From the NCBI RefSeq assembly GCF_017751145.1, contig NZ_CP046640.1, positions 1,344,137 to 1,408,136 on the forward strand: 64,000 nt of DNA. The letters are read 5' to 3'. The notes beneath the pieces are model-generated. The model did not search any database. It was given only the letters and a program-made list of their open reading frames with translations, and was not told the origin of the DNA. Position 1 is the first letter of the stretch. Each line of letters opens with the position of its first letter. Positions 1 to 64,000 of this stretch are shown here, in pieces. The stretch comes from Iocasia fonsfrigidae (GTDB lineage Bacteria > Bacillota > Halanaerobiia > Halanaerobiales > DTU029). Made by a program: the position numbers and the translations under genes.

Positions 1-438
1 TTAATTATAGATATTAATATGCCTGTTTTAGATGGTATAGATGCAATAAAAAAGATAAATGAGCTTTATCCCATGCCCAGTATTGTAGTAACCGGGTATT
101 ATAATAAGGAATTAATAGATAGGGCTAAAAAAGCCGGGGCTTTTAGTTATCTTGTAAAACCAATAGACGAAAAAGACTTACAACCTGCTATCGAAATGGC
201 TAGTGCCAGGTTTGAAGAATTTCTATCATTGAGAAAAGAATTACAGGAAACACAGGCAGCCTTTGAAGCTAGAAAATATATTGAAAAGGCGAAGGGCATT
301 TTGATGGATAAATATAATATAAAGGAAAGTCAGGCAATGAAAACCTTACAGAAAAAAAGCAGAAATAATAATAAAAAGCTAGTTGTAACTGCAAAAGAAA
401 TTATAAAAGCTGATAAATTATTGCAAATTGATGAATAA
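1..438 (+). CDS. ANTAR-domain response regulator (5' end missing)
   Basis: The reading frame is open from base 1, so the gene begins outside the window. The visible 145 residues start inside a receiver domain (D-x-N-MPVLDG around the phosphoacceptor strand, then VTGYY and the conserved Lys in YLVKPID). A helical linker follows, then a C-terminal ANTAR domain (RKYIEKAKGILMDKYNIKESQA). ANTAR proteins bind RNA hairpins and release transcription terminators. The gene sits directly upstream of a leader terminator and a sugar ABC operon, its likely target. The first Met codon at 19 lies inside the receiver fold and is not a plausible start. Confidence 0.9.
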   Translation, partial: LIIDINMPVLDGIDAIKKINELYPMPSIVVTGYYNKELIDRAKKAGAFSYLVKPIDEKDLQPAIEMASARFEEFLSLRKELQETQAAFEARKYIEKAKGILMDKYNIKESQAMKTLQKKSRNNNKKLVVTAKEIIKADKLLQIDE

Positions 439-504
439 AAACTCGTATTTATCTGCAAATAGGATATAATCAATTTTATTGCTTGATAATAGAGATACTG
501 TTGT

Positions 505-533
505 TTGATATATTGATTATTTTACGATATAAT
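505..533 (+). promoter_or_regulatory. sigma-A promoter TTGATA-17-TATAAT
   Basis: TTGATA at 505-510, a 17-base spacer and TATAAT at 528-533 match the vegetative consensus with one mismatch. It lies after the ANTAR gene stop and before the terminator at 595-641, so it would produce a leader RNA of roughly 100 nt that ends at that terminator unless it is read through. Confidence 0.7.
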
Positions 534-557
534 GATTTTATAAAATTTAATATTTTT

Positions 558-641
558 CTATGCTCATGAACGGCATAGGCATAATTAAAAGGTCATGGAC
601 GCCTTGTATTCTATTTTAATGAATACTGGGTGTCCATTTTT
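558..641 (+). terminator. Leader hairpin plus terminator (candidate attenuator)
   Basis: A short hairpin, CTATGC/GCATAG (558-578), is followed by a long stem at 595-636. Its arms are ATGGACGCC...GTATTC and GAATAC...GGTGTCCAT, with one G-U pair and a small internal loop, and TTTTT comes next. This is a factor-independent terminator between a good promoter and the ABC operon. Its position next to an ANTAR gene suggests regulated read-through. The ANTAR hexaloop consensus (A1, G4) is not cleanly present, so that link is inferred from context. Confidence 0.6.
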
Positions 642-822
642 AATTTATAACAAATTTTACCAAAAAAATTGCCTATAATTAATATAAGAATATAAAGGGG
701 GAAACTTTAAAAAATTGGAGGTGATATGGAAAAAGTTATAGGGGAAGCCCTATATGTTCTGTGATATTTTATTGGAAAAGTAATAAGCGGTTAAAACTCA
801 AATTTTAAAAGGAGTGATTTTT
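642..822 (+). other. Leader/intergenic region with a 12-codon mini-ORF
   Basis: After the terminator there is a possible second promoter (TTGCCT 669-674, 16-base spacer, TATAAA 691-696). A mini-ORF at 726-764 (12 residues) is preceded by GGAGGTGAT. A perfect hairpin TATAGGG-GAAG-CCCTATA (737-754) lies inside the mini-ORF. This could be a translated leader or only untranslated RNA. No longer gene is visible here. Confidence 0.35.
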
Positions 823-1791
823 TTGTTAAAAAGCAAACGGTTTATTATTATCTTAGGAGTTATTTTAACTACGATATTTATTTCCACTTCAATTTTGGCA
901 GCTGGGTTTAATCAGGAAGATTTATTAGAACCAGTAGATAAGACCCTTAAATTTGTCTTTATCCCTAAAGTTGTTCATCCCTGGTATGATGTTGTTAGAG
1001 CTGGTGCTGAAAAAGCCATCGAAGAGTTTGCAGACCAGGGGATCAAAATTGATCTGAAATGGGATGCACCACCAACTGCAGAAATAACTGCTCATATGAA
1101 AAAAATAGAAGCAAATATTAGTGCCCGTCCAGATGGAATGGCAATAGCAGTCTTAGACCCTGCCACTAATACTCAGGTTATTAATGATGCAGTAAATGCA
1201 GGATTAAATGTGGTTACTTTTGATACAGATGCACCTGATAGTCTAAGGGCTTGTTATATTGGACATGACAAAAATTTTGAAGATGGCTATGTACTTGGAG
1301 AATTTTTGGCCAAAAAAATAAATTATAAGGGTGAAGTAGCTATCCTGAGTGGTACATTAAGTGCACCAAATCATGTGGGGCGTGTAAATGGTTTTAAAGC
1401 TGCAATTGAACAGTATCCATATATAAAAATTGTAACTGAAAGACCTGATAATGATTCACTACAAAAGGCTATGGAATTAACTGAAAATATAATTCAAGCC
1501 TTCCCTAATATAGATGGTTTCTTTGGTTGTAATGCTACAAATCCTATAGGGGCAGCACGTGCTGTGGAAAATGCAGGTTTAGTAGGGAAAGTTCACATTG
1601 TTGGTATGGATGATCTAGATGAAACAATTCAATATGTCCAAAAAGGTGTTATTGATGCTGTTAAAATTCAACGTCAATGGGAAATTGGTTACTGGACTGT
1701 AAAATATTTGGTGGCAATGAATCAAAACCATACTATACCAGAGGAACACCCTACTGGTTCAAAAGTAATTACTGGTAGTGATTTAAACTAA
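823..1791 (+). CDS. Sugar ABC transporter substrate-binding protein
   Basis: This is a periplasmic-binding-protein fold of the RbsB/Peripla_BP_4 type, 322 residues from a TTG start at 823 placed 7 bases after AAAGGAGTG. A GTG at 814 is part of the ribosome site and is not preferred. The N-terminus is basic and then hydrophobic, ending near ILAAG, which is a typical signal peptide with no lipobox cysteine. The body shows the two-lobed family pattern (VVHPWYDVVRAGAEKA, VVTFDTDAPDS, ACYIGHDKNFEDGY, VHIVGMDDLDE). It would capture a sugar for the permease and ATPase encoded next. The substrate cannot be read from sequence. Confidence 0.9.
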   Translation: MLKSKRFIIILGVILTTIFISTSILAAGFNQEDLLEPVDKTLKFVFIPKVVHPWYDVVRAGAEKAIEEFADQGIKIDLKWDAPPTAEITAHMKKIEANISARPDGMAIAVLDPATNTQVINDAVNAGLNVVTFDTDAPDSLRACYIGHDKNFEDGYVLGEFLAKKINYKGEVAILSGTLSAPNHVGRVNGFKAAIEQYPYIKIVTERPDNDSLQKAMELTENIIQAFPNIDGFFGCNATNPIGAARAVENAGLVGKVHIVGMDDLDETIQYVQKGVIDAVKIQRQWEIGYWTVKYLVAMNQNHTIPEEHPTGSKVITGSDLN

Positions 1792-1801
1792 TTTTACTTT
1801 T

Positions 1802-1835
1802 ATCTCATACCGATCATATATGATCGGTATGAGAT
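1802..1835. repeat. Perfect 34-base palindrome between ABC genes
   Basis: ATCTCATACCGATCATA is followed directly by its exact reverse complement, giving 17-bp arms. No T-run follows and the next gene is 20 bases away. An intercistronic hairpin of this kind typically stabilises the upstream message, which would favour the binding protein over the ATPase and permease. A protein-binding site is an alternative. Confidence 0.8.
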
Positions 1836-1854
1836 TATTGTAAAGGGAAAGGAA

Positions 1855-3357
1855 GTGATTTCAATTAATAATGTAGTAATGGAAATCAAAAATATATCTA
1901 AATCTTTTCCAGGAGTTAAGGCTCTAAATAATGTAAGTATGACCCTTAAAAAAGGGGAGATACATGCTTTAATTGGTGAAAATGGAGCTGGTAAAAGCAC
2001 TTTAATGAATATAATATTTGGCATGTTTTCTCCCGAAGATGGAAAAATATACTTGAGTAATAAAGAGGTTAAGATAGATAATCCGTTAACAGCTCAAACT
2101 TTAGGAATAGGAATAGTACCACAGGAATTAAATCTGGTTCCCTTCCTTTCAACAACTGAGAATATTCTTCTTGGTATGGAACCCTGTAAGATTGAAAAGT
2201 ATATCCTGGACTGGAAGAAAATGAGGGGGAGAGCAGAGGGTATACTTGATAAAATAGGTGAGAAGATAGAACTTAATATACCGGTTAAAGATTTGTCTGT
2301 AGCCCAGCAGCAAATAGTACAGATAGCAAGGGCACTTGCTTTTGATGCTAAAATATTAATTCTGGATGAACCAACTGCCAGTTTAACAATTAAAGAAACA
2401 GAGATGCTTTTTAATATAATTGATAATTTTACATCTAATGGTGGATCTATATTTTATATATCACATAGATTAGAAGAAATTCTTGAAATTGCTGATAGAA
2501 TAACTGTTTTAAGGGATGGAAATAAAGTTAAGGAATTGAACCCTCATAATACAACTAAAGATGAGATGGTAAAGTATATGGTCGGGCGGGATGTCAAAAC
2601 AATGAAAACCGAAAAATGTTTTGACTATGAAAATAAAGAGAGAGTCCTTGAAGTTGATAACCTTAGCCGTAAAAATGAGTTTAATAATATAAGTTTTAAG
2701 CTCTATAAAGGTGAGATACTTGGTATTGCCGGTTTGGTAGGGGCAGGGCGTACAGAATTAGTAAGCTGTATATTTGGTGTTACCAAACCTCAAGATGGAG
2801 AAGTAAGGATAAATGGAAAAAGGGTTGATCATAATCATACCTGGGAAGGTATAAAAAATGGTATTGGTTATGTTCCTGAAGAAAGAAGAGAACTCGCATT
2901 ATTCCCAATATTAAATATTGCTGAGAATATGACTATGCCGGTTATTAATAATTTTACTAATAAAGGTATTATAAATAAAGTAAAAGAAATAAGTGTAGTT
3001 GAAGATTATATAAATAAAATGAGGATTAAAACACCGTCTTATAAACAGTTGATTAGAAATTTAAGTGGTGGTAATCAGCAAAAAGTTATTTTGTCTCGCT
3101 GGATGATGGCTGAGTCTAAAATATTAATTTTAGATGAACCAACAAGGGGTATAGATGTTAATGCCAAGGGTGAAATATATCAATTATTACACAGGCTAAC
3201 TGAAGAAGGGATATCTATTATTTTTATTTCTTCTGAGATACAGGAAGTAATTGATGTTGCTGATAGAGTATTAATTATGCATGAAGGATTAGTAAAAGGA
3301 GAGGTTGAAAGCAATAAAACCTCCCAAGAAGAAATAATGAGTATTGCTTTAAGCTAA
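1855..3357 (+). CDS. Sugar ABC transporter ATP-binding protein (double ATPase)
   Basis: 500 residues with two fused ABC domains, the architecture of RbsA/MglA/XylG. The first half has GENGAGKST (about residue 41), LSVAQQQIVQ in place of a standard signature, and ILILDEPTASL. The second half has a degenerate P-loop GLVGAGRTEL, a full LSGGNQQK signature and ILILDEPTRGID. That asymmetry is usual for the family. The GTG start follows GGGAAAGG; an internal ATG at 1879 has no ribosome site. It energises the permease encoded 15 bases downstream. Confidence 0.93.
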   Translation: MISINNVVMEIKNISKSFPGVKALNNVSMTLKKGEIHALIGENGAGKSTLMNIIFGMFSPEDGKIYLSNKEVKIDNPLTAQTLGIGIVPQELNLVPFLSTTENILLGMEPCKIEKYILDWKKMRGRAEGILDKIGEKIELNIPVKDLSVAQQQIVQIARALAFDAKILILDEPTASLTIKETEMLFNIIDNFTSNGGSIFYISHRLEEILEIADRITVLRDGNKVKELNPHNTTKDEMVKYMVGRDVKTMKTEKCFDYENKERVLEVDNLSRKNEFNNISFKLYKGEILGIAGLVGAGRTELVSCIFGVTKPQDGEVRINGKRVDHNHTWEGIKNGIGYVPEERRELALFPILNIAENMTMPVINNFTNKGIINKVKEISVVEDYINKMRIKTPSYKQLIRNLSGGNQQKVILSRWMMAESKILILDEPTRGIDVNAKGEIYQLLHRLTEEGISIIFISSEIQEVIDVADRVLIMHEGLVKGEVESNKTSQEEIMSIALS

Positions 3358-3372
3358 GCTAAGGAGGGTTAT

Positions 3373-4350
3373 TTGAAGATGGAATTAAAAAGACATAGTA
3401 ATTTAACAAAAGTAAAAGAATTGCTGCACTTTAAAGAAAGTGGTATATTGTTAGCCCTTATTATTATGAGTGCACTCTTAAGTATTACTACACCTAATTT
3501 TTTAAATCAGTATAACCTGGGTATAGTTGTTAGACAGGCATCATTTGTTGCACTTGTAGCCCTGGGGCAGACACTTGTTTTAATCACTGGTGGTATAGAT
3601 TTATCTGTTGGTTCTATTGCTGGTTTGTCAAGTATTCTTGGTGCTATATTAATGACTAGTACTCCATTAAATCCGTATTTATGCACACTGCTTGCTGTGT
3701 TATGTGGTATGTTTTTTGGTATAATAAATGGGGTTTTTATAGCTAAAATAGGACTAAATCCCTTTATAGTAACCCTGGCAACCGGTGAAGCCTTTGCAGG
3801 TCTTATCTTAGTTATTACCAAGGGGTATCCTGTCTTAGGGATACCAACTTCTTTTAAATACCTTGGACAGGGAATGATTGGTCCTGTTCCTGTACCAGTA
3901 GTAATCTTATTAATTATATCATTAATTTTAATATATATTTTGAAGAATACACCTTTTGGGCGTTATATTTATTCTATTGGTGGAAATGAATCTGCTTCTA
4001 AATTAGTTGGTATTAAGGTTGACAAAATTAAAATTAGTGTTTACGCGATAGCAGGTGCTCTGGCTGCCCTGGCAGGAATAATATTTGTCAGCAGAGCAAA
4101 TGCAGGACAGGCTACAATTGGTGCAAGCTGGTTAATGCCGTCAGTTACAGCTGCTATTATTGGTGGTACTTCATTAAGTGGTGGGGAAGGTACAATTTTA
4201 GGCACCTTAATTGGAGCAATTTTAATGGGTGTTTTGTCAAATGGTATTGTATTGTTAAACGTATCTTCTTATCTGGAGAGAGTCATAATAGGTCTGGTAG
4301 TATTAGTAGCGGTTATCATTGATTTAGTAAGAAAGCGTAACAGATCTTAA
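3373..4350 (+). CDS. Sugar ABC transporter permease (RbsC-type)
   Basis: 325 residues with 8-10 hydrophobic segments and the BPD_transp_2 pattern of ribose/xylose-type permeases (TGGIDLSVGSIAGL near residue 75, NPFIVTLATG, GGTSLSGGEGTILGT). The TTG at 3373 lies 5 bases after AGGAGG. An ATG at 3379 is a possible alternative start. This is a single permease gene, so it would act as a homodimer with the fused ATPase. It is the third gene of the transporter and runs into the transketolase pair with a 22-base gap. Confidence 0.93.
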   Translation: MKMELKRHSNLTKVKELLHFKESGILLALIIMSALLSITTPNFLNQYNLGIVVRQASFVALVALGQTLVLITGGIDLSVGSIAGLSSILGAILMTSTPLNPYLCTLLAVLCGMFFGIINGVFIAKIGLNPFIVTLATGEAFAGLILVITKGYPVLGIPTSFKYLGQGMIGPVPVPVVILLIISLILIYILKNTPFGRYIYSIGGNESASKLVGIKVDKIKISVYAIAGALAALAGIIFVSRANAGQATIGASWLMPSVTAAIIGGTSLSGGEGTILGTLIGAILMGVLSNGIVLLNVSSYLERVIIGLVVLVAVIIDLVRKRNRS

Positions 4351-4372
4351 TAATTAAAAGGGGAAGATTCTA

Positions 4373-5200
4373 ATGGAAAATAGTCTATTATTAAAATCAA
4401 TAGAGATAAGAAGGAGTTTATTAAAGACGATTTATAATGCAAATATGGGGCATACTGGATCATCCCTGTCAAATGTTGATATATTAGTAACATTATTCTA
4501 TCAGGTTATGAGTTATAAAGTAAAAGACCCTACCTGGGAAGAAAGAGATAGATTTATTTTAAGCAAAGGACATGGAGTAGAATCATATTATTGTATACTG
4601 GCTGACTTAGGTTATTTTCCAGAAAAAGAATTGGATACTTTTTGTCAGTTTAAAACCAGGCTTATAGGGCACCCCAATAATAAAGTACCTGGTGTTGAGG
4701 TGAATACAGGTGCTTTAGGGCATGGGCTACCAATTGCTGTTGGTATGGCACTGGCTGCTAAACTTGATAAAAAGGGTTATAGGGTATTTGTAGTAATGGG
4801 AGATGGTGAACAGGCTGAGGGTTCTATCTGGGAAGGAGCAATGGCTGCTTCTCATTATAAACTGGATAATTTAATAGGGATAATTGACCGTAATAGATTA
4901 CAAATAACAGGTAACACAGAAGATATCATGTCTCTGGAGCCTTTTAAAGAAAAATGGCAGAGTTTTGGTTGGAAAGTAATTGAAGTAAACGGCCATGATA
5001 TAGATGAATTACTAAAGGTATTTAATTCAACACCTAAAAAGAAAGATAAACCTACAATTATAATCGCCAACACCATAAAAGGAAAAGGTGTTTCCTTTAT
5101 GGAAAATAAAGCTGCCTGGCATCATAAAGTTCCAGATAAAAAACAGCTGGAAAAGGCCTTGTTAGAATTGTCTTCTCAGGAAGGTGATTTAGGTGAATAA
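4373..5200 (+). CDS. Transketolase, N-terminal subunit
   Basis: 275 residues corresponding to the thiamine-diphosphate-binding half of transketolase: GHTGSSLSNVDI, SKGHGVESYY, the VMGDGEQAEGSIWEGAM ThDP motif near residue 145, and the closing KGKGVSFMENKAAWHHKVPD. Paired N and C subunits encoded separately are common in archaea and Firmicutes. Location inside a sugar-import operon suggests a dedicated step for the imported sugar rather than the general pentose phosphate pathway. The stop overlaps the next start by 8 bases (GTGAATAA), which implies translational coupling. Confidence 0.93.
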   Translation: MENSLLLKSIEIRRSLLKTIYNANMGHTGSSLSNVDILVTLFYQVMSYKVKDPTWEERDRFILSKGHGVESYYCILADLGYFPEKELDTFCQFKTRLIGHPNNKVPGVEVNTGALGHGLPIAVGMALAAKLDKKGYRVFVVMGDGEQAEGSIWEGAMAASHYKLDNLIGIIDRNRLQITGNTEDIMSLEPFKEKWQSFGWKVIEVNGHDIDELLKVFNSTPKKKDKPTIIIANTIKGKGVSFMENKAAWHHKVPDKKQLEKALLELSSQEGDLGE

Positions 5201-6131
5201 AATAGCAAATAAACAAATAATTTGTGATACCTTAATTAAAAGAGGGAAAGAGAATAGAGATATACTTGTTTTAACCAGTGATTCCAGGGGTTCTGCTTCA
5301 ATGGCAAAGTTTGGAGAACAATTGCCTGAACAGTTAATTGAAGTAGGTATAGCTGAGCAAAATATAGTAGGAATAGCAGCTGGACTGGCATCTTCTGGCA
5401 AGCTCCCTTTTATTGCTTCATATGCTGCATTTTTATCAATGAGGAGTATTGAACAGATAAAAGTTGATTTAGCCTATTCCAATACTAATGTCAAGGTGGT
5501 TGGGATAAGTGGTGGTTTAAGTTATGGACCATTAGGTATGTCACATCATGCTCTACAGGATATAGCTGTTATGATGGCAATACCTAATATGACTGTTATT
5601 CTTCCTGCAGATCGTTATGAAACCGAAAAAATGACAGATGAACTGTTAAAATATTGTGGTCCTGTTTATATCAGGGTTGGGAGAAATTCTGTCCCTGATA
5701 TACATCAATCGGCTAATTTTGATTATGAAATAGGTAAAGCATTAACACTAACTGAAGGTGATGACTTAACAATTATAGCAACTGGTGAAACAGTAAAGTC
5801 AGCAGTGGATAGTAGTAAATTACTTAAAGAAAAAGGGATTAAAGCCAGGGTTTTAAATATGCATACCTTAAAACCCCTTGATGAAAAGGCAGTGATTAAG
5901 GCTGCTCAAGAAACAGCTTGTATCTTGACAGTAGAAGAGCATAGTATTTATGGTGGACTGGGATCAGTTATAGCACAGACTGTTATTCAAAATTATCCTG
6001 TCCCTATGAAGATGATTGCTATCCCTGATGAGCCAGCAATAGCCGGTCAACAGTTAGAGTTGTTTGAGTATTATGGTATATCTGCTGATAATATAGCCAG
6101 AGAAGCAGTTAATTTGGTTAAACGATGTTAA
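5193..6131 (+). CDS. Transketolase, C-terminal subunit
   Basis: 312 residues with the pyrimidine-binding domain of transketolase (VGIAEQNIVGIAAGLA, HHALQDIAVMMAIPNM) and the C-terminal domain (EEHSIYGGLGSVIAQ). The GTG start lies within the end of the N-subunit gene. The pair would assemble into one active ThDP enzyme that moves a two-carbon ketol unit. Similar split transketolases occur in D-apiose catabolism and in the sulfo-transketolase pathway, so the substrate may be an unusual ketose phosphate. No kinase or isomerase is visible downstream to settle this. Confidence 0.93.
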   Translation: MNKIANKQIICDTLIKRGKENRDILVLTSDSRGSASMAKFGEQLPEQLIEVGIAEQNIVGIAAGLASSGKLPFIASYAAFLSMRSIEQIKVDLAYSNTNVKVVGISGGLSYGPLGMSHHALQDIAVMMAIPNMTVILPADRYETEKMTDELLKYCGPVYIRVGRNSVPDIHQSANFDYEIGKALTLTEGDDLTIIATGETVKSAVDSSKLLKEKGIKARVLNMHTLKPLDEKAVIKAAQETACILTVEEHSIYGGLGSVIAQTVIQNYPVPMKMIAIPDEPAIAGQQLELFEYYGISADNIAREAVNLVKRC

Positions 6132-6153
6132 GCAAAGTTAATAATTGTTAAAG

Positions 6154-6181
6154 AGCTCCCTTTGTTAAATCAAAGGGAGCT
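6154..6181. terminator. Bidirectional terminator between convergent genes
   Basis: AGCTCCCTTTG, a 6-base loop and the exact complement CAAAGGGAGCT form an 11-bp stem between the transketolase gene and the convergent minus-strand gene. No strong T-run follows on either side, so efficiency is uncertain. Confidence 0.65.
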
Positions 6182-6187
6182 GACTAT

Positions 6188-6589
6188 CTATATACTTATA
6201 TTTGCAATAGTATCATGTAATTGTTCAAAGAGAAGACCTATTATAAACCAGGCAGGAGCATAATCAAGGCGGATTAAACCATTCAAGGAAAATGGAGTAT
6301 TGCTATAATCCCAGGGACATAAACCAGCGCTTTCTTTAATGGCCCATCCTGTGATGTATTCGATCATAAAAATGATTATGGTATAGATCCCCCCTCTTAA
6401 TATAATCGGCCAATCCCTTATATAATTATGGACTGGTTCCAGGCTTATAGCAAGTCCATATATTGGAAACATCCAGAGATATGTCCAGCCCCTAAGTTTG
6501 ATATCCCCCCTTAATAATGACCCCAGACCTGTCCAGAATATTTCGATACACCAGCCGCTAAAACCGTAAATTAAGAAACGTGTTATCAT
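6188..6589 (-). CDS. Small membrane protein, CmpB-like 'ABC transporter type IV' family (PF06541)
   Basis: About 133 residues with four hydrophobic segments. The pattern SGWCIEIFWTGL, LRGWTYLWMFPIYGL and GLCPWDYSNTPF resembles the PF06541 group, named putative ABC-transporter type IV, whose biochemical role is unproven. I chose the ATG at 6589; a TTG at 6607 would add six residues, and neither has a good ribosome site. It is monocistronic and converges on the transketolase operon. It could be a membrane scaffold rather than a transporter. Confidence 0.7.
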   Translation of the reverse strand: MITRFLIYGFSGWCIEIFWTGLGSLLRGDIKLRGWTYLWMFPIYGLAISLEPVHNYIRDWPIILRGGIYTIIIFMIEYITGWAIKESAGLCPWDYSNTPFSLNGLIRLDYAPAWFIIGLLFEQLHDTIANISI

Positions 6590-6683
6590 AATATTATCTT
6601 TTACCAATATATATTTTTTATCAAGAATTTAAAAATTTTTATATTAAACGAGAAATTTTGTTGTTTAAAAGTATAGTTAAGTT

Positions 6684-6692
6684 TGATATAAT
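6684..6692 (+). promoter_or_regulatory. Extended -10 promoter for threonine synthase
   Basis: TGATATAAT is an extended -10 element (TGnTATAAT), 35 bases before the thrC start codon. No convincing -35 box is spaced correctly (TTTAAA at 17 bases, TTGTTT at 20), as is common with extended -10 promoters. Confidence 0.5.
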
Positions 6693-6726
6693 TAAGCAAA
6701 ACGAGCAAATGAGTAGAGGGGATGTT

Positions 6727-8229
6727 ATGGTTATGAAATATATTAGTACTAGGGGGAATTACCAGCCAGTAGAGGCTGCCCAGGCCATTAGACTGGGCAT
6801 GGTACCTGCTGGTGGGTTGTTTGTACCAGAAAAGGTTCCTATTTTTAGCCAGGATACTATCTATAATATGAAGGATAATACTTATCAGGAGATAGCCTTA
6901 ATGGTCTTAGAGGAGTTTCTAAGTGATTATCAGGAATCTGAATTAGAGGATTGTATTAGAAAAGCATATAATGAAAAAAATTTCACCTCTGATGGTATGG
7001 CTCCGGTGCTTAATTTGGATGATAATATATATATTATGGAATTGTGGCATGGACCAACAGCTGCTTTTAAAGATATGGCTTTACAGTTAATGCCTCATCT
7101 TTTACTTAAAGCCCTCCAGAAAGCAGAATTCAGTAAAGAAGTAGTTATTTTGGTTGCCACTTCTGGTGATACAGGGAAAGCAGCCCTGGAGGGTTTTAAA
7201 GATATTCCCGGTATCAGAATTATTGTGTTTTATCCAGCAGAAGGAGTTAGTAAAATACAGGAAGCTCAGATGACGACAACTACCGGTAGTAATACCTATG
7301 TTGTTGCTGTTGAAGGTAATTTTGATGAGTGCCAGAATAGTGTTAAAGAGATATTTGCTGATAGGGATTTTAATTCCTTAATAAGTAGGCAGGGTTATCA
7401 ATTTTCTTCGGCAAACTCTATAAACTGGGGACGGCTTGTGCCGCAGATAATATATTATTTTGCTGCATATGCCTCTTTATTAAGAGATGATGTAATAAGT
7501 AAGGGTCAAAAGATAGATATAACAGTACCTACTGGTAATTTTGGTAATATCCTGGCTGCATATTATGCCTATAGGATGGGTTTGCCTGTCCATAAATTTG
7601 TCTGTGCTTCAAATGATAATAAAATACTCACTGATTTTTTAAGAACAGGTGAGTATAATCTTGAACGTGATTTCATAAAAACAATCAGTCCTTCGATGGA
7701 TATATTGATTTCATCAAACCTCGAACGTTTTCTTTTTGAAATAACTGGACATAATGCAGATAAAATAAATAAATGGTATGATGATTTAAAGAATAAGGGC
7801 TGTTTTAAGATAGATGATCCTACGAGAAAAAAGATAGCAGGGATTTTTGTAGGAGAATATGCCAGTGAAACTGAAACAAAAAATACAATTAAAAAGGTAT
7901 TTAGGGATTATAATTACCTTGTAGATACACATACAGCAGTTGGGATCAGAGTCTATCAAAAGTATAGACAAAATTTAGCTGAGGATATCCCAGTAATTAT
8001 TGATTCAACTGCTAATCCCTACAAGTTTAGTAAGGCTGTTCTGGATTCACTGGAAACAGGTATTAATACTGTGAATGAATTTGCCATACTGGATACTTTA
8101 AACAAAATTAGTGGGCAGGATATACACCGTGCTTTAAAGGATTTAGATAAACAGGAGATTAAACATTATAGGAACTGTGATACTTCTAAAATCAGGAAAG
8201 AAATTAAGGATATTTTAAATATAAATTAA
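6727..8229 (+). CDS. thrC: Threonine synthase
   Basis: 500 residues, PLP-dependent, converting O-phosphohomoserine to threonine. It is of the longer class with an N-terminal YISTRGNYQPVEAAQAI segment. The PLP lysine lies in HGPTAAFKDMALQ (about residue 110). VATSGDTGKAALEG and SANSINWGRLVPQ are the phosphate- and substrate-binding motifs. I start at ATG 6727, 5 bases after AGGGG; a longer open frame upstream overlaps the promoter and lacks a ribosome site. It stands alone, with its own promoter and a strong terminator, not next to hom or thrB. Confidence 0.95.
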   Translation: MVMKYISTRGNYQPVEAAQAIRLGMVPAGGLFVPEKVPIFSQDTIYNMKDNTYQEIALMVLEEFLSDYQESELEDCIRKAYNEKNFTSDGMAPVLNLDDNIYIMELWHGPTAAFKDMALQLMPHLLLKALQKAEFSKEVVILVATSGDTGKAALEGFKDIPGIRIIVFYPAEGVSKIQEAQMTTTTGSNTYVVAVEGNFDECQNSVKEIFADRDFNSLISRQGYQFSSANSINWGRLVPQIIYYFAAYASLLRDDVISKGQKIDITVPTGNFGNILAAYYAYRMGLPVHKFVCASNDNKILTDFLRTGEYNLERDFIKTISPSMDILISSNLERFLFEITGHNADKINKWYDDLKNKGCFKIDDPTRKKIAGIFVGEYASETETKNTIKKVFRDYNYLVDTHTAVGIRVYQKYRQNLAEDIPVIIDSTANPYKFSKAVLDSLETGINTVNEFAILDTLNKISGQDIHRALKDLDKQEIKHYRNCDTSKIRKEIKDILNIN

Positions 8230-8244
8230 CTGTATATCAAATAT

Positions 8245-8285
8245 AACAATAGACCAGTTAATTATAACTGGTCTATTGTTTTTTT
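8245..8285 (+). terminator. Strong terminator after thrC
   Basis: A perfect 15-bp stem (AACAATAGACCAGTT and complement), a 6-base loop and seven T residues form a canonical factor-independent terminator. Confidence 0.93.
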
Positions 8286-8322
8286 AATTGCTTGAAATTG
8301 TATTCTTTTTTACTTTAATTTT

Positions 8323-8403
8323 TTAAAAAGCACCGCAGCAGCAGCAGATTACAAGAATAATAAGGATTAAGCATAAGCAGTTGTTGTCTTTAAAGTCGCC
8401 CAT
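8323..8403 (-). CDS. Cys-rich hydrophobic micropeptide (26 aa), YjcZ-like
   Basis: A 26-residue ORF with an excellent ribosome site, AAGGAGGT, 6 bases before ATG. The peptide has a polar N-terminus (MGDFKDNNCLC), a single hydrophobic stretch rich in Leu/Ile/Val, and a C-terminal run of four cysteines followed by GAF. It resembles the short hydrophobic YjcZ-type sporulation peptides in layout only. It lies in the gap between thrC and the M48 protease, beside a second peptide of the same design. Function unknown, probably membrane- or spore-associated. Confidence 0.6.
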   Translation of the reverse strand: MGDFKDNNCLCLILIILVICCCCGAF

Positions 8404-8451
8404 ATGTACACCTCCTTTTATCAATATGCATTTGTTAGATTATAAGTTTTA

Positions 8452-8529
8452 TTAATCAGTATTACCTAAAAGCAGCAGGATTAAGATTAGAAAGAGAATG
8501 AAAGCACAATCATTGTAACAAACACTCAT
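8452..8529 (-). CDS. Hydrophobic Cys-containing micropeptide (25 aa)
   Basis: A 25-residue ORF with GGAGGT at 8541-8546, 11 bases before ATG and slightly long. The N-terminus MSVCYNDC carries two cysteines, the middle is a Leu/Ile/Phe membrane segment, and the end is a short polar tail. Together with the neighbour at 8323-8403 it looks like a tandem pair of related micropeptides expressed from the strand opposite thrC. No database family can be assigned by eye. Both are below usual gene-calling cut-offs. Confidence 0.55.
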   Translation of the reverse strand: MSVCYNDCAFILFLILILLLLGNTD

Positions 8530-8608
8530 TGACTTTGCTGACCTCCTTTTTTTTGTTAATATAATGTATGATATTAATCCTCAAGTAGTGAATAATTTTT
8601 CTAATTTC

Positions 8609-8638
8609 TTGCAAAAATTAATTGGCTAGGTATATAAT
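8609..8638 (+). promoter_or_regulatory. sigma-A promoter for the M48 protease gene
   Basis: TTGCAA, an 18-base spacer and TATAAT (8633-8638), about 39 bases before the start codon. It is divergent from the micropeptide genes. Confidence 0.65.
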
Positions 8639-8676
8639 TATAGAAGAATATAATTTTTTACTAGGTGGTATTAAAG

Positions 8677-9816
8677 ATGACTAAATTAAAGGATATTTAT
8701 GATTCAAAAAGAAGGAAGCTTGCTGAAGAATATAACAGGAAAAAAGATAGGAATGATGTATTACTCCTGGTGGGAAATCTTTTGTTCTGGATATTATTTT
8801 TCTCTTTTTCATTGGAAATAAAGATTTATGATTTTATTTTTGTTTTTACTGATAGTATTGTTATAAATTTAGTTGTATATTTAGGCATTATTTTGTTTTT
8901 TTATGAATTGTACTCACTGTTAATAGCTTATTATTTGTCCTATCGTTTAAATGAGGGATATAGACTTATTAAGCAATCAGTAAAGGGATGGATTATTGAT
9001 GATTTAAAAGGCCTGATTTTGAATATTATTGTTGTTTCGGTGGGGGGAGGTTTTTTTCTCTATTTAACAGCTAATTATCCAGAGAAGTGGTGGATTTTCT
9101 TTGCTCTGGGGTGTATTATGTTTCTCTTGATTGTAACTTTTTTATTTCCTATTGTTTTACTCCCTCTGTTTTTCAAACTGGAACCCTATCCAGCAGGGGA
9201 GTTAAAAGAGAGAGTAAAGGATTTTATAGAAGATATTGGGTTAGAAATAGATGAGATATACCAGATCAATCTCAGTAGTAAGCTTAATTATGCCAATGCA
9301 GCGGTGATAGGTTTGGGGAGTACCAGGAAGATAATTTTGGGTGATAATCTGCTTGATAATTATAGTGGTGATGAAATTGAAGCCATTTTAGCACATGAAT
9401 TGGGGCATCACGTGCATCAAGACATTTTTAAAAATATCTTGATACAAACACTATTTATCTTTTTATTATCTTACATTATGTATAATCTATGGCCTTTAGT
9501 ATTTACCTGGGTTGGCTATAAAAATATGTATGCTGTATATACCCTGCCTTTAATTTTAATAGTGTTCTTATTATTGTCCTGGCTTTTTTCACCTATTTCA
9601 CTCTATTTCAGCAGGAAATTTGAAAGGGCAGCTGATGGTTTTGCTTTGAAAAAAATACCCAATCCCCGATATTTTGCTTCAGCCATGGCTAAACTGGCTG
9701 ATACAAGTTTGTCAGCTTTAGAATATAATAAATATAAACTTATTTTTAAGGCCTCACATCCTCCGATAGGTGAAAGGATTGACCGGGCACTTGACTGTGG
9801 TGGGGTTGAGGATTGA
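8677..9816 (+). CDS. M48-family membrane metallopeptidase (STE24/HtpX-like)
   Basis: 379 residues with several membrane segments and the zinc motif in ILAHELGHHVHQD (about residue 240). A downstream glutamate in RKFERAADGFAL is the likely third ligand. The order of TM segments, HELGH, two further TM segments and a C-terminal ASHPPIGERI follows the CAAX-protease (STE24) branch rather than short HtpX. It would degrade or clip membrane proteins at the inner membrane. I start at ATG 8677, 8 bases after AGGTGG, rather than GTG 8665, which lies within that site. It is monocistronic. Confidence 0.88.
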   Translation: MTKLKDIYDSKRRKLAEEYNRKKDRNDVLLLVGNLLFWILFFSFSLEIKIYDFIFVFTDSIVINLVVYLGIILFFYELYSLLIAYYLSYRLNEGYRLIKQSVKGWIIDDLKGLILNIIVVSVGGGFFLYLTANYPEKWWIFFALGCIMFLLIVTFLFPIVLLPLFFKLEPYPAGELKERVKDFIEDIGLEIDEIYQINLSSKLNYANAAVIGLGSTRKIILGDNLLDNYSGDEIEAILAHELGHHVHQDIFKNILIQTLFIFLLSYIMYNLWPLVFTWVGYKNMYAVYTLPLILIVFLLLSWLFSPISLYFSRKFERAADGFALKKIPNPRYFASAMAKLADTSLSALEYNKYKLIFKASHPPIGERIDRALDCGGVED

Positions 9817-9873
9817 TTTATAATATAATTTATTTTTTTATTAAATTCTAAAAATAAAATATTTACTAAGAAT

Positions 9874-9900
9874 GTGTGCATTTTTTTGCACACTTTTTTT
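9874..9900 (+). terminator. Terminator after M48 protease gene
   Basis: A GTGTGCA/TGCACAC stem with a T6 loop, followed by seven T residues. Confidence 0.9.
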
Positions 9901-10178
9901 AGTATAAAAATTGTGTTTCTATAATTAATGAAGAAAAAACTGTAAATCAAAATAAAAAGTTATTTGCTAAACTCTATTGAATTAAATAGTTTAATAAAAA
10001 AGCAAAATTTTAGGGGAGGATTATGGCATTTATTGTTGAAAAACATAAAATACCAGGTTAGTAAAACGGGAGAAAATGTTTTTAAAATTAAATTTTGAAA
10101 ATTATTTTTTTTCAGTATTTCTGATATAACAACAGTTTTAAATATAAAATATTTTCTATAACATTTTATTCCGAAACC
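9901..10178 (+). other. Upstream region of the sigma-54 PTS operon
   Basis: This AT-rich stretch has no long gene. It holds a 12-residue mini-ORF at 10023-10061 behind GGGGAGGATT. ATACCAGGTT at 10050-10059 is exactly inverted as AACCTGGTAT at 10175-10184, and that right arm overlaps the -24 element of the sigma-54 promoter. The region is the right size to carry an upstream activator site for the LevR-type protein, but no classic paired enhancer could be identified. Confidence 0.45.
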
Positions 10179-10194
10179 TGGTATAAGACTTGCA
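10179..10194 (+). promoter_or_regulatory. sigma-54 (-24/-12) promoter
   Basis: TGGTATAAGACTTGCA fits TGG-YRYR-N4-TTGCW exactly, with the GG and GC dinucleotides at the required spacing. It ends 27 bases before the start of the LevR-type activator gene, so transcription would begin just ahead of its ribosome site. There is no other gap in the operon large enough for a promoter before EIIC, so the activator would drive its own operon. Confidence 0.85.
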
Positions 10195-10221
10195 ACTATA
10201 ATAAAGCAAAGGGGATTTGAA

Positions 10222-13131
10222 ATGGAAATTAACAAAAAGATTAAAAAACTGCTTAGTAATGAGGATAAAAAAAATCCTTTAACTGATCAACAATTAGCCT
10301 TAAAATTAAATGTTAGTCGTGAGAAAGTAACAGTAACTAGACAAAAATTAAATATTAAATCGTCTAAAGAACGATTGAAACCTTTTTTAGTTGAAGAAAT
10401 ACGTTCTATTATAAAAAAACAATCTAATATTTCTATTCGTGAACTAACTAAGGTTATTCAACAAAAGGGATATAATGCCTCACGTTATCTCATTGACCAA
10501 GAAATAAAGAAAATAAAAAGTCCATTTTATAAAAAGGAAAAGGAAATAGAAAATAAAGAAATAAAAAATAAAAAAAATGGTTCTAATATTGAAGACCCTT
10601 TCCAAACAGTGATTGGTTATAATGGAACTTTGAAACCTCAGATTCAACAAGCTAAGGCGGCAGTACTTTATCCACCATATGGATTACATACTTTAATTAC
10701 TGGTGAGTCCGGAGTTGGTAAAAGTTATTTAGCAAGAAAGATGTTTGAATTTGCTGCTCAAAATAGAAAAATTTCCGAAAACAAATTTGTAGTTTTTAAT
10801 TGTGCAGATTATGCAGATAATCCTCAATTATTATATTCACATTTATTTGGTCATGTCAAAGGAGCTTTTACAGGTGCTTCAAACGATAAGGATGGTCTTT
10901 TAAGTAAAGCTAATAATAGTATTTTATTTTTAGATGAAGTCCATCGTTTATCACCAGAAGGCCAAGAGATGTTATTTAATGTAATTGATAACGGCAAATA
11001 TCGGAGGTTAGGTGAAACTGAAACTGAGCACAAAGTAAATCTTATGATTATTGCAGCTACAACAGAAGATATCGAGTCTAGTTTGTTAGCTACTTTTAGG
11101 CGTAGAATACCCCTAATAATTGAATTGCCATCATTAAAGAAAAGAGAATTGCAGGAAAAGCTTGATTTTATTAAGTTATTTATTGCCCGTGAAAGTAAAC
11201 AAATAAAGAGGAAAATTATTTTAAAATATGAAGCTGTCAGGGCATTATTAGCTTATACTCCAGTTAATAATATAGGACAATTAGAGAGTAATCTAAAAGT
11301 TATTTGTGCTAAAGCCTATCTGTTTTTTGTTACTGAGGTTAAAAGTCAGGTGGAAATTTCGCTAGATATATTACCTTCAGAAATTAGAAGGAGTTTTCTT
11401 AATGAATCTGTAGATAGAGAGGAAATCAGGAATTTATTAAGAGATGATATTAAGGTTGAACCTGCCCTGGATAGAAATTTGATTACCTCTCAAGAAAAAA
11501 ATATCTATAATGTAACTGAAGATATATATAAGTATATTGAGGAAAAGAATCAGGAATTAAGTGGAATTGGAATTCCACAGGAAAAGATTAATACAGAATT
11601 AACATTTAGAATAGAAGAGAAGATAAGTCGCTTATTTGACATGACTAAGGAAGATTTTTACAAGAACAAAAACATGTTGAAGGGAGTTATTGGTGAAAAA
11701 ATTTATAATCTAATAAATGAAGTAATGGTTATGCTCCAGGAAGAATTGCCAGAACTTGTTTTGAATAGTCAATTACAGTATGCCTTGGCAATTCATCTTG
11801 ATGCTGTTTGGCAGAGGATTAAGAGTGGTAAATTAATTAAGTATCCAGATTTAGAAAACATCAAAAAAAAACATCCACAGAACTATGCTGTAGCAGAGAA
11901 AGTAATCAATTTTATTAACAAAAGGTCTGATATTACTATACCAAGAGATGAAATAGGGTATATTACTATGTATTTAAATACTGTAACTGGCCCAGATGAG
12001 AGAGAAAATGATCAATCTGAGATTGCTATTATTATTGTTTCTCATGGTATGGTTGCTTCTAGCATGCTTAAGGTTGCCAATTATTTGTTGGGTGGTTCAA
12101 AGGTAAAAGCAGTTAATATGAGTTTTAATGAAGCACCAAATAAGGTTTTAAAAAAGTTAATTGCTTTGGTTAAAAAAATTGAGCATAGTAAAGGAATCTT
12201 ATTATTAGTTGATATGGGTTCATTAACTGGTTTCGCTGAGATAATTGAAGAAAAAACAGGAATTAAAACAAGGGCTGTGGCTAGAGTAGATACTGTTATG
12301 TTAATGGAGGCTATTCGCTGGTCTAAACTAAAGGATATAAGTTTAAATGAATTAGTGGCCAGAATTAATCAATCAAATTCAACAAATTTATATAATAAGA
12401 AAAAGCATAAAGTATTATTAATTTATTGTATGACAGGTGAGGGTGTTGCCTTAAAGGTTAAAGATTATTTATTACACAGATTATTTAATTTAGAAAGAGA
12501 ATATGAAATAATTACAACGGGTATTTATAACAAAGATCTTGAGGAATTTATAGCAGATATTGAAGCTGCAAAAGAACTTGTTGGCTTAATTGGAAATTTA
12601 AGACCCCAGTCATTTAATTCTAATATCTTTTTTAGCGTAGATGAGATATTTTCCGAAGAAGGCCTAGAGCGTTTCAAAGAAAGGGTAGGTGTACAAGAGT
12701 TTAAACAAGAGGATATAAAAATAGATAAATTAATTGATAAAAATATTATTTTCCCCTTATTAAAAGTAAATTCGAAGGATGAAGTAATTACATTACTAGC
12801 TGAAAAATTAAAAGAAAAGGGAGTGGTAAAAGATGGTTTTCTGGATGCAGTTAAAAAAAGGGAAGAATGGGGGGTAACTTATATTGGTTCTGGTATAGCT
12901 ATACCCCATGCTGATTCCCAATATGTTAATTATTCGCAGGCTGCTTTGGCCATTATGGAAAATTCACTTGATTGGTCTGGGTATAAAGTAGAAGTTATTT
13001 GTATGTTTGCTATTAAAGATCTGGGGGTTGAGTGTTTTAAAGAGTTTTATAAAATTCTAAAAGAAAATATAGAGTTAATTAAATTTACTAAAGATATTAA
13101 CTTAATAAAGGAGGCTTTGCTTAATGGATAA
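10222..13131 (+). CDS. LevR-family sigma-54 activator with C-terminal EIIA domain
   Basis: 969 residues. Two N-terminal helix-turn-helix-like segments (1-100) precede an AAA+ domain (about 125-350) with ITGESGVGKSY, the sigma-54-contacting GAFTGA loop in HVKGAFTGASND, and ILFLDEVHRL. A PRD (about 430-590, conserved His in ALAIHLDAV), an EIIA-Man-like domain (IIVSHGMVASSM) and an EIIB-Gat-like segment (YCMTGEGVALKVKDYL) follow. The C-terminus is an EIIA-fructose/galactitol-type domain with GSGIAIPHADSQ, where LevR normally has a second PRD. Phosphorylation at these histidines would tune activation of the downstream PTS. ATG at 10222 follows AAAGGGG. It overlaps the next gene by 8 bases. Confidence 0.92.
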   Translation: MEINKKIKKLLSNEDKKNPLTDQQLALKLNVSREKVTVTRQKLNIKSSKERLKPFLVEEIRSIIKKQSNISIRELTKVIQQKGYNASRYLIDQEIKKIKSPFYKKEKEIENKEIKNKKNGSNIEDPFQTVIGYNGTLKPQIQQAKAAVLYPPYGLHTLITGESGVGKSYLARKMFEFAAQNRKISENKFVVFNCADYADNPQLLYSHLFGHVKGAFTGASNDKDGLLSKANNSILFLDEVHRLSPEGQEMLFNVIDNGKYRRLGETETEHKVNLMIIAATTEDIESSLLATFRRRIPLIIELPSLKKRELQEKLDFIKLFIARESKQIKRKIILKYEAVRALLAYTPVNNIGQLESNLKVICAKAYLFFVTEVKSQVEISLDILPSEIRRSFLNESVDREEIRNLLRDDIKVEPALDRNLITSQEKNIYNVTEDIYKYIEEKNQELSGIGIPQEKINTELTFRIEEKISRLFDMTKEDFYKNKNMLKGVIGEKIYNLINEVMVMLQEELPELVLNSQLQYALAIHLDAVWQRIKSGKLIKYPDLENIKKKHPQNYAVAEKVINFINKRSDITIPRDEIGYITMYLNTVTGPDERENDQSEIAIIIVSHGMVASSMLKVANYLLGGSKVKAVNMSFNEAPNKVLKKLIALVKKIEHSKGILLLVDMGSLTGFAEIIEEKTGIKTRAVARVDTVMLMEAIRWSKLKDISLNELVARINQSNSTNLYNKKKHKVLLIYCMTGEGVALKVKDYLLHRLFNLEREYEIITTGIYNKDLEEFIADIEAAKELVGLIGNLRPQSFNSNIFFSVDEIFSEEGLERFKERVGVQEFKQEDIKIDKLIDKNIIFPLLKVNSKDEVITLLAEKLKEKGVVKDGFLDAVKKREEWGVTYIGSGIAIPHADSQYVNYSQAALAIMENSLDWSGYKVEVICMFAIKDLGVECFKEFYKILKENIELIKFTKDINLIKEALLNG

Positions 13132-13588
13132 AATTCATCTTAATAGTGATTTGGTAGAGATAAATTTAGATCTTAATAATAAAGAGGAGGTGATTTCAAG
13201 ATTAAGCGATCATATGTTGAAAAAAGGCTTTGTAAAAACAGGGTATAAAGAAGCTGTTTTAAAAAGAGAGGAGGAATTTCCAACAGGATTACACGGCGCT
13301 TTTATTGATTTTGCTATTCCCCATACAGAGTCAAAGTATGTTAATGAAGCAGCAATAGCAGTAGGGTTATTAAAAAATAAAGTTAGATTTTCTACTATGG
13401 AGGATTATGAAGAAGAGGTTGAAGTAAGTCTTGTATTATTACTCGCTATTCTAAATCCTTCTAAACAAATAAGATTTTTACAAAAATTAATAGAAATGAT
13501 GCAAAATGAAAAAGTGGTAAAAGATTTGCTCCAAGTTGATGATTCGAATAATTTGGTTGAACTTTTAAAGAAAAACTTAGGGATATAA
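13124..13588 (+). CDS. PTS EIIA component, galactitol/fructose type
   Basis: 154 residues with the PTS_EIIA_2 fold and the phosphorylated histidine in DFAIPHTESKYV (about residue 67). It accepts phosphate from HPr and passes it to the EIIB encoded next. It begins inside the activator gene, which itself ends in a related EIIA domain (IPHADS), so this operon carries two EIIA domains. GatA-like proteins of this length are usual. Confidence 0.9.
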   Translation: MDKIHLNSDLVEINLDLNNKEEVISRLSDHMLKKGFVKTGYKEAVLKREEEFPTGLHGAFIDFAIPHTESKYVNEAAIAVGLLKNKVRFSTMEDYEEEVEVSLVLLLAILNPSKQIRFLQKLIEMMQNEKVVKDLLQVDDSNNLVELLKKNLGI

Positions 13589-13605
13589 AAAGAGGAGAGA
13601 TAAAA

Positions 13606-13899
13606 ATGTTAAGAAAAAAGAAAATATTAGTTGCATGTGGTTCTGGTATAGCAACTTCTACTGTAATTATGGATAAATTAGAAAATGGATTAAAAGAAAG
13701 AGGTATTGATATTGAATTAGAACAAAGTAAAATATCTGAAGCAAAAAATTATATTGAAGATTTAAAACCTGATGTAATTGTAGTTAATGGACCAGTGAAT
13801 ACTGATTATGGTATACCAGCATTTAGTGGAGTGAGTTTTTTAACTGGAATAGGAGTGGATGAGCTGTTGGATAAAATTGAAAAGGAATTAAATGATTAA
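13606..13899 (+). CDS. PTS EIIB component, galactitol type
   Basis: 97 residues, PTS_IIB fold. The phospho-cysteine lies in ILVACGSGIATSTV (about residue 12), the GatB signature. It transfers phosphate from EIIA to the incoming sugar at the EIIC pore. It is encoded 17 bases after EIIA with its own AGAGGAG site. Sugar specificity cannot be read from EIIB. Confidence 0.92.
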   Translation: MLRKKKILVACGSGIATSTVIMDKLENGLKERGIDIELEQSKISEAKNYIEDLKPDVIVVNGPVNTDYGIPAFSGVSFLTGIGVDELLDKIEKELND

Positions 13900-13929
13900 A
13901 AATAATACAGGAAAGGGAGGAGAATAAAA

Positions 13930-15345
13930 ATGACAAATTTTATGAGTTTTATAAATTTTATTTTAAATATGGGACCAAGTGTTATGATGCCTATTATATT
14001 ATTTATCATGGCAATGATATTTAGAATAAAGCTAAGTAAAGCAATTCGTTCTTCTTTAACAGTTGGTATGGGTTTTATTGCGATTAATTTAGTTGTTGGT
14101 TTAATGGTAGAGACTTTAAGTCCTGCTACTAAAGCGATGGTAAATAACATTGGAATACAATTAGATGTAATGGGTGTTGGTTGGCCGGCTTCATCAGCCA
14201 TAGCATTTGGTACAACTTCACTTGTTCCTTGGATATTTGGATTAGGTATTTTGCTAAATGTACTTTTAGCAGCCTTAAATTGGACAAAAACTCTTGATAT
14301 AGATTTGTGGAATTATTGGCACTTTATCTTTGCATCTGCTTTTGTTTATTCTGCAACCGATAATTTTGTTTTAGCGATTATTATTGGGCTTTTAACAGAA
14401 GTGATCGTTCTTAAACTAGCAGATTGGACAGCCCCAGTTGTTCAGGAATTTTTTGGAATGCCAGGTGTTTCTTTACCACACACTGAAACGGTTTCCTGGG
14501 CACCTATTGGATGGGTCGTTGACAGAATAATTGATAAAATTCCTGTTATAAAAGATTGGAATATTGATTCTGAAAAAATTCAGGACAGATTTGGTGTATT
14601 GGGGGAACCATTAATGCTGGGTACTGTAATAGGACTTGCTATTGGAATTTTGGCTTATGCACCGAATATGGCTGTAGATATGTCTAGCAGTATAAGCAAG
14701 ATTATTAATACCTCGATAACTCTTGGAGCTGTAATGTTAGTTTTTCCAAGAATGGTAAAATTATTAATGACTGGATTACTTCCTATTTCTGATGGTGTTA
14801 AAGAATTTTTGAATAGTCGCTTCCCAGGTCGAAAATTATATATTGGTTTAGATGCTGCAACAGTAATTGGTCATCCTGCTAATGTTGCTACAGGACTTCT
14901 TTTAGTTCCAATAACGTTATTTTTAGCTGTAGTTTTAAGTATGATAGGAGTAAATAGAATGCTTCCGTTTGCAGATCTTGCCATATTACCTGTATTTGTA
15001 TTATGGGCTACTGGTTGGTCAAAAGGGAATATATTTAGAGGGGTTGTAATTGGGACAATATTTGTGGCTGGATTTTTAATTATAGGTACATTCTTAGCAC
15101 CTATGACCACAGATTTAGCTAAAACAGCTAATTTTAGTATTCCAGAAGGAGCAGCACAAATTTCTAGTCTGGATGTTGGTGGTCACCTATCACCATGGCT
15201 ATTAATGTTACCATTTATAACTAAAATATTTGCAGAACTGGGAAATACGTTTACTATTGTTTCAATTGTTTTTGCTATTTTTGCTGTGAGTTGTTATGTT
15301 CTATTCTTTTATAAAGCCTTTAAAGGAGAAATCTTAAAAAATTAG
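13930..15345 (+). CDS. PTS EIIC component, galactitol (GatC) family
   Basis: 471 residues, strongly hydrophobic with about 10 membrane segments, matching the EIIC-GAT family (NFILNMGPSVMMPIILF at the N-terminus, GVGWPASSAIAFGT, FPGRKLYIGLDAATVIGHPANVATGLL near residue 300). It forms the sugar channel. GatC-family members move polyols such as galactitol or arabitol and some ketoses. The aldolase encoded next suggests the phosphorylated product is cleaved directly. GGGAGG precedes the ATG. Confidence 0.92.
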   Translation: MTNFMSFINFILNMGPSVMMPIILFIMAMIFRIKLSKAIRSSLTVGMGFIAINLVVGLMVETLSPATKAMVNNIGIQLDVMGVGWPASSAIAFGTTSLVPWIFGLGILLNVLLAALNWTKTLDIDLWNYWHFIFASAFVYSATDNFVLAIIIGLLTEVIVLKLADWTAPVVQEFFGMPGVSLPHTETVSWAPIGWVVDRIIDKIPVIKDWNIDSEKIQDRFGVLGEPLMLGTVIGLAIGILAYAPNMAVDMSSSISKIINTSITLGAVMLVFPRMVKLLMTGLLPISDGVKEFLNSRFPGRKLYIGLDAATVIGHPANVATGLLLVPITLFLAVVLSMIGVNRMLPFADLAILPVFVLWATGWSKGNIFRGVVIGTIFVAGFLIIGTFLAPMTTDLAKTANFSIPEGAAQISSLDVGGHLSPWLLMLPFITKIFAELGNTFTIVSIVFAIFAVSCYVLFFYKAFKGEILKN

Positions 15346-15378
15346 AATGAATATTCAAGACTATTATTTTTTTAGGAT

Positions 15379-15525
15379 GTGATTAGAATATTTTATCAAT
15401 TTGTTTTATTAGCCCTAGGACCATATGGACGATATTTATTAGATTTTATTGTTAACCATCAATTGGTTATTGTTTCATTGGTATTTGCTGCTCTTTTGTT
15501 AGAACGTAGATTTAACTTAGAATAA
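15379..15525 (+). CDS. Small hydrophobic protein (48 aa) between EIIC and aldolase
   Basis: GTG at 15379 opens a 48-codon frame ending TAA at 15523. The product begins MIRIFYQFVLLALGPYGRY, has a second hydrophobic segment (VIVSLVFAALLL) and ends in a charged tail (ERRFNLE), consistent with a small membrane protein. The ribosome site is weak (TTAGGAT directly before the start). It lies in the operon between two genes that otherwise leave a 218-base gap. It could be a transporter accessory subunit or chance. Confidence 0.45.
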   Translation: MIRIFYQFVLLALGPYGRYLLDFIVNHQLVIVSLVFAALLLERRFNLE

Positions 15526-15563
15526 TAATGTTAAATTAATATATTAAAGTTGGAGGAATTTAA

Positions 15564-16211
15564 ATGCTTTTAGAATTAGAAAGAGAAAAAATAGTGAAAT
15601 ATGGAGAAAAACTCGTTGCAAGTGGATTGACAAAGGGTACAGGAGGAAACTTAAGTATTTATAATTTAGAAAAGGGACTTATGGCAATTAGTCCAAGCGG
15701 CATTGATTATTTTGATATCAAATTAGAAGATGTTGTAGTAATGGATCTAGAAGGCAATATAGTGGAGGGATACAGAAAGCCTTCAAGTGAATATGAAATG
15801 CATAAGATATTTTATGAAAAGAGAAATGATATATTTGCATTAGTACACTGTCATTCTATATATTCAACGACTATTTCAATTTTAAGAGGAGATTTACCAG
15901 CATCACATTATATGATAGCACTGGCAGGAAAGAATGTAAGGTGTGCAGAATATGCAACATATGGAACAAAAGAACTAGCAAAAAATGCATTTAAGGCAAT
16001 GAAAGACCGTTATGGAGTATTATTAGCTAACCACGGATTATTGGCAGGAGCAAATTGTATAGAAAATGCATTTAATACAGCAGAGGAATTGGAATATGTT
16101 GCAGAGACTTATTATAGGGCAAAATCAATAGGTAAGCCAGTAATATTGCCTGATGAAGAAATGAAAATAATGTTTGAGAAGTTTAAATCTTATGGGCAGA
16201 AAAAAATATAA
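15564..16211 (+). CDS. Class II aldolase (L-fuculose-1-phosphate aldolase-like)
   Basis: 215 residues of the FucA/AraD/adducin fold. TGGNLSIY and SPSGIDY are phosphate-binding segments. Zinc ligands are HCH in LVHCHSIYST (about residue 94) and the later His in LANHGLLAG. FucA-type enzymes split ketose-1-phosphates into dihydroxyacetone phosphate and an aldehyde. With no kinase or isomerase nearby, the PTS may itself produce the 1-phosphate. The start has GGAGG 8 bases upstream. Confidence 0.88.
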   Translation: MLLELEREKIVKYGEKLVASGLTKGTGGNLSIYNLEKGLMAISPSGIDYFDIKLEDVVVMDLEGNIVEGYRKPSSEYEMHKIFYEKRNDIFALVHCHSIYSTTISILRGDLPASHYMIALAGKNVRCAEYATYGTKELAKNAFKAMKDRYGVLLANHGLLAGANCIENAFNTAEELEYVAETYYRAKSIGKPVILPDEEMKIMFEKFKSYGQKKI

Positions 16212-16309
16212 GACATGAATATCGTTGTTGGGGCAACATCAGAATATAATTTCTGGAAGTGGTAAAGTGATAAAAATTATATTGTATCTTAATTCAGATA
16301 TTCTGAAGT

Positions 16310-16386
16310 TGTCTCAAAATATTTTAAGAAACTGTTATGAGCAGTCCAGAGGGCTATCTCACTTTGAGACAGCCCTAATTTTTTTT
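16310..16386 (+). terminator. Terminator with a competing upstream strand before ptsH
   Basis: The terminator stem is AGGGCT-A-TCTCA (16350-16361) against TGAGA-C-AGCCCT (16365-16376), followed by an AATTTTTTTT tail. TGTCTCAAA at 16310-16318 is the exact complement of TTTGAGACA at 16363-16371, so it could pair with the terminator's 3' arm and prevent it forming. ACTG/CAGT (16331-16345) fits inside that alternative fold. Plain intrinsic termination is the simpler reading. Confidence 0.7.
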
Positions 16387-16421
16387 CAAAAATAAAAAAG
16401 TTTAAAGAAAAGGGGTTTAAA

Positions 16422-16694
16422 ATGTCTGTAGAAAAAAAAGTAAAAATAACTAACGAAACAGGATTACATGCCCGTCCTGCATCAAAATTTGTACAAAAAG
16501 CTGGAGGGTTTAATTCTGAGATTATAGCAATTTTAAATGATAGAGAGGTTAATGCTAAAAGTATCTTAGGAATTTTAAGTTTAGGGGCAAGCAAGGGGAA
16601 GGAAATAATTCTAAAGGCAGAAGGAACTGATGAAGAAATGGCAATCAAGGAATTAGTTAATTATCTAGAAGTAGAATTGCCTAAAGAAGAATAA
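16422..16694 (+). CDS. ptsH: Phosphocarrier protein HPr
   Basis: 90 residues. The active histidine is in GLHARPASKF (about residue 15), and the regulatory serine in VNAKSILGILSLG (about residue 46) is the site used by HPr kinase in Firmicutes. HPr carries phosphate from enzyme I to EIIA proteins and, as Ser-P-HPr, controls catabolite repression. The gene lies directly after the terminator at 16350-16386, with no clear promoter of its own in between. Confidence 0.95.
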   Translation: MSVEKKVKITNETGLHARPASKFVQKAGGFNSEIIAILNDREVNAKSILGILSLGASKGKEIILKAEGTDEEMAIKELVNYLEVELPKEE

Positions 16695-16719
16695 TGAGAT
16701 AAGGAAGGACAGTGATATT

Positions 16720-18438
16720 ATGCAAGGGATAGCTGCTTCACCAGGAATAGCAATTGGTAGAGTGTTTCTTAAAGCAGAAGATAATATAGAATTTAAGGAG
16801 AAGACAATAGATGATATTGAAAAAGAGTTAAAAAGATTAAGCATTGCTTTAGAAAATGCAAAAATTGAATTAAAGAAATTAATGGAAGAAACCAGTGAGA
16901 AACTTGGTCAAAAGGAAGCCGAGGTATTTGAGGCCCATCTGATGTTAGTAGATGACCTTGAACTTATAGAACCTATTAAAGAGAAGATTAAAGATGAAAA
17001 AATCAATGCAGAAGCAGCAATAGCACAGACAATTAACTTTTTTTCCCAGATGTTTGCTGAGCTTGATGATGAATATATTAAGGCTCGAGAGGCAGATATT
17101 AAAGATGTTGGGAAAAGGTTAATCAGAATATTAAGTGGACAGGGTAAATCAACTACAGAACTAGAGGAAAATACAATAGTTGTAGCCATTGATTTGAGCC
17201 CTTCTGATACTGCCCAACTTGATACTGCGAAGGTATTTGGTTTTGTAACTCAAGAAGGCTCAAGAACTTCGCATACAGCTATAATGGCACGTTCTCTGGG
17301 TATTCCAGCAGTAGTTGGGGTTGGTAAAGAACTTTCTGTCAGTATCAAGCAGGGGCGGCTTGTTTCTGGACAGACTATTATAGTGGATGGAAATGGTGGA
17401 CAGGTATTTATAAATCCTGATTTTGAAACAGAACATGAATATCAACAAAAGAGAGAGAAATATCAACAGGAACAGGAAAGGTTAAAAAAATATAAGAACA
17501 AGGAAGCGCTTAGTAAAGACGGCAAAAAGGTAGAAGTCTGTGGTAATATAGGTAATATAAGAGATATAGAGTCTATTTTAGAATATGGTGGTCAAGGAAT
17601 AGGGCTTTTTCGGACAGAATTTCTTTATATGGATCGGGATACTTTGCCAAGTGAAAAAGAACAATTTGAAGTCTACCGACAGGTAGCTGAAAAAATGGAC
17701 GGTAAACCTGTAGTTATTCGCACTTTAGATATTGGTGGAGACAAAGAACTACCTTGTTTAAATTTACCTAAGGAGATGAATCCATTTTTAGGATACAGGG
17801 CCATCAGAATATGTCTTGATCAACCTGATATTTTTAAAACTCAATTAAAAGCAATTTTGGCGGCCAGTAACTATGGTAATATAAAAATAATGTATCCCAT
17901 GGTCTCATCTGTTGATGAAGTAAAGTCGGCTAATAGAATTCTTTGGGAATGTAAAAAAGAACTAGCAAAAGAGGGTAAGGGGTATAGTCAGGATTTAGAG
18001 GTAGGTATTATGGTAGAGGTGCCTGCTGCAGTAATGGAGGCAGATATTATTGCTCAGGAGGTAGATTTTTTTAGTATCGGGACTAATGATTTGATTCAGT
18101 ATACAATAGCAGTTGATAGGGTTAATGAAAAAGTAGCTCAAATGTATACCCCTTATCACCCGGCAGTGTTAAAATTGATAAAGAAGACTATTGACTCAGC
18201 CCATCAAGCTGGTATCTGGGTAGGGATGTGTGGTGAAGCAGCTGCTGATGAATTATTACTGCCATTTTTATTGGGAGTAGGCCTTGATGAATTTAGTATG
18301 AGTGCTGTCTCTATTTTAAGGATTAAGGAATTATTAAGTAAATGGACAGTTGAGGAAGCAGATGAAATAAGTAAGCGTGTTTTAAAATTACAATCTGCAG
18401 AAAAAATTAAAAAATTTTTGCTTGAGTTAGCGAGATGA
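16720..18438 (+). CDS. ptsI: PTS enzyme I (phosphoenolpyruvate-protein phosphotransferase)
   Basis: 572 residues, the usual length. It has the N-terminal HPr-binding helical domain, the phospho-histidine in GSRTSHTAIMARSLGIPAVVG (about residue 189), the PEP-binding barrel with GIGLFRTEFLYM and the catalytic cysteine in VGMCGEAA near residue 505. It takes phosphate from PEP and gives it to HPr. It is co-transcribed with ptsH (25-base gap). Pairing of general PTS genes with one sugar-specific PTS operon suggests the PTS is used for few sugars in this organism. Confidence 0.95.
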   Translation: MQGIAASPGIAIGRVFLKAEDNIEFKEKTIDDIEKELKRLSIALENAKIELKKLMEETSEKLGQKEAEVFEAHLMLVDDLELIEPIKEKIKDEKINAEAAIAQTINFFSQMFAELDDEYIKAREADIKDVGKRLIRILSGQGKSTTELEENTIVVAIDLSPSDTAQLDTAKVFGFVTQEGSRTSHTAIMARSLGIPAVVGVGKELSVSIKQGRLVSGQTIIVDGNGGQVFINPDFETEHEYQQKREKYQQEQERLKKYKNKEALSKDGKKVEVCGNIGNIRDIESILEYGGQGIGLFRTEFLYMDRDTLPSEKEQFEVYRQVAEKMDGKPVVIRTLDIGGDKELPCLNLPKEMNPFLGYRAIRICLDQPDIFKTQLKAILAASNYGNIKIMYPMVSSVDEVKSANRILWECKKELAKEGKGYSQDLEVGIMVEVPAAVMEADIIAQEVDFFSIGTNDLIQYTIAVDRVNEKVAQMYTPYHPAVLKLIKKTIDSAHQAGIWVGMCGEAAADELLLPFLLGVGLDEFSMSAVSILRIKELLSKWTVEEADEISKRVLKLQSAEKIKKFLLELAR

Positions 18439-18620
18439 TGCAGTTTCTCTGCTTTTCCAATGCAGATATGATTATTGTTTCGGATAGACGATGTACTTGA
18501 AAGGAACAGCATGGACAAAGAAATATGAAGAAAGAGAATTTACAGATTATTATAGAGCAGGCTCTTTAAAACTTAGCGGAAGCTTTCAGATTTACAAATC
18601 ACCTCTGTTGTAGTATAATA

Positions 18621-18653
18621 AGCATATAATAAGCATATAATAAGCATATAATA
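18621..18653 (+). repeat. Three tandem 11-bp repeats in the toxin-antitoxin promoter region
   Basis: AGCATATAATA is repeated three times without interruption, 25 bases before the antitoxin gene. Each unit contains TATAAT, so the array offers several -10 elements or iterated repressor sites. Phd/YefM antitoxins commonly bind such repeats to repress their own operon. A partial unit (AGTATAATA) precedes it. Confidence 0.75.
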
Positions 18654-18677
18654 ATGCTATAAAGCGAGGTGATCGGA

Positions 18678-18965
18678 ATGATGAATATTAAGCCCTCTGC
18701 GGCAATTCGAAAAAACTACAATGAGATTTCTGAGCTGTGCAAGCGGTCGGGAGAACCGGTATATCTGACCAAAAACGGAGAAGGGGATTTGGTGGTAATG
18801 GATATTGAAGCCTTTGCCAGACGTGAAAGCATGCTGCGCCTTCGGGAAAACCTGGTTGCTGCGGAGGAAGGCAGGTTGAGCGGCAAGAAAGATTATTCCA
18901 TTGATGAGGTGTCCAATATGATGAAGGACGCCATCAAGGAGGTATTGGATGGACAGCAAAGGTAA
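18678..18965 (+). CDS. Type II antitoxin, Phd/YefM family
   Basis: 95 residues. The N-terminal fold IKPSAAIRKNYNEISELCKRSGEPVYLTKNG followed by DLVVMDIEAFARR is the Phd/YefM DNA-binding signature, and the C-terminal helices would wrap the toxin. ATG at 18678 lies 6 bases after AGGTG; a GTG at 18669 falls in that site. The coding sequence is visibly richer in G+C than its neighbours, suggesting recent transfer. It overlaps the toxin gene by 17 bases. Confidence 0.88.
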   Translation: MMNIKPSAAIRKNYNEISELCKRSGEPVYLTKNGEGDLVVMDIEAFARRESMLRLRENLVAAEEGRLSGKKDYSIDEVSNMMKDAIKEVLDGQQR

Positions 18966-19266
18966 GTTGTATAAAGTGATTATCTCCGACGAGGCGGCTC
19001 AGATGCTGGTATCTCATTCCCGTTTTCTTGCACAGGTCAGTGAAACGGCAGCTCTGCAGCTTATTGCCGAGTTTGATGAAAAGGCAAAGTCACTGGAGAA
19101 ATTTCCAGAGCGGAATCCATGGCTTTCTGATCCTTTGGTGCCATCGGGTAAATACCGCAAGCTCCTGATGGCGAATCGGTATTTGCTGGTTTATCAGGTG
19201 AAGGGCAGTACCGTATACGTAGATGCTGTGGTGGACTGCAGGCAAGATTATGGCTCGCTGTTGTAG
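18949..19266 (+). CDS. Type II toxin, RelE/ParE superfamily
   Basis: 105 residues with the RelE/ParE pattern: YKVIISDEAAQML at the N-terminus, a helical hairpin, then SGKYRKLLMANRYLLVYQVKGSTVYVDAVVDCRQDY. Basic residues Lys/Arg in the third strand and the closing DCRQDY are typical for this superfamily. It would be an mRNA interferase or gyrase poison neutralised by the upstream antitoxin. Base composition matches the antitoxin, not the flanks. Confidence 0.88.
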   Translation: MDSKGKLYKVIISDEAAQMLVSHSRFLAQVSETAALQLIAEFDEKAKSLEKFPERNPWLSDPLVPSGKYRKLLMANRYLLVYQVKGSTVYVDAVVDCRQDYGSLL

Positions 19267-19307
19267 GCATAAAATGAGTTACGTAAGGTGTGTGCGGAAT
19301 TAGGGAT

Positions 19308-19353
19308 ATATAATCCCCGGCGGGTATATACTGATACTTTTCGAACAGACTCT
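19308..19353. repeat. Dispersed palindromic repeat, copy 1 (degenerate)
   Basis: On the minus strand this reads CTGTTCGAAAAGTATCAG, then TATATA and GGATTATAT, nearly the same as the element at 45562-45617. One arm ending in TTCGAAC is intact while the other has diverged. It sits directly after the small minus-strand gene at 19354-19548. Confidence 0.7.
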
Positions 19354-19548
19354 TTAATGTACTGGATTGACATAGATATATATTTTACTTGCATCTTTTT
19401 TCACATCTGTTACTTCAAACTCATTTCTTTCTTGATTGTTATCAATATTCAGAGATATTTTCTCTCCAATCCCTGGAAGATTATCGGTGTTTTGTAGTTC
19501 TGCTATTTTAGGAAAATCAATTTTATTTAGATACACCTGTACTGTCAT
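19354..19548 (-). CDS. Hypothetical small protein (64 aa)
   Basis: 64 residues beginning MTVQVYLNKIDFPKIAEL. It is predicted alpha/beta, charged and soluble, with alternating strand-like segments (KISLNI, EFEVTDVKK, KIYIYVNPV). I chose ATG at 19548, about 8 bases after AGAGGTG; a GTG at 19560 is an alternative. No family is recognised. It lies between a terminator at 19611-19647 and a palindromic repeat, so it is probably transcribed alone. No signal peptide or membrane segment. Confidence 0.55.
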   Translation of the reverse strand: MTVQVYLNKIDFPKIAELQNTDNLPGIGEKISLNIDNNQERNEFEVTDVKKDASKIYIYVNPVH

Positions 19549-19610
19549 TTGAATTTTCACCTCTGTTTTTTAATATCTTGTCCATTGTGGAAAAAAATAT
19601 TCTTAGGGTA

Positions 19611-19647
19611 AAAACAGGGTGGTTTGTCCAAAACCACCCTGTTTTTT
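19611..19647. terminator. Bidirectional terminator
   Basis: AAAACAGGGTGGTTT, a 5-base loop and its exact complement form a 15-bp stem with T-runs on both strands. On the minus strand it ends the polysaccharide deacetylase transcript. Confidence 0.9.
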
Positions 19648-19683
19648 GATGCAGAGAATTTAGTTTTGTCTGATAGTAAGGAA

Positions 19684-20889
19684 TTATTCATAGACGTTTA
19701 TTCCTAGTAATTCATCTAGATTTACAAACTGGTAGCCCAGCATTTGTAGTGTCTGAATGAATTCTGGTAATACTTCTGCTGTGGCACTTAGGTCATGGTT
19801 TTCTCCACCTGCTGAATGGAATAGTATTATAGTATCTTTATCTATGTTTGGAAGTGTGTTAATAAGGATTTGATCAACATCTCTATCTAACCAATCCCTT
19901 GAATCAACTGTCCAGTTAATTACCTTATAATCAATTCCCTTCATACGTTCCAGTAGGGTGGATGATACTGCACCATATGGGGGGCGTACTAACTTTGTTT
20001 TTAAACCAGTAATGCCCTCTAAGGTTTTTTCTGTTTTATCAATTTCAAGAGATAATTCTGCTGGTGATAATTTAGTTAAATCAACATGTGACCAGGAGTG
20101 ACTGGCGACAATATGCCCCTCAGCTATTATTCTTTTCACTACCCCAGGATAGTTGTTTATTCTTTTGCCCATTAAAAAGAAAGTTGCTGGAACATTATAT
20201 TTTTTTAGTATATCTAGAATCCAGGGAGTGTAGGTTCCATCTGGCCCATCATCAAAGGTTATTGCTATTTTATATTGATTGGTATTACCGTAGCGGTAGA
20301 ATGTATCTGGAAAATCCCTTGTATAATAGGGCCCATTATATCCAGGGGAATCACCAGGAATAATCACTGGAATTTTAAGGGTTTGCCCAGGGTGTAGTTC
20401 TGTACTATTAATTTGATTAAATACAGTTATCTCTGTTGTTTCAATACCATATTCTCTGGCAAGTTTATAAATTGTATCTCCAGCTTTCACCTGGTAATAA
20501 AGTGGATATCTATATCTGACAGGTATATATAGTAATTGATGGGGATATAGTATCTCATTATTTATATGATTAGTCCGTGATAAGATATTAACTGGTATAT
20601 GAATTTTCTGTGAAATTTTAAATAAAGTATCACCTGATTTTACACGGTAAGTACCTGCCTGATAAATATTTGGAATAATTAAAACTTGTCCATTAAAAAT
20701 GGTATCTGGATTTTTCAGTTTGTTTAATGATGCTATTTCATTTTCTGTTATTCCATAGTAATGGGCTATTTGATATAAATCTTCACCTGATTTTACACGA
20801 TGTACACTTAATGCCTGAGTATAAGTGGAAGTTACTGTTGTAAATATAATAAAAAATAGTATAATACTAATTCCTATAGTTTTACGCAT
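19684..20889 (-). CDS. Polysaccharide deacetylase with three LysM domains
   Basis: 401 residues. A signal peptide (about 1-27) precedes three LysM repeats, each beginning (Q/R)VK(S/A)G-(E/D)-(D/T), at about 30-75, 78-122 and 130-175. The NodB domain follows (about 205-390) with TFDDGP, the metal-binding SHSWSH, RPPYG, DSRDW and ILFHS. It would be exported, bind peptidoglycan or chitin-like glycans through LysM and remove N-acetyl groups. Such proteins act in cell-wall or spore-cortex modification. The start follows AAAGGAGG. Confidence 0.92.
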   Translation of the reverse strand: MRKTIGISIILFFIIFTTVTSTYTQALSVHRVKSGEDLYQIAHYYGITENEIASLNKLKNPDTIFNGQVLIIPNIYQAGTYRVKSGDTLFKISQKIHIPVNILSRTNHINNEILYPHQLLYIPVRYRYPLYYQVKAGDTIYKLAREYGIETTEITVFNQINSTELHPGQTLKIPVIIPGDSPGYNGPYYTRDFPDTFYRYGNTNQYKIAITFDDGPDGTYTPWILDILKKYNVPATFFLMGKRINNYPGVVKRIIAEGHIVASHSWSHVDLTKLSPAELSLEIDKTEKTLEGITGLKTKLVRPPYGAVSSTLLERMKGIDYKVINWTVDSRDWLDRDVDQILINTLPNIDKDTIILFHSAGGENHDLSATAEVLPEFIQTLQMLGYQFVNLDELLGINVYE

Positions 20890-21121
20890 TTTTTCACCTC
20901 CTTTAATTCTTTATTATTGTTTAAATTACTACATCAATCCTGTTTTTCCTACAAGAAAATAATACCATTGCATTTAATGACAGTAATCATTAGACGTTAC
21001 TTACATTTGTTTTCTTTAAAAAATTATATGGTTTTAAATTATGCATAAGTGGTAGACTGAAAATTATTACGGTTGTATTAAGCTAGGATAGTCATATTAT
21101 TGCTAACTTTATTATCGGTGT

Positions 21122-21173
21122 AACATTAAATTCCGGGATAGACTATAAATAATCTATCCCGGAATTTAATGTT
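21122..21173. terminator. Long perfect hairpin after the CBS gene
   Basis: 21-bp perfectly paired arms (21122-21142 and 21153-21173, containing TTCCGGGATAGA) with a 10-base AT loop, directly after the minus-strand CBS-domain gene. There is no clear T-run on the minus strand, so it could be a weak terminator, a 3'-end stabiliser or an insertion. Confidence 0.65.
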
Positions 21174-21181
21174 TTAAAACT

Positions 21182-21607
21182 TCATTTTGCAGGTTTACTT
21201 GGTTTAGAAATAGTTGATAAGGCCTCTCCGGCTTCCATGTCAGACCTGGAGTTTACTGCTAAATCTCCTAATGATACAATCCCAACTAAATTATCATTTT
21301 CTACGACCGGCAGGCGGCGGATTTGTTTTTCAGCCATTAATGTAGCTGCTTCCTGGTCAGACATATCAGGTTGTCCATAGATCATATTTTTAGACATGAC
21401 CTGGGTAACAGGGGTATTACTGTCACCATTATTGGCAACATTCCTAATAGCTATGTCCCTATCTGTTATAATCCCTACTGCTCTTTTCCCTTCACAAACT
21501 GGAACAGAGCCGACATTTAGATTTTTCATAATTGTTGCTGCATCTTTAACACTAGAATTTGGATTGACAGTTTGTACATTATTGGTCATAATATCTCTTA
21601 ATTGCAT
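21182..21607 (-). CDS. CBS-domain protein
   Basis: 141 residues made almost wholly of two CBS motifs (MTNNVQTVNPNSSVKDAATIM and MIYGQPDMSDQEAATLM, each followed by a PV strand and a GIxxxxD/G-D turn: VGIITDRDIA, VGIVSLGDLA). Such pairs bind adenine nucleotides and act as energy sensors. There is no fused enzyme or transporter domain. It resembles the stress-induced stand-alone CBS proteins (YhcV-like). The start has AAGGAGATGATC upstream, and it is monocistronic. Confidence 0.9.
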   Translation of the reverse strand: MQLRDIMTNNVQTVNPNSSVKDAATIMKNLNVGSVPVCEGKRAVGIITDRDIAIRNVANNGDSNTPVTQVMSKNMIYGQPDMSDQEAATLMAEKQIRRLPVVENDNLVGIVSLGDLAVNSRSDMEAGEALSTISKPSKPAK

Positions 21608-21734
21608 TATTGATCATCTCCTTTTTTTCTTATGATATGTAAAAAAAATATTTTAATTCATAATAAGATGATATAAATTAGATATTTTTATATTATCCTA
21701 GAAAAAAATGTTAGATATAGAATTAATTTGTTTC

Positions 21735-21763
21735 TTGCTAAAATTTTCTTTATTTGTTATAAT
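21735..21763 (+). promoter_or_regulatory. sigma-A promoter for the histidine kinase gene
   Basis: TTGCTA, a 17-base spacer and TATAAT, with TGT directly before the -10 (extended -10). It lies about 58 bases before the start codon. Confidence 0.7.
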
Positions 21764-21820
21764 GATATTGGAAAGGTATGCGAACATTTGTTTAGCAAAA
21801 TATAAAAATGAGGGATTGAT

Positions 21821-22714
21821 ATGATGTTAAGGTATTTGAGTTATTTGGAAAAGACAGGGATTGACGAACAGGGAATTGTCAGAGAAAAGGGGAAAGATGT
21901 TAATAATATTAGGGAAGAAATAATTTTTAATAGATTAAAGACCAAATTCTTTGCTAATCTTTCACATGAATTTAAAACCCCTTTAAATCTAATTTTTTCT
22001 TCTATAAAAATGATAGAGTTATTTCTTGAAAAAAATTCACATGCTTATAATGAGGGTTTAACTCCTTATCTTAAAAGTATTAAAAAAAATAGTTTTCGTT
22101 TATTAAAACTCCTTTCTAATTTAATAGATCTTACCAGAATAGAGGCAGATGATTTTAAACTCGACTTAAAAGAATGTGATATTATTAAACTTATGCATAA
22201 GCTTGGTGAGGAGGTTTATGACCAAATAAACAGGAGAGGTAGGTCATTTAGAATTAAAAGCCAGCTGGGTAACAGGGTTATTGTATGTGATCCTTCAATT
22301 ATAGAGAGGATAATTTTAAACCTCTTATCCAATGCCTTAAAATTCACTAAAAAAGGGGACCAGATAATTATCACTATCTCTGAGAACGATAATTTTCTTA
22401 TAATTTCAGTAAGGGATACTGGTATTGGTATAGAGAAGGACAAGCAGGCTCTAATATTTCAAGAATTTAGACAGGCAGATGAAACATTTAGCCGTATAAA
22501 TGAGGGTAGTGGTATTGGATTGTCAATTGTAAAATCATTAGTGGAGCTGCATGAGGGGACTATTGAAGTGGATAGTATTCCAGGTTCTGGGAGTGATTTT
22601 TTGATTAAATTACCTATTGATTTAGAAAAAAATCATGCTAATAGGAGTGGGGATTATCAGATTGAGAATCTAATAGATAAGGTTGATGTAGAATTTTCCG
22701 ATATTATCAGCTAA
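21821..22714 (+). CDS. Soluble orphan sensor histidine kinase
   Basis: 297 residues. The HisKA domain carries the phospho-histidine in FFANLSHEFKTPLNLI (about residue 50). The HATPase domain has the N box (NLLSNALKFTKKG), the G1 box (VRDTGIGIEKD) and the G2 box (GSGIGLSIVKSL). The N-terminal 40 residues carry no recognisable sensor and no membrane segment, so the signal must come from a partner or another protein. No response regulator is adjacent. It has its own promoter at 21735 and converges on the next gene. Confidence 0.9.
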   Translation: MMLRYLSYLEKTGIDEQGIVREKGKDVNNIREEIIFNRLKTKFFANLSHEFKTPLNLIFSSIKMIELFLEKNSHAYNEGLTPYLKSIKKNSFRLLKLLSNLIDLTRIEADDFKLDLKECDIIKLMHKLGEEVYDQINRRGRSFRIKSQLGNRVIVCDPSIIERIILNLLSNALKFTKKGDQIIITISENDNFLIISVRDTGIGIEKDKQALIFQEFRQADETFSRINEGSGIGLSIVKSLVELHEGTIEVDSIPGSGSDFLIKLPIDLEKNHANRSGDYQIENLIDKVDVEFSDIIS

Positions 22715-22721
22715 CTGCTAC

Positions 22722-22750
22722 AAAAAAGCACCTGCTTTATGGCAGGTACT
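22722..22750 (-). terminator. Terminator overlapping the stop codon of the minus gene
   Basis: ACCTGC (22730-22735) and GCAGGT (22742-22747) form a short stem followed on the minus strand by six T residues. The stop codon of the carbonic-anhydrase-like gene lies in its loop. Confidence 0.65.
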
Positions 22751-23240
22751 CTAGGGCTAGTTTATGATAATCATCAGCTGATTTTCTTATATCTATAATT
22801 TCTTGTTCTTCTAGTTTCCGAATTATCTTTCCTGGGATACCGACTACTAAACTTCTGGGAGGGATTTTTTGATTTTCTGTTATTATTGCTCCGGCACTAA
22901 TAATTGATTTTTCTCCAATTACAGCCCCATTAAGTACGATAGCGCCCATACCAATTAAACAACTATCTTCAATCTTACAACTGTGTAGCTTAGCCCCATG
23001 TCCAATAGTTATGTTATTACCTATAAGAAGGGGTTTATTTTTATCCACATGGAGTACGGCATTGTCCTGAATATTTGTTAAAGCCCCTATTTTAATCTGA
23101 TTAAAATCTCCCCTGATCACTGCGTTGTACCAGACACTGGATCCCTTCAATATTTTTACATCACCGATGACCTGACAGCCTGCTGCTATAAAGACCTCAT
23201 TTCCTATTTCAGGGATCTTTCCATTAAAGACCTGTAACAT
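22737..23240 (-). CDS. Gamma-carbonic anhydrase-like hexapeptide-repeat protein
   Basis: 167 residues forming a left-handed beta-helix of hexapeptide repeats (VIGDVK, AVIRGD, NIQDNAVLHVD, IGHGAKLHSC, IGMGAIVLNG). The three histidines expected for metal binding between subunits are present (LHVD, IGHGAKLHSC). The family (YrdA/CaiE/Cam-like) includes carbonic anhydrases and acyltransferases, and sequence alone does not prove hydration activity. ATG follows a GGGGGG site. It is monocistronic and convergent with the kinase gene. Confidence 0.88.
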   Translation of the reverse strand: MLQVFNGKIPEIGNEVFIAAGCQVIGDVKILKGSSVWYNAVIRGDFNQIKIGALTNIQDNAVLHVDKNKPLLIGNNITIGHGAKLHSCKIEDSCLIGMGAIVLNGAVIGEKSIISAGAIITENQKIPPRSLVVGIPGKIIRKLEEQEIIDIRKSADDYHKLALEYLP

Positions 23241-23412
23241 ATATATCCCCCCATAATTTATAATTGAGATTATAATTACTTAAATCCTATTATATTTATT
23301 CTAGAAACCTAAGATAACTCCTTTATAATGATGAAAACTTAATAGTCAAATCTGGTATTAATTTTATTATAGGAGATAAAATAAAGGTAAAGGAATTCTG
23401 GAGACTGATTAT

Positions 23413-25359
23413 ATGAATAAATTTAGTAAAAACTACATTTATATATTAAGATGGAAAATGGATGAAGAGTTAGCAGAAGATGAGGGTGTGGAATGCAACC
23501 CATATTATCTGGGAGAGGACCTTGGTATTAACTATTCTAAAGAAAAAACACATTTCAAGGTATGGGCTCCAACAGCTAAATGGATAAAGTTGTTAGTCTA
23601 TTCAAATGAAAATGATGAGCAACCGGAAATTACTAGAGATTTTAATAGAGATACCTGTGGAACTTGGGTAGCGGAAATCCCAGGAGATATGCATGGTTAT
23701 TATTTTTTATACCGGGTTAAAGTAAAAGGAAAAATCAATGAAGTTATAGACCCCTATACCAGGGCGGTTAGTACCAATAGTAAAAAGGGTTTAATTGTTG
23801 ATTTGAACAGAACAAATCCAGAGAACTGGGAAAATGATAGGAGGGTAGGATTAAAACAGCCACAGGATGCCATTATATATGAGGTTCATGTTAGAGATTT
23901 TTCTTCCTCTCCCAATTCAGGAATGATAAATAAGGGAACCTACCTGGCCTTTACAGAAAAAAATACTACAACTCCGGATGGATTTAAAACAGGGATTGGC
24001 CATTTAAAAGAACTTGGCATTAGTCATGTACATTTGTTACCAGTTTTTGATTTTGCTAGTGTAGATGATAAACAAAAGATGGATTATAATTGGGGATATG
24101 ATCCCTATTACTACAATGTTCCAGAGGGTTCTTATACAACTGATCCGGCAGATGATACCCGTATAAAAGAGTTTAAGAGACTGGTACAGGAACTACATAA
24201 CAATGGCTTAGGGGTAATCATGGATGTAGTATATAATCATACATATGCTACTGAAGATTCTCCTTTTAATCTACTGGTTCCTGGATATTATTATCGTTTT
24301 GACCTTTATGGAAATTATTCTAATGGTTCAGGGACAGGGAACGAAATTGCCTCTGAAAAACCTATGGTACGTAAATTTATTGTTGATTCTGTAAAATACT
24401 GGGCAAAAGAATACCATATAGATGGTTTTCGTTTTGATTTGATGGCCTTACATGACAAAAAAACTATCTCTGAGATTGAAAAGACCTTGCATGGTATAGA
24501 TAGTTCGATTTTAATTTATGGTGAACCGTGGATGGGTGGTTTATCTTCACTGGATCATTCACAGCAGGTACATAAGGGTACACAGAGGGGAATGAAAATT
24601 GCAGTTTTTAATGATGATTTTAGGAATGCTATCAAAGGTGATAATGACGGTATAGGAACGGGATTTGTTTCCGGGAGAGAAGACCAGGCACATAATATTA
24701 AATGTGGTGTGACAGGTAGTATATTTTATAATGACTATATACAGGGTTTTACTGATCAGCCCAGTGAAAGTGTTAATTATGTCTCATCACATGATAATTT
24801 AACTTTATGGGATAAACTGAATAAATCAAATTTCCATGATAGTGAAGATGACCGAATTAAAATGGATAAGTTAGCCCAGGCTATAATACTTACTTCACAG
24901 GGTATTCCCTTTATTCAGGGTGGTGAGGAATTACTGCGGACTAAATTTGGCAATCATAATAGTTATCAGGCTGGTGATAGGGTTAATCAGCTTAAATGGG
25001 AGAGAAAGGCCATTTATTACGATGTGTTTAAATACTATCAAGGTTTGGTTACCTTAAGAAAAGAACATCCTGCCTTTAAGATGGAGAATGCAGTCCAGAT
25101 CAGAAACAGTCTCTGTTTTTTGGATACCCCTCATAATACAGTGGGTTTCTGGCTAAAGAATCATGCTAATAATGATCAGTGGAGAAATATAGTTGTACTT
25201 TATAATCCCAACCGGGTAAGACAGGAGTTTTCTCTACCTGAGGAGGGAGAATGGCTGGTAGTTGTTAATGACAAAAAGGCTGGAACAAATGTCCTGGAGT
25301 CGACATTTGAAAGGGTAGTTGTTAAACCTATTAGTATAATAGTTTTGTATCAGAACTAA
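23413..25359 (+). CDS. pulA: Type I pullulanase (GH13 debranching enzyme)
   Basis: 648 residues with no signal peptide, hence intracellular. A CBM48-like N-terminal domain (about 30-125; FKVWAPTAKWIKLLVY) precedes the GH13 barrel. Landmarks are YEVHVRDFS, the Tyr-rich YNWGYDPYYYNVPEGSY of type I pullulanase, VMDVVYNHT, the nucleophile in DGFRFDLMALHD, the acid/base in ILIYGEPW and the third carboxylate in VSSHDN. It cleaves alpha-1,6 branches in glycogen or pullulan-derived dextrins. GGAGA lies 8 bases before the ATG; a later ATG at 23458 is possible. It stands alone, without other starch genes nearby. Confidence 0.92.
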   Translation: MNKFSKNYIYILRWKMDEELAEDEGVECNPYYLGEDLGINYSKEKTHFKVWAPTAKWIKLLVYSNENDEQPEITRDFNRDTCGTWVAEIPGDMHGYYFLYRVKVKGKINEVIDPYTRAVSTNSKKGLIVDLNRTNPENWENDRRVGLKQPQDAIIYEVHVRDFSSSPNSGMINKGTYLAFTEKNTTTPDGFKTGIGHLKELGISHVHLLPVFDFASVDDKQKMDYNWGYDPYYYNVPEGSYTTDPADDTRIKEFKRLVQELHNNGLGVIMDVVYNHTYATEDSPFNLLVPGYYYRFDLYGNYSNGSGTGNEIASEKPMVRKFIVDSVKYWAKEYHIDGFRFDLMALHDKKTISEIEKTLHGIDSSILIYGEPWMGGLSSLDHSQQVHKGTQRGMKIAVFNDDFRNAIKGDNDGIGTGFVSGREDQAHNIKCGVTGSIFYNDYIQGFTDQPSESVNYVSSHDNLTLWDKLNKSNFHDSEDDRIKMDKLAQAIILTSQGIPFIQGGEELLRTKFGNHNSYQAGDRVNQLKWERKAIYYDVFKYYQGLVTLRKEHPAFKMENAVQIRNSLCFLDTPHNTVGFWLKNHANNDQWRNIVVLYNPNRVRQEFSLPEEGEWLVVVNDKKAGTNVLESTFERVVVKPISIIVLYQN

Positions 25360-25454
25360 TTACGATAATATTTGTTCCTCACCTTCCAGGCACATAATTA
25401 TTACCGTGTGAATACAATAGTGTATGTTTTTCCTATTGGAAGGAGGGGGGCAGA

Positions 25455-25925
25455 GTGTTCCTATTTGAATATATGATGAAATTACTCATGGGGAACTCAA
25501 ATACTCTCTTCATGGGCTTAATAGTAGTAATTTTTGGTTATTATGGCTGGTTATTATGGAGTATTAATGAACGGCTTAAGAATCATTTGATAGACTGGGA
25601 TAGGCAAAATGATTCTCTTATTGATATGAAAGAAACTGTTGATAAACTTGATGATAGTCTTTATAAAGAATTAGTAAATAGGCTTGATGAGAAGAAGACG
25701 GAGATTGAAAAAATAAGGTTGGAGATAGATAAAAAATCAGATGATATGGATAGGTATTATAATGATATTATTGGTGAAATAAAGGAGTCTACTGATGAGA
25801 TTAAGGAAATTATGATGATTTTAATGAATAACCGGGCCAGGGGGCTAAGGGCAGAAGAGACAGTTGATCTTTATAGAATGATTAAAGAAAAACAAGAAGC
25901 AGATAATTATAAAAAAAGCAATTGA
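25455..25925 (+). CDS. Membrane-anchored coiled-coil protein, unknown
   Basis: 156 residues. One N-terminal membrane segment (about 18-36, TLFMGLIVVIFGYYGWLLW) is followed by a long charged helical region (about 40-125) with heptad-like spacing, suggesting a coiled coil facing the cytoplasm. A short conserved-looking C-terminal tail contains RGLRAEETVDLYRMI. The GTG start is preceded by GGAGGGGGG. No family is recognised. It precedes the SASP gene by 16 bases and probably shares its transcript. Confidence 0.7.
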   Translation: MFLFEYMMKLLMGNSNTLFMGLIVVIFGYYGWLLWSINERLKNHLIDWDRQNDSLIDMKETVDKLDDSLYKELVNRLDEKKTEIEKIRLEIDKKSDDMDRYYNDIIGEIKESTDEIKEIMMILMNNRARGLRAEETVDLYRMIKEKQEADNYKKSN

Positions 25926-25941
25926 CTCTGGGGGTATAAGA

Positions 25942-26130
25942 TTGAGTAGCAAAGAAAGGAAAACCGATGATTTTACATTACTAAAATTAAAATTAGAGGT
26001 TGCAGAAGAATTAGGTCTGGTAGATAAAATAAAAAAAGTCGGCTGGGCAGGATTAACTGCTGAAGAGGCAGGTAAGTTAGGAGGCTGTATTACCAGTAAA
26101 ATAAAACAATTGAATAGTGATGAAACTTGA
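25942..26130 (+). CDS. Small acid-soluble spore protein (alpha/beta type)
   Basis: 62 residues with the pattern KLEVAEELGLVDKIKKVGWAGLTAEEAGKLGG, which is the clostridial alpha/beta SASP layout: helix, turn, then GLT/E-A-G-x-x-GG. These proteins coat and protect spore DNA. The charged N-terminus and TTG start preceded by GGGGG are consistent with expression. It is a clear sign that the organism is or was a spore former. Confidence 0.85.
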   Translation: MSSKERKTDDFTLLKLKLEVAEELGLVDKIKKVGWAGLTAEEAGKLGGCITSKIKQLNSDET

Positions 26131-26207
26131 ATATCAAGCCTAATTCAATTATAATATAGATGGATTTATGTTTTTTAAGATATTAAAGGTGTTTTGGGGG
26201 TAGCTAT

Positions 26208-26807
26208 ATGGAGTTAGCTATTTTAGGGGGAACCTTTGATCCGGTCCATTTAGGTCATCTCTTAATTGCTGAACAGGTTTTAAATAGATTTGACCTTGAT
26301 AAGATAATTTTTATGCCTGCAGGTGTTCCTCCACATAAGAATAATAGTCAAATCCTTCCCTCACATCACCGCTTAGAAATGTTAAAATTAGCAATCAGGG
26401 ATAATCCCTTATTTAACTATTCCCGATATGAGCTTGATAAAGAGGGTCAATCCTATACAGCTGATACCCTGCGTTACTTTAAAAATAAACAAGGGGTAGA
26501 CAGGGTCTATTTTATTATTGGAGCAGATTCCCTCTTAGATATTTTTAACTGGAAGGAACCTGATTATCTTTTGGCTAATGCCTTCTTTATTGTTGCTCAG
26601 AGGCCAGGTTATTCTATTGATAATATCTTGAGAGAAAATGATTATTCTCCTTATTTTGATAGGATATTTATCATGAATAGCTTTTTTATAGATATCTCAT
26701 CTACTTTTATAAGACAGGCTGTTAAAAACGGAGATTCTATCAGATATCAGGTTACTGAAGCAGTAAAGAATTATATTGAAAATAAGAAGCTATATCTGGA
26801 GGATTAA
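26208..26807 (+). CDS. nadD: Nicotinate-nucleotide adenylyltransferase
   Basis: 199 residues. It has the nucleotidyltransferase motifs GGTFDPVHLGHLLIAEQ (T/HxGH), PAGVPPHK near residue 39, FIIGADSL and the C-terminal ISSTFIRQ (SSTxIR signature). It makes nicotinate adenine dinucleotide in NAD synthesis. It heads the conserved order nadD-yqeK-LCP-rsfS-leuS seen in many Firmicutes. GGGGG precedes the ATG. Confidence 0.95.
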   Translation: MELAILGGTFDPVHLGHLLIAEQVLNRFDLDKIIFMPAGVPPHKNNSQILPSHHRLEMLKLAIRDNPLFNYSRYELDKEGQSYTADTLRYFKNKQGVDRVYFIIGADSLLDIFNWKEPDYLLANAFFIVAQRPGYSIDNILRENDYSPYFDRIFIMNSFFIDISSTFIRQAVKNGDSIRYQVTEAVKNYIENKKLYLED

Positions 26808-26808
26808 A

Positions 26809-27381
26809 GTGAATAGAGAAAAAACTATTGAAGTAATAAAAGAATGTTTGCCAGCCGCTAGATTTAAACATTCACTGGCTGTAGCTGTTACTGCCGAAAA
26901 ACTCGCCTGGAAAGAAGGCCTGGCTGTTGATAAAGCCTATCTTGCAGGTTTACTTCATGACTATGCCAAGGGTTATAGTGAGGAAGAGCTAAAGCGGCTG
27001 GCTAGAATTTCATCATGGTATATTGATCAAGAAGAAATGTCCATATATCAGTTACTTCATGCCCCTGTTGCTGCTTATCTGGTAGAAAAAGAACTGGGAA
27101 TAGATGATAGCCAGATACTTGAGGCCATCAGATATCATACAATTGGGAGTCCTGATATGGGTAAACTGGCTGTAATTATATATATTGCAGACTTTATTGA
27201 GCCCTCCAGGGATTTTTCAGGTATAGATAAGATAAGAAAAGAAGTAGATCAGGGACTGGATTATGGTATTCTGGCCATTACAAACCATATTTTAAGGTAT
27301 CATCTTGATCATAATAGAGTGATACATCCTAATACATTAGCCTTAAGAAATGCCTACCTAAGGAGGATTTATGATGAGTAG
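26809..27381 (+). CDS. yqeK: HD-domain phosphohydrolase YqeK
   Basis: 190 residues of the HD superfamily: FKHSLAVAVTAEKLA (first His), LAGLLHDYAKGYS (HD pair), LLHAPVAAYLVEKELG and AIRYHTIGSPDMG, then IYIADFIEP. YqeK family members hydrolyse diadenosine tetraphosphate. I use GTG at 26809, placed after CTGGAGG and one base beyond the nadD stop; a longer frame from 26776 would run inside nadD. It overlaps the start of the LCP gene. Confidence 0.92.
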   Translation: MNREKTIEVIKECLPAARFKHSLAVAVTAEKLAWKEGLAVDKAYLAGLLHDYAKGYSEEELKRLARISSWYIDQEEMSIYQLLHAPVAAYLVEKELGIDDSQILEAIRYHTIGSPDMGKLAVIIYIADFIEPSRDFSGIDKIRKEVDQGLDYGILAITNHILRYHLDHNRVIHPNTLALRNAYLRRIYDE

Positions 27382-28570
27382 TTTTAAACGTAGATTTTTG
27401 TTGTTTAGTGGATTTATATTATTATTAATACTTGGGTTTAGTATTGCAGTCTTTCTAAATACTGATTTCTGGGCCTTACAAAATAGTCCTTTTGAAAGTT
27501 CTAAACTAAATATACTGGTTGTGGGCTATGATTCCCTGGTTAATGGTTCACCAAGAGCAGATACAATTATTCTCGCCAGTATTGACTTAAAGACTAAAGA
27601 TGTTGGTCTATTATCTATACCCCGTGATACCCGTGTTGATATTCCCGGACATGGTATGAATAGGGTTAATGCCTCTCATGCCTTTGGAGGTATAGAATTA
27701 ACAGATAAAACACTGGAATTGTTTCTGGATGTACCAATTGATTATTATCTTGAGACAAATTTTAATGGTTTTGCTAAAATGGTTGATGCCCTTGGTGGAG
27801 TAGAGATTAATGTCTCACAGCCATTTCATTATGTTGATAAGGCTGGTGATTTATATATAGACTTGCCTGCCGGTCAACAGGTTTTGAATGGTGATGAGGC
27901 TCTGCAGTATGTGCGCTATAGGGAATCGATTGAGGGCGATATAGGTCGGGTGGCCAGACAGCAGAAGTTTATCAAAGCTATGTTTAAAAAGGTTCTGCGC
28001 CCCGATATAGTTATGAAACTCCCTGGTATATATACGGAAGTTAAGAAAACGGTTAATACTAATATTCCATTACAGGATATTAGTCCTTTTATCCATCTGC
28101 TTAAGGATATGGATATGAATGATTTTAAAACGGTAATGTTACCAGGTCAACCTAAATATATAAATGGGGCTAGTTATTGGCTGGCAGATGAGAAGGAATT
28201 AGACGTTGTGGTAAATAATTTGATCAGGAGTAAGGAATTTATCAGAAACAGCCGTATTTGTCTGGGGATATATAATGGAAATGGTCAGGTCGGTCTGGCT
28301 GGCCAGGTGTCTGATCAGTTGGGTAAATATGGGTTTGTGATAGATAGAATAGCTAATGCAGATCACTATAATTATCAAGAGACTAGAATAAAATACTATG
28401 ATAGGACAAATGAAGTTACTGCCTTAAATATTCAAAAGGTACTGGGTGGTAAAGTTATCTATGAGAAATCCACAGAGGAGGGTGAAAAAGCAGCAGCAAA
28501 TAAAGAGGATATTTCGATTATTATTGGTAATGATTATAATAAAGCATCTGAAGATGAAATTACAGGTTAA
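27374..28570 (+). CDS. LytR-CpsA-Psr (LCP) family glycopolymer transferase
   Basis: 398 residues. A short cytoplasmic tail and one membrane anchor (about 9-28) are followed by the LCP domain with GSPRADTIILASID (Arg/Asp pair), LLSIPRDTRVDIPG, the RVNASHAFGG segment and VRYRESIEGDIGRVARQQ. A LytR_C-like domain closes the protein. LCP enzymes attach polysaccharides to peptidoglycan outside the membrane, which fits an organism with the glycan genes seen later in this window. ATG 27374 is 7 bases after AGGAGG; 27371 is equally in frame. Confidence 0.92.
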   Translation: MSSFKRRFLLFSGFILLLILGFSIAVFLNTDFWALQNSPFESSKLNILVVGYDSLVNGSPRADTIILASIDLKTKDVGLLSIPRDTRVDIPGHGMNRVNASHAFGGIELTDKTLELFLDVPIDYYLETNFNGFAKMVDALGGVEINVSQPFHYVDKAGDLYIDLPAGQQVLNGDEALQYVRYRESIEGDIGRVARQQKFIKAMFKKVLRPDIVMKLPGIYTEVKKTVNTNIPLQDISPFIHLLKDMDMNDFKTVMLPGQPKYINGASYWLADEKELDVVVNNLIRSKEFIRNSRICLGIYNGNGQVGLAGQVSDQLGKYGFVIDRIANADHYNYQETRIKYYDRTNEVTALNIQKVLGGKVIYEKSTEEGEKAAANKEDISIIIGNDYNKASEDEITG

Positions 28571-28599
28571 ATTAAAATTTTAAGGGGTTGATATATTAG

Positions 28600-28953
28600 A
28601 TGATAGATGATGGAATTAAAGGGATGGCTATACAGGCTGCTAAAGCAGCAGAGGATAAAAAAGCAAATGATATTCAGATACTGGATGTCAGGGAGTTAAC
28701 AGTAATAGCAGATTATTTTTTAATCTGTAGTGGTAAATCTGTTACCCAGGTAAAGGCTATTGCTCGGGGAATTGATGAGGAATTTTCGGAAAAGGGCATT
28801 AATCCTAAAAAGACGGCTGGAATGCAGGAGGGACGCTGGGTTTTGATGGACTATGCTGACCTGATTATTCATGTTTTTCACGAGGAAGAAAGGAAATATT
28901 ATGAGCTTGAACGTCTCTGGGCTGATGCCGAAAAGATATTAAGGAAATCTTGA
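28600..28953 (+). CDS. rsfS: Ribosomal silencing factor RsfS (YbeB/Iojap)
   Basis: 117 residues with the DUF143 pattern: KKANDIQILDVRELTVIADYFLICSGKS, then GxxEGRWVLMDYADLIIHVFHEEERKYYELERLW. RsfS binds ribosomal protein L14 and blocks subunit joining in starvation. It is the last gene of the nadD group. Its stop codon TGA forms part of the -35 box of the leuS promoter. Confidence 0.94.
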   Translation: MIDDGIKGMAIQAAKAAEDKKANDIQILDVRELTVIADYFLICSGKSVTQVKAIARGIDEEFSEKGINPKKTAGMQEGRWVLMDYADLIIHVFHEEERKYYELERLWADAEKILRKS

Positions 28954-28978
28954 CAATCTTTTGGATTATTAATATAAT
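28950..28978 (+). promoter_or_regulatory. Consensus sigma-A promoter for the leuS T-box leader
   Basis: TTGACA (28950-28955), a 17-base spacer and TATAAT (28973-28978), a perfect match to consensus. The -35 box includes the rsfS stop codon. Confidence 0.9.
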
Positions 28979-28989
28979 TTATTTAATAT

Positions 28990-29225
28990 GAAGACGATGA
29001 AAGAAAGTAGTAGATATATTATATATACCTAAAGAGAGCTGGTGTTAGCTGCAAACCAGTGGTATATGATATCGAACTCATTCTGGAGTTTAACTGGTGA
29101 ATTAAATATAGCCAGTTGCGCTGTTAGCGTTATCAACAAATAAGTGGTGGATTATCTTTGTCAATAAGGGTGGTACCGCGGGTTATTCCCGTCCCTGTAG
29201 TGAGGGCGGGTTTTTCTATTTATAT
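28990..29225 (+). ncRNA. T-box leader (leucine), upstream of leuS
   Basis: AGGGTGGTACCGCG at 29167-29180 is the hallmark T-box sequence. Upstream, Stem I carries GAACTCA with the specifier codon CTC (29077-29079), which reads leucine and agrees with the downstream gene. The terminator stem is CCCGTCCCT / AGGGCGGG (29188-29210), followed by TTTTT. Uncharged tRNA-Leu would stabilise the antiterminator and switch on leuS. Confidence 0.93.
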
Positions 29226-29243
29226 CTTGGGAGGTTGAGTTTA

Positions 29244-31736
29244 GTGAAGGGATATTATGATTTTAAAGAAATCGAAAGAAAATGGCAGAACACATGGGAA
29301 AAGGAAGGTATTTTTACGCCTGCTGATGAAACAGATAAAGAGAACTATTATGTACTGGAGATGTTCCCCTATCCCTCCGGCAATCTTCACATGGGACATG
29401 TGAGGGTTTATTCTATCGGGGATGTTATTGCGCGTTTTAAGGTGATGAATGGTTATAATGTCTTGCATCCAATGGGCTGGGATGCCTTTGGCTTGCCTGC
29501 CGAAAATGCTGCTATTAAACATGGAAATATTCATCCCCAGGACTGGACATGGGATAATATTGATAATATGAGAAAACAAATGAAGGCTATGGGTTTGAGT
29601 TATGACTGGGATAGAGAGGTTACTACAGCTAAAGAAGATTACTATAAATGGACCCAGTGGTTTTTTGTTCAGATGTTTAAGAAAGGTCTGGCCTATAAGA
29701 AAAAATCATCGGTAAATTGGTGTCCGGATTGTGAAACAGTCTTAGCTAATGAACAGGTTATTAATAATCAATGTGAGCGTTGTGATACAGAGGTTGAGCA
29801 GAAGGAATTGGAACAGTGGTTTTTTAAGATTACTGATTATGCTGAAAGACTGCTTGAAGACCACGAATTGCTGGAGAACTGGCCGGAAAAAGTTAAAGTA
29901 ATGCAGAGAAACTGGATTGGTAGAAGTGAGGGTATGAAGATTAATTTTCCAATCAAAGGTCTGGAGGAAACACTTGATGTTTTTACTACCAGACCAGATA
30001 CTATCTATGGGGCAAGCTATATGGTGCTGGCCCCTGAACACCCACTGGTAGACCAGTTGGTAGCAGGTACTGATAGAGAGGACGAGGTTAAAGAATTTGT
30101 TCATAAGGTTAAGAAACAAAAAGAGATGGAAAGGACATCACCTGAATCAGCCAAGATGGGTATGTTTACTGGTGCTTATGCTCTTAACCCGATGACTGGT
30201 GAGGAGATTCCTATCATGTTAGCTAATTATGTTTTGATGGGTTATGGTACTGGTGCTATTATGGCTGTACCTGCCCATGACCAGCGTGACCTTGATTTTG
30301 CTCTTAAATATGATCTACCTGTTAAAGTAGTAATCCAACCAGTAGATAGAAAAGAGAAACTTACTGTAGAAGAATTAGCAGGTGAGGCCTATACTGGTGA
30401 TGGATGTTTAATTAATTCCGGTAAGTTTAATGGTTTGACAGTAGAAGAGGCCTTTAGTGCAATGGCCAGTTACATGGAAAAAGAGGGCATGGGTAAGATA
30501 GAGGTAAATTATCGTCTGCGCGATTGGTTGATTTCCAGGCAGCGTTACTGGGGTACACCAATACCTATTGTCTATTGTGATAAATGTGGGGTAGTTCCTG
30601 TTCCTGAAGAGGAACTGCCAGTTAAATTACCGCGTGATGTAGAGTTCAGCCCTGGAGGAGAATCTCCCCTTAATAAATGTGATGAATTTGTTAATACCGA
30701 GTGTCCAGAATGTGGTGGAAAGGCCAGAAGGGAGATAGATACCATGGATACCTTTGTGGATTCATCATGGTACTTTCTGCGCTATACTGATCCACATAAT
30801 GATAAACTTCCTTTTACTAAAGGACAGGCAGAGAAATGGTTCCCTGTTGACCAGTATATTGGTGGGGTAGAACATGCTATACTCCATCTCCTTTACGCTA
30901 GATTCTTTACCAAGGTTATTTCTGACCTGGGTTTAACTGATGTTGTTGAACCATTTACTAACTGGTTAGCCCAGGGTATGGTTTTAAAAGATGGGGCTAA
31001 AATGTCCAAATCAAAAGGAAATGTAGTTGCCCCTAAAGATATACTCGGTAAATATGGTGCAGATACTGCCCGGCTTTTTATTCTCTTTGCTTCACCACCA
31101 GAAAAGGATCTGGAATGGAGTGACAAAGGTGTAGAAGGTTCAGAGAGATTTTTAAATAGGGTATGGCGTCTATTTAGTGACCATATTGAAGGCTTGAAAA
31201 ATAATAGTGCTAAATTAGATAAAGAATTATTTACAGGGAATGAGAAGGAATTATACCGTGAGCTTCATCTGGCTATTAAGAGGGTGACCGAGGATATTGG
31301 TGTGAGATTAAACTTAAATACTGCTATCAGTGCTATTATGGAATTAACCAATGCCTGTTATCACTACTTAAATGAGGTTGAAGTTATTAATTATTCATTA
31401 TTAAGTGAAACAATAGATAAACTATTGTTATTACTTGCCCCTTTTGCCCCTCATATGACTGAAGAATTGTGGCATGAACTGGGACATGATGGTTTTATCT
31501 CTCAACAGGCCTGGCCGGAATATGAAGAGGAAGCCCTGAAGAAAGATGAAATAACAATTGTTGTCCAGATTAATGGAAAAGTGAGGGATAAACTGAAGGT
31601 AGAGGCTGAAATAGATGAAGAAAGTCTTAAAGAAACAGTTCTAAAATCTCAAAAGGTTCAGGACTATACAACTGATAAAGAGATAGTTAAATTCATAGTA
31701 ATTCCTAAAAAGTTAGTAAATATTGTTGTTAAGTAG
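29244..31736 (+). CDS. leuS: Leucyl-tRNA synthetase
   Basis: 830 residues, class I. It has the HIGH motif as [11 protein letters not shown] (about residue 48), the zinc-like cysteines [13 protein letters not shown] / CERCDTE, the editing domain with [13 protein letters not shown] and the KMSKS motif in [10 protein letters not shown] (about residue 590). I start at GTG 29244, 9 bases after GGGAGG; the TTG at 29235 touches that site. Expression is set by the T-box leader. Confidence 0.96.
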
Positions 31737-31775
31737 CTTAATAAATCACTGTATTTTGATCGACAAAAAGATAAG

Positions 31776-31796
31776 CCCTCCTTTTGATAAGGAGGG
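31776..31796 (+). promoter_or_regulatory. Hairpin covering the ribosome site of the next gene
   Basis: CCCTCCTT (31776-31783), a 5-base loop and AAGGAGGG (31789-31796) form a stem whose 3' arm is the Shine-Dalgarno site of the gene at 31806. It could be a weak leuS terminator (tail TATTTAT), a translational switch, or both. Confidence 0.6.
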
Positions 31797-31805
31797 TATT
31801 TATCA

Positions 31806-32096
31806 ATGGTGAGGTGGGGTATTATTAGTTTTTTAAGTAGGATAAAAGAAAAATTTAGTCGTAAACCATTGATGTATTCCTCAAGGATATGTGAGGATTG
31901 CCAGGCAGCAAAGAAATTTTTTGTTGCTCATGAGATTTCTATACAGATCAAATATATAGAAGATAAGGGAATAAGAGAAGAACTAGCTGCAAAGTATGGT
32001 AAGGTTCTGGTGCCGACTATTATTATTGCTGGTAAAAAATTTATTGGCTTTGAGGATAATGAAAAAGAAATAAAGAAGAGACTCAAAATAGATTAA
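31806..32096 (+). CDS. Glutaredoxin-like thiol-disulfide protein
   Basis: 96 residues. After a basic 20-residue N-terminus comes a thioredoxin-fold core: PLMYSSRICEDCQAAKKFF with a CxxC redox pair, then IKYIEDKGIREELAAKYGK and a cis-proline loop VLVPTIIIAGKKFIGFED. It would act in the cytoplasm as a disulfide reductant or, like NrdH/Grx, as an electron donor. Its partner is unknown. Its ribosome site is locked in a hairpin, so its translation may be regulated. Confidence 0.82.
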   Translation: MVRWGIISFLSRIKEKFSRKPLMYSSRICEDCQAAKKFFVAHEISIQIKYIEDKGIREELAAKYGKVLVPTIIIAGKKFIGFEDNEKEIKKRLKID

Positions 32097-32121
32097 AAAA
32101 GACCACAGAGGGGAGAAAAAA

Positions 32122-32934
32122 ATGCAGCCAGAATTGGAGGAAAAATACAATAAATTAAGAAATATTTTATTATCAATAGAACGTCTGGTGATTGGTTTTT
32201 CTGGTGGTGTTGATAGTACCTTATTGCTTAAGGTAGCTATTGATGTCTTAGGGAGAGATAATGTACTTGCCGTTACCTCATCTTCTGAAACACACCCCTT
32301 AAGTTCACTGGAAGAGGCTAAAAGACTTGCTAAAGAGATAGGGGCAGACCATAAAATCATTGAAAGTATGGAACTTAGTGATGAGAGATTTAGTAGAAAT
32401 GATAAAGAGCGGTGTTATTACTGTAAAAAAATACTCTTTTCAGATCTTAGAGAGATTGCCCGGGATAATGGCTATAGTGTTATGGCAGATGGTTCAAATG
32501 CTGATGATAGTTTATATGATTATCGTCCTGGATTAAGAGCTATCAAGGAATTAGGGGTCAGGAGCCCTCTGCTGGAAGCAGGTCTTGCCAAAAAAGAAAT
32601 CAGGGAATTATCTAAAGAGCTTGGCCTGCCTACCTGGGATAAAGCTGCTTTTGCCTGTCTGGGTTCGCGTTTCCCTTATGGTGAAGCTATTACCAGTGAA
32701 AAATTAGAAATGGTGGATAAAGGAGAGGCATTTTTAAAGAAATATGGTTTTTCACAATTGCGTTTAAGGCAGCATGACCAGTATACTGCCCGGATAGAGG
32801 TGCTGTCTGAAGATATGGATAAATTAATGGCTAACAGAGAAGAGATTGTTGGCAGTCTAAAAAAAATAGGTTATAATTATATTACGCTTGATATTGAGGG
32901 GTATCGAACAGGTAGTATGAATGAGTTGTTGTAA
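32122..32934 (+). CDS. larE: LarE-type sacrificial sulfur transferase
   Basis: 270 residues of the PP-loop ATPase superfamily. SGGVDSTLLLKVA near residue 22 binds ATP, followed by KERCYYCKKILF and AFACLGSRFPYGE. Three cysteines (two in CYYCK, one in ACLGS) match the LarE branch that binds a [4Fe-4S] cluster rather than the single-cysteine, self-sacrificing type. LarE supplies sulfur to the nickel-pincer cofactor of lactate racemase. No larA, larB or larC is in the window, so the cofactor pathway must be completed elsewhere, or this copy serves another thiolation. Confidence 0.88.
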   Translation: MQPELEEKYNKLRNILLSIERLVIGFSGGVDSTLLLKVAIDVLGRDNVLAVTSSSETHPLSSLEEAKRLAKEIGADHKIIESMELSDERFSRNDKERCYYCKKILFSDLREIARDNGYSVMADGSNADDSLYDYRPGLRAIKELGVRSPLLEAGLAKKEIRELSKELGLPTWDKAAFACLGSRFPYGEAITSEKLEMVDKGEAFLKKYGFSQLRLRQHDQYTARIEVLSEDMDKLMANREEIVGSLKKIGYNYITLDIEGYRTGSMNELL

Positions 32935-33092
32935 GATTTGTAATATCTTTAGAAAAGAGGGCATATAAATATACTAAATACAAATTAAGTTTCTTTCAGC
33001 TTTTTGCATAATTGAACGGGTAAAAGGGTACTACAGGCATTACGTATCTAAGCCGATTATTTATTTTAAAAAATAAATAAATTAGCAATAAT

Positions 33093-33121
33093 TTGACATT
33101 TTTTAATTTTTGTGATATATT
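33093..33121 (+). promoter_or_regulatory. sigma-A promoter of glpF-glpK
   Basis: TTGACA, a 17-base spacer and TATATT. The 158 bases between larE and this promoter hold nothing recognisable. Confidence 0.8.
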
Positions 33122-33156
33122 CTTATTATTGATAGTTAAAAAATAAATAGATAAAT

Positions 33157-33256
33157 AAGGTGGAGAACAAGAGAAAACCTTATTGAGTGTTAAATGGTGA
33201 GGGACATGGCTTTTTTAATGTCTTGTAACTTAATTGACTCTCAATAAGGTTTTTTT
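33157..33256 (+). promoter_or_regulatory. GlpP-type antiterminator leader, glpFK
   Basis: AACCTTATTGAG (33176-33187) pairs with CTCAATAAGGTT (33240-33251), followed by a T-run, forming a leader terminator with a long internal arm that includes GACAT/ATGTC. Just before it lies GGTGGAGAACAAGAGA, which recurs as GGTAGAGAATAAGAGA before the glycerol-3-phosphate oxidase genes (14 of 16 bases). GlpP with glycerol-3-phosphate is known to prevent termination in such leaders in Bacillus. The 110 bases from 33257 to glpF show no other feature. Confidence 0.8.
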
Positions 33257-33365
33257 ATTTATAAATTTATACTAGGTGGTGATTAAAGTGTAAGAGATTT
33301 AAGTTATGTAAAATGTGGTTTATGTAAGTGTTTAATTATTTAAAAATTATTAGGGAGGATAACGA

Positions 33366-34106
33366 ATGTTAAACATTGCTAAGTATTGTGCTGAATTTTT
33401 TGGAACAATGATTTTAGTATTGTTGGGTGATGGGGTAGTTGCTAATGTTTTGCTAAAGAAAACAAAGGGTGAAGATAGTGGCTGGATTGTTATAACAACA
33501 GGGTGGGGTTTGGCAGTGGCAATGGCAGTATATGTAACTGGATGGGTTAGTGGAGCACATATTAATCCTGCAGTTACAATAGGTCAAGCAATAATCGGTA
33601 AGTTTCCCTGGGTATTAGTCCCTGGTTTTGTAATTGCGCAAATATTGGGTGGTCTTGTTGGAGCATTATTAGTTTATGCTGCATATAAGGATCATTTTGC
33701 TGTAACTGATGACCCTGATCTTAAATTGGCTGTATTTTCAACTGGCTCTGAAGTCAGAAATTTCACCTGGAATTTTGTTACAGAGCTTCTTGGAACAGCA
33801 ATGTTATTAATTGGTGTGTTGGGAATTACAAATGGTCATAACCAGATAGGGGCTTTGGGTTCTCTATTAATAGGCTTTTTAGTATGGTCAATTGGCTTAA
33901 GCCTGGGTGGGCCTACAGGTTATGCCATTAATCCAGCTAGAGATTTAGGCCCTAGGATTGCTCATGCCCTTCTTCCAATACCTGAAAAAAGAGACTCAGA
34001 TTGGGCTTATGGATTAGTAGTTCCCGTCTTTGGGCCTATTGTAGGTGGAATTATGGGAGCCTTTGTATATCAGTTTTTCTTGCGGATTTGGAATTTAACA
34101 TATTAA
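33366..34106 (+). CDS. glpF: Glycerol uptake facilitator (aquaglyceroporin)
   Basis: 246 residues, MIP family with six membrane segments and two half-helices. The first NPA is in SGAHINPAVTIGQ (about residue 66), and the second is YAINPARDLGPRIAHALLP (about 190), where the Asp/Arg after NPA fit glycerol-conducting channels. It lets glycerol enter by diffusion, to be trapped by GlpK encoded 49 bases later. The start follows AGGGAGGA. Confidence 0.95.
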   Translation: MLNIAKYCAEFFGTMILVLLGDGVVANVLLKKTKGEDSGWIVITTGWGLAVAMAVYVTGWVSGAHINPAVTIGQAIIGKFPWVLVPGFVIAQILGGLVGALLVYAAYKDHFAVTDDPDLKLAVFSTGSEVRNFTWNFVTELLGTAMLLIGVLGITNGHNQIGALGSLLIGFLVWSIGLSLGGPTGYAINPARDLGPRIAHALLPIPEKRDSDWAYGLVVPVFGPIVGGIMGAFVYQFFLRIWNLTY

Positions 34107-34137
34107 AAGTAGATAATATAGCTACTTAATTTGATAA

Positions 34138-35649
<1,512 letters not shown>

Positions 35650-35671
35650 TGTAGTATAAGCAAAAAACACC

Positions 35672-35700
35672 TTGTAACTTGATTCTAGCTTTGATATAAT
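35672..35700 (+). promoter_or_regulatory. sigma-A promoter of the glycerol-3-phosphate oxidation operon
   Basis: TTGTAA, a 17-base spacer and TATAAT with TGA before it (extended -10), 169 bases ahead of the first start codon. Confidence 0.75.
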
Positions 35701-35741
35701 TTAATTAAATTAAAAAAATTCAAAAATGCATAAAATAAAGA

Positions 35742-35845
35742 TGGTAGAGAATAAGAGAGAGCCATTTTTATTGATATGGGGGAAGGTGTTGTCCCTTCTC
35801 TAACTAACCATGTCAATAAAAATAGGCTCTCTTATTTATTTCTTT
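35742..35845 (+). promoter_or_regulatory. GlpP-type antiterminator leader, second copy
   Basis: GGTAGAGAATAAGAGA is followed by a terminator: AATAAGAGAGAGCC (35750-35763) pairs with GGCTCTCTTATT (35825-35836) with a two-base bulge, extended by ATTTTTATTGA / TCAATAAAAAT, with a T-rich tail after it. The layout copies the glpF leader. An open frame starting at 35776 runs through this leader and is not the gene start. Confidence 0.8.
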
Positions 35846-35868
35846 GTAAAAAAGGGGGGTTAATTGTT

Positions 35869-37377
35869 ATGAAATCTATAGAGAAAAAAACAGATATTTT
35901 AATCATAGGTGGAGGGGTTACTGGTTCAGCTATAGCCAGGGAATTATCCCGTTACAACTTAGATATTAGCTTAGTAGAAAAAGAAAGTGATGTAGCAGTT
36001 GGAACCAGCAAAGCAAATTCAGGTATTATTCATGCTGGTTATAATGCAGCTGCCAGTAGTTTAAAGGGGAAATTAAATAGTAGGGCTAATCCAATGTTTG
36101 ATAAGCTATGTAGTGATTTACAGGTCCCTTTTAAAAGGATTGGGTCCTTAGTAATTGCTTTTAATTCTGATGACCTCAAAATATTGAAATTTGAGAAAGA
36201 AAATGGGGAAAAGATGGGGGTCAGGGGTTTGGAAATAGTCAGTGGTGACCGTTTATTTGAAATGGAACCCCATTTGAATCCTGATGCCCAATATGCCCTT
36301 TATGCCCCTACAGCAGGTATAGTTTCAAGTTATGAATTTACTATAGCCTTAGCAGATAATGCAGTTTTAAATGGTGTTAAAGTAATGCTGGAGACAGAAG
36401 TAACGGATATAATTATAGATAATGACCAGATTAAGGGGGTTAAAACCAGTAAGGGTATAATTTATTGTTCACTGCTTATTAATGCAGCTGGTCTTTGGAC
36501 AGATGATATAGCCAAAATGGCAGGTCATAATAATATGAAGATTAAGCCGAGGAAGGGTGAATATCATTTGTATGACAAAAGCTGGGGGAATATTGTAAAC
36601 CATGTCTTATTTCCAACACCGGCTAAATCATCCAAAGGTATACTAGTAACACCAACTGTACATGGTAATTTGATGATAGGGCCTAATTCAGATGAGGTAG
36701 ATGACAAGGAAGACCTGACTACAACATCTGTTGGATTAAATAAGGTGTTTGCGGGGGCAAAAAGGTTAATACCAGGCCTCAGTAAGAGGGATATAATTAC
36801 CTCTTTCTCAGGTTTAAGGGCCTGTGAGGAGAGTGGAGACTTTATTATTGGATCCTCCAGTCAAATCAAAGGATTAATTAATGTAGCAGGAATCCAATCA
36901 CCTGGTTTAAGTTCTGCTCCTGCTATTGCAGAAATGGTAGTTGATATGATTAGAGATATTAGTCAGGAAAATGATACTGGTTTTGAAATGCTATTAAAGG
37001 AGGATTTTAAAGAAAAGTTACCGGAAAGGTATGTTTTTAATGACTACAATTATGATAGCTGGCAGCAGATAGTTGATAGCACCCCTGATTATGGAGAAAT
37101 TATCTGTCGCTGTGAACAGGTTACCAAAGGTGAGATTGTTAATGCCATTCATCGACCTATTCCAGCCAGGACTCTTGATGCAGTGAAAAGGAGGACCAGG
37201 GCAGGAACAGGGAGATGTCAGGGTGGATTTTGTGGTCCCCGGGTTTTAGATATAATAGCAGATGAATTAGAGATTTCACCACTTGAAGTTACTAAAAAGG
37301 GCAGAGGCTCAGAAATATTAGAAGGAAAAACTAAAGATATATTACTAAAGGCAGGTGAAGTTGATGAAACAGTATGA
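35869..37377 (+). CDS. glpA: FAD-dependent glycerol-3-phosphate dehydrogenase with [2Fe-2S] domain
   Basis: 502 residues. The Rossmann FAD site is DILIIGGGVTGSAIARELSR. The DAO fold carries GTSKANSGIIHAGYN, and the substrate side carries FSGLRACEESGDFIIG. The C-terminal BFD-like domain has four cysteines (ICRCEQVT and GRCQGGFCGPRV), as in GlpA of anaerobic three-subunit enzymes. It oxidises glycerol-3-phosphate to dihydroxyacetone phosphate. I start at ATG 35869 after AAAAGGGGGG. It overlaps the next gene by 14 bases. Confidence 0.9.
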   Translation: MKSIEKKTDILIIGGGVTGSAIARELSRYNLDISLVEKESDVAVGTSKANSGIIHAGYNAAASSLKGKLNSRANPMFDKLCSDLQVPFKRIGSLVIAFNSDDLKILKFEKENGEKMGVRGLEIVSGDRLFEMEPHLNPDAQYALYAPTAGIVSSYEFTIALADNAVLNGVKVMLETEVTDIIIDNDQIKGVKTSKGIIYCSLLINAAGLWTDDIAKMAGHNNMKIKPRKGEYHLYDKSWGNIVNHVLFPTPAKSSKGILVTPTVHGNLMIGPNSDEVDDKEDLTTTSVGLNKVFAGAKRLIPGLSKRDIITSFSGLRACEESGDFIIGSSSQIKGLINVAGIQSPGLSSAPAIAEMVVDMIRDISQENDTGFEMLLKEDFKEKLPERYVFNDYNYDSWQQIVDSTPDYGEIICRCEQVTKGEIVNAIHRPIPARTLDAVKRRTRAGTGRCQGGFCGPRVLDIIADELEISPLEVTKKGRGSEILEGKTKDILLKAGEVDETV

Positions 37378-38647
37378 TTTGGTAGTAGTAGGAGGGGGAC
37401 CTGCTGGATTAGCGGCAGCATTAGCAGCAGAAAAAAATAATGTTAAAAAGATACTGGTTCTTGAAAGAGATAAGTACCTGGGAGGGATTCTGCAGCAGTG
37501 TATTCATAATGGATTCGGTCTGGAATACTTTAAAGAAGAACTGACTGGCCCAGAGTATGCAGCTCGTTTTATCGGCAGGTTAAAAAATAGTAATATTGAC
37601 TATAAAACAGAAACAATGGTTATAAATATAACACCTGATAAATGTGTCACTGCGCTCAACAGACAGGATGGTATTATAAATATAGAAGCCAAGGCAGTTA
37701 TTTTAGCAATGGGCTGTCGTGAAAGAACCAGAGAAGCAATATGTATACCGGGGGATAGACCTGCTGGTATTTTATCTGCAGGAACTGCTCAAAGATATAT
37801 TAATATTGAGGGTTATTTACCAGGAAGAAAAGTAGTAGTTTTAGGCTCAGGTGATATTGGATTAATAATGGCCCGGAGAATGAAATTAGAAGGTGCAGAA
37901 GTAAAGGCTGTCCTGGAAATAATGCCTTATTCCTCAGGCTTAATTAGAAATAAGGTGCAGTGTCTAGATGATTTTGATATTCCTTTAAGGCTTAATCATA
38001 CTATTATCAGAATTAATGGTAAAAAAAGAGTGGAGAGTGTTGTGACAGCAAAAGTTGACGAAAACCTGAAAGTAATTCCTGGAACAGAAGAGGAGATAGT
38101 ATGTGATACAATCCTTTTCTCAGTAGGTCTAATTCCTGAGAATGAACTATCTAGAAAAACAGGGATTAAATTAAATAAGGTGACAGGTGGTCCGGTAGTA
38201 AATGAGATTAGAATGACCAATATTGCTGGTATATTTGCCTGTGGTAATGTTTTGCAGGTTCATGATTTAGTGGATTATGTAACAGTAGAAAGTGAGATTG
38301 CCGGGAAATCAGCAGCTCTATATATTAATAATAATATTAGTAAACGGGAAAATAGCATAAGAATTAATGCTGCTGAAAATATTAGTTATGTTATACCCCA
38401 TCAAATTGAATATTTGGAGAAAAACCGTAAATTTATAAAACTATTTATGAGAGTCAGTAAGCCAGCAGAGAATGTTAACATAATTTTGGAGAATGGAGAT
38501 GGTGTAAAAATAAACTCTTATCAGCAAGATATCGTTACCCCAGGCGAAATGATAAAAATAGTATTACCAGAAAAATTCATAAAAAATTATATCAGGGAAA
38601 TCAATGTTGCTGTGAAAAAGGAGTGTGATCTCCATGTCCAGAACTAA
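37364..38647 (+). CDS. FAD/NAD-linked oxidoreductase subunit of the glycerol-3-phosphate system
   Basis: 427 residues with two nucleotide-binding folds: DLVVVGGGPAGLAAALAAE at the N-terminus for FAD, and VVVLGSGDIGLIMARRM (about residue 160) for NAD(P). GCRERTREAICIPGDRPAGILSAGTAQ is typical of the family that accompanies GlpA and DUF1667 proteins in clostridia. It probably moves electrons from GlpA to NAD or another carrier. ATG 37364 is 6 bases after AGGTG. GlpB proper is shorter and different, so I give no symbol. Confidence 0.85.
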   Translation: MKQYDLVVVGGGPAGLAAALAAEKNNVKKILVLERDKYLGGILQQCIHNGFGLEYFKEELTGPEYAARFIGRLKNSNIDYKTETMVINITPDKCVTALNRQDGIINIEAKAVILAMGCRERTREAICIPGDRPAGILSAGTAQRYINIEGYLPGRKVVVLGSGDIGLIMARRMKLEGAEVKAVLEIMPYSSGLIRNKVQCLDDFDIPLRLNHTIIRINGKKRVESVVTAKVDENLKVIPGTEEEIVCDTILFSVGLIPENELSRKTGIKLNKVTGGPVVNEIRMTNIAGIFACGNVLQVHDLVDYVTVESEIAGKSAALYINNNISKRENSIRINAAENISYVIPHQIEYLEKNRKFIKLFMRVSKPAENVNIILENGDGVKINSYQQDIVTPGEMIKIVLPEKFIKNYIREINVAVKKECDLHVQN

Positions 38648-39005
38648 TATAGTATGTATTAATTGTCCTAAAGGGTGCCGAATGACTGTAGAGACAGAAA
38701 ATAATCATATTAAAAATATTTCTGGTTATTCATGTCCTATAGGAGAAAAATATGCCAGGGATGAGTTTGAAAATCCAGTTAGGATACTTCCTACTACAGT
38801 CAGGGTTATAAATGGGGTTTTACCACTAGTATCTGTTAAAACAGAAAAACCAATAGCAAAGGAGTTGCTGCTGGATGCTATGCGAGAGATTGCTAAAATA
38901 GAAGTTGAGGCACCGGTATACTTAGGTCAGGTAGTTAAAGAGAATTTATTAGATACTGGGGTTGATTTGATAGCAACAAGAACTATCAGTTCTCAAAGAG
39001 GATAG
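38634..39005 (+). CDS. DUF1667 cysteine-containing protein
   Basis: 123 residues. CINCPKGCRMTV near the N-terminus and a further cysteine in GYSCPIGEKYARDE give a likely iron-sulfur or zinc site; the rest (ENPVRILPTTVRV) is the DUF1667 pattern. This family is regularly the third gene beside GlpA-like and FAD oxidoreductase genes, taking the place of GlpC as an electron-transfer subunit. ATG 38634 is 10 bases after AAGGAG and 14 bases inside the previous gene. Confidence 0.85.
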   Translation: MSRTNIVCINCPKGCRMTVETENNHIKNISGYSCPIGEKYARDEFENPVRILPTTVRVINGVLPLVSVKTEKPIAKELLLDAMREIAKIEVEAPVYLGQVVKENLLDTGVDLIATRTISSQRG

Positions 39006-39020
39006 GGGAGGAATTTTTAA

Positions 39021-39587
39021 ATGTATCATTTAAAAAAATTTTTTAAACGCAACCCAGTAATTGCTGGTTTAAGGAAGGATCTAAGTCTTAAAATGATATT
39101 AAAGAGCTCTGTTATTGCTATCTTTCTACTTGATGGTAATATTTTTAGTCTACCTGATATAATGAAACAGGCCCGTAATAATGATAAATTGGTCTTTCTT
39201 CATATTGACCTGGTAGAGGGCATAGGGAGAGACAAAGTTGGGGTGAAATATTTAGCTAAAAATAATCTGTGTGATGGTATTGTGTCTACTAAAAGTAATC
39301 TTATTAGGGCTGCTAAAAAGGAAGGACTAATGGCTATACAGCGACTTTTCCTCCTCGACTCTGCTGCTTTAAAGGCCGGGGAGAATCTGCTAGGTAAAAA
39401 TCAGCCTGATGCTGTAGAAATACTACCAGGTATAGCTGCCCCTTATTTTATTGATCATATTAAACATAAATTAAGCTGTCCAATAATTGCTGGTGGTTTA
39501 ATTACTAAAAGAGAGGAGGTAGAACAGCTGATACAAAAAGGGGTTTTTGCTGTTTCAACAAGCAACCCCGGGTTATGGGATTGGTAA
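39021..39587 (+). CDS. glpP: Glycerol-3-phosphate-responsive antiterminator GlpP
   Basis: 188 residues of the GlpP barrel family: PVIAGLRKDLSLK, IFLLDGNIFSL, FLHIDLVEGIGRDKVGVKYLA, DGIVSTKSNLI, RLFLLDSAALK, VEILPGIAAPYFI and the closing CPIIAGGLITKREEV. It binds glycerol-3-phosphate and the leader RNAs at 33157 and 35742, which share its presumed target. It is the last gene of the operon it would control, giving positive feedback. Its last 15 bases are shared, on the opposite strand, with the end of the LacI-type gene. Confidence 0.93.
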   Translation: MYHLKKFFKRNPVIAGLRKDLSLKMILKSSVIAIFLLDGNIFSLPDIMKQARNNDKLVFLHIDLVEGIGRDKVGVKYLAKNNLCDGIVSTKSNLIRAAKKEGLMAIQRLFLLDSAALKAGENLLGKNQPDAVEILPGIAAPYFIDHIKHKLSCPIIAGGLITKREEVEQLIQKGVFAVSTSNPGLWDW

Positions 39588-40589
39588 ACCCTTAACTGAC
39601 TCTCTTTCAATTAATTCAGTAGGTATTACAGATTTAGTCGCCTTTTTCTCTGGATTATCTATTCTGTCAAATAATTTTTTGGCTGCCTCCTGTCCCATAC
39701 CTTCTTTATTGATATTGACAGTAGTTATACTGGGGGAGGTATAGGCAGTCACTTCGATATTATCAAAACCAACAAGAGATATTTCCTCTGGTATCTTATG
39801 TCCATATTTTTTGAAGGTTTGTAATAACCCCAGGGCAATTGCATCATTGGCGGCAAAGATAGCAGAGGGGAGTTCTGCTTTTAGAAATTCTTTAGCCAGT
39901 TTAACCCCCATTTTTTGATTGAAATTCTTATGTATTTTAATTATATCATTATTAATAGGTATATTATTATCCATTAATTCCATCTTATAAGCCTTAAATC
40001 TTTCCTGAAAACTTGGATGTGTCAGTGGTCCACCGGCATAGCCAAGTTTTTTATGTCCTTTTTTAATCAGATATCTTACTGCCTCCATAGTACCATTATA
40101 ATTATCAGAGACGATACAATCCAGTAAGGGAGATTTCAGATAATTGTCTACCAGTACTGTTGGGAATTTCAATTTTTCTATAGCCCTAATCAACTCATAA
40201 TTAATGTCAGCCCCGGCCAGTATAAGGCCGTCAACTTTATTTTGACTGATAATTGGAGGGATCTCTTTTTTATTCAGGTCAGCTAATTTAATGGTAGAAA
40301 AAAGTAGGTTATAATCATAATTTTCAACTTCAATTTCTACACCAGCGATAACTCTGGTATAAAAAGGGTTATTAAAGATCGGAATGTGTCTTCTGGTCAT
40401 AATAAAGGCAATGTTATGACTTTTTAGATGGGCCTGACTGTGAAAAGAGAAATAATCAAGTTCTTTGGCTATATTGATAATTCTTTGTCTGGTTGCCTGG
40501 CTTACTCCGGGTTTATTATTGAGTGACTTGGATACAGTAGAAATTGATACAGCTGCTTTTTCTGCAATATCTTTAATTGTTACCCCCAT
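39573..40589 (-). CDS. LacI-family transcriptional regulator
   Basis: 338 residues. The N-terminal helix-turn-helix (VTIKDIAEKAAVSISTVSKSLNNKPGVSQATRQRI) is followed by a periplasmic-binding-protein-like sensor (VDGLILAGADIN, SDNYNGTMEAVRYLIKKGHKKLGYAGG, AIFAANDAIALGLL). ATG 40589 follows AAAGGATGG; an ATG at 40598 lies in that site. It is divergent from a promoter facing the decayed mannan locus, so it was probably that locus's repressor. With most of its regulon deleted, its current target is unclear. Confidence 0.9.
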   Translation of the reverse strand: MGVTIKDIAEKAAVSISTVSKSLNNKPGVSQATRQRIINIAKELDYFSFHSQAHLKSHNIAFIMTRRHIPIFNNPFYTRVIAGVEIEVENYDYNLLFSTIKLADLNKKEIPPIISQNKVDGLILAGADINYELIRAIEKLKFPTVLVDNYLKSPLLDCIVSDNYNGTMEAVRYLIKKGHKKLGYAGGPLTHPSFQERFKAYKMELMDNNIPINNDIIKIHKNFNQKMGVKLAKEFLKAELPSAIFAANDAIALGLLQTFKKYGHKIPEEISLVGFDNIEVTAYTSPSITTVNINKEGMGQEAAKKLFDRIDNPEKKATKSVIPTELIERESVKGLPIP

Positions 40590-40631
40590 GTTATCCATCC
40601 TTTGTAATAAAATTGGTCTTCTATTTCATAT

Positions 40632-40660
40632 ATTATACCATATTTCTTTATTAAATAAAA
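40632..40660 (-). promoter_or_regulatory. Promoter of the LacI-type gene
   Basis: On the minus strand, TGGTATAAT is an extended -10 (core 40637-40632). The -35 region (TTTTAT) is weak. Confidence 0.5.
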
Positions 40661-40680
40661 AATAGTATCGTTTAAATTAT

Positions 40681-40709
40681 TTGAAAAAAAGAAAAAACAA
40701 TGATATAAT
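40681..40709 (+). promoter_or_regulatory. Surviving promoter of the mannan locus
   Basis: TTGAAA, a 17-base spacer and TATAAT preceded by TGA (extended -10). It lies only 30 bases before the middle of a truncated permease gene, so the genes it originally served first have been deleted. It can still drive the GH130 gene. Confidence 0.7.
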
Positions 40710-40738
40710 AAAGAAAATATTTTCTTAAATTATAGAAA

Positions 40739-41332
40739 GCTATCTTTGGTCCAATGATATCATCTTATGACTATGAGGAATATGCAGGTGAGGCTTATCT
40801 TCCCCCTTCAGGAGAGCATTTCTTTGGAACAAATATTATGGGGAAAGATGTGTTTACCCGGACTGTTTATGGGCTCCGTTCAACACTAATGGTTGGTTTT
40901 GTAGCTGGTACAATGGCTACCTTGATAGGTTGTATCATAGGTTTTCTCGCTGGTTATTACGGTGGGCGACTATTTGATGAGTTTTTGATGATGTTTACTA
41001 ATATTTTTATTGTTATTCCGCAACTGGCCTTATTAATTGTAATCTCTGCATTTTTGGAGGTAAGGGGCACACTGGTAATGTCTGTTATTGTTGCAGCAAC
41101 AGCCTGGCCCTGGCTGGCAAGGGCTGTCAGGTCACAGACCCTGTCACTTAGAAATCAGGAATATGTTAATCTATCCAGGATTTCTTCCCTGAAAGTCTCC
41201 AAAATTCTAAGGGAAGATATTGCTTCTAATATGTTTTCATATGTATTTATGGCTTATATCCAGCAATTTAATGGGACTATGCTGGCTGGCAACAGTCCAA
41301 CTAAGGGGGTTTCACTCGGTCTTGTCATGCAA
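40739..41332 (+). pseudogene. Truncated oligosaccharide ABC permease (OppC/DppC-type) remnant
   Basis: Translation from 40739 gives AIFGPMISSYDYEEY and continues FGTNIMGKDVFTRTVYGLRSTLMVGF, GFLAGYYGGRLFDEF and the EAA-type loop EYVNLSRISSLKVSKILREDI, all typical of OppC permeases. The first membrane segment and start codon are missing; an in-frame TAG lies just upstream. Near the end [18 protein letters not shown] lacks the usual residues between the two halves, and the frame then runs into a foreign sequence at about 41333. It is a deletion product and cannot form a working permease. Confidence 0.85.
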
Positions 41333-41943
41333 AAGGAGACAAATGGGATTCAGAAAAAATACAAATGCCCTGGTCTGATTATAAGAAGTTATTTGATGAG
41401 TTATTAGCAGGTATTGTAGCTAAACATGACCCAGGGACTGATTACTGGCCGGGTAGTCCTCATAGTCCTATAGGGGATAGAAATAATTTTTATAATTCCT
41501 GTTGTGGAGATGCCCATGTCTGGGATATCTGGCATGGCAAGAAACCCTTTGAATGGTATAGAAATTGTGAGCATCGTTTTAATAGTGAATTTGGATTTCA
41601 GTCATTCCCTGAACCAAAAACAGTGTATAATTATACCCTGGCTAAAGACAGGAATATTTCTAGTTATATTATGGAAGAACACCAGAGGAGTGGTATTGGT
41701 AATACAACCATCATCCAGTACATGCTGGACTGGTTTAGACTGCCGACTTCTTTTGATAACCAGCTCTGGCTTAGTCAGATCTTACAGGGTCTGGGAGTAA
41801 AGTATGCAGTTGAGCATTGGAGAAGGGGTATGCCCTGGGGTATGGGAACACTTTACTGGCAGTTAAATGATAACTGGCCGGGGGCCAGCTGGTCTTCGAT
41901 AGATTATTATGGTCGGTGGAAGGCATTACATTATATGGCTTAA
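41333..41943 (+). pseudogene. GH2 beta-mannosidase C-terminal remnant
   Basis: In the frame beginning near 41335 the sequence reads [18 protein letters not shown] and then YDPGT-like, [69 protein letters not shown] and [33 protein letters not shown], the unmistakable later half of a GH2 beta-mannosidase. The N-terminal half and catalytic acid region are absent, and it abuts the oppC remnant out of frame. An ATG at 41365 could start a 192-residue product, but activity is unlikely. It is also short at the C-terminus. Confidence 0.88.
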
Positions 41944-41983
41944 TTTAGAAATTATTAAATAAGAATAAGGAGAGTGTTTAACA

Positions 41984-42991
41984 ATGATAGATAAGTTCAA
42001 GATAATCGGGGATCCTTTACCTAATATTCCCTGGGAAGATAAACCGAATAATTGTAAAGAGATAGTCTGGCGTTCAAAAAAGAACCCTATTATCTACCGT
42101 AATGCCATTCCCAACTCTAACAGTATTTTCAATAGTGCAGTTATTCCCTTTAAAAATGGATTTGCTGGTGTATTTAGGGTTGATGATAAATCTCGTAATA
42201 TGAATCTTCATGTTGGTAAGAGCAAGGATGGTATTAACTGGGAGATTGAGGCAGAACCTATTAAGTTTAATTGTGATGATGAAGAAATGGCTAATTCATC
42301 TTATAAATATGACCCGCGTTTATTGAAACTCGGTGATAGATATTACGTGAGCTGGTGTAATGATTATCACGGGCCAACAATTGGTTTAGGCTATACAAGA
42401 GATTTTAATGAATTTTATCAGTTGGAAAATGTCTTTTTACCCTTTAATAGAAATGGGGTGCTTTTCCCACGTAAAATAGATGGCAAATATCTGATGTTGA
42501 GTAGGCCGAGTGATAATGGTCACACCCCTTTTGGAGATATTTTTTTGAGTCAGAGTCCTGACTTGATTCACTGGGGAGAACACCGTTATATAATGGGTAC
42601 TACAGATGGGTGGCAGAGTACTAAGATTGGGGCTGGACCGGTGCCAGTAGAGACTAGTGAAGGTTGGCTATTAATCTATCATGGGGTTCTGACTTCTTGT
42701 AATGGTTATGTCTATAGTATGGGGGCTGCTATCTTGGATCTTGAAGAACCTTGGAAGGTAAAATATAGAACCAAACCTTATCTTCTTTCCCCTCAAAAGG
42801 ATTATGAATGTGTAGGAGATGTACCAAATGTTGTTTTCCCGTGTGCCAGTCTTTATGACCCGGCTACAGCCAGGATGGCAATTTATTATGGTGGGGCAGA
42901 TACTGTTGTTGCCCTGGCTTATACTAAGATAGATGAATTGATTGATTTTATTAAAGAAAATAGCCTTAAGGAGGTTCTAAATGTCAATTAA
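41984..42991 (+). CDS. GH130 beta-1,4-mannoside phosphorylase
   Basis: 335 residues, the full length of the family. [80 protein letters not shown] and [25 protein letters not shown] are GH130 landmarks; the catalytic Asp is probably that in YDPRL. It phosphorolyses beta-1,4-mannosides, giving mannose-1-phosphate. AAGGAG precedes the ATG. It is the only intact enzyme gene in the decayed galactomannan locus, and its stop overlaps the start of the GH36 remnant by 11 bases. Confidence 0.9.
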
Positions 42992-43917
42992 GTTTAATCA
43001 GGAGAGAAACACCTTTCATCTTTAAGCTAAGGATACAAGTTATGTGATGGAGATTGTTAGTACTGGACATTTGTTGCATCTTTACTGGGGTAAAAAAATT
43101 AATACTGAGCTTGATTTAAGGTCTTTATTACCTGCGGGATTACGTAAAGGACATTTAAAATCAGAAAAGGCAAATAATTTTTCTTTAGATAATATTCCCC
43201 AAGAATATCCTGCCTATGGTCACACTGATTTTCGGCAACCAGCTTATCAAATTAAATTAGAAGGGCTCTACAGTTAGTAATTTATTTTGATTTTGATGAA
43301 GAGAAATTATTTGAGATTGCTAAAGAAGGTAAAAAACTGGGTCTGGAGTTATTTGTGTTGGATGATGGTTGGTTTGGTAAGCGTAATGATGATACTAGTT
43401 CTCTGGGAGATTGGTTTGTAGATAGATCAAAATTACCTAATGGTCTGGATTCACTTGTTAAAAAAATAAATGGGCTGGGACTTAGATTTGGACTCTGGTT
43501 TGAACCAGAGATGGTCTCTCCGGAGAGTAAACTTTATAAGAAACATCCAGACTGGTGTATTCATGTTAAGGGGAGAAACCGTTCTCAGGCCAGAAGTCAG
43601 TTAATTCTTGATGTCCATTTGAGGGGAATAATGATACAGCCTGGATGGTAGTTTCTAAAAATAGAGAAGAAGCACTTGCGGCTTTTTATAAAGTCCTGGC
43701 TGAGCCTAACCCCTCTTATAGGAGGCTAAAATTAAAAGGACTTAAAGAAGATGGGATTTATAGGCTTAAGAATAGCAAAAAACTCTATGGTGGAGATGAG
43801 CTAATGTATGCTGGTTTAAATCTTCCACATGGATTTAATGGTGTGCAAGAAGATGGAACTATTTTTAAAGGTGACTTTCAATCTATACTCTGGCATTTTG
43901 AGCTTGTAAATAGATAA
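42981..43917 (+). pseudogene. GH36 alpha-galactosidase, broken into fragments
   Basis: ATG 42981 (after AAGGAGG) starts [14 protein letters not shown], then an in-frame TAA at 43023, then AKDTSYVMEIVSTGHLLHLYWGKK and PAYGHTDFRQPAYQIK, the GH36 N-terminal domain. A deletion near 43262-43285 jumps to YFDFDEEKLFEIA and FVLDDGWFGKRNDDTSSLGDW. A second near 43615-43625 jumps from QLILDV to GNNDTAWMVVSKNREEAL and the C-terminal domain. The segment with the catalytic nucleophile is lost. A normal enzyme is about 730 residues; less than half remains. Confidence 0.9.
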
Positions 43918-43991
43918 TCTTGAAATTGTTGAATTTGAAGATAAATATTAGTTTTAGGGTATTAAGATAATTCAATCAAGAGGGGTTTTAA

Positions 43992-44474
43992 GTGGATACA
44001 AATAAATTATTGGAGTTCAAGAAATCAGTTGAAAAAGAAAAAGATAATCTGTTCAACTTTTGGATAGAAAATGCTGTTGATGAGGAAAATGATGGTTTTT
44101 ATGGTGAGATAGCTAATGAAGGTAAGGTTAATTATACTGCTGATAAATCACTAATTTTAAATACCCGTATTCTCTGGAGTTTTAGTAATGCCTACCGAGA
44201 AGATAAAAAAGAAGAGTATTTGGCGATGGCCAAGAGGGTTGCTAGCTATTCACTAAATAATTTCTGGGACCAGGAATATGGTGGGTTTTACTGGCTGTTG
44301 GATTATCAGGGAAAAGTGGCAACAATATCATGACCGTAGGATACAATGTCCGGGTTGATTAATGAACAGGGAAGGCCTTCTGATGAAGCCAAGGTTAATC
44401 CCTGGAAGTCTCCTTATCATAATAGTAGGGCCTGTTATGAGATAATCAATCGTCTTACTACAATTATGTTATAA
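43992..44474 (+). pseudogene. Cellobiose/mannobiose 2-epimerase remnant
   Basis: TTG/GTG-region start after AGAGGGG. The first about 108 residues (FNFWIENAVDEENDGFYGEI, ADKSLILNTRILWSFSNAYRE, YSLNNFWDQEYGGFYWLLDYQG) match the N-terminus of cellobiose 2-epimerase of the AGE family. The frame breaks at about 44330. About 20 bases later another frame reads INEQGRPSDEAKVNPWKSPYHNSRACYEIINRL to a stop at 44474, which is the normal C-terminus. Some 250 residues between are deleted. The enzyme would have converted mannobiose to mannosyl-glucose for GH130. Confidence 0.88.
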
Positions 44475-44721
44475 TACTATTTTTATAAAACATGGCTATA
44501 AAAGAAAGAGGGGGATTATTAAAATTAAATCAAAAAAGGAGATACTTATTTATCTTGAATTTGGTCATGAGGATCTACCTCGCTTGTCCGATTATCACTT
44601 TATTTTTTTTCTGAACTTTAAATATTAATTATCTAGGAAAGTATGATTGAGGGTTTACTCCAGCAGATAGTCCAATTAGCCGGTCTTTCTTTTGAGAAAT
44701 TCCGGGTAGTCTTTTATCTTA
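44475..44721 (+). other. Intergenic remnant region
   Basis: AT-rich sequence with no intact gene. A 33-codon open frame at 44643-44744 (MIEGLLQQIVQLAGLSFEKF) has amino acid usage like real protein but no clear ribosome site. It runs into the BirA operator, so it may be another fragment of the decayed locus. Confidence 0.4.
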
Positions 44722-44752
44722 TTGTCAACCTAAAAAAAAATTAAGTTGACAA
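44722..44752. promoter_or_regulatory. BirA-type biotin operator
   Basis: TTGTCAAC (44722-44729), a 15-base spacer and GTTGACAA (44745-44752) form a perfect inverted repeat matching the bacterial BirA box (TTGTnAAC-N15-GTTnACAA). It overlaps the -35 element of the bio promoter, so biotinyl-AMP-bound BirA would block transcription when biotin is plentiful. Confidence 0.92.
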
Positions 44753-44774
44753 TAAGAAGAAGAGGAGTTATAAT
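44746..44774 (+). promoter_or_regulatory. Consensus promoter of the biotin operon
   Basis: TTGACA (44746-44751), a 17-base spacer and TATAAT (44769-44774), a perfect consensus. The -35 box is part of the BirA operator's right arm. Confidence 0.9.
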
Positions 44775-44848
44775 ATATACTAATTTAACTGTTATATATT
44801 ACCTAAAGTTAATGATTTAAAATTTAGAATCCATATGAGGTGAATAAG

Positions 44849-45556
44849 ATGAGTAAAGGAATATTTATTATTGGAACTGATACTGATGTTGGTAAGTCTG
44901 TAATTACAGCTGGTTTAGTATATTTATTAAGAAATAATGGTTATAATGCCTGTAGTTTTAAAGCAGTACAAAGTGGTGGAGTAAAAAAAGATGGGAAATT
45001 AATTGCTGAAGATGTTGAGTTAGTAAAACAACTTTGCAATTTAACTGAAAAACAAGAAAATATGGTCCCTTATTGTTTTGAACCTGCAGTATCTCCCCAT
45101 CTGGCGGCACGTTTAACCGGAGTTGAGATTAAAAAGGAAAAAATAATAGAGGCTTATAATAATTTAGCACAAAGGTATGAATACATAATTGCTGAAGGAA
45201 GTGGTGGTTTAATAGTACCTTTAATTAAAAATGATTATTTTATATATGACCTGGTCAAAGATTTAAATTTACCGATAGTTATTGTAAGTAGGGCAGGTGT
45301 TGGAACTATAAATCATACTATTTTAACTGTTGAGTATTGTTATAAGTTGGGACTTGAAATAAAAGGAATACTTTTAAATAGATATACAGGGAAGGAATAT
45401 GAAAAAGATAATATCAGAACTATAGAAAATTTAAGCGGACAAAAAGTGCTAAGTATAGCTGATATAAAGGATATAAATCATAATTATGATAAGTTAAAAG
45501 ATGAGTTTGAAAGCAAGTTTGATATTAAAAATGTAATAAATATGTTTGAAAACTAA
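44849..45556 (+). CDS. bioD: Dethiobiotin synthetase
   Basis: 235 residues. The P-loop is IIGTDTDVGKSVITAGL, then FKAVQSGG, VSPHLAARLTG and EGSGGLIVPL, the family motifs. It closes the ureido ring: 7,8-diaminopelargonate plus CO2 and ATP gives dethiobiotin. ATG 44849 is 8 bases after GAGG; a GTG at 44840 lies in that site. It is first in the operon although it acts next to last in the pathway. Confidence 0.95.
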   Translation: MSKGIFIIGTDTDVGKSVITAGLVYLLRNNGYNACSFKAVQSGGVKKDGKLIAEDVELVKQLCNLTEKQENMVPYCFEPAVSPHLAARLTGVEIKKEKIIEAYNNLAQRYEYIIAEGSGGLIVPLIKNDYFIYDLVKDLNLPIVIVSRAGVGTINHTILTVEYCYKLGLEIKGILLNRYTGKEYEKDNIRTIENLSGQKVLSIADIKDINHNYDKLKDEFESKFDIKNVINMFEN

Positions 45557-45561
45557 AAGAT

Positions 45562-45617
45562 TCTGTTCGAAAAATATCAGTATATATCGCTGAGGATTAT
45601 ATTTTTTCGAACACAGA
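45562..45617. repeat. Dispersed palindromic repeat, copy 2 (complete)
   Basis: CTGTTCGAAAAATATCAG (45563-45580), a 9-base centre and CTGAGGATTATATTTT running to TTCGAACACAG (45590-45616) fold into a nearly complete hairpin. The same sequence, with one arm degraded, is at 19308-19353. It lies between bioD and bioA and could lower distal expression or simply be a mobile palindrome. Confidence 0.75.
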
Positions 45618-45649
45618 CTAAAATTCAATTATATTAGGGAGTGTTAAGA

Positions 45650-46996
45650 ATGAATAATTTACAAAAAAAGGACTTGAAATATATATGGCATCCTTGTTCA
45701 CAGATGAAGGATTATGAAGAATTGCCACCAATTGTTATTGAAAAGGGGGAAGGGGTATTCCTATATGATACAGAAGGACATAGCTATCTGGATGCTATTT
45801 CCTCCTGGTGGGCTAGTCTGTTAGGGCATAATCATAAGCGTATCAAAGGGGCAATAAATGAACAGATAAACAAATTGGAACACATAATGTTGGCCAATTT
45901 TTCCCATGAACCAGCAATTGAACTTGCCGAAAAAATAGTTGCTAAAACCCCTGACCGATTAGAAAAAGTCTTTTTTGCTAGTGATGGAGCATCATCTGTA
46001 GAAGTTGCTTTAAAATTAAGTTTTCAATATTTTCAAGAAGTCGGCAAACCTCAAAAAACTAAGTTTGCCTCCCTTTCAAATTCATACCATGGTGATACTT
46101 TAGGGGCTCTGGCAGTTTCTGATTTAGGAATATATAGGGATGTTTTTAATCCTATATTATGTGACACTATTCAAATAGAAGGACCAGATTGTTATCGTTG
46201 TCAATTTGGGTTAAATAGGGAAAATTGCCAGGCAGAGTGTTTTAAAAAACTGGAAGAAACATTTGACGAATATCACGAGAAACTCGCTTCTATTATAGTA
46301 GAACCGATTGTACAGGGAGCAGGAGGAATGATGATCTATTCACCAGTCTATTTAAAAAAATTAAGACAATTATGTGATAAATATGATGTTTTATTGATTG
46401 ATGATGAAATAGCTATGGGAATGGGCAGGACTGGAAAATTATTTGCCTGTGAACATGCCGGCATTTCGCCTGATATAATGACCATTTCCAAAGGAATTAC
46501 GGCTGGTACTTTACCGCTTTCCTTAACTGTTATCTCTGACAAAATATATGATGCTTTTTATGATGATTATACAAAGGGCAGGTCATTTCTACATAGTCAT
46601 ACTTATAGTGGAAATCCGGTGGCCTGTGCAGTAGCCTGTGAAACATTAGATATATTTGAAGAAGAAAATATACTTGAAAAAAATAAAGAGAAGTCAGAGA
46701 TACTTAAAGCTAAGATAGAAGAATATTTATTGGACCTACCTCAGGTTGGTGATTTTAGACATATCGGTATCTTAGGGGCTGTAGAATTAGTTAAAGACAC
46801 AAAAAGGAAAGAACCGTTCAATTGGAAAGATAGAGTAGGTTTTGAAATTTATAAAAATGCTTTAAGAAATGGTCTTATTTTGCGTCCACTAGGTGATATT
46901 ATTTATTTTATGCCTGCTTTTATTATCAATGAAGAAGAGATAGAGTTTATGGTTAAAACCGCCAGAAAATCTATTAAAGAATATTTTGAATCATAA
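45650..46996 (+). CDS. bioA: Adenosylmethionine-8-amino-7-oxononanoate aminotransferase
   Basis: 448 residues, class III PLP aminotransferase. YIWHPCSQMKDYEELPP is the BioA N-terminal signature, then SSWWASLLGHNHKRI, SYHGDTLGALAVSD, LLIDDEIAMGMGRTGKLFACE and the PLP lysine in TISKGITAGTLPLSL (about residue 280). It converts 7-keto-8-aminopelargonate to the diamine. ATG 45650 is 8 bases after AGGGAG. Confidence 0.96.
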   Translation: MNNLQKKDLKYIWHPCSQMKDYEELPPIVIEKGEGVFLYDTEGHSYLDAISSWWASLLGHNHKRIKGAINEQINKLEHIMLANFSHEPAIELAEKIVAKTPDRLEKVFFASDGASSVEVALKLSFQYFQEVGKPQKTKFASLSNSYHGDTLGALAVSDLGIYRDVFNPILCDTIQIEGPDCYRCQFGLNRENCQAECFKKLEETFDEYHEKLASIIVEPIVQGAGGMMIYSPVYLKKLRQLCDKYDVLLIDDEIAMGMGRTGKLFACEHAGISPDIMTISKGITAGTLPLSLTVISDKIYDAFYDDYTKGRSFLHSHTYSGNPVACAVACETLDIFEEENILEKNKEKSEILKAKIEEYLLDLPQVGDFRHIGILGAVELVKDTKRKEPFNWKDRVGFEIYKNALRNGLILRPLGDIIYFMPAFIINEEEIEFMVKTARKSIKEYFES

Positions 46997-47030
46997 GCAT
47001 TGCATAATCAGACTAAGTGGAGGGAAATAG

Positions 47031-47531
47031 ATGAACAAAACAAGGGAATTAACATTAATTAGTTTGTTAGCAGTGATTATTACAATTTCGGGATCCTTTA
47101 GAATACCTGGACCATTACCGGGAACAGAATTTCAATTATCTGCACCTATAGCAGTAGCCATTACAGTGGTATTTGGATTTAGGAGATACATAATAGCGGG
47201 TATTATAGCCAGTGCTATTAGTTTAACACTTGGAATTCATACTATAATTAATGTAATTATAGCTATGACATTCAGGTTTGTAGCAGGAGGGATTATTTAC
47301 TTTTTTAAACCTGGGTTTATACCTGTTATAATTGCTGGGCCACTAGGGTCTATAACTGCCAGAATTATGCTGTGCTTATTTTTTGGAAATCCCCTTTTGG
47401 CCATGTTAATAGCAGGATTACCAGGTATGCTATATACTGCTATAACAGCCTGGCCATTAAGTAAATTACTAGCAAAAATAAAATATTGCACACCCTGGAG
47501 GGAAACAAGATATGAAGGAAGATCTCTATAG
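47031..47531 (+). CDS. Putative ECF-type S component in the biotin operon
   Basis: 166 residues, five or six membrane segments, no signal peptide. The N-terminus KTRELTLISLLAVIITISGSFRIPG and the size fit substrate-capture (S) components of ECF vitamin transporters, but it does not read as standard BioY. It is encoded between bioA and bioW and overlaps bioW by 20 bases, so it is tightly coupled to the pimelate-activating step. Pimelate or another biotin precursor is a reasonable guess at substrate. No ECF ATPase or T component is nearby; a shared energising module is presumed. Confidence 0.6.
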   Translation: MNKTRELTLISLLAVIITISGSFRIPGPLPGTEFQLSAPIAVAITVVFGFRRYIIAGIIASAISLTLGIHTIINVIIAMTFRFVAGGIIYFFKPGFIPVIIAGPLGSITARIMLCLFFGNPLLAMLIAGLPGMLYTAITAWPLSKLLAKIKYCTPWRETRYEGRSL

Positions 47532-48309
47532 TATTAAAATGAGGTCTACCAGGAATACAAAGCATATTTCTGGTGCAGAAAGAATAATTTTAGAAAAGGA
47601 TATGGGGTTATCAGTTAAACAACTAATAACAAGGGCTTTAGGCCACAGTAAAGGGAAGTCGGATTTTATAAATATAAAGATACAAAACATAGTTAAGCAA
47701 GATATTGAATATATTAATCCTTTAGATATAAGAACTGTTATAACAAATGATTATTTTGAAGGAAGGGAATGTGCCCTTAAAGCACTAAAAAAAAATGGTT
47801 TATCAGCCGAAACATCTCACTTGGTGTTTAATATGTTAAAGGAATGTCGTACTATGCGAGGGGCAATTCTTTTCGAAATAAATTCCAGAGAAAGACTTGA
47901 AGCAGATAAGAAGAGGGGGGTACGAGTTACTAATATAGATTGGAGTTTTAATGTAAAGCAAGAGCTAGATAAAGCATTAGCAAGAGCAAATTTGAATAAT
48001 AGCCATGTTAAAGAAGCAGTTGCACTGGCAAGTAAAGTTTGCAGTGCCCCGGGTATTATTGCCGAGTTATGTTGGTCTGATGATCCAGATTATACTGCTG
48101 GTTATGTTGCTTCTAAAGATTTAGGCTATATGAGAATTACTAAATTAAAGCCTTTTGGTAGTAATAATGGTGGCAGGGTGTTTTGTTTTGATTCTTCAAA
48201 GGCATCAATAGAAAAATGTATAGAATATTTACAGGAGAAAATAACTCTGGTTAATAGGGTTCCTGTGATAAATAATAATATTTGCTATAGCCAATTTTTT
48301 TCAGTATAA
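47512..48309 (+). CDS. bioW: 6-carboxyhexanoate-CoA ligase (pimeloyl-CoA synthetase)
   Basis: 265 residues. The signature RNTKHISGAERII lies near the N-terminus, followed by RALGHSKGKSDFINIKIQ, RGAILFEINSRERLEADKKRGVRVTNIDW and SCWSDDPDYTAGYVAS-like motifs (here ELCWSDDPDYTAGY). It activates free pimelate with ATP and CoA, so this organism starts biotin from pimelate, not through the BioC-BioH route. It starts inside the membrane protein gene and is followed by bioF. Confidence 0.94.
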   Translation: MKEDLYSIKMRSTRNTKHISGAERIILEKDMGLSVKQLITRALGHSKGKSDFINIKIQNIVKQDIEYINPLDIRTVITNDYFEGRECALKALKKNGLSAETSHLVFNMLKECRTMRGAILFEINSRERLEADKKRGVRVTNIDWSFNVKQELDKALARANLNNSHVKEAVALASKVCSAPGIIAELCWSDDPDYTAGYVASKDLGYMRITKLKPFGSNNGGRVFCFDSSKASIEKCIEYLQEKITLVNRVPVINNNICYSQFFSV

Positions 48310-48325
48310 GTGGGTGATAAAACTA

Positions 48326-49489
48326 ATGGATTTTATAGATGAACATTTAAATCATATAAAAGATAAGGGTCTATATCGGGATTTTAAATTTTTTACTAGC
48401 TCACAAAGCAAATATACTTCAATAGATAATAGAAGAGTATTATTAATGGCTTCTAATAATTATTTAGATTTATGTGCTGATGACAGGTTAAAGGAAGCAG
48501 CAGAAAAAGCAATCTATACATATGGAGTAGGCTCAGGTGGTTCAAGATTAATTACAGGGAGCTGTAAACTCCATGATCAGTTAGAAAAAAAGATAGCAGA
48601 TTTCAAAGGTGCCGAGGCTGCAATTATTTTTAATACAGGGTATATGGCTAATATAGGTACAATAACAGCGATTTCTGATCAGGAATGGATTATATTTAGT
48701 GATGAATTAAATCATGCCAGTATTATAGATGGATGTAGATTAAGTGGTGCTAAGGTTGTTATCTATAAACACTGTAACCTGGATCACTTGCAGGAAAAAA
48801 TAAAGATTCATCAAGGTAAGAAGAGATTAATTGTGACAGATGGGGTCTTTAGTATGGATGGAGATATAGCTCCACTGGATAAAATAGTGGAATTAGCTAA
48901 AGAAAATAAGATTTTAACAATGGTTGATGATGCTCATGGTACAGGTGTTCTGGGAGACAATGGTGCAGGTTCGGTAGAACATTTTAACTTAAAAGGAGAT
49001 ATTGATATACAGGTAGGAACTTTTAGCAAAGCCCTTGCCAGTGAGGGTGGTTTTGTGGTCGGAAGTAAAAGCTTAATAGAATATTTACGACATAAGGCCA
49101 GGAGTTTTATCTATTCAACAGCATTATCTCCAGTTACTATTGCAGTTTCTTTGCGTTCTTTAGATATTGTGAAAAATGAGAGAGAGCCAAGGGTCAAGCT
49201 CCTTGAAAACTCAAAATGGTTTCAGGCAAAGTTAAGGAAGCTTGGCTTTAATGTCTTAGAAAGCAAAACAGCAATTATTGCCTTAATAATAGGTAATGCA
49301 GCAAAGGCTAGAAAATTAAGTGAAAAATTATTTGAAGAAGGCATTTTTATTACAGCAATTAGACCCCCAACTGTACCTGATAATACTAGTCGCTTAAGAA
49401 TTACACTGATGTCTACCCATAATAGAAAAGATTTGAAATTTGCTTTAGAAAGATTAAAAAAAGCAGGAATGGAATTAGATGTTATTTAG
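48326..49489 (+). CDS. bioF: 8-amino-7-oxononanoate synthase
   Basis: 387 residues, alpha-oxoamine synthase family: YGVGSGGSRLITGSCKLHDQLE, FSDELNHASIIDG, VTDGVFSMDGDIAPL, VDDAHGTGVLG and the PLP lysine in VGTFSKALASEGGFVVG (about residue 235). It joins pimeloyl-CoA and alanine. ATG 48326 lies about 9 bases after GGGTG. It is the last gene of the operon; biotin synthase (bioB) is not in the window. Confidence 0.95.
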   Translation: MDFIDEHLNHIKDKGLYRDFKFFTSSQSKYTSIDNRRVLLMASNNYLDLCADDRLKEAAEKAIYTYGVGSGGSRLITGSCKLHDQLEKKIADFKGAEAAIIFNTGYMANIGTITAISDQEWIIFSDELNHASIIDGCRLSGAKVVIYKHCNLDHLQEKIKIHQGKKRLIVTDGVFSMDGDIAPLDKIVELAKENKILTMVDDAHGTGVLGDNGAGSVEHFNLKGDIDIQVGTFSKALASEGGFVVGSKSLIEYLRHKARSFIYSTALSPVTIAVSLRSLDIVKNEREPRVKLLENSKWFQAKLRKLGFNVLESKTAIIALIIGNAAKARKLSEKLFEEGIFITAIRPPTVPDNTSRLRITLMSTHNRKDLKFALERLKKAGMELDVI

Positions 49490-49500
49490 TATTAAGTATT

Positions 49501-49569
49501 AAGTATTTAGCCAAAAACAATTTATGTGATGGTATTGTGTCTACTAAGAGTAATATTATCAGGGCTGCT
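49501..49569 (+). pseudogene. 69-bp remnant of a second glpP
   Basis: The sequence aligns without gaps to glpP 39246-39314 with 8 base differences. Translated, its 23 codons read KYLAKNNLCDGIVSTKSN then IIRAA before a stop, with a single amino acid change (Leu to Ile), so seven of eight changes are silent. It begins 11 bases after the bioF stop. It is what is left of a glpP paralogue that was once under selection. Confidence 0.85.
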
Positions 49570-49920
49570 TAAAACATTATAAACTATATGACTTTTTTAA
49601 AATGAATTAATATAATTAATATGGCTGCATAAGATTAAATAAAGTGTTTTTTTAAATCTGGATAGTTTAAAAAAGAAGGCTCACAATGTAAGAGGAGGTG
49701 GGTATTTTTTAGATAGAATAGTATTGTAATTAACAAATGAAGAAATGCATGCTTTACGATATAAAATGATGATGAGTTTATTCAGATTTTTATAGTTTTT
49801 AATAATATATATACAAGCATATCAATAAAATCATATTATATAATATATTATTATATAGCTTATTTTATGGTAAATTTATTTTTAATAGTTGCCCGATTAA
49901 ATTGAAATGAGGGGTCTAAA
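49570..49920 (+). other. AT-rich intergenic region
   Basis: No gene is seen. There is an AGAGGAGGTGGG site at about 49691 that leads only to a few codons, and a very AT-rich stretch (about 49800-49865) of ATATAT-type sequence. It may be the scar of the event that removed the second glpP. Confidence 0.4.
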
Positions 49921-50838
49921 ATGGTGATAAATAGTAATCATTTTCATAATCATAAAGAAGTTGCTGATAAAATTAGGTCTGCTCTTGCTAACCATAAGGG
50001 GTTATCACTTGTCCGTATTGGTAATGGAGAGGCAATTGCTATTGGCCATGATTTATTTAATATATATTCATCAAGAAAGTATGCTGAATGGCTAGAATAT
50101 GCGGGTATTAGATTGCCAGATGAAATTGTCCGCGATATGGTTTTAAAGGCTATAGCAGAGGCTGATATTGTTGGGTTTAGACCAGATGCAACAAAAGAAG
50201 AGGCTCAGCTAGAGAAGGTACTGGAATTATTTAATATTAAAACACCTTATATATGTACTGCAGTAATCAATTGGGAGTTATATAAAAATGAATTACTGGT
50301 AGATTTATTTAGAGATAAACGAGTCTTTCTGGTAGGAAGAGTAGCAAAAGAAGCTGCTAAAATTATGAAAAAGCAGGGATTTAATATCACTGATACCCTA
50401 GAACTGGAGGGATTTTATGATCTTAACCGGGTTTTCTATTATGCCAAAAATAAAGTTGACCTATATGATGTAGCGCTGATTTCTGCTGGAATTCCAGCAG
50501 TTGTTTTAAGTTACTGGATTGCTGATCGACTGAAAAAAGTAGCTATTGATTTTGGCCATGTTATGAATTATATAGTAGATAATAATTTTGGGCCTGACCA
50601 ATTAGCTGTTGCAGAAAGGAAATGGAAAAATAATAAAAAAATTATTCCATTATATTTTTCTAATATTTTACTAATAAAGATGGAAAATAGTTCCAGGATA
50701 TATCTATATCTCCATGGGTTTAAACATGCCATCCTAAATATTCCAGTTATGGAGAAATATAACCTGAATTTTATGGAACCACTTATTTTAGATGAAAATA
50801 TGATTAAAAGGATACCGGATGGGCCAGAAATAAAGTAA
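49921..50838 (+). CDS. GT-D-fold glycosyltransferase-like protein
   Basis: 305 residues. GLSLVRIGNGEAIAIGHDLF near residue 28 resembles the nucleotide-sugar motif of the GT-D/DUF1792 glycosyltransferases; FLVGRVAKEAAKIMKKQGF and YDVALISAGIPAVVLSYWIADRL follow, then AIDFGHVMNYIV. It would act in the cytoplasm on a surface glycan or glycoprotein. Sequence just after the stop (50837-50937) reads like a continued C-terminus in other frames, so the gene may be frameshifted near its end. Confidence 0.7.
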   Translation: MVINSNHFHNHKEVADKIRSALANHKGLSLVRIGNGEAIAIGHDLFNIYSSRKYAEWLEYAGIRLPDEIVRDMVLKAIAEADIVGFRPDATKEEAQLEKVLELFNIKTPYICTAVINWELYKNELLVDLFRDKRVFLVGRVAKEAAKIMKKQGFNITDTLELEGFYDLNRVFYYAKNKVDLYDVALISAGIPAVVLSYWIADRLKKVAIDFGHVMNYIVDNNFGPDQLAVAERKWKNNKKIIPLYFSNILLIKMENSSRIYLYLHGFKHAILNIPVMEKYNLNFMEPLILDENMIKRIPDGPEIK

Positions 50839-50937
50839 AACAAATATTGGATAGCTATGATCCTGAATTGTTAAATTATTAGCTAGGAGAGGTATTAAAA
50901 ATGATATGTTAGCAGATGATTTTAAGGCGATATATTA
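50839..50937 (+). pseudogene. Out-of-frame tail of the GT-D-like gene
   Basis: One frame reads VKQILDSYDPELLNY then TAG, and a second, shifted by one, reads GIKNDMLADDFKAIY to TAA at 50937. Together they look like one charged C-terminal helix region broken by a frameshift, a stop and a second shift. No ribosome site starts either piece. Confidence 0.45.
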
Positions 50938-50977
50938 ACATCAATTATTATAACTAATAATTGAAGGAGGGTTTTTA

Positions 50978-51694
50978 TTGAATAAATTTGTTTTTTTATT
51001 ATGTCCTCCATTATCTGGCTCGACAATGATTAAAGAATTATTTGAATCTAGTGAAGCTGTTTCTACTTTTTATGGTGAAGGGCAATTTTTTGCTGAAGCA
51101 CATAATATTATCGGCCGTGGGGTGCCCAGGTGGGACCCAAATTTAAAGGTTAATTGGGAATTATTAAAACAGATTTTTTTCAAGTATTGGAATTTAGAAA
51201 AACCGGTATTATTTGAAAAGAGTCCTCCTCATTTATTAAGGGCCTTAGAAATAGAAAAGGTATTTACACCGGCTTATTTTATTATTAGTATTAGAAATCC
51301 TTACGCTCAAATTGAAGGTTTATGGAGAAGAAAATGGATGCCGTCACCTACTGCGGCTGCAGAATTATGGGTATTATGTGCCAGATACCAAATTAAAAAT
51401 TTGAATACTTTAAAAAGCAAAATATTTTTTCGTTATGAAGACTTTACTGATAATATTGATCTATTTTTAGAAAAAATAAAAGAATTTATTCCTGAAGTTG
51501 GTGTTTTGAATAAGAATAAAGCCTTTCACGCCCATAACATTACTGGAAAGCCTCTTCATGGTATAGTAAATCTTAATGATCGGAAATTTAAGTTATTAAA
51601 ACCAGAGGTTATAAAAGAAGTTAATGAAGTTTTTAAATTAAATGAAGATCTGTTAAAGTATTTTAATTATAATCTAATAGAAGTAGAAAAGTAA
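50978..51694 (+). CDS. Sulfotransferase-family protein
   Basis: 238 residues. FLLCPPLSGSTMIKELF at the N-terminus matches the 5'-phosphosulfate loop (normally PRSGST), and FIISIRNPYAQIEG near residue 105 matches the 3'-phosphate site (RNP). FRYEDFTDN and the closing HNITGKPLHGI are usual for the family. It would transfer sulfate from PAPS to a glycan or protein. The TTG start is 6 bases after AAGGAGGG. No PAPS-synthesis genes are in the window. Confidence 0.8.
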   Translation: MNKFVFLLCPPLSGSTMIKELFESSEAVSTFYGEGQFFAEAHNIIGRGVPRWDPNLKVNWELLKQIFFKYWNLEKPVLFEKSPPHLLRALEIEKVFTPAYFIISIRNPYAQIEGLWRRKWMPSPTAAAELWVLCARYQIKNLNTLKSKIFFRYEDFTDNIDLFLEKIKEFIPEVGVLNKNKAFHAHNITGKPLHGIVNLNDRKFKLLKPEVIKEVNEVFKLNEDLLKYFNYNLIEVEK

Positions 51695-51711
51695 TATAAA
51701 TATGATTAGAA

Positions 51712-51739
51712 AAAGGGTCCTCATAAGTTGAGGCCCTTT
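51712..51739. terminator. Bidirectional terminator between convergent genes
   Basis: AAAGGG-T-CCTCA, a 5-base loop and TGAGG-CCCTTT (one bulged T), between the sulfotransferase and the minus-strand methyltransferase. Confidence 0.75.
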
Positions 51740-51800
51740 ATCAATAATATGCTATTTGGTTTAAATTAGCTTAAGGGTTAACTAGTTTTAACAATAAAAG

Positions 51801-52502
51801 TTAGGGTCCCCAGGCAGGTACAGGAAAATCAATTTGGTTATCAGTGATTTTGGGCAAGGCTGGGTGAGAACAAATGCAAATTATGATGTTAGGCTTTGGA
51901 GGTTTATTATTTTTATCATAAATTATCCCAGTTAAATCTTGATAAAACAATTCTGCATTTTGACCTGAAAAATTTTCTTCACGAATATCAGATAAAACAT
52001 GATGAGGGTTTCTATTTTTGGGTTCATTGTAGGGTACAGCCAACATAAGTCTTTTTAACCATTTGGACGTAAATCCTAATTCTAATCCATTTGGTATATG
52101 CTCTAATACCTGGCTTGATACCACGTAATCATATGAGGGTATGATTGGAATATACTGGCGTAAATCGAGACATTTATAAGATATATTATCACCGGAGTAA
52201 ACATCTTTTGCATATTTTATTGCTTCCTGGCAGCTATCTACCCCCATTATGGTTGAGTTTTTTATTTTAGATAATGTTTCACAACCGTGACCAACACCAC
52301 AACCCAGATCAATTATGTCTATTGAATTATTTTTCATATTACTGGATTTCATATATACTAAATCATTATCAATTATCCTTTTAAAGAAAATGTACGAACT
52401 CCTGTGTCTAATATCTTCGTTAACATCATGGCTTATACCGAAAATGAGCCGTTCACCATTATTATAAATAATTTTTTCTGTCGGTGTGAGAGGTCGCCGC
52501 AA
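51801..52502 (-). CDS. Class I SAM-dependent methyltransferase
   Basis: 233 residues. The SAM loop is IDIIDLGCGVGHGCETL (about residue 65), followed by TIMGVDSCQEAIKYA (acidic residue for the ribose) and SYDYVVSSQVLEHIPNG, typical of UbiE/COQ5-like glycan methyltransferases. The TTG start lies about 9 bases after AAGGAGATG. It is the last gene of a five-gene minus-strand unit, so it may methylate a sugar in the same polymer. Confidence 0.85.
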   Translation of the reverse strand: MRRPLTPTEKIIYNNGERLIFGISHDVNEDIRHRSSYIFFKRIIDNDLVYMKSSNMKNNSIDIIDLGCGVGHGCETLSKIKNSTIMGVDSCQEAIKYAKDVYSGDNISYKCLDLRQYIPIIPSYDYVVSSQVLEHIPNGLELGFTSKWLKRLMLAVPYNEPKNRNPHHVLSDIREENFSGQNAELFYQDLTGIIYDKNNKPPKPNIIICICSHPALPKITDNQIDFPVPAWGP

Positions 52503-52520
52503 ATTAAAATCATCTCCTTA

Positions 52521-53285
52521 TTAAAGTTTTCCCCATTCTATATTTTCATTTCTGACTTTTTTCCCTTTTCTTGTCAAGTATAAATTTTGGTTAAATAACC
52601 AGGCTTCATTACCTACTTTAGGAGTAGCATGTCTGGGATGAAATAGGTGGATAGTTTTGGCATCAGTCTGCTGATAACTACAGCCATTTAACTGCAGCCT
52701 TTCTACAAAGTCATTATCATCATAGGCAATACCCGTAAAGTCTTCATCATAACCACCGATAGCGAAATATTGTTCCCTGCTAATAGACATTAGAAATGGT
52801 AAGCGGACATTTAACTCCGGGTAATTATTTAGGAAATTAATATCAAAATTACCATTATTATTATTAATATGGTTTAAAAAAGAACCATCCATATCATCCC
52901 AGCCTTTTGGTATACCGATTAATTTAGAGTTATCCAGGAGGGGAGGAATTAGTTTTTCTACAGCATTATTTAGATGAAACATTTCGGCACAGGAGATAAT
53001 TAATATTTTTCCAGAAGACTGTTTAACAGCTATATTTATGGCAAACCCGGGAACTCTCCATTTTAAGTTTCCAACAAGGTTTCTCTGACCGGAGAAAATA
53101 TATTTTAAATTAAGTTTGTCTTGATATTCTCTACATATATTTTCAGTTTCATCCTGCATAGCATCATTAATGACGATTGTTTCCAAATTAAAGGGTATAT
53201 TCTGTCTTGCTATTGAAAATAACCCCCATTTTAGTAAGTGTGGTCTTTGAAAAGTGGTTATAATAATAGAAACCTGACAAATCAT
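52521..53285 (-). CDS. Family 2 glycosyltransferase
   Basis: 254 residues, GT-A fold. VSIIITTFQRPHLLKWGLFSI at the N-terminus is followed by TIVINDAMQDETENICREY; the metal-binding motif is not a plain DxD (SSGKILIISCAEMFHL). GGYDEDFTGIAYDDNDFVERLQL is the galactosyltransferase-like acceptor segment. It adds one sugar to a lipid- or nucleotide-linked glycan at the membrane. ATG follows GAGGTAGG. Confidence 0.87.
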   Translation of the reverse strand: MICQVSIIITTFQRPHLLKWGLFSIARQNIPFNLETIVINDAMQDETENICREYQDKLNLKYIFSGQRNLVGNLKWRVPGFAINIAVKQSSGKILIISCAEMFHLNNAVEKLIPPLLDNSKLIGIPKGWDDMDGSFLNHINNNNGNFDINFLNNYPELNVRLPFLMSISREQYFAIGGYDEDFTGIAYDDNDFVERLQLNGCSYQQTDAKTIHLFHPRHATPKVGNEAWLFNQNLYLTRKGKKVRNENIEWGKL

Positions 53286-53314
53286 AATTTTACCTACCTC
53301 ACTTTTAGGATATA

Positions 53315-53360
53315 AGAAGTAAGAGGTCAGATTACCTCCGACCTCTGAAATCCTACTTCT
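53315..53360. repeat. Intergenic nested inverted repeat
   Basis: AGAAGTAAGAGGTC (53315-53328), a short centre, GACCTCT (53340-53346), 7 unpaired bases and TACTTCT (53354-53360) fold as a two-part hairpin between two minus-strand genes. Confidence 0.65.
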
Positions 53361-53363
53361 GAA

Positions 53364-54353
53364 TCACACGAACCCACCTTTATATAAAATATCCCTGGTC
53401 TCTTCATATCCTAAAATTAGGTCATTAGAACTATATTCCTTCTGATTAATAAGCGGCATTTTTTCTTTATTATAATATTGGTTAATTTTGGGTATATTTA
53501 ATTGGGGGAAAATAATAAAATATTCCTTATCATAGTTATAAGTATTTTCAACCTCATATTTAGAGATCAGGACTTCATGAATTTTTTCACCTGGTCTTTT
53601 ACCAACAATTTTGATACTACTATTATTATCTCCAAGCTCATTTTTGATAACTTTTGCTATATTTAATATTTTAAAACCTGCCATTTTCATAACAAATGTT
53701 TCGCCACCGATACTACTTTCACTTGTTTTAAATAATAAACTGATAGCATCTTCTAAAGTTAAGAAAAATCTGGTCATATGGGGGTCTGTTATGGTAATTA
53801 CACCACTGGTTTTTACCTGGTTTATAAAGTATGGAATTACACTACCATTTGTACCAAGAATATTTCCAGCCCTGATACAAATAAACCTGGTATCTGAAGA
53901 GAGTAAATTGGCGCGGATAATGAGTCTCTCTCCTAAAGATTTTGTCATTCCATAGACATTAATAGGCATTACGGCTTTATCTGTTGAAACATCAATTACT
54001 TTATAAACCTTATTTTTTATAGCTGCTTTAATTAGATTTTCTACCCCCATTATGTTTGTTGCTATTGCTTCAAATGGTTGTTTTTCACAAATGGGGACAT
54101 GTTTTAAAGCAGCTAGATGAAAAATATAATCTATGTTTTTGGTGGCCTTTTTTAGAGCATTATAATCTCTTATATCTCCAATAATAAATTTAAGTTTAGA
54201 ACTATTGAATTTGCGGGTCATTTCTACTTGAAGATATTCATTTCTTGAATATATAGTAATATTTGTGGGGTTTTTCTCTAATAACTGGCTGACTAGTTCA
54301 TTACCCCAGGAACCAGTTCCACCGGTAATCAAAATATTTTTTCCTTCAAACAT
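53364..54353 (-). CDS. UDP-GlcNAc 4,6-dehydratase (CapE/WbjB/PseB-like)
   Basis: 329 residues, extended SDR fold: NILITGGTGSWGNELVSQLL for NAD(P), FIIGDIRDYNAL, FHLAALKHVPICE, VSTDKAVMPINVYGMTKSLGERL. The YxxxK tyrosine is present (VYGMTK), as in PseB/FlaA1, whereas I recall CapE-type enzymes having Met at this position. It makes a 4-keto-6-deoxy UDP-HexNAc, with or without C5 inversion. ATG 54353 is 9 bases after TGAGG. First enzyme of a three-step set with the next two genes. Confidence 0.85.
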   Translation of the reverse strand: MFEGKNILITGGTGSWGNELVSQLLEKNPTNITIYSRNEYLQVEMTRKFNSSKLKFIIGDIRDYNALKKATKNIDYIFHLAALKHVPICEKQPFEAIATNIMGVENLIKAAIKNKVYKVIDVSTDKAVMPINVYGMTKSLGERLIIRANLLSSDTRFICIRAGNILGTNGSVIPYFINQVKTSGVITITDPHMTRFFLTLEDAISLLFKTSESSIGGETFVMKMAGFKILNIAKVIKNELGDNNSSIKIVGKRPGEKIHEVLISKYEVENTYNYDKEYFIIFPQLNIPKINQYYNKEKMPLINQKEYSSNDLILGYEETRDILYKGGFV

Positions 54354-54374
54354 AGGCATCATCCTCAATATTAT

Positions 54375-55229
54375 CTAAAAGTATTTTGTATATATTTTTT
54401 TATTTCTGATCATATATTCCTTTAATTGGACTATCATTTTTTCATAAGACGGGATAATTGCTATATAATCCCGCCGGGTATTAATTAAAGATTTATCACT
54501 TACAGGATCATCCTGTCTCTGGATAACTATATTTTTATTAAATACCTGTTTTATTATATTCAAAAGCCTATATTTTGTTATAGATTTGGCAGGAACTAAA
54601 TGATATAAGCTAGTAACATTAGATTCAATCATATTATTAATAGAGATAGCTAGTTGTAAGGTAGTTAGCCCAGACCAGATTACCTGGGAAAAGCCCTTTA
54701 TTTTCCCTGTTTGATTCATAAACCAGTGAAATAAACCACTACCATTTTCATTTAGTTCAGGTCCTATAATAGAAGTCCTAATTGTTAAATCTTTATTATT
54801 TTTAATTTCACCCAGGATTTTTGTTTGGGCATAAATACTTTTGCCATTCCTTCCTGCATTTTCTGTGTATTGACCTTCTTTTCCCGAAAAAACGCAGTCT
54901 GTACTTAAATGTATAATTTTATTTTTTTTATTTAAACAGTAGCTTTCTAGAAATTTAGGAAAATATGAGTTTAAAAAGATAGCATCAGCCGGGTTTTCTT
55001 TAGCCTGATTATTTAAAATACCAATACAATTAATAATAATATCCGGGGTTTGCTTATTAATTAACTCCTTCACCTTTCTTATATTTCTGACATCCATTAA
55101 AATAGAAGTGTTATCAAGTCTTCGAGTGTGACAGATATCTATAACTTCATATAAATGGGTTTCTTGAAGAATCCTTGTAATCATATGTCCAGCCATACCG
55201 TTTGCGCCAAAAATAATGATTTTCTTCAA
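54375..55229 (-). CDS. RmlD-like sugar-nucleotide reductase
   Basis: 284 residues, SDR fold: IIIFGANGMAGHMITRIL, IINCIGILNNQAKENP, FLNSYFPKFLESYC, HLSTDCVFSGKEGQYTE, RTSIIGPELNENGSGLFHW. This is the dTDP-4-dehydrorhamnose reductase family. In known UDP-L-FucNAc clusters the matching protein (CapF/WbjC) is longer and ends in a cupin domain; that part is absent here, as in the WbvR type that makes UDP-L-QuiNAc/RhaNAc. The TTG start follows AGGGGTG. Confidence 0.85.
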   Translation of the reverse strand: MKKIIIFGANGMAGHMITRILQETHLYEVIDICHTRRLDNTSILMDVRNIRKVKELINKQTPDIIINCIGILNNQAKENPADAIFLNSYFPKFLESYCLNKKNKIIHLSTDCVFSGKEGQYTENAGRNGKSIYAQTKILGEIKNNKDLTIRTSIIGPELNENGSGLFHWFMNQTGKIKGFSQVIWSGLTTLQLAISINNMIESNVTSLYHLVPAKSITKYRLLNIIKQVFNKNIVIQRQDDPVSDKSLINTRRDYIAIIPSYEKMIVQLKEYMIRNKKIYTKYF

Positions 55230-55241
55230 TTCTGTTCACCC

Positions 55242-56321
55242 CTATTTTTTAGATAGTAAAAAAGCGATAACTTTATCTGAAACATTTTTATCTATATATC
55301 CTTCAGGATAACTCCAATTACGATTAGAGTTATACATTAACTCTGCACATTTTATAATCCTTTCATAATTAATACCGGAAACAATATTACTGCCACATTC
55401 TACGGTTTCCGGTCTTTCGGTTGTATCTCTAACAGTTACAGTCGGTACCTTGAAGATACAACATTCTTCCTGGACAGTACCACTATCAGTAAGTACCAGT
55501 GCAGCGTTTTTTTCTAATTTTACAAAATCGAAAAAACCAAAGGGTTTACTATAAAAAATATCAGAATTTTGGATTAATAACTTAAATTTTTTTAGTTTAT
55601 CTTTAGTTCTGGGATGAACACTGAAAATCATTCTAAAGTCTAACTGATTTTGTATTTTATTAATAGCCTTGATTATAATTTCTAGTCTATCTTTAATATC
55701 TACATTTTCAGAACGATGAATTGTAACTAAAATATAATTATTTTTTTCTAATTTTAGATCTTGCAAAATACTACTGTTTTTAATCTGATTTTTATAATAA
55801 GTTAATACCTCATAAATTGGATTTCCTGATAGAAATATTTTTTTCTTTTCAATACCAGTTAATAATAAATTTTCTCTACTTCCTGGTGTATAGGGGAGAT
55901 TATAGGTAGCTATAGAGTCTATTACTTTTCTATTATTTTCTTCAGGAACTTTAGAGTCAAAACACCTATTCCCTGCTTCTAAATGAAAGACAGGTATTCC
56001 TGATTTTACAGCAGCAATGGCGGCCAGACCACTATTTGTATCACCTAAAATTAATACTTTATCTGGTCTTTCTATGTTAAGAATCTCTTCGATTTCACAT
56101 AATATTCGGCCAAGCTGTTTACCAAAGGTTTTCTCTTTAATATTTAAATAATAATCAGGTTTTCTAATCTCTAATAGCTGAAAGAAAATATTATTCAAAG
56201 AAGTGGAATAGTTCTGCCCGGTATGTACAAGCAGATGTTCACATAATTTATCTAGTTTACTAATAATCAATGATAATCTAATTATTTCTGGTCTGGTGCC
56301 CAGAATAGTCATTACTTTCAT
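55242..56321 (-). CDS. UDP-N-acetylglucosamine 2-epimerase family protein
   Basis: 359 residues. MTILGTRPEIIRLS, HTGQNYSTSLNNIFF, VLILGDTNSGLAAIAA, PVFHLEAGNRCFDSKVPEENNRKVID, TIHRSENVD and the closing LTDSGTVQEECCIFKVPTVTVRDTTERPET are the WecB/CapG/WbpI family motifs. It inverts C2 of a UDP-HexNAc. It is the first gene of the minus-strand unit. It could complete the 6-deoxy-HexNAc pathway with its two neighbours, or act like WbpI on the uronic acid made by the genes at 59485-63787. Confidence 0.9.
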   Translation of the reverse strand: MKVMTILGTRPEIIRLSLIISKLDKLCEHLLVHTGQNYSTSLNNIFFQLLEIRKPDYYLNIKEKTFGKQLGRILCEIEEILNIERPDKVLILGDTNSGLAAIAAVKSGIPVFHLEAGNRCFDSKVPEENNRKVIDSIATYNLPYTPGSRENLLLTGIEKKKIFLSGNPIYEVLTYYKNQIKNSSILQDLKLEKNNYILVTIHRSENVDIKDRLEIIIKAINKIQNQLDFRMIFSVHPRTKDKLKKFKLLIQNSDIFYSKPFGFFDFVKLEKNAALVLTDSGTVQEECCIFKVPTVTVRDTTERPETVECGSNIVSGINYERIIKCAELMYNSNRNWSYPEGYIDKNVSDKVIAFLLSKK

Positions 56322-56424
56322 GAATTCATATTCCCCCCTTATCTATTTGTTTTTTTAATAAGATTGTATGTATTATTGCAAGTTATGTGAATAAATTATG
56401 GTATGGATAATATATCATGTAATT

Positions 56425-56459
56425 AAAAAGCTGTTGACAAAATTAACTTTGTCAACAGC
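56425..56459 (-). terminator. Terminator after the 109-residue orphan gene
   Basis: GCTGTTGACAAA / TTTGTCAACAGC, a perfect 12-bp stem with a 6-base loop. On the minus strand TTTTTAATT follows. Confidence 0.85.
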
Positions 56460-56570
56460 CTGAGTACAACACTGTCCGGGTTTGTTTTTATTATGAACTT
56501 ATTTGAATGAAACCAACCAGGTGTTTAAAGGTAATTTTATAATGGAAAGATATAATTTAAGTAATTACCA

Positions 56571-56900
56571 TTATTTAACATCAATAGAAACTACCCGTTC
56601 CCAGGGAATTAAAACCCTTGCATAAGGTCCATTTACTTGGGTAAAACCACCAGCATTATTATTACGGTTAGGGTTCCAGACACGGACATCGACCTGAGAA
56701 GGATCAGCAACATTAGCTGTTAATTCAATAGCTAGAGTTGTACCGCCAGCATCACCAGTATTGGTAAAGATAGTTGTTAACATGCCTCTTGCTAATTTCA
56801 GGAATCCATCTTCGTTATATTCTACTATTACTTCTTGATCCTGGTAATTAGCAGTTTCTAGAATTTCAGGAATAGTATTTAAAGTAGTACTAATAGTCAT
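56571..56900 (-). CDS. Orphan 109-residue protein, unknown
   Basis: No family is recognised. The protein starts MTISTTLNTIPEILETANYQ, and is strand-rich and acidic, with no membrane or signal segment. EVIVEYNEDGFLKLARGML and a final YARVLIPWERVVSIDV suggest a small beta-barrel. The central part is rich in Gly/Thr/Asn. Expression looks real: AAAGGAGG before the ATG and its own terminator. It sits between two polysaccharide units facing away from each other. It could be a structural or spore-surface protein. Confidence 0.7.
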   Translation of the reverse strand: MTISTTLNTIPEILETANYQDQEVIVEYNEDGFLKLARGMLTTIFTNTGDAGGTTLAIELTANVADPSQVDVRVWNPNRNNNAGGFTQVNGPYARVLIPWERVVSIDVK

Positions 56901-57162
56901 TTTGTTTCACCTCCTTTACTAGAGTGAAGATTTAGATTTACAGAGACAAAAGAAGATAATATTATCTATAAATAGGATATGCAAAAAAAATTTAAGTGTT
57001 AAGTATTTCTAGAGGATAGGATAAAATTGCATTATATTTTATCCAAATATTGGAGAAATCGGCAGTGAAGTATGATTTCCAGGAATATTGCACTGATTTA
57101 TAATGGATTTCATATATTACTATAAAAGATAAATCTCAATGAAATAAGTAAGGAGGATATGT

Positions 57163-59376
57163 GTGAAGCTTTCTATTGGAATGATGGTAAAAAATGAATC
57201 AAAGTACCTGGAAGAATGTCTTAAAAGTTTAGAACCAATCAGGGCAGCAATTGATTCTGAACTGGTCATAGTAGATACAGGTTCAGAGGATAATACAGTA
57301 GAAATAGCAAAGAAATATACAGATAGAGTGTATTTTCATCAATGGAATAATAATTTTTCAGAGATACGCAATATAGTCATAGCTTATGCCTGGGGAAAAT
57401 GGCTTTTTGTAATTGATGGGGATGAAGTTGTTGAGGACCCTGAACCAATTATTGATTTTTTCAAATCAGGTCAAGAAAAAAAATACTACTCAGTCTATTT
57501 AAAAATTAAAAATTATTCAAATCTGGAAGAAAACCAATTTACTTTATTTACAGCGCCGAGATTATTTCGCAATGATGGGGAGTTTCATTATGAAGGGGTA
57601 GTACATAACCAACCAGTTTTTAAAATACCTATCTGTATTACATTAAATACAACCATTAAGCATTATGGTTATCTGCTGACAAATATGGAAAATATTAAAA
57701 ATAAATACAAGAGAACAAGCACAATTTTAAGGTTAGAGTTAGAAAAAGAGCCTGAAAACATTTATTACTGGTTTCAGCTATCAAAATGTTATGATATGTG
57801 TAAAGAGCATAGTAAAGCCTTTGAAACTATTAAAAAAGCCTATGATATTGCCAACAAAAAAAATATCAAACTGGATAATAAAATGTATGTTTATATTCAG
57901 CTGGCCAAAACTCAAGTATTAACTAATAAATATAGGGATGCTGAAAAGACTTGTCAAAAGGCTTTGCAGGTAAAAGACGGCTATGTAGATTTATATTATT
58001 ATCTGGCCCTATCCCAGTTTAGGCTTGGTAAGAATGAAGAGTCTTTAGAAAATTTCCTTAAATATATTAATCTGGTCATCAATTTTGAGAAATCAGCTGG
58101 TTATCTTGACACTGCTATTGATAATGAAACCGTTAGTTTAATAAACGGAGTCTATAGCTATGTCATTGTGCTATGTGAAAGATTAAATAAATATACTGAA
58201 ACATTGGAATTTATAGATAAAATTGAAACAGAGAAAGATATAGAAAAGGTACTGGATAAAATAATAAAAATATATTTAGAATTAGAAGAATATGACAAGT
58301 TAAAGAATTATTATGATACTAAAATAAAAAGCAGTGATCTTAGAGCTAAATTTTTAACATTTCTTGAAAAATATCAGTCTGAGAGTGGGGATTTTGAAAA
58401 ATATGAATTGGCAAAAGCCTTTAGTAAAGAAATAATAAGTAAAAGTAAGATTGAAACTGAAGAAAAACAAAAATTAGTCTTTTTCGTTAAAAAAGGTTTG
58501 GATAATTTTTTGGATATAGTTATAAATGGTCTGTCTGTAGAGTATGAAACAAAGAAGATTATTGTTACTGAAGTCAATCAAATAGAGAAATGGATGGAAT
58601 GGGCTGATATCTGTTGGTTTGAGTGGTGCGATGATTTGGCCATATATGGAAGTAAATTAGAGTTAGCTAAAAAGCTAAAGATTATTTGTAGACTGCATAG
58701 TTATGAAGCTTTTACTAATTATCCTGCTCAGGTAAATTGGGATTATATCAATAAATTAATTTTTGTGGCAGGGCATCTGCAAAAATTTGTTGTAGATAAT
58801 TATAAAATTGATAAAGAAAAAACAATTGTGATACCAAATGGAATAGATGCTGGGGGATGGACTTTTAAGCAAAGGAAGCCGGGGTTTAACATAGCTTATG
58901 TTGGATATATTAATTATAAAAAAGGGCCAATGTTATTACTGCATACTTTCAAGGCTTTATATAACATGGATAGTAAATATAAACTTTATATAGCCGGTAA
59001 ATTTCAAGATAATAGAGATGTATTATATTTTCAACAAATGATCAAAGAATTCGGATTAGAGAAAAATTTATTTTTTGATGGTTGGCAAGGCGATATAGAT
59101 AAATGGCTGGAAGACAAGAATTGTATATTATGCACTAGCGTACTTGAATCACAAAATATGAGTGTGATGCAAGCTATGTCCAAGGGCATAAAACCTATTA
59201 TACACAATTTTGTTGGTGCTAAGTCAATTTATGAAGAAAAATATATTTGGAATACTATTGATGAAGCTGTGGAAATGATTATGTCTGAGGAATATAATTC
59301 AAAAGAATACCGGAGATTTATTCAGAATAAGTATTCTATTGAAGTCCAACTTAATAAGATTAAAACTTTATTATGA
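57163..59376 (+). CDS. GT2-TPR-GT4 fusion glycosyltransferase
   Basis: 737 residues in three parts. Residues 1-200: a GT2 domain (LSIGMMVKNESKYLEECLKSL, LVIVDTGSEDNT, FVIDGDEVVEDPE as the metal motif). Residues 205-450: helical TPR-like repeats (YYWFQLSKCYDM, YVYIQLAKTQVL, VDLYYYLALSQFRLGK). Residues 460-737: a GT4-like domain (IVIPNGIDAGGW, IAYVGYINYKKGPMLLLHTF, LFFDGWQGDIDKWLEDKN, ESQNMSVMQAMSKG). It could add two sugars in sequence. GTG at 57163 follows GGAGG. It opens the plus-strand part of the glycan region. Confidence 0.88.
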   Translation: MKLSIGMMVKNESKYLEECLKSLEPIRAAIDSELVIVDTGSEDNTVEIAKKYTDRVYFHQWNNNFSEIRNIVIAYAWGKWLFVIDGDEVVEDPEPIIDFFKSGQEKKYYSVYLKIKNYSNLEENQFTLFTAPRLFRNDGEFHYEGVVHNQPVFKIPICITLNTTIKHYGYLLTNMENIKNKYKRTSTILRLELEKEPENIYYWFQLSKCYDMCKEHSKAFETIKKAYDIANKKNIKLDNKMYVYIQLAKTQVLTNKYRDAEKTCQKALQVKDGYVDLYYYLALSQFRLGKNEESLENFLKYINLVINFEKSAGYLDTAIDNETVSLINGVYSYVIVLCERLNKYTETLEFIDKIETEKDIEKVLDKIIKIYLELEEYDKLKNYYDTKIKSSDLRAKFLTFLEKYQSESGDFEKYELAKAFSKEIISKSKIETEEKQKLVFFVKKGLDNFLDIVINGLSVEYETKKIIVTEVNQIEKWMEWADICWFEWCDDLAIYGSKLELAKKLKIICRLHSYEAFTNYPAQVNWDYINKLIFVAGHLQKFVVDNYKIDKEKTIVIPNGIDAGGWTFKQRKPGFNIAYVGYINYKKGPMLLLHTFKALYNMDSKYKLYIAGKFQDNRDVLYFQQMIKEFGLEKNLFFDGWQGDIDKWLEDKNCILCTSVLESQNMSVMQAMSKGIKPIIHNFVGAKSIYEEKYIWNTIDEAVEMIMSEEYNSKEYRRFIQNKYSIEVQLNKIKTLL

Positions 59377-59446
59377 GAAGTTGTGATTAAACCATTCCAA
59401 CTTTTCCAACTAACCAAGTAATTACTAATTGCTAACCAATAAGGTT

Positions 59447-59460
59447 CGCCCGTTAGGGCG
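59447..59460 (+). repeat. Short GC-rich hairpin before the oxidoreductase gene
   Basis: CGCCC-GTTA-GGGCG, 24 bases upstream of the next start codon and 70 after the previous stop. There is no T-run, so it is not an obvious terminator. Confidence 0.55.
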
Positions 59461-59484
59461 TAAGATCAAATACGGAGAGATATT

Positions 59485-60606
59485 ATGAGCAATCAATTAA
59501 ATTTTGCCATTATAGGTTGTGGGCGCATCTCTAAAAAGCATATTGAAGGTATCATCCATAATTACCAGGAAGCGTTGCTAACTGCTGTAAGTGATATTGT
59601 TCCAGATAAGATGCAGCAGGCAGTAAACTATTATAGTAATTATCTGAGAAAATCAGTTTTTGATATTACTAAAAATCAGCTAAAAAAATATCAAGATTAT
59701 CAAGAGTTACTTAATGATGAAAGGGTAAAGGTGGTAACCATTGCTACTGAAAGTGGTTACCACCCTCAGCTTGCCATAGATGCTTTAAATGCTGGCAAAC
59801 ACGTAATTGTTGAAAAACCCATGGCCCTTTCAACAGGTGATGCCGATAGAATGATAGAACTTGCTGAAAAAAAGAAACTGAAATTGGCTGTCTGCCACCA
59901 AAACCGCTTTAACCCAACTATCCAGAAACTAAGAAGGGCTTTAGACAATGGCCGTTTTGGCTGTTTGCTCTATGGAGTAGCCAGTGTCCGCTGGAACCGA
60001 AATGATGACTATTATAAGATGGATGACTGGCATGGGACCTTGGCTCTTGATGGGGGTATTTTAATGAACCAGTGTATTCACAATATAGATTTATTGCAAT
60101 GGATGTTAGGAGATGTAGCAAGAGTCTATGCAGAAACAGATACCTTCTTAAGGAAGATTGAAACAGAAGATGTAGGGTTAGCAGTAGTAAGGTTTAATAA
60201 CGGCAGCATAGGATTAATAGAGGGGACAGTATGTATTTATCCTCGTAATCTGGAAGAAACCTTCAGTATCTTTGGTGAAAAAGGGACAGTAAGGGTATCC
60301 GGTATAGCCATGAACCAAATTATAGACTGGAAGTTTGCTGATATTGAACCAGTAGAAGAAGAAAAGATAAAAACAACTAATTATGAGGTAGAGACTATTT
60401 ACGGCTATGGCCATAATTTATTATTTAAAGACTTCATAAGAGCAGTAAAGGAAGACCGTAAGCCTTTAGTTGATGGGGAGGAAGGAAAAAAGGCGGTGGA
60501 ATTAATATTAGGGATTTATAAATCAGCCAGACTCAGACAACCTGTTCAATTCCCATTAGGCGCTTATTCTACTACAAGTGGAGTGAACCGTAATGAAAAA
60601 AATTAG
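59485..60606 (+). CDS. UDP-GlcNAcA 3-dehydrogenase (WbpB/WlbA-like)
   Basis: 373 residues, Gfo/Idh/MocA fold: NFAIIGCGRISKKHIEGI for NAD, GKHVIVEKPMALSTGDADRMI with the catalytic Lys in EKP, and CHQNRFNPTIQ. The next three genes are an acetyltransferase, an aminotransferase and a nucleotide-sugar dehydrogenase, the set known as WbpABDE/WlbABC, so it likely oxidises C3 of UDP-GlcNAc-uronate. Start after GGAGAG. It overlaps the next gene by 14 bases. Confidence 0.87.
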   Translation: MSNQLNFAIIGCGRISKKHIEGIIHNYQEALLTAVSDIVPDKMQQAVNYYSNYLRKSVFDITKNQLKKYQDYQELLNDERVKVVTIATESGYHPQLAIDALNAGKHVIVEKPMALSTGDADRMIELAEKKKLKLAVCHQNRFNPTIQKLRRALDNGRFGCLLYGVASVRWNRNDDYYKMDDWHGTLALDGGILMNQCIHNIDLLQWMLGDVARVYAETDTFLRKIETEDVGLAVVRFNNGSIGLIEGTVCIYPRNLEETFSIFGEKGTVRVSGIAMNQIIDWKFADIEPVEEEKIKTTNYEVETIYGYGHNLLFKDFIRAVKEDRKPLVDGEEGKKAVELILGIYKSARLRQPVQFPLGAYSTTSGVNRNEKN

Positions 60607-61333
60607 TACTAATATTATTCAGGGCAAAAATGTAGTTATTGGCGAGTTCACCGTTATTAAAGATGGGGTAGAAATAGGCAAAAATGTTACCATTGGAAAC
60701 AATATTGTGCTTTATGAAGGTACCAGAATAGGTGATAATGTTAGAATTGATGATAATACAGTGATTGGGAAACAGCCCATGCGGGCTGTAAACAGTGTCT
60801 TTCAGGACCAGGATAAAAAAGCCCCGCCTGTTATTGGGAATGGGGCTTTAATTGGTACAGGTGTTGTCATCTATGCAGGTTCAGTAATCGGAGCTGATGT
60901 TTTAATAGCAGATCTAGCAACAGTTAGAGAAAATGTTTCCATAGGAAACAATACAATTGTCGGTAGGAATGTTGCTGTTGAGAATTGCTGTAAGATTGGC
61001 GCAAATTGCAAACTGGAGACCAATGCTTACCTTACTGCTTATTCAGTCCTTGAAGATGATGTCTTTATTGCCCCTAGTCTGGTAACTACTAATGATAACT
61101 TTGTAGGGCGCAGCCGGGAAAGGTTTAAGTATCAGCAGGGAGTAACTGTCAAAAAAGGTGGTAGGATTGGGGCTAATGCCACTATCTTACCAGGGATAAC
61201 TATTAATGAAGAAAGCCTGGTTGCAGCTGGAAGTGTTGTTACAGAGGATACTCCGGCTAGAAAGATAGTAATGGGGGTGCCGGCAAAAGTATATAGAGAT
61301 GTACCTGCTGAGCAGTTATTAGAAAATCAATAG
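60593..61333 (+). CDS. Hexapeptide-repeat N-acetyltransferase (WbpD/WlbB-like)
   Basis: 246 residues of left-handed beta-helix repeats (VIGEFTVIKDGVEIGKNVTIGNN, VIYAGSVIGADVLIADLATV, SIGNNTIVGRNVAVENCCKIGANC). The catalytic-type loop lies around FIAPSLVTTNDNFVGR, and the usual closing KIVMGVPAKVYRDVP follows. It would acetylate the 3-amino group put on by the aminotransferase encoded next. It is somewhat longer than WbpD (about 190 residues) because of an extra N-terminal repeat block. Confidence 0.86.
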   Translation: MKKISTNIIQGKNVVIGEFTVIKDGVEIGKNVTIGNNIVLYEGTRIGDNVRIDDNTVIGKQPMRAVNSVFQDQDKKAPPVIGNGALIGTGVVIYAGSVIGADVLIADLATVRENVSIGNNTIVGRNVAVENCCKIGANCKLETNAYLTAYSVLEDDVFIAPSLVTTNDNFVGRSRERFKYQQGVTVKKGGRIGANATILPGITINEESLVAAGSVVTEDTPARKIVMGVPAKVYRDVPAEQLLENQ

Positions 61334-61354
61334 TTACGAAAGGAGTATTGATAT

Positions 61355-62470
61355 TTGAAAATACCTTTATTAGACTTAAGAGGTCAGTATCAACAAATAA
61401 AAGGTGAGATCAAGGCTGCTGTTAATAGTGTTCTGGAAAGCGGTCAATATATACTGGGGGAACAGGTAGAGAAATTAGAAAAAGAGATAGCCAGTTATTG
61501 TGGTGTAGATTATGCTGTTGGAGTTGCTTCCGGGACTGATGCTTTACTGCTTTCTTTAAAGGCTCTGGAGATAAAACCTGGTGATGAAGTAATTTTACCT
61601 ACTTTTACGTTTTTTGCTACAGCTGGTGTTATTTCCCATTTAGGGGCAATCCCTGCCTTTGTTGATATAGACCCAATCTCATATAATATTGCCCCTGAAA
61701 AAATTAAAGAAAAAATTACAGACCAAACCAGGGCAATTATACCCGTCCATCTTTTTGGACAGCCTGCTGAAATGGATAAAATTATGGAGACAGCAGCAGA
61801 TTATAATTTAAAAGTGGTAGAAGATGCCTGCCAGGCAATTGGAGCGAAATATCAAGGGATTCAGGTAGGGAATTTTGGTAATGCTGCAGCATTAAGTTTT
61901 TTTCCTTCTAAAAATTTAGGAGCTTATGGCGATGGGGGCATGGTTTTAACAAATGATAAATTACTGGCAGAAAAGATTAAAAGATTACGATTACATGGAG
62001 GAGAACGAAAATATTACCATCAGGAAATAGGTTATAACAGCCGACTTGATGCCATTCAGGCTGCCATTTTAAGAGTTAAATTGGAGTACCTGACAGAATG
62101 GACTGATAATAGGCAGAGGGTGGCTGTCACTTATAACAGTGCATTTAAGGAAAATAAATTAGATGGAATGGTTTCATTACCTGCTAAAAAAATAAGGGAT
62201 AGTACTCATGTCTTTCACCAGTATGTGATCAGGACAGGGGATCGAGATAGATTAAAATTATTTTTAGAAAAAAATGGGGTTTCTACTGGCATCTACTACC
62301 CCTTACCTTTACATTTACAGAAATGTTTTAAAGGATTAGGGTATCAGGAAGGGGAGTTACCTGTTGCTGAAAAGATCTGTAAACAGGTTCTGGCTTTACC
62401 CATAGACCCAGGGTTAAACGATGAAGAAATATCTTATATAGTTAAGTTGTTTGCAAGTAAAATGAGGTGA
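61355..62470 (+). CDS. DegT/DnrJ/EryC1-family sugar aminotransferase (WbpE/WlbC-like)
   Basis: 371 residues, PLP-dependent. IPLLDLRGQYQQIKGEI at the N-terminus, ASGTDALLLSLKAL, DEVILPTFTFFATAGVI, VEDACQAIGAKYQGIQVGNFG, and the PLP lysine in SFFPSKNLGAYGDGGMV (about residue 188). It aminates the 3-keto sugar made by the first gene of the set, normally from glutamate. The TTG start follows AAAGGAG. Confidence 0.92.
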   Translation: MKIPLLDLRGQYQQIKGEIKAAVNSVLESGQYILGEQVEKLEKEIASYCGVDYAVGVASGTDALLLSLKALEIKPGDEVILPTFTFFATAGVISHLGAIPAFVDIDPISYNIAPEKIKEKITDQTRAIIPVHLFGQPAEMDKIMETAADYNLKVVEDACQAIGAKYQGIQVGNFGNAAALSFFPSKNLGAYGDGGMVLTNDKLLAEKIKRLRLHGGERKYYHQEIGYNSRLDAIQAAILRVKLEYLTEWTDNRQRVAVTYNSAFKENKLDGMVSLPAKKIRDSTHVFHQYVIRTGDRDRLKLFLEKNGVSTGIYYPLPLHLQKCFKGLGYQEGELPVAEKICKQVLALPIDPGLNDEEISYIVKLFASKMR

Positions 62471-62476
62471 ATAAAT

Positions 62477-63787
62477 ATGGATTTATATAGAAAACTTGTT
62501 AATAAGCAAACCAGGATGGCTATCGTTGGACTGGGTTATGTAGGTATTCAATTAGCTGCCGCCTTTGCTAAAAAGGTAGAAGTAATTGGTTTAGACATTA
62601 ATACTAAAAAAATAAATCAATATAAAACAGGGATAGATATTACCGATGGGGTTGGGGGTAACCTTCTTGAGAAGACTTCTGTCCTATTTACTACTGATGA
62701 AAGTAAGCTAAGTGAAGCCCTGTTTTACATTGTTACTGTCCCTACTCCGGTTAATTGTGATAAAACACCGGATTTAAGGCCGTTAATTGACGCAAGTGAA
62801 ATGATAGGCAGAAATATGAACAAGGGGGCTTTTATAGTCTATGAATCAACTGTCTATCCAGGATTGACGGAAGAGGTCTGTATTCCCATCTTGGAGCAGG
62901 TATCAGGTTTCCAGTGTAAGAGAGATTTTAAAGTGGGCTATTCACCAGAAAGGATTAATCCCAGTGATCGGGTACATAAACTGGAAACTATTAAAAAAGT
63001 TGTAGCAGGTGTTGATGAAGAGTCTCTAAGTATAATTGCCAGGGTTTATGAATTAGTAATTAAAGCAGGTGTTCATAAAGCAGATAGCATCAGGGTGGCA
63101 GAGGCGGCAAAGATCATGGAGAATTGCCAGCGAGATATTAACATAGCTTTTATCAACGAAATAGCTATGTTTTTAAATAAACTTAATATTGATATAGAAG
63201 ATGTATTAAAAGCCTCAAGAACTAAATGGAACTTTATCGATTTTACTCCTGGGCTGGTAGGTGGACATTGTATTGGAGTAGATCCTTATTATCTTCTTTA
63301 TCAAGCAGAACAGCTAGGCCATCACTTAGAGATTATACGGTCAGGAAGAAGAGTTAATAATAGTGTGGTTAAATATGTAATTGATAATATTATTAAAAAA
63401 CTGCTTGAAGCAGAGATAAAAATAAAAGGAGCAAGGGTTACAATTATGGGTATAAGCTATAAGGAGGATGTTCCAGATCTAAGAAATACTAGGGTAATAG
63501 ATATTATCAGGGGACTTAAAGAATATGGCCTGGAAATAAAGGTGGTGGATCCTGTTATCGAACCGACTAAAGTACAGGAAGAATATAATATTAAACTTGA
63601 GAATCTAGAAGATATAAAGGGGATGGATGTGTTAATTTTTGCTGTTCCACATCAGGGGTTTAAAACCTTAAAGCTTTATGATTTAAAGAAAATGTATTCC
63701 GGGAATAGGCCGGTATTAATAGACCTAAAAGGTATCTTTAATAAAACAGAGGCCCAGAAGATGAAATTCCTATACTGGAGTCTTTGA
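62477..63787 (+). CDS. Nucleotide-sugar 6-dehydrogenase (WbpA/WbpO type)
   Basis: 436 residues of the UDP-glucose/GDP-mannose dehydrogenase family: MAIVGLGYVGIQLAAAFAKK for NAD, VTVPTPVN, YESTVYPGLTEEVC, VGYSPERINPSD, the Lys-Asn helix AEAAKIMENCQRDINIAF, and the catalytic cysteine in LVGGHCIGVDPYYL (about residue 267). It oxidises C6 of UDP-GlcNAc to the uronic acid, the first chemical step of the four-gene pathway although encoded last. The sequence after its stop is a structured repeat. Confidence 0.92.
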   Translation: MDLYRKLVNKQTRMAIVGLGYVGIQLAAAFAKKVEVIGLDINTKKINQYKTGIDITDGVGGNLLEKTSVLFTTDESKLSEALFYIVTVPTPVNCDKTPDLRPLIDASEMIGRNMNKGAFIVYESTVYPGLTEEVCIPILEQVSGFQCKRDFKVGYSPERINPSDRVHKLETIKKVVAGVDEESLSIIARVYELVIKAGVHKADSIRVAEAAKIMENCQRDINIAFINEIAMFLNKLNIDIEDVLKASRTKWNFIDFTPGLVGGHCIGVDPYYLLYQAEQLGHHLEIIRSGRRVNNSVVKYVIDNIIKKLLEAEIKIKGARVTIMGISYKEDVPDLRNTRVIDIIRGLKEYGLEIKVVDPVIEPTKVQEEYNIKLENLEDIKGMDVLIFAVPHQGFKTLKLYDLKKMYSGNRPVLIDLKGIFNKTEAQKMKFLYWSL

Positions 63788-63839
63788 AAAAAATAAGGGA
63801 TTGTGGATAAGTTTTAAAGTAATTTTAATAATAACGTCC

Positions 63840-63968
63840 GAGAAAATTATAATTCTACCGCTTGTCGTTCCTTCCGGTGTCCTGCCTCCAGTCACTGTTA
63901 CATATTTTTTACTCCGGCGTCCTGCCTACGTAAAAAATATAAAGTCGCTATAGAATTATAATTTTCTC
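63840..63968. repeat. Nested inverted repeat at the right edge
   Basis: GAGAAAATTATAATTCTA (63840-63857) is exactly inverted at 63951-63968. Inside, ATATTTTTTAC (63902-63912) is inverted as GTAAAAAATAT (63930-63940) around a loop TCCGGCGTCCTGCCTAC, and a near copy of that loop, TCCGGTGTCCTGCCTCC, lies at 63873-63889 (15 of 17 bases). The interior is far more GC-rich than the arms. It could be a small mobile palindromic element or a structured RNA. Nothing else is recognised in 63788-64000. Confidence 0.75.
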
Positions 63969-64000
63969 TAGGATTGAAGGCTCAGTGTACATTGTCCATT

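Follow-up and report, generated by a model that had tools for sequence, protein, structure and literature searches.

Background

Pimelate is the seven-carbon compound that BioW activates for biotin synthesis, and organisms that use BioW need free pimelate. BioI (CYP107H) is a P450 that makes pimeloyl-ACP, and BioY (PF02632) is the biotin S component of ECF transporters. For the uptake of pimelate in B. sphaericus, Ploux et al. in 1992 reportedly favoured passive diffusion. The biotin operons of B. sphaericus and S. aureus have been described as bioXWF and bioDABFWX, respectively (PMC11089781, PMC12642757), and the first of these sources, a 2024 review, calls the pathway that makes pimelate unknown even for B. 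subtilis (PMC11089781). BioX is already a named gene; in the open-access literature (subscription journals and preprints lay outside the search) we found no established function for it, and no report in which bioW operons are credited with a named transporter for pimelate.

Results

A BirA-controlled operon encodes a membrane protein next to BioW

In the window (the whole 64-kb stretch of DNA analysed here), the genes behind a BirA-type operator follow the order bioD-bioA-X-bioW-bioF, where X is a membrane protein gene (Table 1). The genes were named using Pfam and NCBIfam models, with bioD, bioA and bioF exceeding equivalog cut-offs. The operator, found without mismatches, was the single match in the window when up to two were allowed (0.09 expected by chance). 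Across the 3.93-Mb genome, only two such sites were present at up to one mismatch, each of them perfect, and a reversed control pattern gave 0 sites at the same threshold. The TTGACA of the promoter is supplied by the 3' half of the operator, and this promoter was the sole one with 12/12 consensus positions among 26 promoter-like matches in the scanned stretch. These data bear out the sequence-only reading that the operon is controlled by biotin through BirA. The same reading had remarked on the absence of bioB from the operon and expected the gene at another BirA-controlled locus; indeed, the second genomic operator heads bioB-bioY, ~66 kb away.

Table 1. Features of the biotin operon, in positions of the window.
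Feature	Position	Strand	Evidence
BirA operator, TTGTCAAC-N15-GTTGACAA	44722..44752	+	0 mismatches
Sigma-A-type promoter, TTGACA-17-TATAAT, overlapping the BirA operator	44746..44774	+	12/12 consensus positions, 17-base spacer
bioD, dethiobiotin synthase	44849..45556	+	TIGR00347, 151.7 bits; PF13500; GTG start at 44840 also possible
bioA, DAPA aminotransferase	45650..46996	+	TIGR00508, 560.6 bits
bioX-bioW-bioF exchange block	47022..49490	+	78.7% DNA identity over 2470 bases to Anaerovirgula multivorans
X, BioX-family membrane protein, 166 aa, proposed S-component-like pimelate importer	47031..47531	+	
bioW, pimeloyl-CoA synthetase	47512..48309	+	PF03744, 285.7 bits; start overlaps the membrane ORF
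bioF	48314..49489	+	TIGR00858, 465.8 bits

The overlap of 20 bases between the membrane ORF and bioW that had been read from the DNA was confirmed (47512-47531), and the likely bioW ribosome-binding site, GGAGGG, sits within the membrane ORF. Such an overlap was kept in 21 of the 23 X/bioW junctions measured, at which start codons were picked by their likeness to ribosome sites. Pieces of bioA and bioD share 67-71% DNA identity with Anaerovirgula multivorans, versus 78.7% for the block from bioX to bioF. An Rfam search of the operon gave no match, and a hairpin between bioD and bioA was weak (z -1.9) and was dropped.

Gene order identifies X as BioX, and its family is tied to bioW

In one genome (G820), a member of the window family stands in the order X-bioW-bioF, accompanied by bioD-bioA-bioY-bioB, while another member closes the order bioD-A-B-F-W-X in a second (G655). 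These arrangements fit bioXWF (with a separate bioDAYB) and bioDABFWX, and by this gene order X is identified as the BioX of Lysinibacillus (Bacillus) sphaericus and S. aureus.

The linkage of this family to bioW was counted in two samples, one of 398 genomes from the phylum and one of 398 from a Bacilli-like class. BioW matches under the curated cut-off were excluded (G403 in the phylum sample; G713, G403 and G696 in the class sample), and weak profile matches to X were removed before counting (G355, PF07456; G110, MreD), with G222 retained as a broken copy. Strong BioX homologues fell in bioW genomes in 13/13 cases in the phylum sample (bioW in 26 genomes) and in 18/18 in the class sample (bioW in 49), giving Fisher values of 1.3e-17 and 1.7e-18, respectively, without correction for phylogeny. 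None of the 31 occurred in a genome without bioW, and bioX adjoined bioW in 28 of them; that is, homologues are not found mostly away from bioW. By contrast, bioW occurred without an intact bioX in 13/26 and 31/49 of its genomes in the phylum and class samples, indicating a one-way dependence. In one bioW genome (G222) a broken X lies between bioF and bioW.

BirA boxes with up to two mismatches were present upstream of bioX at 11 of the 22 loci scanned, where single-base shuffles served as controls and some start positions were approximate. The gene was distant from bioW in three staphylococcal-like genomes, and no recognisable BirA box was seen within 500 bases upstream of these three copies. 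Taken together, the membrane protein of the window is a member of a family tied to bioW, and its gene is controlled by BirA and translated in overlap with bioW. The overlapping translation would fit a protein complex as well as a shared pathway, and the direction of transport is unreadable from sequence, as would suit a protein that anchors BioW to the membrane or helps in its assembly, or one that exports or buffers pimelate. We nevertheless consider such roles distinctly improbable, given that BioX is absent from half or more of the bioW genomes and that its weak affinity to S components (see below) suggests uptake.

BioX is separate from BioY and alternates with BioI

The membrane protein had been described as other than BioY, and this holds across the family: 0/25 members matched PF02632 with E values of up to 1, and 31/32 X-bearing genomes have a separate gene for BioY (in the window's own genome at G000:C1:1452699). 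The presence of this separate BioY argues that BioX does not serve biotin itself. Import or recapture of biotin or of a late intermediate (KAPA, dethiobiotin) would be in keeping with a gene of the biotin regulon and with a distant N-terminal resemblance to BioY (profile E 4.6e-5, 48 columns). It is, however, very improbable, as the gene follows bioW and not the ring genes and alternates with BioI, a pimeloyl-supply enzyme.

This alternation was evident in the distribution of BioI-like P450s, which were found in 1/32 X-bearing versus 22/42 X-lacking bioW genomes (p 2.4e-6). In one genus (g292), X was present in G449, G532 and G554 and the P450 in G484, G521 and G587, with G449 having both; in a second (g354), X was present in G576 and the P450 in G597. 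Genomes thus tend to have either BioX or BioI, also when they belong to a single genus, and the pattern may partly follow phylogeny.

Weak similarity places BioX near ECF S components

Searched alone, the window protein matched no family model in Pfam, NCBIfam or PHROG; PDB searches gave no relevant match, and no relative was found on viral contigs. Members of the family are highly hydrophobic and have several membrane segments (the helix count of the window member is uncertain), and the family conserves K/R24, E33, K/R52, R82 and R111, of which four are basic. An AlphaFold model built from two sequences (the window protein and L002) had a pLDDT of 45, too low for use.

QueT (PF06177) and the riboflavin-type S components of ECF transporters (PF07155, PF12822) are among the closest known systems, and some members did weakly match QueT and PF07155. 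When 25 members were searched, two staphylococcal ones matched QueT at 5.5e-6, the better at 27.2 bits and below the curated cut-off of 33.7; single members matched PF07155 at 0.0014 and TIGR04522 (EcfS) at 6.3e-4, likewise sub-threshold. The window protein's own weak matches were PF07155 proteins, and hhalign of the family against a pair of PF07155 (ECF-ribofla_trS) proteins gave an E of 1.6e-5, compared with 0.028 for an EcfT negative control. Comparison with the QueT profile was weak (E 0.011), and the accepted S families BioY and QueT, compared likewise, reached only 0.0082. These matches span mainly the N-terminal 48-67 columns. The similarity weakly suggests a place for BioX near ECF S components. 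As a whole, the interpretation of the sequence-only reading is partly supported: biotin control by BirA, the distinction from BioY and the second BirA operator at bioB hold, and an ECF S-type importer of pimelate is a candidate reading.

A pimelate transporter or facilitator working without an ECF module, either as an S-like protein on its own or as a secondary carrier, would have the same genomic evidence behind it. The operon holds no ECF genes and the S-component similarity is weak, both of which would suit such a protein, but such profile matches as were obtained favour S components, and EcfT (PF02361) is encoded in 32/32 X-bearing genomes. The presence of EcfT has little discriminating power, since to our knowledge nearly all Firmicutes encode it. 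We regard this alternative as unlikely. A 2025 S. aureus paper raised the possibility that BioX serves pimeloyl-CoA synthesis as an acyl carrier protein (PMC12642757). This is scarcely credible for a family so hydrophobic, in which 0/25 members matched a carrier-protein Pfam model at E up to 1.

Discussion

Pimelate as the substrate class of BioX is well supported on genomic grounds, and in Gram-positive bacteria BioX probably serves specifically to import this compound or to recapture it. We put the probability that it is an S-component-like protein bringing free pimelate to BioW at roughly 60%. The narrower proposal, that BioX is an ECF S component with high affinity for pimelate, spread by exchange of bioX-bioW-bioF modules across Firmicutes and staphylococcal plasmids, is tentative, and we give it somewhat less than even odds.

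In the mechanism that we envisage, BirA would leave the operator when biotin is short and BioX and BioW would be made together. BioX would fold into six helices in the manner of an ECF S component and bind the pimelate dianion through its basic residues K/R24, R82, R111 and perhaps K/R52. It may use ATP for uptake by docking on the shared module EcfA-EcfA'-EcfT, a coupling that we infer, or work alone. BioW would then immediately activate the pimelate, whether imported or recaptured after leakage, to pimeloyl-CoA for BioF. BioX would be dispensable in some bearers of bioW because pimelate can also be made intracellularly. Incorporation of exogenous pimelate by B. subtilis is described (PMC7645780). 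This species is not known to have bioX, so import by BioX would not be strictly essential.

A dedicated importer would explain one route of pimelate supply to BioW organisms and would give a function to bioX, which received its name in B. sphaericus and whose S. aureus product was recently guessed to be an acyl carrier protein. It would also matter for predicting biotin auxotrophy and cross-feeding and for industrial production of biotin from pimelate. If the proposal is true, free pimelate would be a nutrient that members of bacterial communities share or leak, BioX would be an uptake or recapture route standing in for BioI, and an ECF-type BioX would be an S component for a C7 dicarboxylate rather than for a vitamin or metal. 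With these linkage statistics, a single hypothesis that pairs one gene with one substrate becomes open to direct test in laboratory strains.

Among known systems, BioX resembles BioY in being a small membrane protein of the BirA regulon. It differs from QueT, which the window's own genome encodes separately elsewhere. BioI, which like BioX accompanies bioW operons as an accessory gene, seems to occupy the same place in pimelate supply, but is an enzyme rather than a membrane protein and is largely exclusive with BioX. Finally, unlike in bioXWF and bioDABFWX, bioX of the window belongs to an operon of five genes, in which it is flanked by bioA and bioW.

Biotin operon and BirA operators

The five genes of the biotin operon (bioD, bioA, the gene for the 166-residue membrane protein X, bioW and bioF) lie in this order on the + strand, 3' of a BirA-type operator. 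The right half of this operator holds the -35 box of a promoter that, in a promoter scan of the stretch, was the only 12/12 match. This layout, and the 20-base overlap between X and bioW, bear out the sequence-only reading, which had also expected bioB at another BirA-controlled locus. A search of the whole 3.93-Mb genome (up to one mismatch) returned two operator sites, both perfect, and none for a reversed control pattern. The second site, TTGTTAACC-N13-GGTTGACAA, heads bioB and then bioY; bioB is therefore under a second BirA operator. Operator-like sites (up to two mismatches) were found upstream of X at 11 of 22 loci scanned.

Just upstream of the operon, a run of short ORFs, by eye alpha-galactosidase-like pieces and a truncated sugar epimerase, probably represents gene remnants. 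Between bioD and bioA lies an inverted repeat (folding energy -14.8 kcal/mol, z -1.9), which matches no Rfam family and is not repeated elsewhere in the window.

Features of the I. fonsfrigidae genome
Feature	Position	Strand	Remark
Short-ORF run	43044-44333		probable gene remnants
BirA-type operator	44722-44752	+	0 mismatches
Inverted repeat	45564-45615		
X-bioW-bioF block	47022-49490		
X/bioW overlap	47512-47531	+	bioW start to X end
Second operator, bioB-bioY	G000:C1:1452600-1454500		L001, L027; outside window
PF07155/PF12822 S component	G000:C1:3451434		L007

Identity of the membrane protein

X by itself had no significant match among Pfam, NCBIfam and PHROG families or PDB chains. The first relative found, from Anaerovirgula multivorans, is 79% identical and lies in the order bioB-X-bioW-bioF-bioD-bioA; two same-class genomes carry bioB-X-bioW. 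Further relatives occur on three plasmids of staphylococci and Mammaliicoccus, in the order bioD-A-B-F-W-X on two and bioW-X on the third. These plasmids, from Mammaliicoccus sciuri, Staphylococcus equorum and S. xylosus (L008, L009, L010), carry biotin operons with bioX last, or a bioW-bioX remnant adjoining IS257, and their bioX is annotated as QueT family or hypothetical; the L009 bioA, missing from the gene table, was located by tblastn in two pieces. Genome G820 combines X-bioW-bioF with a separate bioD-bioA-bioY-bioB operon and G655 has bioD-A-B-F-W-X, the same arrangements as those described in PMC11089781 for B. sphaericus (bioXWF/bioDAYB) and in PMC12642757 for S. aureus (bioDABFWX). 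By gene order, X is BioX, a gene name that is old.

The X-bioW-bioF block was 78.7% identical to Anaerovirgula DNA over 2470 bases, compared with 67% and 71% in the aligned stretches of bioA and bioD, and X was not found in any of 37 genomes from the source organism's family or order. From this we infer that the three genes look like a mobile module moving as one unit. X and bioW overlap, by 4 to 32 bases, at 21 of 23 junctions measured.

Linkage to bioW and exchange with BioI

Among 398 genomes of the phylum, of which 26 had bioW above the cut-off, the X profile gave 16 matches; all 13 strong ones (E < 1e-42) adjoin bioW. One weak match, in G222, is a disrupted X flanked by bioF and bioW; the other two are not X but a PF07456 protein and an MreD. 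In a second set, 398 genomes of the class of G247, bioW was present in 49, including all 18 with X, and X adjoined it in 15. Homologues mostly away from bioW, which the sequence-only reading had named as evidence against itself, were thus not what was found. The three detached copies (L070, L071, L072; genomes G664, G542 and G496, all retaining bioW) belong to one staphylococcal-like genus, are 33-36% identical and sit behind an ahpF-like gene (read from translation), with no BirA box seen upstream. Co-occurrence was strong in both sets (Fisher, 1.3e-17 for the phylum and 1.7e-18 for the class, shared ancestry ignored). The dependence is one-way: bioW occurred without intact X in 13/26 phylum and 31/49 class genomes, which fits an accessory for BioW's substrate.

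In G222 (C37; L025, L044) the bioX remnant is decayed between intact bioF and bioW, and G154 has the same operon with bioX gone; within one genus, X is missing from G154 and G288 but present in G187. These genomes show that bioW can persist after the loss of bioX, which would be expected if cells can also make pimelate themselves.

As proposed, X is not BioY by sequence: 0 of 25 family members matched the BioY model, and BioY is encoded at a separate locus in 31 of the 32 genomes with X, the exception being G216.

A search of 74 bioW genomes for BioI-like P450s (E up to 1e-20; the query being the G484 protein, whose gene lies after bioW-bioF) matched 1/32 genomes with X versus 22/42 without (p 2.4e-6), counts in which some P450s may not be BioI, the G618 and G806 matches (27-29% identity) being doubtful. 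In the class set the figures were 1/18 versus 22/31 (p 6.6e-6). The sole X genome concerned, G449, has its P450 on another contig. By coordinates, the P450 lies within ~6 kb of bioW in G247, G362, G456, G484, G521, G556 and G578, all without X, and genera g292 and g354 each contain both genome types. Because B. subtilis BioI is described in PMC7645780 as non-essential, with a product unusable by BioF, this exchange points only tentatively to the pimelate step.

Possible relation to ECF S components

Conservation in the family centres on P26, G-x-E-FQLSAP, basic K/R24, K/R52, R82 and R111, and E33. Matches to ECF S components were weak but concordant: two staphylococcal/Mammaliicoccus members hit QueT (5.5e-6, under the cut-off), one member each hit a riboflavin-type model (0.0014) and an EcfS model (6.3e-4), and PF07155 S components were the only weak genome hits of the window protein. 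Profile-profile comparison gave E 1.6e-5 against two PF07155 proteins, 4.6e-8 with a PF07456 protein added, 4.6e-5 against BioY (48 columns) and 0.011 against QueT; the negative control, EcfT, gave 0.028 and the positive control, BioY against QueT, only 0.0082. EcfT is encoded in 32/32 X-bearing genomes. The weak profile similarities suggest a place for X near ECF S components. A structure model built from two sequences was unusable.

The PF07155/PF12822 S component of the source genome (L007) adjoins, by eye, an AIR-synthase-like protein, a neighbour that recurs in G048 (L006); in the source genome, the other side of the S component is occupied by a glutamine synthetase.

Proposed function

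In the simplest account, BioX would take up, or re-capture, free pimelate for use by BioW. A weak point of this account is that added pimelate enters B. subtilis, which is not known to carry bioX. The acyl-carrier role suggested in PMC12642757 does not fit, BioX being a hydrophobic membrane protein. In the open-access literature searched we found no established BioX function and no named pimelate transporter. BioX is probably an S-component-like importer with a new substrate. Its proposed recapture of pimelate would parallel that of biotin by BioY in S. aureus, which, according to PMC12642757, leaks biotin when the BioY that otherwise regains it is absent.
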